Source: a virus. From it: DNA of 25,637 bases. Location of the stretch: IMG/VR virus record IMGVR_UViG_3300032118_002615, positions 1 to 25,637 of that record. One strand, given 5' to 3'. Positions 1 through 25,637 of the stretch are shown piece after piece (the first letter of the stretch is position 1; each line of letters begins with the position of its first letter). The notes beneath the pieces were generated by a model that was not told the DNA's origin, searched no databases, and was given only the letters and a program-made list of their open reading frames with translations. The position numbers were made by a program, and so were the translations under genes.

Positions 1-1
1 T

Positions 2-169
2 CAAAAGGGCTATGGGTCCATCACGGTCGACGACGGAAGGGATGTGTTCGTCCATTTCAGCGCGATCCAAGGCAATGGCTATAAGACGCTTGAGGAAGGC
101 CAGGAGGTTGAGTTCGACATTACTAAGGGAGAGAAGGGAGAGCAGGCGACCAACGTAACGCGGACATAG
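2..169 (+). CDS. Cold-shock domain protein, C-terminal part (start lies before the window)
   Basis: The first 55 codons read as the C-terminal three quarters of a CspA-type cold-shock protein. The frame opens at base 2 with QKGYGSIT, contains the RNP2-like motif DVFVHFSAI and ends in a typical tail, with a TAG stop at 167-169. The family is a small OB-fold of about 65-70 residues that binds single-stranded RNA or DNA and melts RNA structure in the cytoplasm. About 10-15 residues are missing at the left edge. It sits 14 nt before the next gene and may share its transcript. Whether it belongs to the phage or to a flanking chromosome cannot be decided; phages do carry such genes. Confidence 0.9.
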
Positions 170-183
170 GGAGGATAGGGTCG

Positions 184-1392
184 ATGGAATTCATACCGGG
201 AAAGACCAGGATACGCTACGGCGGGGCGTACTTCGATGACCAGGAGATAGATGCCGCGATAGAGAGTTTAAAGTCCGGCAGGTTGGCCCTGGGCGAAAAG
301 GCGGCGGAATTTGAGGCCAAACTCTCCGAGATGCTTGGGGTCAAGGAGGCCGTCGTGGTGAACTCAGGCTCCTCGGCAAACCTTTTGGCCATGACGGCAC
401 TGGAACTTCCCCGGGGCAGCGAAGTGATAGTGCCGGCATGCGTCTTTCCGACGACGTTCAATCCCATACTACAGTGCGGGCTGACGCCCGTCGTTGTGGA
501 CGTGAACCTCGGCACCTATAACATAGACCCGAAACGGATAAGGCCGGCGATCCGCGCCGGGAAGACGAAGGCGATCATGATCTCGCATACCATGGGCAAT
601 CCCTGCGACATGGGCGCCATCATGGAAATCGCGCGCAAATACAAGCTAAAGGTCATCGAGGACAACTGCGAGGCCTTGGGCTCTAACTATAATGGCAGGC
701 TCACTGGGACCTTCGGCGATATCGCCACGTCCAGCTTTTATGTCCCGCATCAGATCACCATGGGGGAAGGAGGCGCCGTATACACCAACGATCCCCAGCT
801 GGCGGACCGCGTGAGGTCCCTGCGCGATTGGGGCCGGGCGTGTGTCTGCAGGACCTGCGTCATGGCGAAAGACCCCAACGGCAGCTGTGCGAAGCGTTTC
901 TCCCGGGAATACGACAGCAGGTTTACCTATGACCATATCGGTTACAACATGAGGCCCCTGGAGTTGCAATGCGCCATCGGCCTGAAGCAACTGGATAAAC
1001 TGGACGAGATTGTAGCGAAGCGGCGCGCGAATTTTCTCCGGCTGTATCAGATATTCAAGAAACACTCCGACGAATTCCTGCTGCCGGAGTTTCCCGATGG
1101 CGTGTCGCCTTTCGCATTTCCGCTGACCACGAGAAAAAGCGAACTCAGGAATAAGTTCGTCCACTATCTCGAGGGCTGCAATATAGAAACGCGCATGCTC
1201 TTAGCCGGCAACATTACCAGGCATCCGGCGTACGAAAAGTCGGCATACCGGATATCGGGAGACCTCTGCGCCGCAGATTCAATTATAACCAATTCGTTTT
1301 ATCTCGGCGTGTGGCCGGGGATAACCAAGGAGATGCTGGATTATATTGAGGAATGCGTTGATAAGTTTTTCTTCAGAAGGAGATTAAGGTGA
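184..1392 (+). CDS. rfbH: CDP-4-keto-6-deoxy-D-glucose-3-dehydrase-like protein (RfbH/DdhC/E1 type, DegT/DnrJ/EryC1 fold)
   Basis: A 402-aa member of the PLP-dependent DegT/DnrJ/EryC1/StrS sugar aminotransferase fold. Two sequence features point to the 3-dehydrase (E1) branch. In the motif SFYVPHQITMGEGG the Schiff-base lysine is replaced by His (about residue 189). A cysteine set at about 220, 222, 225 and 235 follows (DWGRACVCRTC...GSCAKRF), as in the [2Fe-2S] motif of E1. The His-to-first-Cys distance of 31 equals that in the characterised Yersinia enzyme. E1 uses PMP to remove the C3 hydroxyl of CDP-4-keto-6-deoxyglucose on the way to 3,6-dideoxyhexoses of O-antigens. Its usual reductase partner (E3) is not in the window. 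Start ATG follows GGAGG, and the end overlaps the next gene by 4 nt (GTGA), indicating coupled translation. The family call is firm; the exact substrate is inferred. Confidence 0.88.
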   Translation: MEFIPGKTRIRYGGAYFDDQEIDAAIESLKSGRLALGEKAAEFEAKLSEMLGVKEAVVVNSGSSANLLAMTALELPRGSEVIVPACVFPTTFNPILQCGLTPVVVDVNLGTYNIDPKRIRPAIRAGKTKAIMISHTMGNPCDMGAIMEIARKYKLKVIEDNCEALGSNYNGRLTGTFGDIATSSFYVPHQITMGEGGAVYTNDPQLADRVRSLRDWGRACVCRTCVMAKDPNGSCAKRFSREYDSRFTYDHIGYNMRPLELQCAIGLKQLDKLDEIVAKRRANFLRLYQIFKKHSDEFLLPEFPDGVSPFAFPLTTRKSELRNKFVHYLEGCNIETRMLLAGNITRHPAYEKSAYRISGDLCAADSIITNSFYLGVWPGITKEMLDYIEECVDKFFFRRRLR

Positions 1393-2378
1393 AAATACTC
1401 ATCACCGGCGGCTGCGGCTTCGTAGGCCATCACTTCGTCGAGAATTTCATTAAGAGCACCAGCTTCAAGATCGTGGTTCTCGACAAGCTCGGCTACGCCA
1501 GCTGCGGCTACGACCGGCTCAGGGATATCGGCTGCTATGACCATGGGCGGATATCGACGTTTTCTTGCGACCTGGCCCAGGGGATAAACGAGGGCCTGGC
1601 CCGGGAGATAGGCGAGGTTGATTATGTGATACATATGGCCGCGGAAAGCCACGTCGAAAGGAGCATCCAGGATCCGGAGCCGTTTGTCCGCAGCAACGTC
1701 CTGGGCACGATGTACCTGTTGAACTTCTGCCGGCAGTTCCAGAAGAACGCCCGGAGGATAGTGTATTTCTCAACCGATGAAGTCTTCGGCCCGGCGCCAG
1801 AGGGCGTGGCGTTCAAGGAATGGGATAACTATAACTGCACTAATCCCTACTCGGCGAGCAAGGCCGGCGGGGAAGAGTTGGCCTTGGCCTACGCGAACAC
1901 CTACAAGATGCCGATCATCGTGACGCACACGGTAAATATCTACGGGGAGAGGCAGCACCCGGAGAAATTCATTCCCCTGGCCATCAGGAAGATCCTGGCC
2001 GGGGAGACCCTAATACTTCACTCCAACCCGGAAAGAACCAAATCGGCGAGCCGTTTCTGGATCCACGCACGGTCGGCCGCGACGGCGGTGGATTTCCTCT
2101 TGGAGCGCTCAGAGATCCGCGAAAAATACAACGTCACCGACAACGTGGAAATGGAGGTCTTGAAGGTAGCACAACTGATCGCCAAGATCTTAGGCAAGGA
2201 GCTCAAGTACGAACTGGTAGACTTTCACTCCTCGCGCCCCGGGCATGACCCGCGGTATTCCCTGGATGGCACGAAGCTCAAGGATATGGGCTGGCGGCCG
2301 GTCTATACCTTCGAGCAGAGCCTGGAGAAAACCATCAGGTGGATGACGAGAAAGGAGAACCTGCGATGGCTGGAATGA
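1389..2378 (+). CDS. NAD-dependent nucleotide-sugar 4,6-dehydratase (RmlB/RfbB-like extended SDR)
   Basis: A 329-aa extended short-chain dehydrogenase. It has the N-terminal Rossmann motif GGCGFVGHH (about residues 7-15), the dehydratase active-site triad STDEV (Thr129, Asp130, Glu131), the catalytic YSASK (Tyr154, Lys158) and the RPGHDPRYSLD segment typical of dTDP-glucose 4,6-dehydratases. Such enzymes convert an NDP-glucose to the NDP-4-keto-6-deoxy sugar, the kind of substrate the upstream RfbH-like enzyme would use. The nucleotide (dTDP, CDP or GDP) cannot be read from the motifs. The start is GTG at 1389, 6 nt after AAGGAG and overlapping the upstream stop. Length is normal for the family. 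The pair forms a partial 6-deoxy/3,6-dideoxy-sugar pathway. Confidence 0.9.
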   Translation: MKILITGGCGFVGHHFVENFIKSTSFKIVVLDKLGYASCGYDRLRDIGCYDHGRISTFSCDLAQGINEGLAREIGEVDYVIHMAAESHVERSIQDPEPFVRSNVLGTMYLLNFCRQFQKNARRIVYFSTDEVFGPAPEGVAFKEWDNYNCTNPYSASKAGGEELALAYANTYKMPIIVTHTVNIYGERQHPEKFIPLAIRKILAGETLILHSNPERTKSASRFWIHARSAATAVDFLLERSEIREKYNVTDNVEMEVLKVAQLIAKILGKELKYELVDFHSSRPGHDPRYSLDGTKLKDMGWRPVYTFEQSLEKTIRWMTRKENLRWLE

Positions 2379-2587
2379 ATCATTTTTTACTCCATCTATT
2401 CGGTCGCAAACGCGTGTTTTTTCAGGGGTCATTCGACCTGCTGCACTACGGCCATCGTTTTAACGCCGTGATAGATTTTCTTGAACTATTAAAAATTAAA
2501 ACAATCGCCAAAATTATGGAAGAGATAGAGGGCGTCAGGAAAGATAAATCGATATTAGCAGCCCGTAAATACCTAAGACAACCATGA
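2366..2587 (+). pseudogene. Truncated nucleotidyltransferase (cytidylyltransferase-like) N-terminus joined to unrelated sequence
   Basis: From ATG 2366 (GGAG about 8 nt upstream, overlapping the dehydratase end by 13 nt) the frame encodes 73 residues. Residues 18-30 read VFFQGSFDLLHYGH, the classic phosphate-binding start of the TagD/RfaE2-type cytidylyltransferases (GSFDLLHxGH). These enzymes activate sugars or alditols with CTP and are about 130-160 aa long. The rest of the domain, including the RTEGISTT-type motif, is absent. Just after the HxGH motif the DNA turns from GC-rich to AT-rich (near 2456-2465). The following about 43 residues look like the tail of another protein. I infer a recombination junction that beheaded one gene and fused it to another. 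A short functional product is unlikely but not excluded. Confidence 0.65.
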
Positions 2588-2736
2588 GCCACCAACAGGT
2601 TCTTAAGAAGCTCCGCAAGGAAATGCGCAAAGACCTGGCCAAGAAGTATGCCGACTTCTACGATTACGCCAGGACATTATCTTTCTGGCAAAATCTGCAG
2701 GTGGCGTGGCAGGTGCTGTTTGGGAAAAAAAGATAA
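2584..2736 (+). CDS. Small basic helical protein, unknown (50 aa)
   Basis: The frame begins at ATG 2584, overlapping the previous frame's stop (ATGA), and ends with TAA at 2734-2736. It encodes 50 residues: a very Lys/Arg-rich amphipathic N-terminal half (MSHQQVLKKLRKEMRKDLAKK), then an aromatic C-terminal part (FYDYARTLSFWQNLQ). No signal peptide or clear membrane span is present. I do not recognise the family. Small proteins of this kind are common before phage terminase genes. The SD is weak, so translation probably depends on coupling with the frame upstream. Real-gene status is moderate, resting on the close packing and plausible composition. Confidence 0.45.
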   Translation: MSHQQVLKKLRKEMRKDLAKKYADFYDYARTLSFWQNLQVAWQVLFGKKR

Positions 2737-2737
2737 C

Positions 2738-2887
2738 ATGATTTTAGACACTTCCAAGGAACCGACCGAGCACATGCCGTTCTATGGCGTGGAGCGCGGC
2801 GTCCAGGGAAGGGGTCTAGTAGGGTTAGGTATGGTGGGGTCAGGTATGGTTTGGTGGGGTTGGGTCGGGTCCGGCGTGGTAAGATAA
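2738..2887 (+). CDS. Short ORF whose 3' half is made of the NNGGT repeat array (doubtful)
   Basis: ATG 2738 lies 1 nt after the preceding stop. The first about 21 codons (MILDTSKEPTEHMPFYGVERG) look like ordinary protein. From about 2811 the frame runs through the 5-bp repeat array and therefore encodes only Gly, Val, Trp and Met-rich low-complexity sequence, ending by chance at TAA 2885-2887. There is no clear SD. Either the array grew into, or replaced, the 3' end of an older gene, or the frame is fortuitous. I do not assign a function. Confidence 0.25.
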   Translation: MILDTSKEPTEHMPFYGVERGVQGRGLVGLGMVGSGMVWWGWVGSGVVR

Positions 2888-2920
2888 GGTCGGGTCAGGT
2901 CAGGTGAGGCAGGGTAAGGT
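2811..2920 (+). repeat. NNGGT pentanucleotide array, 22 units
   Basis: Twenty-two consecutive 5-bp units in which the last three bases are GGT in most cases (exceptions AGT, GGC, GAT) while the first two bases vary almost freely (GG, AG, TA, AT, CA, TT, TG, CG, GT, AA occur). Phase is kept without an indel over 110 bp. The array ends 21 nt before ATG 2942, leaving room for an SD. It is not a tandem repeat in the usual sense because no unit is copied faithfully; only the GGT phasing is conserved. Two units span about one helical turn. Related arrays lie at 3462-3541 and 6011-6035. Confidence 0.9.
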
Positions 2921-2941
2921 TTTAACCAAAAGGAGGATACA

Positions 2942-3463
2942 ATGGAAAAAATAAAAGTTAGGATTGAAGGTATTGTTCCGCTGTTGCAACATAGGTTTCC
3001 GATGGAAGATAATCCAGAGCAGAAATCAATAAAACGTAAAAAAGAATATCCCGCCAAAGAGGAATGCGAAAAAGCTCTTTATGCCGACGAGAAAGGCAAA
3101 ATCTATCAACCGGCGGAGCATATCCTGGGGGCATTGATAAAAGCCGGAACGAATTTTCTTTTTGAAAAAAAGAGAACTTATAGAGATGTTATTAAGTCTT
3201 CAGTTTTTATTACGCCCTCAATTATTTACCACGAATATCAAAAATGGGAAATAGACCGGAGGTCAGTCGTGATAATAAAGGCAAGAATTGTGAGGGCGCG
3301 CCCGCGGTTTGATAAATGGGCTCTTAGTTTTGCTGTTGAGTTTGACCAGGAGATAACGAATAAGGGAAAGATAAAAGAAATTCTTGACTTCGCAGGGCAG
3401 AGAATAGGTATAGGCGATTACCGGCCTCTATTCGGAAGATTTATTGTTACAGAGTTTAAATAA
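2942..3463 (+). CDS. Conserved-looking phage/mobile-element protein of unknown function (173 aa)
   Basis: ATG 2942 follows a strong SD (AGGAGG, about 6 nt spacing). The protein has no signal peptide or membrane segment. It begins with a beta-type segment (KIKVRIEGIVPLLQHRF), has a central block YQPAEHILGALIKAGTNF, then RARPRFDKWALSF, and ends with AGQRIGIGDYRPLFGRF and a short tail. I recall this pattern (PLLxHR near the start and GIGDYRPxFGRF at the end) from uncharacterised proteins of phages and integrated elements, but I cannot attach a tested function. Base composition is clearly more AT-rich than the sugar genes and head genes on either side. It is bracketed by the two NNGGT arrays, and the second array starts inside its own stop codon. 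That arrangement suggests a unit that moves with the repeats. Confidence 0.8.
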   Translation: MEKIKVRIEGIVPLLQHRFPMEDNPEQKSIKRKKEYPAKEECEKALYADEKGKIYQPAEHILGALIKAGTNFLFEKKRTYRDVIKSSVFITPSIIYHEYQKWEIDRRSVVIIKARIVRARPRFDKWALSFAVEFDQEITNKGKIKEILDFAGQRIGIGDYRPLFGRFIVTEFK

Positions 3464-3541
3464 GGTAGGGTACGGTTTGGTAAGGTCGGGTTAGGTGCGG
3501 TACGGTAAGGTAGAGTACGGTAAGGTAGGGTAGGGTAGGGT
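3462..3541 (+). repeat. NNGGT pentanucleotide array, 16 units
   Basis: Sixteen 5-bp units, 15 ending GGT and one ending AGT (AGAGT). The first unit, AAGGT, begins on the second base of the TAA stop of the preceding gene, so the array starts exactly where coding ends. Variation is lower than in the first array (AA, AG, AC predominate) and the last three units are identical AGGGT. It is followed by AATAA and a T-rich/A-rich leader, then the next start codon 30 nt downstream. Confidence 0.9.
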
Positions 3542-3571
3542 AATAATTTTTTTTAAAAAGAAGATACACCA

Positions 3572-3802
3572 ATGAAACCTAAACTGATGGACTTTAGCCC
3601 TTATATCCATATCTTTATCCCCAAGCGCAGGATTTTAAAGTATTTGAGCCAGATTAAAATTCCTTATACGGAAAGGGTCAAATTACTACGCACTCTGCGT
3701 GAAATTGAGCAAAAAATTAACCAGCTCCAACATTGCCATTCTCTCGTCGAGAGATGCCTAATGAAGGAACAATCTTCGGAAAAAATAAATTGTAATACTT
3801 AA
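3572..3802 (+). CDS. Small basic protein of unknown function (76 aa)
   Basis: ATG 3572 has a purine-rich AAGAAGA stretch upstream as a modest SD. The 76-aa product is basic, with an N-terminal part rich in Ile, Pro and Lys and a helical middle/C-terminal part (VKLLRTLREIEQKINQLQ) that could form a short coiled coil or a nucleic-acid-binding helix. No signal peptide, membrane span or recognisable motif is seen. Composition is AT-rich like the gene before it. Its leader resembles that of the 2942 gene: array, short A/T-rich spacer, then a purine-rich GAAGATACA-like sequence before ATG. A double hairpin and terminator follow it, so it probably ends a transcription unit. Confidence 0.55.
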   Translation: MKPKLMDFSPYIHIFIPKRRILKYLSQIKIPYTERVKLLRTLREIEQKINQLQHCHSLVERCLMKEQSSEKINCNT

Positions 3803-3828
3803 AAATGTATAACATACTTTAGATAAGA

Positions 3829-3891
3829 GCAGGGTCGCTCCCTGTTTGAGATATTAGCCGACTTCCTGTACAGGCGGGAGTCGGCTTTTTT
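3829..3891 (+). terminator. Two hairpins in a row, the second a rho-independent terminator
   Basis: Hairpin 1: CAGGG (3830-3834), loop TCGCT, CCCTG (3840-3844). Hairpin 2: AGCCGACT (3856-3863) pairs perfectly with AGTCGGCT (3879-3886), and an inner CCTG-TA-CAGG stem can form within the loop. It is followed by a T-run (TTTTTT, 3886-3891). The second is a textbook intrinsic terminator ending the small-gene unit before the packaging genes. A short stable RNA formed by both hairpins is possible; no promoter for it is evident. Confidence 0.8.
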
Positions 3892-3933
3892 ATTTGATAG
3901 ATATCCGCCACACAACCAGGGGTCGCGCAAGAG

Positions 3934-4035
3934 ATGCCAAAACCAAACTGGCACACCGAAAAGAGACTAATCGCGGACCTCATCCCCGCAAAGTATAACC
4001 CCAGAGAGCTAACCGAAGCAATTGCAGTGAGTTAA
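3934..4035 (+). pseudogene. N-terminal stump of a ParB-domain protein (ParB/DNA-methylase type), 33 aa
   Basis: The frame from ATG 3934 reads MPKPNWHTEKRLIADLIPAK, then YNPREL and TE, and stops at TAA 4033-4035 just before TerS. The segment KRLIADLIPAKYNPREL is the start of the ParB N-terminal nuclease-like fold (the xxLIPxxYNPR motif). In phages it commonly heads ParB-like adenine methyltransferases encoded next to terminase genes. Everything after the first strand-loop is missing. I read it as the remnant of a deleted gene, with the deletion joining it to the terS leader; a retained micro-ORF acting as a leader for terS is possible. Confidence 0.6.
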
Positions 4036-4037
4036 AT

Positions 4038-4496
4038 ATGGAAGAACCAAAAGTCAATGTTATAGATGTTAAGGATATAAAAAAAAGAGACCCGCGAGCT
4101 GACGTTATTCTGGAGAGCCTGCGAAAGGGAAGCAGTATCGCTAAGGCGTGCGAAGGCGCAGGAATACACGTGATGACCTTCTGGCGCTGGCGGCAGGAAG
4201 ATAAAGACCTGAATACTGAAACGGAAGTCGCCTTAACTGGCCGAGTGATGGTCGTTGAGGACTCACTATATAACGCATGCATCAAAGGTAATTCAACACT
4301 AATAATGTTTTTCCTTATGAACCGGGCCCCGGACACGTGGAAAGATAAGAGAGCGATGCCGCATTTAAGCGCGAGCGCATCGGCATCAGCGGAGGCAGCA
4401 AGTGTCAACCCTACAGCAGCAAGAAAAAGAATCGCAAGAAGTCTGCGCATTATCCGCGGACTTGGACTCGAGTCTGGCCTGTCTGGCCAGGACTGA
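4038..4496 (+). CDS. terS: Terminase small subunit (HTH DNA-binding)
   Basis: A 152-aa protein with a helix-turn-helix in its N-terminal third (about residues 20-55: ADVILESLRKGSSIAKAC, then HVMTFWRW). This is the layout of phage TerS proteins that bind the packaging site and recruit the large subunit. Immediate position before a clear TerL gene supports the role. The C-terminal about 45 residues are Ala/Ser-rich then Arg-rich, and the last 95 nt are shared in another frame with TerL. Start ATG 4038 lacks a strong SD and may depend on read-through from the ParB stump that ends 2 nt upstream. The assignment rests on HTH plus position rather than on a family-specific motif. Confidence 0.8.
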   Translation: MEEPKVNVIDVKDIKKRDPRADVILESLRKGSSIAKACEGAGIHVMTFWRWRQEDKDLNTETEVALTGRVMVVEDSLYNACIKGNSTLIMFFLMNRAPDTWKDKRAMPHLSASASASAEAASVNPTAARKRIARSLRIIRGLGLESGLSGQD

Positions 4497-5964
4497 GTCG
4501 GACGTCTTCGTCTCCTACGTCCTGAAGACCGAGAAAGGCGAGGCCATCTCCCAAGGTGCGATCCATCGCGAGATCCAGTGGCATATAGACGAGTGCCGCA
4601 GGCGTGGGGAGCACTACTGCGGGATTTTGGCACCCTGGGGCCATGGTAAGACCGAACAGGTAGCTATAGGCCGAACCCTCAATTTCCTGGGAGAGAACCG
4701 CAACCACCGCGTCTTCATAGTCTGCAACACCGACGACAACGCCAAGGCCCGCGTCCAGGCCATCCGCAATTATATCATGACCGATGCCGACTATCACAAG
4801 GTCTTTCCCGAAGTCAAGGAAGCGCAATCCGGGGACTGGAGTAAGCATAAGATAGTGGTCGAGCGCGAATCCATGTCCAAGGACGGCTCCGTCGAAGCCT
4901 GGGGGATAACAACCTCCGGCACCGGCAGCCGCTGCGACTTCATAATATTCGACGACCCGGTGGACCTCAGGAACGCCATACAGAACCCGGCCATGCGCCC
5001 GGTGGTGAAACAGTGCTTCAATAACGTCTGGATGAGCAGACTCGTGCCCGGGGGCTTCGCCATTTACATCGCGACTATCTGGCACCAGGACGACAATACC
5101 AATGAGTTGTTAAAGAACCCGCAATGGAAGTTCCTGGTGATGAAGATATCCGAGGATTTCTCCCGCATCGAGTGTAGCTCGCCTTTTAAGGGCGAATACA
5201 CGATACCCCTTTGGGAAGACACCTGGGACAAGGCGGACCTCCTGGACAGACTTAAGGTTATAGGCAATACGGCTTTTAACAGGGGTTTCAGGCAGCGAGC
5301 CATAAGCGACGAAGACAGGACCCTACCTTCGTATCTTAAAATCTTTAAGTACGGTCTGAGCCCTCTCGATGTGGTGCGCCGCGACTGGCCGCGGGTCGGC
5401 GGCATGGACCCCTTCGGCAAGTTCGTGGTCATCTTTACTTTGGCCGTGGATCCCGGGACCGGCAAGAGATACCCCTTGGAGATAAGGCGCGGCAAGTGGG
5501 GCCCGACCGAGTCGGTCAATCAGCTCATAGACGCGTACAACACGCACCGGCATCAGATCATCGTGGTCGAGAACAACGCCGCCCAGGATGCAATCGTGCA
5601 GTGGGCCCTGGAAAAAGGACACGCATCGATGCCTCTTCTTCCGTTTGCCACCGGCAAGCAAAAGGTGGATCCGATGCTGGGCCTGCCCGGCATGGAGGTC
5701 GAATTCGCCAACAACTCCTGGATTGTGGCCATGGGCAACGCGGAACATGAACCGGACTGCAAGTGCGGCTTCTGCGTCTGGAAGAGCGAGATGGGTTCGC
5801 ATCCGGTAGGGGAGGCATCCGACACGGTCATGGCTTCCTGGTTCGCCAGGGAGGCGGCCCGGGCGATAACCTTAGGGCTACAGCCGCAGGAAGACACCCT
5901 ACAAGAAGAGGTCGTCACGGCGGAAGAGGCGGGTTTGGAAACGGTCAAAATAGGCAATTATTAG
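4402..5964 (+). CDS. terL: Terminase large subunit (ATPase-nuclease)
   Basis: A 520-aa packaging motor. Walker A is in APWGHGKTE (Lys about 83) and Walker B in FIIFDDP (Asp184, Asp185). The C-terminal RNase H-like nuclease shows its usual acidic residues: Asp about 336 in GGMDPFG, Glu about 390 in VVENN and Asp about 474 in SDTVMASW. It translocates genomic DNA into the prohead and cuts it. The start chosen is GTG 4402, with GGAGG at 4391-4395 inside terS. This gives an unusually long 95-nt overlap; later candidate starts lack an SD and would trim the N-terminus close to conserved sequence. A Cys-rich loop (PDCKCGFCVW, about 452-461) sits in the nuclease domain and could hold a metal. Confidence 0.95.
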   Translation: MSTLQQQEKESQEVCALSADLDSSLACLARTESDVFVSYVLKTEKGEAISQGAIHREIQWHIDECRRRGEHYCGILAPWGHGKTEQVAIGRTLNFLGENRNHRVFIVCNTDDNAKARVQAIRNYIMTDADYHKVFPEVKEAQSGDWSKHKIVVERESMSKDGSVEAWGITTSGTGSRCDFIIFDDPVDLRNAIQNPAMRPVVKQCFNNVWMSRLVPGGFAIYIATIWHQDDNTNELLKNPQWKFLVMKISEDFSRIECSSPFKGEYTIPLWEDTWDKADLLDRLKVIGNTAFNRGFRQRAISDEDRTLPSYLKIFKYGLSPLDVVRRDWPRVGGMDPFGKFVVIFTLAVDPGTGKRYPLEIRRGKWGPTESVNQLIDAYNTHRHQIIVVENNAAQDAIVQWALEKGHASMPLLPFATGKQKVDPMLGLPGMEVEFANNSWIVAMGNAEHEPDCKCGFCVWKSEMGSHPVGEASDTVMASWFAREAARAITLGLQPQEDTLQEEVVTAEEAGLETVKIGNY

Positions 5965-5969
5965 GATAG

Positions 5970-6001
5970 ACTACAGTAGTACTACCTTACTACTACAGTA
6001 G
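5970..6001. repeat. Short direct repeat with internal palindrome
   Basis: ACTACAGTAG occurs at 5970-5979 and again at 5992-6001. Between and overlapping them lies the 10-bp perfect palindrome GTAGTACTAC (5976-5985). It is immediately before the AGAGT array in the terL-portal gap. Possible protein-binding site or part of a degenerate repeat cluster; function unknown. Confidence 0.6.
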
Positions 6002-6010
6002 CACTCACCC

Positions 6011-6040
6011 AGAGTAGAGTAGAGTAGAGTAGAGTAATAA
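6011..6040 (+). repeat. AGAGT pentanucleotide array (5 perfect units) plus AATAA
   Basis: Five identical AGAGT units (6011-6035) followed by AATAA. The unit AGAGT also occurs once as a variant inside the NNGGT array at 3462-3541, and that array too is followed by AATAA. I therefore treat it as the third, shorter and homogeneous member of the same array family. It lies in the leader of the portal gene, directly before a terminator-like hairpin. Confidence 0.85.
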
Positions 6041-6041
6041 T

Positions 6042-6067
6042 AAAAGCACGCCAAAAGGCGGCTTTTT
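6042..6067 (+). terminator. Intrinsic terminator between terL and portal
   Basis: AAAAGC, a bulged A, CGCC, loop AAAA, GGCG, GCTTTTT: a 10-bp stem with one bulged A and a U-run. It would end terS-terL transcripts or act as an attenuator before the portal gene. No promoter is clear between it and the portal start. Confidence 0.75.
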
Positions 6068-6097
6068 AAGAGATTTTCCTAATGAAGGAGAAAAGGC

Positions 6098-8350
6098 ATG
6101 TTCGGCATAAAGTTCGTTTCCCAGAAGAAGCTCGATGAGCTCATAGAGACCGTTTCGCTCTACTCTAGGAGCCTGGAGGATATCGGCTGGATCAACGTCT
6201 CCATGCAGGACAATACCCAACTGCAGATCATCGGCGAAGGCTTCAAGAAGATGCTGCGGACCTGCAGGATATATTACACCAAGAACCCCTTAGCTGGGCA
6301 TTGGGTGCATCTGACCACAGAGTTCGTCTTCGGCGAGGGGCTCTCCAAGCCTAAGGCCAAGGAAGAGAGCCTTCAGGAGACGATAGACCACTTCTGGGAC
6401 GACCCGGACAACCAGAAAGCCTTTACCGGCTTCCAGGCGCAGCAACTCCTTAGCAATAAATTGCAGTATGAGGGCAACCTTTTCTTCGCGCTTTTCGAGG
6501 ACGAAGAGGGGGACATCCGCGTCAGGATCCTTAACACCGAGGAGGTCGAGGACATCATCAAAGATAAGGACGATAGGATGCGGTCGAACTTCTACAAGGT
6601 GGCCGTCCGGGACAGGAATTATAACTTCTTTAACGACGCCTACGATATACAACTCTCAAAGTTCGTCTATTACCCTGACATAAGCAATGCCAACGTCGAG
6701 GATTTCGGTATTCCCAAAGAAAAGCTCGCAGAGGGTTTTACCGTCTATCACGTGAAGATAAACTGCGACATCAACGACAAATTCGGCATCCCCGAGCTCT
6801 ACCGCGGCATAGACTGGATCAAGGCGCACAAGGACATGGCCGGGGACCTGGCAACACTTATCAAGAGTCTTTCTACCCTGGCATGGAGGAAGAAGGTCAA
6901 AGGTACAGCCTCCCAGATAACCAGCCTGCAGGCCGCGGCCCGCGCGAAGACGGACCTGACTAACCCGGCAAAAGTGGCGGGCTCGACACAGTACGAGAAT
7001 GAGGCGATAGACACCTCACCCATAGCCACACCTACGGGTGGTGCTGTGATAGGGGAGAAGGGCCTGAAACAGATGCAGTTGATGGTCTGCGCGGCGGCCG
7101 GGATATTTTACCATTATTTCGGCGACCCGGAGACCGGCAACCTAGCGACGACCACGAACATGGAGCTGCCGATGATCAAGAAGTTCGCGGCCTACCAGGC
7201 GCTCTGGACCTGCATCTACAACGACATCCTGCAGTATCAGATAAACAAGAAGATAGAGAAGGGCATCATCTCGGGAAGCGTGAAATACGACATCAAGACG
7301 ATGCGCAACGTCTACAAGACCGACCTGGACCGGACCTTTGACCTGGACTTCCCGCCGATAATAGAAAAGGATATGAAGGTCGTGGCCGAGGCCTTAGGAA
7401 TCGCTAAAGACAATAACCTCATAAGCGACGAGACTGCGGCGATGATATTCCTCTTGGCCGCCAAGATGAACAACATCCAGGATGAAATAAAGAAAATAGA
7501 TTTCACCCGCATGAAGTCCTCAATGTTCGCGGGCGGGCTGCCAGTAGACGGGAAGCAAGCGCAGCCGGCAGATGGCAAGAAACCGCCCGCCAAGTCTGCG
7601 GAAGTGCCTATTAGAGAGGCGATCGGCGACCAAAAGAACCCTGGTGCCAGGCTGGCCAAGAAGAACAACTACCTGGCCCAGCGCATGAACGGCTACCGCA
7701 GGGCCCTGATGGGGCACTTCGGCAAACTGCAGGATGACATCCGCAGCAACCTGAAGACGGACGGAGAGGCCGGCAAGGTCGTAGGTAACGTGGACAAACT
7801 CTCCGAGCATCTGGAGACATTCAGGCAGGGGATGGTCAAGGCGGCCGAGGGTTACTTCCCGGTGGCCATAGACATCGGCAAGAAGTATCTCCAGGCGCAC
7901 CTTAAGGAATCACAAGTCCGGGAGACGCTCTTCGAGGCGAATAGCACGGCCCAGGATCTGCTGATGAGGAAACTGAATTGGAACGAGAAGTATGTTGCGG
8001 CGTCCCTTATCCCTGACATCGAGACGAAGATCGTAGAAACGATGCGCGTATCTTACGACACTCCGGAGAAGTTTAAGGCGGCGGTCAACGCGGCGGTCGG
8101 GACCTTTGAGGCCAGGGTTGAGCAGTACGCCGGGGCCTTCTGGAGTGTGGAGGAGGCGGCGGTCAAGGAGGCGGGCCAAGGCACGGGCGCTATGGTTAAC
8201 TTCGTGGGCGCGGATGACAACTCGACATGCGACGGCTGCGCGGAAGCGATGAACGGCAATCCGTACCTGATAGACGAAGCGCCCGAGCCGGGCAGCCATG
8301 AATGCGATGGTAGATGCCGCCATGCGTTACAAATTATTTCTGAAGAATGA
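6098..8350 (+). CDS. Portal protein fused to a Mu gpF-like (MuF) head morphogenesis domain
   Basis: A 750-aa protein placed directly after terL. The first about 480 residues look like a portal: early helical segment, KNPLAGHWVHLTTEFVFGEG, LQYEGNLFFALF, then the long helical wing and stem region with GIPELYRGIDWIKAHK. The last about 200 residues carry a MuF-type domain whose end has the usual Cys/His pattern (DDNSTCDGCAEAMNG, then HECDGRCRHAL). Portals form the dodecameric DNA gate. MuF proteins are minor head components, sometimes fused to toxins; here the domain is fused to the portal itself. ATG 6098 follows AAGGAG. The linker around residues 480-520 is Lys/Pro/Ala-rich. The stop overlaps a small downstream ORF (ATGA). 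Confidence 0.88.
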   Translation: MFGIKFVSQKKLDELIETVSLYSRSLEDIGWINVSMQDNTQLQIIGEGFKKMLRTCRIYYTKNPLAGHWVHLTTEFVFGEGLSKPKAKEESLQETIDHFWDDPDNQKAFTGFQAQQLLSNKLQYEGNLFFALFEDEEGDIRVRILNTEEVEDIIKDKDDRMRSNFYKVAVRDRNYNFFNDAYDIQLSKFVYYPDISNANVEDFGIPKEKLAEGFTVYHVKINCDINDKFGIPELYRGIDWIKAHKDMAGDLATLIKSLSTLAWRKKVKGTASQITSLQAAARAKTDLTNPAKVAGSTQYENEAIDTSPIATPTGGAVIGEKGLKQMQLMVCAAAGIFYHYFGDPETGNLATTTNMELPMIKKFAAYQALWTCIYNDILQYQINKKIEKGIISGSVKYDIKTMRNVYKTDLDRTFDLDFPPIIEKDMKVVAEALGIAKDNNLISDETAAMIFLLAAKMNNIQDEIKKIDFTRMKSSMFAGGLPVDGKQAQPADGKKPPAKSAEVPIREAIGDQKNPGARLAKKNNYLAQRMNGYRRALMGHFGKLQDDIRSNLKTDGEAGKVVGNVDKLSEHLETFRQGMVKAAEGYFPVAIDIGKKYLQAHLKESQVRETLFEANSTAQDLLMRKLNWNEKYVAASLIPDIETKIVETMRVSYDTPEKFKAAVNAAVGTFEARVEQYAGAFWSVEEAAVKEAGQGTGAMVNFVGADDNSTCDGCAEAMNGNPYLIDEAPEPGSHECDGRCRHALQIISEE

Positions 8351-8427
8351 AAAAATTATTGATGCTCTTGACGGGTTTTTCTATGTTCAACATCATTGAT
8401 AAAAAATCGAGGCAATCTAATGACTAA
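8347..8427 (+). CDS. Possible 26-aa coupled micro-protein
   Basis: ATG 8347 overlaps the portal stop (ATGA) and the frame ends at TAA 8425-8427, overlapping the methyltransferase start by 8 nt. The peptide starts MKKLLMLLTGFSMF, a short positively charged then hydrophobic N-terminus like a minimal membrane or signal segment. It could serve only to couple translation between its neighbours. Too short to judge by itself. Confidence 0.3.
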   Translation: MKKLLMLLTGFSMFNIIDKKSRQSND

Positions 8428-9043
8428 AGAAGAGTACGAAGCGAACCCCAGGACATATTGGGACGCGCCGACCCGGGAGATGGAGGCCGTGAAGACGGCT
8501 GATAACGGAGCGCCCCTGGAGTCGAGCAACCCGCTCTGGATGAAATACATCCTCCCGGAGATCATGGCGAGCACAAGCCGCGTGACCTGCCTGGACTTAG
8601 GTTGCGGAGGCGGTCGGTACATCCTCTTAACCGCCGGCTACTTTGCGAAGGTCGTGGGCATAGACTTCAGCTCCTTCAGCCTAAAGAGGCTCGAGGCCCG
8701 CATAGGCAGCAGCGACCTGAAGAATATCGAACTCTGCGAGGCGGACTTAGGGGACATCGGAATCGTCCCGGACGAAAGCGTCGACTTCGCCTATTCGGTG
8801 GCGGTCTTCATGCACATGCCGAACGAGACGAAGCGCAGGGCGCTCAAAGAGCTTGCGCGGGTACTCAAGCCCGGGGGGCGTGCCGTCCTGATAGAGATAG
8901 TGCCTATAAAAGAAGGGGCCTTCGACTGCCCGGACATCGAGCAGGGGCCATGGCAGGATATGATAAAAGAGGCGAGGCTGGAAGTCGAGAACATTGGCCC
9001 GGCTGATCCATTCACAAAATTCAAACTACGCAGGAGAAAATAA
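8420..9043 (+). CDS. Class I SAM-dependent methyltransferase
   Basis: A 207-aa Rossmann-fold methyltransferase. Motif I is LDLGCGGGR (about residues 58-66), followed by an acidic end of strand 2 (VVGIDFS), motif post II with EADLGDIG, and the LKELARVLKPGGRAVL block typical of Methyltransf_11/25 families. Acceptor not predictable; small molecule, sugar or protein are all possible. I chose ATG 8420, 7 nt after GAGG, over an in-frame TTG at 8396 that lacks an SD. It sits between portal and protease, where head genes are normally contiguous, so it is an insertion (moron-like). Two further methyltransferase domains occur in this window. Confidence 0.88.
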   Translation: MTKEEYEANPRTYWDAPTREMEAVKTADNGAPLESSNPLWMKYILPEIMASTSRVTCLDLGCGGGRYILLTAGYFAKVVGIDFSSFSLKRLEARIGSSDLKNIELCEADLGDIGIVPDESVDFAYSVAVFMHMPNETKRRALKELARVLKPGGRAVLIEIVPIKEGAFDCPDIEQGPWQDMIKEARLEVENIGPADPFTKFKLRRRK

Positions 9044-9044
9044 T

Positions 9045-10727
9045 ATGCCTTACACCATGGCGAATCTTCCGGACTACATAAAGAAAAAGCCAAAGATCAA
9101 GCAGGAGCAATGGCTGAAAGTATTCAATGCATCGTTTTCCAAGGGCGAGGCCTATGCGTTCAAGGCGGCCAACGCGGCAATCAAAGAAGCGAACGATGTA
9201 TTCTCAAAGACCCTGCTGGGCGAGTTGCTCAGCGACATTGATTTAACCATAGCTAAGGCACGGGACGGCCTGAAGGGGCGGATAGGATCGCCGGCGGTCA
9301 GGCATTTCCTGCAGGAGGTAAAAGAAAAAGTGAAAAGGATGATCGTAAAAATCGAGGACAAGGAAACCCGGGTCTTGGCGGAGTCGATAGCGACCAAGAT
9401 CGAGGAGGCGCTTAAGGACGGCAGTTTCGGGGACATCGAGGATAAGGTTAGGGCGGCCTTGAAGACGCATCCACTCTTCCCGGAGAAGATCGGGGAGAAG
9501 TTCGCGGATGGGCCTTATATCCGGGACATGTACCCGGACAAATGCGTGATCAGCTACCAGGGGCACCTCTACGAAATGGAATACTCAATTATGGCCGAGG
9601 CGGTGATCCTGGGGACGCCTAAGGAAGTAATAGAAAAATACGTCCCTGTCCAGGAATCCGACAAGGGCAGCGCCGGGAAGGTCAAGGAGGCCAAATACGA
9701 GATTACCGATATCCGGGAATCCAGCATGACCCGGGACTTTGAGGTTTCAAGATTCATTTCTCTCAAGGAGGCCAAATTCAATACCGACTTCAGCGAAGTC
9801 GAAGTAGTGCTGATAGAGGCCGGCGTCAACGAGGACAAGAAGCGCTACTACCCCGACAAGACCATCCGCGAGGCGGCGGGGATATTCAAGAATTGGAAGA
9901 ATTACATCGACCATCCGACCTCTACACAGGAACGGGAGCGCCCAGAGAGAAGCTTGAAGGACTGGGCATCCACGATAGTGGAGTCAAGATACGAGAACGG
10001 CATGGCGATAGGCAAGATAGCTATACACGACCAGTGGCTGCGCGAAAGGCTCGCCGATCCGGTGGCCAGGTCGCAGCTGGGTCTTTCAGTATTGTCAGGC
10101 GGGAGAGTCTCGCATGGCAAGGTTAACGGCAAAGACGGCTATGAGATAGTCGAGGCGATACTACCGTTCCGGAAAAGCGGCCCTCCCTCAGTGGATTGGG
10201 TGACAGAAGCCGGAGCCCGGGGACGCGTCTCGAAGCTCTTAGAGTCCCGTTACTCAGGAGGTAAGAAAATGGAACTGGAAAACGCAACGTTGAAGGAACT
10301 AAAAGAGACAAGGCAGGACCTCGTGGACACAATCGTGCGCGAGACCAATGCCGGCAACACCGAGAAGGTGACTAAGCTCGAGAAGGACCTGAAGGAAGCC
10401 AACGACAAAATCGCGGCATCTGACAAGGCCCAGAAGCTCTCCAAACAGGACGGAGAAGTTGAGGTAATCCTCAAGGAAGCCAAGATACCTGAGCCGTGCA
10501 AGGACAGGATCCGCTCCCAGGTTAAAGGCGCCTTGATCGAGACCGACCTCAAGGAAGCGATCGGCAAGATGATCGCATCTGAACTCGAGTTCGCCAACAA
10601 ACTCACCGGCAAGGGCAAGATCAAGCTCGGGGGTGAAGGCGAAAGCACCACACTTAAGGAATCCCTTCAGGCCACGCTCGACAAGAGGGCCGGAATGGAA
10701 GAGAAGAAAGAACCGGAGAAGAAATAA
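9045..10727 (+). CDS. Prohead protease-scaffold polyprotein with N-terminal ChaB-like domain
   Basis: A 560-aa protein from ATG 9045 (SD AGGAGA at 9032-9037). Residues 1-50 match the ChaB pattern (NLPDYIKKKP, then helices ending AFKAANAAIKE). About 150-215 is a segment I associate with head-assembly proteins (FADGPYIRDMYPDKCV, ending YVPVQ). About 255-385 resembles Mu gpI-type prohead proteases: YYPDKTI, YIDHPTS with candidate catalytic His290, and GLSVLSGG with candidate Ser348. The C-terminal about 150 residues are Lys/Glu-rich and coiled-coil-like, as in scaffolds. Proteases of this type clear scaffold and trim capsid proteins during maturation. An internal start for the scaffold part is annotated separately. 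The capsid gene two places downstream fits the order protease-cement-capsid. Confidence 0.82.
   Translation: MPYTMANLPDYIKKKPKIKQEQWLKVFNASFSKGEAYAFKAANAAIKEANDVFSKTLLGELLSDIDLTIAKARDGLKGRIGSPAVRHFLQEVKEKVKRMIVKIEDKETRVLAESIATKIEEALKDGSFGDIEDKVRAALKTHPLFPEKIGEKFADGPYIRDMYPDKCVISYQGHLYEMEYSIMAEAVILGTPKEVIEKYVPVQESDKGSAGKVKEAKYEITDIRESSMTRDFEVSRFISLKEAKFNTDFSEVEVVLIEAGVNEDKKRYYPDKTIREAAGIFKNWKNYIDHPTSTQERERPERSLKDWASTIVESRYENGMAIGKIAIHDQWLRERLADPVARSQLGLSVLSGGRVSHGKVNGKDGYEIVEAILPFRKSGPPSVDWVTEAGARGRVSKLLESRYSGGKKMELENATLKELKETRQDLVDTIVRETNAGNTEKVTKLEKDLKEANDKIAASDKAQKLSKQDGEVEVILKEAKIPEPCKDRIRSQVKGALIETDLKEAIGKMIASELEFANKLTGKGKIKLGGEGESTTLKESLQATLDKRAGMEEKKEPEKK
10256..10271 (+). promoter_or_regulatory. 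Internal ribosome binding site for the nested scaffold
   Basis: AGGAGGT at 10256-10262 with a 6-nt spacer to ATG 10269, as strong as any SD in the window though located inside a long ORF. Confidence 0.7.
10269..10727 (+). CDS. Nested in-frame scaffold protein from internal start (152 aa)
   Basis: Within the protease gene a near-consensus SD AGGAGGT (10256-10262) sits 6 nt before the in-frame ATG 10269. The product (MELENATLKELKETRQDLVD, continuing Lys/Glu-rich) is exactly the coiled-coil scaffold part without the protease. The arrangement copies lambda C/Nu3, where the scaffold is translated separately from inside the protease gene to give excess scaffold. The sequence shows the SD, spacing and frame directly; expression is inferred. 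Confidence 0.65.
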   Translation: MELENATLKELKETRQDLVDTIVRETNAGNTEKVTKLEKDLKEANDKIAASDKAQKLSKQDGEVEVILKEAKIPEPCKDRIRSQVKGALIETDLKEAIGKMIASELEFANKLTGKGKIKLGGEGESTTLKESLQATLDKRAGMEEKKEPEKK

Positions 10728-10732
10728 CCCCG

Positions 10733-10750
10733 CTCCCGTAAAGTCGGGAG
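10733..10750 (+). other. Intergenic hairpin without U-run
   Basis: CTCCCG (10733-10738), loop TAAAGT, CGGGAG (10745-10750), directly after the protease-scaffold stop and before the SD of the cement gene. With no T-run it is more likely an mRNA-stabilising or processing element than a terminator. Confidence 0.6.
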
Positions 10751-10774
10751 AAACCTCAAAGGAGGAAATATCTA

Positions 10775-11152
10775 ATGGCAAATAATTATAAGTTTTCAGG
10801 CAAGAGAGTCACCCTTGCGCCGGCTGCGATAGTCTCAGCTGGAGTATTATGCAGAGTGCAAGGCTTCATCGGCATACCCTTAAACCACAGGGCCGTAGGA
10901 GAGTCCGTTTCGTTCGCTCTCGAAGGCGTGTGGGGTATGACCTTCGCCGCATACGGCGGCATGGTCACAGGGGGCATCCCGACAGCAGGAAGTATTATGT
11001 ACTGGGATACGACCAGCGCGGCGCTCTCTATCGGCGCGGCGAACGACGACTATCCCGCGGTAAAATGCGTCACGGCACCAAGCGCAACAGACGGTTCGTT
11101 CCAAGGTTTGCTTTTGCCTCAGACCCGTCCTTACGGACAGATGCAGGCGTAG
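10775..11152 (+). CDS. DUF2190-type capsid decoration (cement) protein
   Basis: A 125-aa beta-rich protein with the DUF2190 layout: N-terminal strand, SAGVLCRVQGFIGIPLNH, a Gly-rich centre with VSFALEGVWGMTF, a second half with YWDTTSAALS, and a final FQGLLLPQ strand. Members of this family trimerise on the outside of capsids at local three-fold sites, and they are regularly encoded between the protease/scaffold and the major capsid gene, as here. ATG 10775 follows AAAGGAGG. Length is typical (100-130 aa). Confidence 0.85.
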   Translation: MANNYKFSGKRVTLAPAAIVSAGVLCRVQGFIGIPLNHRAVGESVSFALEGVWGMTFAAYGGMVTGGIPTAGSIMYWDTTSAALSIGAANDDYPAVKCVTAPSATDGSFQGLLLPQTRPYGQMQA

Positions 11153-11189
11153 TTAAGCAATCCTCAAAAAAAGATAAGGAGATTTCAGC

Positions 11190-12179
11190 ATGAGAAAATC
11201 ATTGCTCAACATCTACCACGAGCTGAAAGAATCCGCGAGTTCCAGCGACTTCCCCAACCTGCTCGCCAACACGATGTACAAGAAGTTGTTGACACGCTTC
11301 AACGGATTCCCATCGCCGTGGAGACAGTACGTAATGATCGGAGATCTGGCCGATTTTAAGCTCAACGACCGGGTCATCTTATCCGAAGCGCCGGATTTGG
11401 ATGAGATAGAAGAAGACGGCAAATACGAGGACGCTAAGTTCTCAGATGCCACGTATCAGATTCAGCTCAAAACATACGGCAAGACCTTCACCGTAGGGCG
11501 CCAGGCAATCATCAACGACGACCTAAACGGCATCACGCGCTTCCCGGCGGCATTCGGGCGCGCGGCAGTAAGGACCATGGTGAAGGCGATAGTCGGGGCG
11601 TTAGGCAACGCTTCATTCGCCTACGACGGCAAGGTGCTCTTTCATTTAAGGACCGCGAGCACCCGCAACTACTTCGCGAACGTGGCATTAGCGAACACCG
11701 TGGCCGGCATGGCGGCGGTGCAGGCCTGTGCATCGCGCATGAGACTGCAGACCGACCCGGACTCCGGAGAGCTTATGGGGATTCAGCCCTGGGCCATCCT
11801 GACCGGCTCGACCCTTGCCCCGGTGGCAAGGCAACTGACAAGGTCAGCGCAGATTCTCCCTGTTTCAACCACCGGCGGCGGCATCTACAACGAGATAGCA
11901 TACCTCGGCGTTATCGAGGAACCGCTTATCGACACCGTGCTCAGCACGACATGGTGGGCCGTTATCGCCAACCCGGCGGATTGCCCGGTCATCGAAGTGG
12001 GCTTTCTGGACGGGAAGGTGGAACCTGATTTACTGGTATCCAAGGCAGAGATGCAGAGCCTGGCCGGTGGGGTAGAGGATCCGTACGGTTATGAGTTCGA
12101 CGATATCCGCTACAAGGTCCGTCATGACCGCGCCCTGAAACTCGCGTATTATCAGGGTATCTGTAGAGGCAGTGCTTAG
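11190..12179 (+). CDS. Major capsid protein (Mu gpT-like, HK97 fold)
   Basis: A 329-aa protein. Features typical of gpT-like major head subunits: a long N-terminal helical part, then YQIQLKTYGKTFTVGRQAII, then NDDLNGITRFPAAFGRAA (start of the P-domain spine helix region), a beta-hairpin with PWAILTGSTLAPVA and a C-terminal YEFDDIRYKVRHDRALKLAYYQG strand set. It assembles the icosahedral shell. ATG 11190 has AAGGAG upstream. No separate delta domain beyond the N-terminal helices; the scaffold is supplied upstream. A strong terminator follows, suggesting that the head module ends here as a transcription unit. Confidence 0.92.
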   Translation: MRKSLLNIYHELKESASSSDFPNLLANTMYKKLLTRFNGFPSPWRQYVMIGDLADFKLNDRVILSEAPDLDEIEEDGKYEDAKFSDATYQIQLKTYGKTFTVGRQAIINDDLNGITRFPAAFGRAAVRTMVKAIVGALGNASFAYDGKVLFHLRTASTRNYFANVALANTVAGMAAVQACASRMRLQTDPDSGELMGIQPWAILTGSTLAPVARQLTRSAQILPVSTTGGGIYNEIAYLGVIEEPLIDTVLSTTWWAVIANPADCPVIEVGFLDGKVEPDLLVSKAEMQSLAGGVEDPYGYEFDDIRYKVRHDRALKLAYYQGICRGSA

Positions 12180-12188
12180 TTAACGAGG

Positions 12189-12224
12189 CGGGGCGGGGCC
12201 TTAAAAGGGCCTCGTCCTGTTTTT
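12189..12224 (+). terminator. Strong intrinsic terminator after the capsid gene
   Basis: CGGGGCGGGGCC (12189-12200) pairs with GGCCTCGTCCTG (12208-12219) through 12 bp including three G-T wobbles, with a 7-nt loop, followed by TTTTT (12220-12224). It separates the GC-rich head module from the AT-rich block. Confidence 0.85.
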
Positions 12225-12243
12225 AATGCCTAAACACTCATCC

Positions 12244-12975
12244 ATGAAAAAACTAATCTTTGCTGTGGCGTTGTGCTTGATTTCGATAAGTGCGTTTGCA
12301 GCGGAATATAGAAAAATTCCTGCCGCCAATGTCACTAACAACGGCACAGCCACCGAAGGCAATATCACCGTCTTTGGTGTGGCAGAAACCGAGATTAAAG
12401 ACAGCGGCTATGTTCCAAGTGATTTTATCCTTGATACAGATTTAGACACCTGGTCAGAACATCCGGCATTACTTTCCGGCTACATCCTCACCGGCAACGC
12501 CACCAATGTAACCACCGCCGTAAATATGTCCGGTGATGTTACAATAAATAATACAGGGGTATCGGTAGTCGCCGATGACAGCCATTTACATAGTTCAGTT
12601 TCTTTACCAGCTATTGCATCTTATATTCTTTCTACTACCACAGGAATAGATGCCAAAATAGCAACCACTACTAATCTTTATACTGTTCCCTCAGGTAAGA
12701 CTGCTGTTATTACAGGTGCGGTAATTAGAATTACGACGGCAGATACTATTACTGTGCCACCTACATTGGGTATCGGCATTGTAGCAGGAGAAGAAAACAT
12801 TTTTGCTTCTACTCAACTCGTAGGACTTGATGCTGGTAATGAAATTTATAAATTTACTTCCTCTGGGACTTTAATTTCGGGTGTAGCGACAGAAGTGATA
12901 AAACTTGGAATTGATACAGGGGCGACAGCAACTACAATGACGATTACGGTGGACTTGATAGGATATTTGTTATAG
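12244..12975 (+). CDS. Secreted virion-type beta-rich protein with Sec signal peptide
   Basis: From ATG 12244 the product begins MKKLIFAVALCLISISAFAA, a textbook signal peptide with predicted cleavage AFA|AE. An in-frame ATG at 12226 would add six residues; neither start has an SD, and 12226 lies 2 nt after the terminator's T-run. The mature N-terminal half resembles fibre/virion adhesin linkers (NITVFGVAETEIKDSGYV) and has seven Asn-X-Ser/Thr sequons. The C-terminal half (LYTVPSGKTAVITGAVIR onwards) is a beta-sandwich type seen in phage surface proteins. Role probably receptor binding or surface exposure; a signal peptide on a structural-operon protein is unusual. Function inferred. Confidence 0.7.
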   Translation: MKKLIFAVALCLISISAFAAEYRKIPAANVTNNGTATEGNITVFGVAETEIKDSGYVPSDFILDTDLDTWSEHPALLSGYILTGNATNVTTAVNMSGDVTINNTGVSVVADDSHLHSSVSLPAIASYILSTTTGIDAKIATTTNLYTVPSGKTAVITGAVIRITTADTITVPPTLGIGIVAGEENIFASTQLVGLDAGNEIYKFTSSGTLISGVATEVIKLGIDTGATATTMTITVDLIGYLL

Positions 12976-12983
12976 GAGATAAT

Positions 12984-14459
12984 ATGCCAAGGACGATAAA
13001 AGTAAAGGGGATAGATAACACAACTGGTCAAGAAATTATCGGGGAAGTTGGCGATACATTAATTCCTTCTGGCGGTGGTTCTGTTACTTCTGCCAAATTG
13101 GTTTCTGTTGACACAAGGGTAACTTCTACCGCAAATGCAATATCGGTATTAAGTCAAGCAGTTTCTGTCCTTTCTCAAGCAGTATCGGTATTAAGTGCCG
13201 CGCCAGGTGGCGGAGCTTCAGCCGATACCTCTGCCAATGTGATGTTGGATGCTCGGTCTGCCTTATCAGTCCATTCGGCAATACACTCTACAATTTCTGC
13301 ACATAGTGATGCTGTTTCAGTAAAAGGTCTGCAATCGGCGATAAATCTAATCGTTAATAGAATATCTGTAAATAGTGCCGTAGCAGGTGGTGCTTCAGCG
13401 GGAACATCTGCCGCGGTTCACGCAGACCTTGTGTCCGCGGATACGGTTCTTTCAGCCGCACTTAGATTAGATTATGTTTCTGTTGCTAATGCTGTTTCTG
13501 TTCAAGTTCACGCAGACTTAGTATCTGCAGATACCGTGCTTTCAGGAGCGATAAAAACGGATGCAATGTCTGCAATAGGTGTTGCTTCTGCGGCATTAGA
13601 CACAAAGATAAGCGATTTATCGGCGAGGTATGTTTCAGGTTTAGCGGCATTAAGCCAAAATACCTCAACTTTAAGTGTGGCTCAAGCTGCCACTTCAGCT
13701 GCTGCTGCCGCTGCGAGTGCTGCCGCAGCCGATGTCTTGTCAAAACACACATCAGCAGTTGGAGCATTATCAACCCAAATAAGTGCTATCTCTCAAGCAT
13801 TATCGGTTCTTTCTGCAGGACAATGGAGTATTCATTCACAACAGTTATCAACCCATTCACAAAAACTTAGTGCATTATCCATAAAACAAGCTGCTGCTTC
13901 CGCCGCCGCTGCTGCTGCCGAAGTTCACGCTTCAGCCGCCTCTGCTGCTGTATCTCTCTTATCTATAAATGTAACTTCGGTTAGAGACGCTGAGATAAGT
14001 AACAGGAATAGTGCAGTGCAAGTAGCAAGTGCCGCTGCTACATCAGTTGCAGCCGTTGCATCTCTGGCTATTTCGGTGTTATCTCAGCAAGTTTCGGTTA
14101 TCTCTAACAAAGTTTCTGTTCTTTCCTCAATAGGAGATACTTATACTTGGGTAATTTCAGCTCCAGCAGTTGGGCAGGTAGCAGGGCCAAAACTTTATGC
14201 TCAACATAATGCCAAACAAATATGCGGTAATACAGTCTCGGCTAATACGACCGTAACTTATAATATAGAAAAAAGAGTAAGTATAAATACGGCAGGTTCT
14301 AATTTAATGTCAGATGAACAGACTGCCTCAATAGATGCAGCGAATACCACTACAATAACCAATTCTGTTTTAACTGCTGGTAGTTATCTGGTGGTGGATA
14401 TTTCGGGAACATCGGGAACGCCTGCGTTGTTTGTGGTAACCCTTGCTGTGGTTCCTTAA
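12984..14459 (+). CDS. Long Ser/Ala/Val-rich fibre protein with heptad-like repeats
   Basis: A 491-aa protein, SD TAGGAGA before ATG 12984. After about 35 residues it turns into about 350 residues built almost only of Ser, Ala, Val, Leu and Gln, with seven-residue periodicity (SVLSQAV repeated at about 52-70 and SVLSQQVSVISNKVSVLSS near 365-385). It also has a 15-residue block (VHADLVSADTVLSAA) repeated 30 residues apart (13416 and 13506). The pattern fits a trimeric coiled-coil fibre shaft. The last about 100 residues (from DTYTWVISAPAVG) form a compact beta domain of the kind found at tips of phage surface proteins. Likely a tail or head fibre that touches the host surface. No signal peptide. 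Position between capsid and adaptor is unusual for a fibre. Confidence 0.7.
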   Translation: MPRTIKVKGIDNTTGQEIIGEVGDTLIPSGGGSVTSAKLVSVDTRVTSTANAISVLSQAVSVLSQAVSVLSAAPGGGASADTSANVMLDARSALSVHSAIHSTISAHSDAVSVKGLQSAINLIVNRISVNSAVAGGASAGTSAAVHADLVSADTVLSAALRLDYVSVANAVSVQVHADLVSADTVLSGAIKTDAMSAIGVASAALDTKISDLSARYVSGLAALSQNTSTLSVAQAATSAAAAAASAAAADVLSKHTSAVGALSTQISAISQALSVLSAGQWSIHSQQLSTHSQKLSALSIKQAAASAAAAAAEVHASAASAAVSLLSINVTSVRDAEISNRNSAVQVASAAATSVAAVASLAISVLSQQVSVISNKVSVLSSIGDTYTWVISAPAVGQVAGPKLYAQHNAKQICGNTVSANTTVTYNIEKRVSINTAGSNLMSDEQTASIDAANTTTITNSVLTAGSYLVVDISGTSGTPALFVVTLAVVP

Positions 14460-14472
14460 CATATAAAATAAT

Positions 14473-14817
14473 ATGGAATGTTTTAGGTGTGGTAAATGTT
14501 GTATCAATCCGATTCTTGCTCTACACAATACCCCTATTGCTAATGATAAACAAGAATTGGGCAGGTGGCTTCAATATCACGGTTTACAACCTCTAAAGAT
14601 ATTCAACGGAAAAGAAGATGTCCTGGCAGTTAAGATACCGAGCAAATGTGAACACCTTGAAATTAAAGATGATTTCTTTTATAGTTGCAAAATTTATAAA
14701 AACAGACCCCAGATTTGCAAAGACCAGTGGTGTCAAGAACATAACTTGCAAGAAATTGTAGATAAAACCGCAAAGGAATTGGAGGAAAAATGTATAACAT
14801 CTTCATTAAAAGAATAA
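14473..14817 (+). CDS. YkgJ-family cysteine-cluster protein
   Basis: A 114-aa protein with the YkgJ/UPF0153 signature: CxxCGxCC at the N-terminus (Cys3, Cys6, Cys9, Cys10), Cys59, and SCKIYKNRPQICKDQWC (Cys72, Cys82, Cys87). Family members are thought to bind zinc or an iron-sulphur cluster; their reactions are poorly known. They often occur near modification enzymes. No SD is evident before ATG 14473. Its 3' end overlaps the next small gene by 28 nt. The gene is AT-rich like its block. Its neighbour a few genes on is a radical SAM enzyme, so a shared modification pathway is possible but unproven. Confidence 0.82.
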   Translation: MECFRCGKCCINPILALHNTPIANDKQELGRWLQYHGLQPLKIFNGKEDVLAVKIPSKCEHLEIKDDFFYSCKIYKNRPQICKDQWCQEHNLQEIVDKTAKELEEKCITSSLKE

Positions 14818-15008
14818 TCAAGGTTGATATACCCAACACAACCGAAACCCCAGAGGCACTCTTAAAAACTGCGGAAGAAAAGAAAGCCAAAGAAACAATC
14901 ATCTCGGATACTTTTTTGGTGGAAGATGACAGGCAAATAATAATCGCCAAAGAGAAGGTTATCTATGACGGGGTTGGAAAAGTAATAAGGTTTGAGAATT
15001 TATATTGA
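14790..15008 (+). CDS. Small protein of unknown function (72 aa)
   Basis: ATG 14790 lies inside the end of the YkgJ gene with a good SD (GGAGG, 5-nt spacing), supporting real translation. The 72 residues are charged, with an N-terminal MYNIFIKRIIKVDIPN, a helical Lys/Glu middle (ALLKTAEEKKAKETI) and a C-terminal beta-like stretch (IIIAKEKVIYDGVGKVIRF). No motif, signal peptide or membrane span. Being small and next to YkgJ and radical SAM genes, it might be a partner or substrate; equally it may be a small virion component. Unknown. Confidence 0.6.
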   Translation: MYNIFIKRIIKVDIPNTTETPEALLKTAEEKKAKETIISDTFLVEDDRQIIIAKEKVIYDGVGKVIRFENLY

Positions 15009-15016
15009 GGTAACAA

Positions 15017-16180
15017 ATGGCTCTTGCGTATGACACAAAAGGAAACACGGCGGGTTCAGGCACAATAAATATAAACCTTACACTTGACGCTACGGTTCAA
15101 GTGTTAGTTGCAGGTATTGCCGCCGCCGCAAGCGACGCCAACCGTGCTGGCGGTGCTCCTACTTGGAATACCACAGAAGCACTTACCCAAATAGGTTCTA
15201 CCATAACTGGCTACAAAGAGTGCCAAGCGGAGATGTGGTATCTCCTTGCCCCCACCTCTGGTGCTCATACTTTAAGTGTCCCCAATACTGGTTCTGATGT
15301 CCTAAATGTCATTGCTTCCGCTTATAAAGGTGCTACCGCCTGCGTTTTAGACCAGTCTACTTCAACTAATGCTGGCGGTGCGGCAGGAGCAAACCCTTCT
15401 TGCACCTTAAACAATGTCCCCGACGGTTCGGCAGTAGTTGATTGTTTGGCTGATGGGTATGCTTCTGTGCCGACTGGCAATACTGGAGGGATACTTTTAT
15501 ATGCCATAGATGGGACTGCGTGGGATGATGCGGGGCAAACAAGGGCAGAAGTTCACGGGGTAGTAATTGACCAATATACAAGACCCACAGGGGGAGGAAG
15601 TGAATTTTTTTTAGGGGATGCTGATAATCATTTACAAGTAGGAATGTCGTTTGCTGGACAGAATAAAAATTTGAAATATGCCCAATGTTGGTTAAATAAA
15701 GCTACGGGGAGTCCTACTCAAAATATAACTTGCAAACTTTATAACCATACTGGAACATTTGGCTCAACTGGAACTCCGACTGGTGCTGCAATAGCCACCT
15801 CTATCAATACTATTTCTGGCACTAATTTAACGACTGTCCCAACATTAGTTACATTTGAATTTTCTCCTTATGCTTTATCAGTAGGGACTAATTATTTTAT
15901 TGTATTAGAAACTACTAAAAATACCTCAAATTATTACGGATGGTATGGGGATGCAATAGTTTTAGGAGCGGCGGGTAATAGAGCCGAGTATTTTACTGGT
16001 TCTTGGACAGCCAGCACTACCAATGATTTATCATTTATTATTTGTGATGATACAAGCACTGCAACAGTTACCCTCTCCTACACCCAATCCTCCGATGATG
16101 TCGCTATGATTATGGCGAGTTTTAAGGAGAGTGCGTCGAGTGTATGGACACCAGGTGGGAAGGTTAAAAATATAATATGA
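15017..16180 (+). CDS. Beta-rich virion surface protein (probable fibre or adhesin)
   Basis: A 387-aa protein, SD GAGGT before ATG 15017, no signal peptide. Residues about 1-180 are Gly/Ala/Thr-rich beta sequence (MALAYDTKGNTAGSGTININ). About 190-330 form a second domain with QVGMSFAGQNKNLKYAQCWL, LYNHTGTFGS and FEFSPYALSVGTNYFIVLE, similar in style to the lectin-like or choice-of-anchor-type sandwich domains of phage and cell-surface proteins. The tail returns to the first domain's theme (VTLSYTQSSDDVAMIMASFK). Such layouts occur in carbohydrate-binding virion proteins. It overlaps the next gene by 4 nt (ATGA). Exact role not known. Confidence 0.6.
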   Translation: MALAYDTKGNTAGSGTININLTLDATVQVLVAGIAAAASDANRAGGAPTWNTTEALTQIGSTITGYKECQAEMWYLLAPTSGAHTLSVPNTGSDVLNVIASAYKGATACVLDQSTSTNAGGAAGANPSCTLNNVPDGSAVVDCLADGYASVPTGNTGGILLYAIDGTAWDDAGQTRAEVHGVVIDQYTRPTGGGSEFFLGDADNHLQVGMSFAGQNKNLKYAQCWLNKATGSPTQNITCKLYNHTGTFGSTGTPTGAAIATSINTISGTNLTTVPTLVTFEFSPYALSVGTNYFIVLETTKNTSNYYGWYGDAIVLGAAGNRAEYFTGSWTASTTNDLSFIICDDTSTATVTLSYTQSSDDVAMIMASFKESASSVWTPGGKVKNII

Positions 16181-17568
16181 GCGATATAAAAATAGTAGAC
16201 GCAGAGAAAGAAAAGTTAAAAGTAGAATACTGTATTCCCGTTTGGCTTCGGGATATTCAGATAAAAATTAACTGTGCCAAATATTCGGATAGAATACAAT
16301 CCCACGAATTGAGAAACGAGCCGATGGCGATTGTGTGTTTTGGGCCGTCCCTAAACGATACTTGGACAGAGATAAAGAAATTTAAATATATATTCTCCTG
16401 TTCTGGTAGCCACAAATATTTAAAAGAAAAAGGTATTATTCCCACGCACCATTGCGAGGTTGATCCTCGCTCACATAAGATACAACTTATCGGCGATGAT
16501 ATATCACCAGATACAGAGTTTCTAATGGCTTCTTGCGTCCATCCAAAAGTATTAGAACACTTAACCAAACACAATGCAAAGATTGTATTATGGCATACTT
16601 ATTCTGGCGAAACAGAGGCAGAGATACCGCTTATATTTCCCAAAGGCGAATGGGTATCTATGGGCGGGGCGAATGTAGGATTGAGGGCGTTGTCATTGGC
16701 AAGATTATTAGGGTTTACTGATATACATTTATTCGGGATGGATGGTTCTTTTCCTGCCGGCGGTAACTCACACGCTGCAGAACATCCGCACACACAGAAG
16801 AAATATATCTTAGCGGAGTTTGACGGAAAGCAATACGCCACAACCACAGCGTTTTTGGAGTGTGCCAGAGGAACTTTCCACGAACTTGCCACACTTCCAG
16901 ATGTCAAGGTTCATTTCTATGGTGATGGACTTATTCAAAGGATGGCAATTAAGAAATTAGAGGAAGGTTCAATTAGACTAAAACCCAAATCAGAGATTGC
17001 TTTCAAGCAACTCTCTACTATCAGTGCAGGATATATTAAACAGAATAAAATACTTCACGAAACTAACGCCGAATATGGCGTAAGTGTATTAAAGCATTTA
17101 AAAGTCATTAACGAAATGTATTTAAAAACAGGTTCATCTTCTTTATTGGATTATGGTTGCGGTAAGGGATTATTAGCAAAGAATGTTCCTTTTCCTATTT
17201 GGGAATACGACCCTGCTATTGAAGGCAAGGATAAACCGCCAAGAGCCGCTGATTTTGTAGTGTGCGTAGATGTATTAGAACATATTGAACCAGAGTATCT
17301 GGATACTACCTTAAAAGATATTGCAAGGTGTTTATTAAAAGTAGGTTATTTTATAATCAATACCCAACCTGCAGTTAAATTGTTGCCCGATGGAAGAAAT
17401 ACCCATTTAATTCAAAAGGGCAAATATTGGTGGGAGAATGAAATCAGTAAATATTTTGTTATTCCCAAAAAAGGACTTATGGAAAGGGACAAAGAATTGC
17501 ATATTGTAGTTGGTCCGCAATTAAAGAAAGCAAAGAATAGGGAGTCGTTTATTCTGGTGGAGAAATGA
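16177..17568 (+). CDS. DUF115 (MptE-like) domain fused to a class I methyltransferase
   Basis: A 463-aa two-domain protein. Residues about 45-260 are a DUF115/6-hydroxymethylpterin diphosphokinase MptE-like domain: VCFGPSLND (56-59 GPSL), HCEVDPRSH and GGANVGLRALSLARLLGF with HLFGMDGS. The same fold occurs in Maf flagellin nonulosonic-acid transferases. Residues about 315-440 are a SAM methyltransferase (LLDYGCGKGLLA, then VVCVDVLEHIEPEYLDTTL). It may therefore transfer and methylate a sugar or phosphate group, or act on a surface glycan. It is translationally coupled on both sides (ATGA overlaps) to the beta-rich protein and the radical SAM gene, implying one operon and a common task. The fold call is good; the reaction is open. 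Confidence 0.78.
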   Translation: MSDIKIVDAEKEKLKVEYCIPVWLRDIQIKINCAKYSDRIQSHELRNEPMAIVCFGPSLNDTWTEIKKFKYIFSCSGSHKYLKEKGIIPTHHCEVDPRSHKIQLIGDDISPDTEFLMASCVHPKVLEHLTKHNAKIVLWHTYSGETEAEIPLIFPKGEWVSMGGANVGLRALSLARLLGFTDIHLFGMDGSFPAGGNSHAAEHPHTQKKYILAEFDGKQYATTTAFLECARGTFHELATLPDVKVHFYGDGLIQRMAIKKLEEGSIRLKPKSEIAFKQLSTISAGYIKQNKILHETNAEYGVSVLKHLKVINEMYLKTGSSSLLDYGCGKGLLAKNVPFPIWEYDPAIEGKDKPPRAADFVVCVDVLEHIEPEYLDTTLKDIARCLLKVGYFIINTQPAVKLLPDGRNTHLIQKGKYWWENEISKYFVIPKKGLMERDKELHIVVGPQLKKAKNRESFILVEK

Positions 17569-18515
17569 GTATAAAAGAACGCCTTAAATCCATAACTCAT
17601 ATTTCACAAGAGCGATTATCCATAACTCCACCTGTGCCTAAGTCAGTAAAGATAGAGTTGACCTCAAGATGTAACTACAAGTGTCAGTATTGCGCTATAT
17701 CTTTCAGAAATGGTGAAAAGGAGAAAGATATGGATTGGGATTTATTTAAACGAATAACGAAAGAAATGAAAGATTCGGGGGTAGAAGAAATCGGCGTATT
17801 CTATATTGGTGAGAGTTTTACCAATTCCAAATTACTTATAGATGCGATTTATTTCTTAAAGAATGTTCTAAGGATACCTTATATATTCCTTACTTCCAAC
17901 GCATCGTTGGCTTTTCCAGAACATATCAAGGAGTGTATGAAGGCGGGGCTTGATAGTTTGAAGTGGTCTTGTAATGCCGCAGACAATGAACAATTCCAAA
18001 ATTTGATGGGAGTAACCCCAAGACTTTTTGATTTAGCAAAACAGAATATCAAATCGGCAAAAGAGATAAGAGATAATGGCGGATACAAAACTAAACTCTA
18101 TGCTTCGTCAATACTTTATACTCCAGAACAACCCAAACGGATGTTTGATTTATTACAAAAAGATATTTTGCCCTATGTTGACGAGCATTATTGGTTGCCT
18201 CTTTACACTGCGGGCGGGCAGGCAAAAGAAAAGGAAGCGGAACTTGGTATGCAACCCATAGTGGGAAACACGGGCAGGTTAGATGACCCGTCAGAACCTA
18301 TTCCTTGTTGGACGCTCTTTACTGCAGCACATATTATGATTGATGGCAGAATGACTGCTTGTTGTTTGGATGGGGTAGGTAATTGGGTAATGGGGGATTT
18401 AAAGAAGAATACATTTATGGAGTGTTGGCACTCAAAAGAGTTTCAGCAATTACGACAGGCACACTTAGATAAAGATATAAGAAGAACTAAATGCGAGAAG
18501 TGTATTTTATACTAA
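17565..18515 (+). CDS. Radical SAM enzyme with SPASM-like C-terminal cluster domain
   Basis: A 316-aa protein. CNYKCQYC (Cys36, Cys40, Cys43) is the CxxxCxxC motif holding the [4Fe-4S] cluster that cleaves S-adenosylmethionine. The C-terminus has the SPASM pattern: PCWTLFTAAHIMIDGRMTAC, CLD, GDL, ECWHS, then CEKC (Cys310, Cys313), giving auxiliary cluster ligands. SPASM enzymes act in peptide maturation, protein modification and some sugar or cofactor pathways. SD TGGAG precedes ATG 17565, which overlaps the DUF115-methyltransferase stop. No obvious precursor peptide is adjacent, though several small or repetitive proteins lie upstream. Substrate unknown. Confidence 0.88.
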   Translation: MSIKERLKSITHISQERLSITPPVPKSVKIELTSRCNYKCQYCAISFRNGEKEKDMDWDLFKRITKEMKDSGVEEIGVFYIGESFTNSKLLIDAIYFLKNVLRIPYIFLTSNASLAFPEHIKECMKAGLDSLKWSCNAADNEQFQNLMGVTPRLFDLAKQNIKSAKEIRDNGGYKTKLYASSILYTPEQPKRMFDLLQKDILPYVDEHYWLPLYTAGGQAKEKEAELGMQPIVGNTGRLDDPSEPIPCWTLFTAAHIMIDGRMTACCLDGVGNWVMGDLKKNTFMECWHSKEFQQLRQAHLDKDIRRTKCEKCILY

Positions 18516-18580
18516 AAGAAATTAAATGATAAGCGAATATATACCCATAAAAAGGAGATAAGAAGCATTGGAGGAGCAAA

Positions 18581-19810
18581 GTGTATAAGATATTCCAGAT
18601 ATATATGATTTTAATTTTAACATTGTTTTGCAATCCTGTTCAGGCAGAGGTTAGGAATATTCAAGACAATTATAAGTTGATATATACCATTCTTGAAAGC
18701 GATGGCACTCCTGTAACCAGTCAAGAAGTTACGGTGAAGATACAAAGGGCTTCGAATAATCAATGGTTAGATTTTGATGATTTGGCATTTAAGGCATCCG
18801 GGTGGGGCAACAAAACAATTACCTTGAGTGAAGACACAGACGAAGATTTTTATTATTATATCTTTAATCCCCCAGCCGGCGAAACCACAGCCGAACAATA
18901 TGCTTTTCTGATTGAAAATTCCAATGCCACTTATAAAGACCATCAGATAGAATTGGTTAATTATCAAGTTATCGGAAGCGGCTCGGCGCCGAATGTCTAT
19001 GAAATCCTGGCAGAGATAGACGCTAACTCGACGAAACTGACGAATATCAATACAACTGTCACCGCTTTTAACGGAACTTGGGACTCGACTAAGGCCGGCT
19101 ATTTAGATATAGCCGTTTCAAGCCGGCTGCCTACGGCTAATATCACGTTGACTAACGGCAATGTAAGCGTAGGGACGAACTATGACAAGGCCGGTTACAA
19201 CCTCGTAGTTGCGGATTACCAGAATATCTCAAATATCACTTGGGCTAATGCCACGCGCACCTTAACCGCCGGCACGAATATCGCCCTGGCAAAAGGCACG
19301 GGCATAACCGGCTTCAACGATATCGCGGCAGCTGACGTCTGGGCCATAGCGACAAGGCAACTGACGGGGACCCAAGTCTTCAACCTTACTGGTAACATCA
19401 CCGGAAGCCTCAGCGGTTCAGTAGGCAGCCTGACGACCTGGGATAAGGCTAATTATACTTTAAGCGCCGCGGGCATTGATAGCATCTGGGATGAGGTACA
19501 GACCGGGCATACGACAGCAGCCTCATTTGGGCTTTATATTGATAGTAAGGTTTCAGAGGCCGGCGGCGGCGGCCTGACGGTCCAGGATATAGTCGACGGT
19601 GTATGGGATGAGGTACAGACCGGGCATACGACAGCAGCCTCATTTGGGCTTTATATTGATAGTAAGGTTTCAGAGGCCGGCGGCGGAGGTTTGACCGTTC
19701 AGGATATAGTCGACGGCGTGTGGGATGAGGTTTTAGCTAATCATACGACCACGAATACGACCGGTAAGAAATTAAGTGAGATGCCGACATTATACGATGT
19801 AGGGCCTTAA
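18581..19810 (+). CDS. Secreted repeat-containing fibre-like protein with Sec signal peptide
   Basis: Start GTG 18581 follows GGAGGAG. The first 23 residues (MYKIFQIYMILILTLFCNPV, ending QA before EV) form a signal peptide with cleavage at VQA|EV. Residues about 24-130 look like an Ig-type beta-sandwich. About 140-300 is Asn/Thr-rich linker, then a 39-residue unit (VWDEVQTGHTTAASFGLYID and following) repeats twice with a third partial copy. The protein has about 15 Asn-X-Ser/Thr sequons. The VWDExxxxHTTAxSFG unit is familiar from phage fibre and neck-adjacent proteins. Composition shifts from AT-rich to GC-rich near 18960, inside the gene, so its exported N-terminal part may be a recent acquisition. 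It precedes the adaptor gene by 11 nt. Confidence 0.7.
   Translation: MYKIFQIYMILILTLFCNPVQAEVRNIQDNYKLIYTILESDGTPVTSQEVTVKIQRASNNQWLDFDDLAFKASGWGNKTITLSEDTDEDFYYYIFNPPAGETTAEQYAFLIENSNATYKDHQIELVNYQVIGSGSAPNVYEILAEIDANSTKLTNINTTVTAFNGTWDSTKAGYLDIAVSSRLPTANITLTNGNVSVGTNYDKAGYNLVVADYQNISNITWANATRTLTAGTNIALAKGTGITGFNDIAAADVWAIATRQLTGTQVFNLTGNITGSLSGSVGSLTTWDKANYTLSAAGIDSIWDEVQTGHTTAASFGLYIDSKVSEAGGGGLTVQDIVDGVWDEVQTGHTTAASFGLYIDSKVSEAGGGGLTVQDIVDGVWDEVLANHTTTNTTGKKLSEMPTLYDVGP
19487..19723 (+). repeat. 117-bp in-frame tandem repeat
   Basis: Unit starts at 19487 and 19604, with a partial third at 19721. The first 83 bp of copies 1 and 2 are identical, and the remaining 34 bp differ at a few mostly silent positions. 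It encodes the 39-residue WDE...HTT...GGG unit of the fibre-like protein. Near identity of the 5' two thirds points to recent duplication or gene conversion. Confidence 0.92.
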
Positions 19811-19821
19811 AAGGAGCTAAG

Positions 19822-20523
19822 ATGTCTGTAGAGAGGGAAAGCGCGGTAATTAACAATACGATAATCTTGAGAATAAAGTTCCAATATAGCTCAACCAGTG
19901 ATTATTTCGACCCTTACGCCATGCCCAAAGTGGAAATCCTGGACAGTAACGGGACGACGGTAATCGAGACGATTGTTGGGGCGGGCATAGTCAAGGACGC
20001 CACGGGACAATATCACGTTGTAGCGGCAGCCATCACCACGGCCAAGACCATATACGACAAATGGTATTTTACGCCCAACTCCACGGCCGACGCGATAACC
20101 AAGACAAACAGTTGCGTAGTCTGGCAGACGATATCTTCCGGGGGGACGGACTTCACCTTCGATACCGGGACTAACCTTGGAAAGGTCAGGGTGCTTATCA
20201 ATGACGCCGACTCGAGCAGTTACGCACTTTCGGACACGAAAATCAATGCACTCCTGGCGCTTAAGAGCAATGACCTGTTCTCCACCGCGGCCCTGGCCCT
20301 TTATGCGATGGCGGCCAGCAAGGCGCTCCTGGCCAAGAGGAAGGTAGCCGGTAACTATTCCGAGGACTTGACGGCAATAGCAAAAGAATGCCGGGAGACG
20401 GCCAAAATATACGATGACATGGCGAAGAACGTCCCGGCCGAGGCGGTGGCGGAGCAATTCTTTACCGACTTCTCATACCGGGAGCTGCTGGTCAACAAGA
20501 CCCTAAGGAGCGAAACCGACTGA
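19822..20523 (+). CDS. Head-tail connector/adaptor protein with N-terminal beta domain
   Basis: A 233-aa protein, SD AAGGAG before ATG 19822. Residues about 10-105 form a beta domain similar in style to the N-terminal domain of the preceding gene. Residues about 115-205 (GKVRVLINDADSSSYALSDT, then an Ala-rich helical bundle LALYAMAASKALLAKRKVAG with a final helix AKECRETAKIYDDMAKNV) match the all-helical adaptor that docks under the portal ring (HK97 gp6/SPP1 gp15-like). It is the first neck gene; normally it follows the capsid gene directly, but here the two are about 7.6 kb apart. The stop overlaps the next start by 1 nt (TGATG). Confidence 0.72.
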   Translation: MSVERESAVINNTIILRIKFQYSSTSDYFDPYAMPKVEILDSNGTTVIETIVGAGIVKDATGQYHVVAAAITTAKTIYDKWYFTPNSTADAITKTNSCVVWQTISSGGTDFTFDTGTNLGKVRVLINDADSSSYALSDTKINALLALKSNDLFSTAALALYAMAASKALLAKRKVAGNYSEDLTAIAKECRETAKIYDDMAKNVPAEAVAEQFFTDFSYRELLVNKTLRSETD

Positions 20524-21038
20524 TGCTTAAGTCTTGGACCGAACATTATTGGTACACAGTGACATGCGCCCGGGCGCGCATAGAGGAGATAGTCAGGCGT
20601 GCGGCGGGGGCGCACAACGTGCTCGACTGCGGATGCAACGAAGGGTTCCTTTCCCAGGCGCTCATCGAGGCCGGATTCCACGTCACTAGCATCGATAACG
20701 ACGGGGCGATGATTGCGAAGGCGAAGGAGTTGTTTGGGATAACGGTCATCAAGGAGGACGTGAACGACCTGCCGTACATGGACAATATGTTCGACCTGGT
20801 CATTGGAGGAGAACTGCTCGAGCATTTAATCAATCCTGGAAAGGGGCTCGAGGAAATGTTCCGGGTTTCCAAGGGAAGAATAATCGTATCAATCCCGATA
20901 GGGGCATATTGGCTGGGATGCGACAGCCATAAGTGGCAGGTGGACGCGGCCGTGATAGAACACGATCACGGGGCCAAGGAGGAGCTGATCAAAAAGATAC
21001 TGGTGGTGGAATTCAAAAAGAGGCCCAAAGAGGCCTAA
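20523..21038 (+). CDS. Small class I SAM methyltransferase
   Basis: A 171-aa methyltransferase: motif I VLDCGCNEGFLS (about 33-44), acidic strand-2 end VTSIDNDG, motif with EDVNDLPYMDNMFDLVIGGE and LLEHLINP, typical of Methyltransf_11. It is shorter than average and lacks an added substrate domain, so acceptor specificity cannot be told. Translation is coupled to the adaptor gene. It is followed by a glycosyltransferase 10 nt downstream, so sugar methylation on a glycan is the natural guess. Confidence 0.88.
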   Translation: MLKSWTEHYWYTVTCARARIEEIVRRAAGAHNVLDCGCNEGFLSQALIEAGFHVTSIDNDGAMIAKAKELFGITVIKEDVNDLPYMDNMFDLVIGGELLEHLINPGKGLEEMFRVSKGRIIVSIPIGAYWLGCDSHKWQVDAAVIEHDHGAKEELIKKILVVEFKKRPKEA

Positions 21039-21048
21039 AAGGAGAATC

Positions 21049-22062
21049 ATGCTAAATATAATCCACGAATTATGTCAATTAGACTACGGCGGCGCAGAGA
21101 AGGTCGTTCGCAACATCGCAAAGTTCGATAAGAAGAACAGTCATACCGTAATTGCCTACAAGGACGGCCCATTCCGGAAGGAACTGGAGGCCGCAGGGGC
21201 GACGGTGATCATCGCGCCGAAGGAAAAAGAAGAGGAGGTATCTTTCGAGATAGACTTAATCCATATACATTCGGGCGGCGCAATGAGCGAGATGGCCCTC
21301 AGCATGGGAAAGCGGTTCCCGGTGATAGAGACCATTCACTCCCCCATCAGATCGCCCATGCCCGGGGAATTTATCAGGCAGCGCGTGGGGGTGACGGATG
21401 CCGTCTCAAGGATAAATGCCAACTGCGTCACCATACACAACGGCGTGGACTTCTCCACGCTGCAGGCGAACAGAAGCGTTGAGGAAATAAAGAGAGAGTT
21501 GGGCATCAGAAAAAACGTCCCTGTCATAGGTAGATTAGGAAGAGTCGGCAAAGACAAATGCTTAGAAGAGTGGCTACTTGCTTGTTATTACCTGCAAAGA
21601 CAGGGACTTGAATTCATCCCGCTGATAGTGGGAGGGGAAGCGTCGGGGCTTAACGGCTACATCGGCAAGCTGAAGTTGATGGCCGAATCGCTCCCGGTGA
21701 AGGGCGTGATCTGGGCCGGGCATAAAGACGACGTGGCGAACTACCTGCAGGCGATGGACGTATTCCTTTACCCTTCGCCGACCGAAGGCTTCGGCATGGT
21801 TTTTGTGGAAGCGATGCATGCCGGAGTGGTAGTGGTCACCTACGACAACGACGTGACCCGGGAAGTCGCCGGGGGCTTCGCGGTACTGGAAAGTAGCAAC
21901 ATTGCCGGGCTGATCTGTGGGGTGATGAAGGCCCTGGACGTGAATGTGCGCGACGCGATAATTCCGCTCGCGCAGAGCTGGGTCGAGGAGCAGTTCGACG
22001 CCGAAAGGATGTCGAAGGACTACCAGGATTTATATGAGAGGATAACGAAAGGGGCAAATTGA
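21049..22062 (+). CDS. GT4-family glycosyltransferase (GT-B fold)
   Basis: A 337-aa retaining-type glycosyltransferase. N-terminal Rossmann half with LDYGGAEKVV (acceptor loop) and IHIHSGGAMSE. C-terminal GT1/GT4 donor half with VIGRLGRVGKDKCLEEWL and the EX7E motif EGFGMVFVE (Glu246, Glu254). Such enzymes transfer a hexose or deoxyhexose from a nucleotide sugar, usually in surface polysaccharide assembly. SD AAGGAG before ATG 21049. A little shorter than the usual about 370 aa. Its stop overlaps the TTG start of the next gene. It separates two neck genes, as a cargo gene would. Confidence 0.92.
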   Translation: MLNIIHELCQLDYGGAEKVVRNIAKFDKKNSHTVIAYKDGPFRKELEAAGATVIIAPKEKEEEVSFEIDLIHIHSGGAMSEMALSMGKRFPVIETIHSPIRSPMPGEFIRQRVGVTDAVSRINANCVTIHNGVDFSTLQANRSVEEIKRELGIRKNVPVIGRLGRVGKDKCLEEWLLACYYLQRQGLEFIPLIVGGEASGLNGYIGKLKLMAESLPVKGVIWAGHKDDVANYLQAMDVFLYPSPTEGFGMVFVEAMHAGVVVVTYDNDVTREVAGGFAVLESSNIAGLICGVMKALDVNVRDAIIPLAQSWVEEQFDAERMSKDYQDLYERITKGAN

Positions 22063-22658
22063 GCGACCTTACTGATATCTTAAACGGCAGGGCGGACCTT
22101 AAGAGGTTCACCGCTAACCTTGTGGACAGGAAGGCCACCATAGCGGCGCCGTCCGTAGACAGGCAACCGGAGAAGAGTTGCAGGCTGGTGGTCGAAGTGG
22201 TAGGGGCCACAATATTGGCCGGGACGGTGGTCATCGCCGGCTCGACGAACGAGACGTTCTCCTTCGGCGCGGACGGCGTGACGGTCGGAGAGAAGAACTT
22301 CACGAGCCTGTCGGGTATCACCGTGGCCGGGATATCCAACGGCTTTATTGAGGTGCGCGCAGCCACGAAAACCGGCCAGGCCATAAACCAGGAAAAAACT
22401 ATCTATAGCAATATGCCGGTGAGATTCTATCCAGTGAAGATGAGCAATGTGGTGAAGATGATGGCGGCCGGGCAGCAGGATATCGCAAGGCATAAATTCA
22501 TGGCCGGACCGAACTACCCCGATATCCAGGTCAACGATTTCGTTTACGCCCTGTCGGGCGTTGCCGGCTTGACCCGGGGATGCGTGAGTTTTGTGGAAGG
22601 GTGCCTGGACTTCGACGGGGCGACTCATCATTACGAGGCTGAGGTAATTAAGATATAA
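22059..22658 (+). CDS. Probable head-closure/stopper-like neck protein
   Basis: A 199-aa protein starting at TTG 22059, which overlaps the TGA of the upstream gene (TTGA); GGGG nearby is a weak SD. N-terminal residues are helical (LTDILNGRADLKRFTANLVD), then a beta domain (SCRLVVEVVGATILAGTVVI, TNETFSFGADGVTVG), and the last part VNDFVYALSGVAGLTRGCVS with a final strand. The DIQVNDFVY...V segment recalls the small barrel of head-closure proteins (SPP1 gp16-like). Position after the adaptor and before a probable tail-completion gene agrees. No family-defining motif is visible, so this is partly positional. Confidence 0.45.
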   Translation: MSDLTDILNGRADLKRFTANLVDRKATIAAPSVDRQPEKSCRLVVEVVGATILAGTVVIAGSTNETFSFGADGVTVGEKNFTSLSGITVAGISNGFIEVRAATKTGQAINQEKTIYSNMPVRFYPVKMSNVVKMMAAGQQDIARHKFMAGPNYPDIQVNDFVYALSGVAGLTRGCVSFVEGCLDFDGATHHYEAEVIKI

Positions 22659-22667
22659 TGTTTATAG

Positions 22668-22690
22668 AGGCCTTTGGAGGCCTGAGGAGG
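22668..22690 (+). promoter_or_regulatory. Hairpin abutting a strong SD
   Basis: AGGCCT (22668-22673), loop TTGG, AGGCCT (22678-22683), immediately followed by GAGGAGG (22684-22690), 6 nt before ATG 22697. The hairpin would sit directly against the ribosome site and could tune translation. It also argues for ATG 22697 rather than 22658 as the start. Confidence 0.55.
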
Positions 22691-22696
22691 AAAGAT

Positions 22697-23038
22697 ATGG
22701 AAAGGTATCAGGAAGCAATATTCGGATTGGTAATTAAGGTAGAAATAAAACATGTCAAAGAGCATGAGTTATTTTTTGCTAAGATGGGCAGGCGCGCGAA
22801 AAATCCCCGGGAAAAAGATATCTGCGCTATGCGGGCAAGAGACTATTGGCAATGGGGTAACGCGCTTAGGTATTGTCTTGACCGTTTCAGGGAAGCATTG
22901 AAGATTGACGAGGCTAATTTCGGCAAAGTAAAGAAAGGGCAGATGGCTTTCCTAAAGAACAACAAACCGTCCGTGAAGATGTACCGAAAGGCACTCAAAG
23001 ATTTCCTTAAGGTACACCCGACCGGAGGTGCCTCATGA
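22697..23038 (+). CDS. Small neck-region protein of unknown function (113 aa)
   Basis: ATG 22697 has a strong SD. An upstream in-frame ATG (22658) would add 13 residues but overlaps the previous stop and lacks an SD. The product is mostly helical and basic (MERYQEAIFGLVIKVEIKHV, MRARDYWQWGNALRYCLDRF), with a Lys-rich end. No motif known to me. It lies between the putative stopper and a glycosyltransferase, ending in an ATGA overlap with the latter. It could be a structural neck component or a helper of the glycosyltransferase. Confidence 0.65.
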   Translation: MERYQEAIFGLVIKVEIKHVKEHELFFAKMGRRAKNPREKDICAMRARDYWQWGNALRYCLDRFREALKIDEANFGKVKKGQMAFLKNNKPSVKMYRKALKDFLKVHPTGGAS

Positions 23039-25371
23039 AATATTCAATAGTGATGATCTGCTATAATGGCGTGGACATAACCGCCAAATGCATACGGAGC
23101 GTACTCGAGCACAGCAAGGACTTCGAGTTTATCATCGTCGACAATGGGAGCACCGACGGCACGAAGGAGTACCTCGAGAGCATAGCGGCCAAGAACGGTA
23201 GCATCAGGTTGATCAGGATCGATGAGAACATGACGTTCTCCAAGGCGAACAACGTGGGGCTGAAACTGGCCCAGGGGAAACACGTGGCGATCATTAACAA
23301 CGATATCGTGGTCAATAAGGACTGGCTGGACAGGCTCTGCGATCACCTTTATAACATTCCCCTAAGCAACCTGGCCATGATCGGGCCGGTTTCCGGCTGC
23401 TCCAACGGCCGGCAGATGGTGGGACTCCAGGATCCCGAGGCCTGGTACCAGGCAAACCGAGGAAGGTGGGCGCATGCCGGGAAGCTCTTCGGATGGTGCA
23501 TGCTGATAAAGAAAAGCGCACTGGATGAGATAGGGGGATTCGACGAGCGATTCGTCAACGCCTACGAAGACAATGACCTTTGCCTGCGCCTATTGCTGGC
23601 GGGCTACAAGATGGCCATCGCCTACGACACCTACATCTACCACGCCGGCCAGGGCACCCTGAGAAGCACGCAGACAGAGAAGCAATATATAGAGAACGGG
23701 AAGGTCAACAGGGAAGTATTCTACGACAAATGGTACAGTCCGCGGCCCAGAAAACTCGTGGCCGTATACAGGACGAACGGAGGGAAATGGCTCGAGGAAT
23801 CGCTCAGGCAGACATCGAAGTTCGCCGACTCCATCGTGATACATTTCTGCAGGGCCCGGCAGAACGTAGACAAGGAGAGGCTTAAAAAGATATTGAAAGA
23901 CTTCCCCAAGATAGCGCACACCGAATTCTACGACGGCATCTTCCAGGAGGACTACGAACGCGGCCGGCTGCTTGAGATAGCATTGGAGATGCACGCCAAG
24001 GGGGAGGCCGACTGGTGCATATCGATTGACGATGACGAATTGTACGAAGATAAATTTATAGACCGGGTCCAGAAGATGATGTGCCCGCGCAATCCCGAGA
24101 TCATAGGATACTGGTGTCAATGGCGCACGATATGGGACAGGCGCGGAGACGACGAATACTGGAGGACCGATTCGACATTCGGCCGATTCTCTAACTATAG
24201 GTTTTTTAGGCTCATGAAAGGCCAGGAGATCCTCTCGAGGCATCCCGAGGGACACCATTGCGGATCGGCGCCGCTTATTGCGGAGGAGAATCTTAAATGG
24301 TGCAACATACGGGTTAAGCACATGGGCTACGACACGCATGAACAAAGGCAGAGGAAGTTCGACTTCTACCAGGCCAACGATCACTTCAAAACCAAAACCG
24401 ATATCGGCAACGACGACTACACGCACCTCATAGACAGAAATGTCACCTTGGAGAAGTACGTACCCGACAACGGCATCAGCCTGATCATGATGGTGAAGAA
24501 CGAGGAAGATGCCATCCTTGCCTGCCTTGAGGGTATTGCCCCGATCATCGACGAGTTCGTGGTAGTCGACACCGGATCGACCGATAGGACGAAGGAGATC
24601 CTGGAACGTTTCGCGGAGCATTCCCCCGTGCCGGTGAAGATTTTTGACCTCCCCTGGTGCGATAATTATTCCATACCCAGGAATTTTATCAAGAATTACG
24701 CTACTCAAAGATGGCTCCTGATGATGGACGCCGACGAAAGGTTCGAGTATGATGATCTCCGCAAGATTCAAGCACTAATCGAGAGAGAAGCCGAGGTAAT
24801 AATCTTCCATGTCATAAACTATATGAAGAAGACCAGAATGGGTGAGAAGCCGGTCTATGCCTCTACTCAAGCAGCCAGGCTCTTCCGCAACATTCCGGAG
24901 TTCTTCTTTGCGGGTCTGCTGCACGAGACGATCGAAGACTCGCTCAGCGCGTTGCAGATGCGCCGCAAGGTGTCCATCGAAATGTCACCAGTGGTCCTGC
25001 ACCATTACGGATACCTACGCCAGAAGAACCGAGTCAAGGAGAAGTTCGACTATTACGTCAAGCTGAACGAGCGGCAGATAGAGATCACAGAAGGTAAGGA
25101 TCCGCGGCCGTACTTTAATTTAGCATTGCATTGGATGCAGGAAAACGAACGCAAGAAGGCCATAGAGTGCTTCACGAAGGCTCTGGAATTGAACCCGAGC
25201 TTTTGGCATGCAAACGCGCAGATGGCGGCACTAAACATCCAAAGCGCCAAGGAATTCCTCGCCAGGACGCTTGAGAACATACCGCAGAATCACCCGTTCA
25301 AAAACGAGACCTGCGCGTTACTGGAATACCTCGAACAGCATAGCTTCGGGCACTTGAGACTGGAGGTCTGA
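23035..25371 (+). CDS. Multidomain glycosyltransferase: three GT2-like domains plus TPR
   Basis: A 778-aa protein. Domain 1 (about 1-215) is a complete GT2 of the rhamnosyltransferase type: SIVMICYNG, VDNGSTDGT (35-43), INND (DxD-like, about 87-90), GGFDERF and YEDNDLCLRL. Domain 2 (about 238-470) is a divergent GT-A-like domain with VAVYRTNGGKWLEESL and SIDDDE (330-335). Domain 3 (about 480-670) is another GT2 with SLIMMVKNEED, VVDTGSTDRT (510-519), MMDADERF (563-570) and LLHETIEDS. A TPR segment (about 690-730: ALHWMQENERKKAIECFTKALELNPS) closes it. GT2 plus TPR proteins build glycans or modify proteins; three active sites in one chain could add a short oligosaccharide. SD GGAGGTG; coupled to both neighbours. 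Confidence 0.88.
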   Translation: MKYSIVMICYNGVDITAKCIRSVLEHSKDFEFIIVDNGSTDGTKEYLESIAAKNGSIRLIRIDENMTFSKANNVGLKLAQGKHVAIINNDIVVNKDWLDRLCDHLYNIPLSNLAMIGPVSGCSNGRQMVGLQDPEAWYQANRGRWAHAGKLFGWCMLIKKSALDEIGGFDERFVNAYEDNDLCLRLLLAGYKMAIAYDTYIYHAGQGTLRSTQTEKQYIENGKVNREVFYDKWYSPRPRKLVAVYRTNGGKWLEESLRQTSKFADSIVIHFCRARQNVDKERLKKILKDFPKIAHTEFYDGIFQEDYERGRLLEIALEMHAKGEADWCISIDDDELYEDKFIDRVQKMMCPRNPEIIGYWCQWRTIWDRRGDDEYWRTDSTFGRFSNYRFFRLMKGQEILSRHPEGHHCGSAPLIAEENLKWCNIRVKHMGYDTHEQRQRKFDFYQANDHFKTKTDIGNDDYTHLIDRNVTLEKYVPDNGISLIMMVKNEEDAILACLEGIAPIIDEFVVVDTGSTDRTKEILERFAEHSPVPVKIFDLPWCDNYSIPRNFIKNYATQRWLLMMDADERFEYDDLRKIQALIEREAEVIIFHVINYMKKTRMGEKPVYASTQAARLFRNIPEFFFAGLLHETIEDSLSALQMRRKVSIEMSPVVLHHYGYLRQKNRVKEKFDYYVKLNERQIEITEGKDPRPYFNLALHWMQENERKKAIECFTKALELNPSFWHANAQMAALNIQSAKEFLARTLENIPQNHPFKNETCALLEYLEQHSFGHLRLEV

Positions 25372-25637
25372 TGCCGGTAAAGGGGGCGGACGTAGTTGGA
25401 AGGAATATAAAGTCATTCGGCGGCGGTTTCCTGAAGCACGTCAACAAGACGATGGTCAAGGTCAAGGTCTCCCTGGACAAGGAAGTGACGAAGAACATAA
25501 GCGTGGCCGACCACACGCAGAAGGAATTGGCCGCCATGGGACATCCTTACGCCAAGAGGCACGGATTGCATGGGAGTCCGATCCACGACCCATACTGGCT
25601 TATTCATACGCAGACGGGAACGCTCCTATCGGCTAAG
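25371..25637 (+). CDS. Probable tail-completion/head-tail joining protein, N-terminal part (runs off the window)
   Basis: ATG 25371 overlaps the TGA of the glycosyltransferase by 1 nt and is preceded by GGAGGT. The 89 visible residues contain no stop: MPVKGADVVGRNIKSFGGGF, then a Lys/Val-rich strand-helix region and HPYAKRHGLHGSPIHDPYWL, then HTQTGTLLSAK. The GxxxxxNI...F start and the late HTQTGTL-type motif (small residue, TGxL) are as in HK97 gp10-like tail-completion proteins. With stopper and adaptor genes upstream this fits the neck order. About half of the expected protein is present. Confidence 0.6.
   Translation, partial: MPVKGADVVGRNIKSFGGGFLKHVNKTMVKVKVSLDKEVTKNISVADHTQKELAAMGHPYAKRHGLHGSPIHDPYWLIHTQTGTLLSAK

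What the first reader, a model, noticed from the sequence alone, without database searches (positions are those of the whole stretch)
2811..2920. GGT-phased 5-bp array with free-running first two bases (NNGGT x22)
The sequence shows 22 units in perfect 5-bp register where GGT is nearly invariant and the preceding two bases take most possible values. A simple slippage repeat would show identical units; a protein-coding constraint would have period 3. The pattern therefore needs a mechanism that keeps GGT every 5 bp while randomising the rest: selection for a protein or RNA that reads GGT on one helical face (10 bp per two units), for regularly spaced G-runs (G-quadruplex or R-loop), for SD-like purine clusters in the mRNA leader, or targeted mutagenesis of the NN positions. 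I know of no named element with this rule. It lies in the leader of an unknown conserved-looking phage gene.
Basis: seen in the sequence. Interest (0 to 1): 0.8.

Follow-up and report, generated by a model that had tools for sequence, protein, structure and literature searches.

The report
Phage VIPR guide-RNA array (GGY/NN)
The odd five-letter repeat is a guide-RNA array of a VIPR system, a recently described CRISPR-related weapon that viruses of bacteria use against each other; the window carries the matching Vipr protein gene flanked by two such arrays.

Summary
Positions 2811-2920 hold 22 in-phase NNGGY units (18 GGT, 2 GGC, 1 AGT, 1 GAT); the best of 200 shuffles reached 7. A blind scan of viral contigs for the bare DNA pattern found 53 loci with free-running NN; 37 encode a homologue of that protein, against 2 of 67 low-complexity matches, and those 2 also hold GGY/NN arrays. 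Arrays lie on the protein's strand 178:2, are non-coding, and as RNA fold no better than shuffles. The protein matches SUSP1 Vipr (PDB 36pp, E=1.5e-11), and its AlphaFold model matches Cas7-family RAMPs (Z 11.6). This is a VIPR system (preprint PMC13142463, 2026): Vipr binds a vrRNA of alternating GGY/NN, and the NNs pair with DNA under a 1-nt skip code to repress rival elements. The window is a divergent member (at most 46% identical to any relative found) without a recognisable accessory gene or tail hairpin, and with one array longer than the published 9-16 repeats. Decoding found no target in viral contigs (parts of both arrays) or genome contigs (part of array 1). The mechanism is inferred from homology.

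The parts
2811..2920 (+). Array 1: vrRNA-type array, 22 NNGGY units. NN in order: GG CT AG TA AT GG CA AT TT GG TG CG CC GT AA AA CG CA CA GA AG AA
   Evidence: Sequence; shuffle statistics; 20/22 units are GGY
2931..2936 (+). Shine-Dalgarno AGGAGG of vipr, 10 nt after the end of array 1
   Evidence: Seen in sequence
2942..3463 (+). vipr gene, 173 aa, RAMP/Cas7-like protein (phrog_4652, unknown function)
   Evidence: phmmer hit to PDB 36pp 'SUSP1 Vipr protein' E=1.5e-11, profile E=2.2e-31; AlphaFold pLDDT 92; Foldseek/VIA top hits all Cas7-family; homologue next to 37 of 53 free-NN arrays
3462..3541 (+). Array 2: vrRNA-type array, 16 NNGGT units (unit 11 is AGT), starting in the vipr stop codon and followed by AATAATTTTTTTT. 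NN: AA AG AC TT AA CG TA GC AC AA AG AC AA AG AG AG, then AA

Best explanation
The array and its twin on the other side of the next gene are the guide-RNA (vrRNA) genes of a phage-encoded VIPR system, and ORF 2942-3463 is its Vipr protein. The arrays are transcribed on the vipr strand. Vipr subunits, Cas7-like RAMPs, bind the repeat RNA and hold the GGY. The exposed NN dinucleotides together pair with double-stranded DNA at sites reading NNxNNxNNx (one skipped base per unit), and the bound complex blocks transcription of a rival phage, satellite or prophage gene. GGY is fixed because the protein needs it; NN run free because they are the address. SHOWN HERE: the arrays, their non-random phase, strand and gene linkage across many viruses, the protein's homology to a solved Vipr and its RAMP fold. 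INFERRED from homology and PMC13142463: expression, complex formation, the 1-nt skip code, repression, and inter-phage warfare. NOT FOUND: the DNA target of these two arrays.
For: Pattern-only scan of viral contigs gave 53 loci with free-running NN, of which 37 encode the window protein's family, against 2/67 low-complexity loci (Fisher p=6e-16); both of those also have GGY/NN arrays. Arrays share the vipr strand 178:2. Solved-structure hit 'SUSP1 Vipr protein' E=1.5e-11 single sequence, 2.2e-31 profile. Model pLDDT 92.2; Foldseek top 50 all CRISPR effector (Cas7-type) entries; VIA Z 11.6 to Csm complex chain 6xn3_F over 155 residues. G152, G156, R161, G165 invariant in 29 members, in the G-loop region. 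GGC at two positions fits the published GGY rule. Control: SUSP2, a relative of SUSP1, has a Vipr homologue and two GGY/NN arrays upstream. L016 and L129 have near-identical Vipr and flanks but different NN series, as expected of guides. NN composition over 149 arrays fits codon positions 1-2 best of six phases, by 35 log units over the next, consistent with skipping the wobble base.
Against: No target found: six 8-unit stretches of the two arrays in viral contigs and one 9-unit stretch of array 1 in genome contigs gave only chance-level matches outside the query stretch, and there is no self-target in the window under skips 0-4 other than the arrays themselves. A local test of skip rules on 166 arrays against 2.2 Mb found no preferred skip. 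Array 1 has 22 units, outside the published 9-16. No 3' tail hairpin or vap gene was recognised at the window. The codon-phase signal is only suggestive: the within-locus shuffle was not significant for phase 1-2 (z=1.15), and neither window array shows it.
Confidence: 0.93

Rival explanations
1. TRAP-like (mtrB) regulation: a ring protein binds regularly spaced triplets (11 x (G/U)AG NN, also 5-nt period) in mRNA leaders and attenuates expression; NN are mere spacers.
For: Same 5-nt period and 2-nt free spacers (TRAP site rule from my own knowledge); arrays often sit in gene leaders (16 of 42 vipr loci have an array within 100 nt upstream); unit numbers cluster around 10-14.
Against: The linked protein is a Cas7-like RAMP; the triplet is GGY, not (G/U)AG; some phages carry up to 18 arrays in one block and near-identical loci differ in their NN, which spacers do not explain.
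Confidence: 0.02
2. Degenerate satellite: the arrays are decayed pentanucleotide microsatellites without function.
For: Pure pentamer microsatellites exist in the same scan, and the window has a perfect AGAGT x5 run at 6011-6036.
Against: NN columns vary freely while GGY is held, in dozens of diverged viruses; NN show no clear autocorrelation; strong linkage to one protein family and one strand.
Confidence: 0.02
3. Non-functional remnant of a VIPR system: the protein is intact but the arrays (22 units with two broken GGY; 16 units, A-rich, one broken) no longer make working vrRNAs.
For: No tail hairpin, no vap, no target found; GAT and AGT breaks; NN in array 2 are biased (12 of 16 begin with A).
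Against: vipr ORF is intact with a good SD and the invariant G-loop residues; broken units occur in many related arrays; the target search is limited to sampled genomes.
Confidence: 0.1

Closest known systems
VIPR (Viral Interference Programmable Repeat) system, Escherichia phage SUSP1 (PMC13142463; PDB 36pp)
   Same: Homologous Vipr RAMP (E=1.5e-11), arrays of GGY alternating with hypervariable NN, beside the gene and on its strand, in a virus
   Different: Vipr about 30% identical to the SUSP2 copy; in the tree the window falls in a poorly supported group with L050, L070, L054, L058 and L111, apart from SUSP2; array 1 has 22 units against 9-16; no tail hairpin or vap seen; array 1 ends 10 nt before the vipr SD and array 2 starts in its stop codon
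Class 1 CRISPR-Cas backbone (Cas7/Csm3)
   Same: RAMP/RRM fold with C-terminal Gly-rich loop (Z 11.6); by the preprint, guide bound with periodic unpaired bases
   Different: No CRISPR repeats, no other cas gene recognised nearby, 5-nt period with 3 fixed bases rather than contiguous spacers
TRAP (mtrB) RNA-binding site
   Same: 5-nt period with 2-nt free spacers in leaders
   Different: GGY rather than (G/U)AG, different protein fold, NN are specific to each array

Membership tests
VIPR | Vipr protein: small single-RRM RAMP homologous to SUSP1 Vipr | tested here: met
   36pp 'SUSP1 Vipr protein' E=1.5e-11 / 2.2e-31; Cas7-family fold
VIPR | ncRNA array of alternating GGY/NN with hypervariable NN | tested here: met
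   20/22 and 15/16 units GGY; NN entropy 1.75-1.93 bits in array 1, 1.19-1.81 in array 2; related arrays non-coding
VIPR | Array next to vipr, in a viral genome (same strand in relatives) | tested here: met
   178:2 strand rule across relatives
VIPR | 9-16 repeats per vrRNA | tested here: inconclusive
   Array 2 has 16, array 1 has 22; 35 of 180 arrays at vipr loci exceed 16 by the same count, but RNA ends are unknown
VIPR | Invariable structured 3' tail after the repeats | tested here: inconclusive
   No structured tail seen at the window; hairpins follow arrays in L058 and L111
VIPR | vipr-accessory protein (vap), typical but not universal | tested here: inconclusive
   Neighbouring small ORFs (50 and 76 aa) match no Pfam family; the 76-aa ORF also matches no PHROG, PADLOC or NCBIfam model; vap sequences of the preprint were not available
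VIPR | DNA target matched by NN with a 1-nt skip | tested here: inconclusive
   No target found in viral contigs (parts of both arrays) or genome contigs (part of array 1); hosts and rivals may be unsampled
VIPR | vrRNA expressed and bound by Vipr; silences its target | not testable with these tools
   Needs RNA and protein experiments
TRAP (mtrB) site | (G/U)AG triplets 2-3 nt apart | tested here: not met
   Triplet is GGY in both arrays
CRISPR-Cas | Identical repeats with contiguous spacers, plus cas gene set | tested here: not met
   No such repeats found by TRF; no cas family among the ten ORFs scanned around the array

The most novel reading that the evidence does not exclude
In this sub-group the guide array is also a cis-acting leader: a 22-unit, tail-less array ends 10 nt before the vipr Shine-Dalgarno, so free Vipr coating it could block its own translation until enough guide RNA is made. 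Guide production and protein dosage would then be coupled in one transcript, a form of VIPR not described in the main text of the preprint.
Probability: 0.15. Interest if true: 0.55.

Novelty: new member of a known kind. Interest (0 to 1): 0.45.

Why it matters
VIPR is a 2026 discovery: RNA-guided DNA recognition by a noncontiguous code, proposed to precede CRISPR. Here the array-protein link was found from raw sequence before the match to VIPR was made, which independently supports it in uncultivated viruses (39 loci brought in by the DNA pattern alone, and a near-strict one-strand rule) along with the GGY/NN rule. The window adds a divergent member without recognisable vap or tail and with a long array in the gene leader, and its NN series can be decoded as more rival or host sequences appear.

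Tried and rejected
Coding repeat: rejected, stops in all six frames of five related arrays. Decayed satellite: rejected on column entropies and lack of autocorrelation. TRAP ring: considered on the 5-nt period, dropped when the linked protein proved a RAMP. Stable RNA structure: the window arrays fold no better than shuffles (z -0.42 and 0.84). Single-protein and profile searches for Vipr relatives by back-translated peptides failed. Target search under the 1-nt skip rule: viral contigs scanned with array 1 units 1-8, 4-11, 12-19, 15-22 and array 2 units 3-10 and 7-14, genome contigs with array 1 units 11-19; only chance-level extension. Skip-rule test on 166 arrays against the 2.2 Mb held locally: no signal. 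Rfam: no match in window or 11 related loci. Tail hairpins of L058/L111: MAFFT placed no gaps, so pairs could not be counted properly. Type I-VII assignment: not possible, supplement not readable here.

Full report
Observation. The array is as described and somewhat better: 22 units in register, with two of the 'exceptions' being GGC, so the rule is GGY. In the whole window the best 22-unit run in 200 dinucleotide shuffles had 7 hits against 20 observed; NN columns carry 1.75-1.93 bits of entropy, GGY columns 0.27-0.44. A second array of 16 units starts in the stop codon of ORF 2942-3463. Both are on the + strand, on either side of that ORF. The window is a 25,637-base virus record with terminase, portal, head protease and capsid genes.

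What it is linked to. I scanned viral contigs for the bare pattern (GGTNN)6GGT. The 120 stretches fall into simple repeats and arrays with free-running NN. Of 53 loci of the second kind, 37 encode a homologue of the window's 173-aa protein; of 67 of the first kind only 2 do (Fisher p=6e-16), and those 2 also carry GGY/NN arrays that my GGT-based filter had missed. The window protein alone finds some twenty of them by phmmer at E 1.5e-10 or better, so the link does not depend on the profile. At vipr loci, 178 arrays lie on the vipr strand and 2 on the other (both in L065), which points to RNA rather than DNA as the working form. Five related arrays have stops in all six frames, and the two window arrays have no more predicted RNA structure than shuffles.

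Architecture in relatives. Some loci have long blocks of arrays separated by a constant joint (AAGGCTAATG in L016 and L129, AAGGAATGGTTTAATGAATTTAAT in L022, GGGCAGTT in L076), up to 18 arrays in L076. L016 and L129 have near-identical Vipr proteins, the same flanks and the same hairpin at the end, but different NN series: the constant parts look like the machine, the NN parts like the content. In L058 and L111 the arrays end in hairpins whose stems differ between copies yet stay mostly paired (ACTGCC/GGCAG, ACTACC/GGTAG, ACTCCC/GGGAG, ACTGTC/GACAG; read by eye).

Protein. AlphaFold on 29 relatives gives pLDDT 92.2. Foldseek against the PDB lists only CRISPR effector entries in its top 50 (Csm, type VII, Cmr, Cas7-11); VIA-align gives Z 11.6 to a Csm chain over 155 residues. 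By sequence the only significant solved relative is 36pp, 'SUSP1 Vipr protein' (E=1.5e-11; profile 2.2e-31). The invariant residues G152, G156, R161, G165 lie in the Gly-rich loop region typical of RAMPs.

Known system. The preprint PMC13142463 (read) describes VIPR: a Vipr RAMP plus vrRNAs of 9-16 GGY/NN repeats and a 3' tail, whose NN pair with double-stranded DNA with one skipped base per unit; bound complexes repress transcription and are aimed at rival phages and satellites. Before finding it I had inferred a RAMP-like protein tied to the arrays and NN as variable content, which agrees. It is filed as a member: homologous protein, RAMP fold, GGY/NN arrays, gene linkage and viral location were tested and met.

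How it most likely works here. Shown: arrays, phase rule, linkage, fold. Inferred: arrays transcribed with vipr, bound by Vipr subunits along the repeats, NN pairing to DNA as NNxNNx, repression of a competitor's gene. Composition of 1511 NN from 149 arrays fits first-and-second codon positions best among six codon phases, by 35 log units over the next, which agrees with the reported skipping of the wobble base; I treat it as suggestive only, as the within-locus shuffle is not significant and the window's own arrays do not show it.

What was not found. Stretches of both arrays decoded with a 1-nt skip have no convincing target in viral contigs, nor does one stretch of array 1 in genome contigs. 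The exact-match scans demand 8-9 perfect consecutive units, and the virus has no near relative among 50,697 phage records at the DNA level, so its rivals are probably unsampled. No vap or tail hairpin was recognised at the window.

What is particular to the window. The Vipr is at most 46% identical to any relative found, and groups, with weak support (81/86), with L050, L070, L054, L058 and L111, apart from SUSP2. Array 1 has 22 units, against the published 9-16; by my count 35 of 180 arrays at vipr loci exceed 16, some perhaps two arrays in phase. Array 1 ends 10 nt before the vipr Shine-Dalgarno; in 16 of 42 vipr loci an array lies within 100 nt upstream of the (roughly placed) start. That allows, without showing, a leader role in controlling Vipr itself.

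Verdict. A real and striking feature, correctly noticed, but a new member of a kind described in 2026.

Noticed in passing
window 6011-6036 (and 5970-6005): Perfect AGAGT x5 run, preceded by ACTAC/GTAGT repeats, between the terminase and portal genes; ends AGAGTAATAATAAAA, like the end of array 2 (AGGGTAATAATTTT). It is not GGY/NN and has no variation; meaning unknown.
   Followed up: partly
L016 4602-5047 and L129 6114-6496: Two viruses with near-identical Vipr, joints and end hairpin but different NN series and 7 versus 6 arrays: a natural pair for studying how guides turn over.
   Followed up: partly
L045, L128, L082, L052: Very long GGY/NN runs (58 and 71 units in L045; 40 and 31 in L128; 30 and 42 in L082; 31 and 31 in L052), perhaps the overlapping 'staggered' arrays of the preprint.
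   Followed up: no
L058 3120-3475 and L111 2970-3305: Hairpins after each array whose stems change on both sides between copies (G-C, A-T, C-G in the same place), a likely vrRNA tail for this sub-group.
   Followed up: partly
L120 6421-6933, L076 4419-4928, L025 2622-3119, L011 3257-3742 and others: A second gene family of about 165 aa near the arrays in 7 loci; L120's begins MMIIGIDPGMKGA, which looks RuvC-like by eye, but two members match no Pfam family. Candidate vap.
   Followed up: partly
window 4402-5964, L050, L054, L070, L102: In several relatives, as in the window, vipr lies close upstream of a gene that is, or clusters with, a terminase large subunit; a favoured niche perhaps.
   Followed up: no
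window 19487-19731: 117-bp tandem repeat (2.1 copies, 94% matches) inside ORF 18581-19810, a repeated segment of the protein.
   Followed up: no
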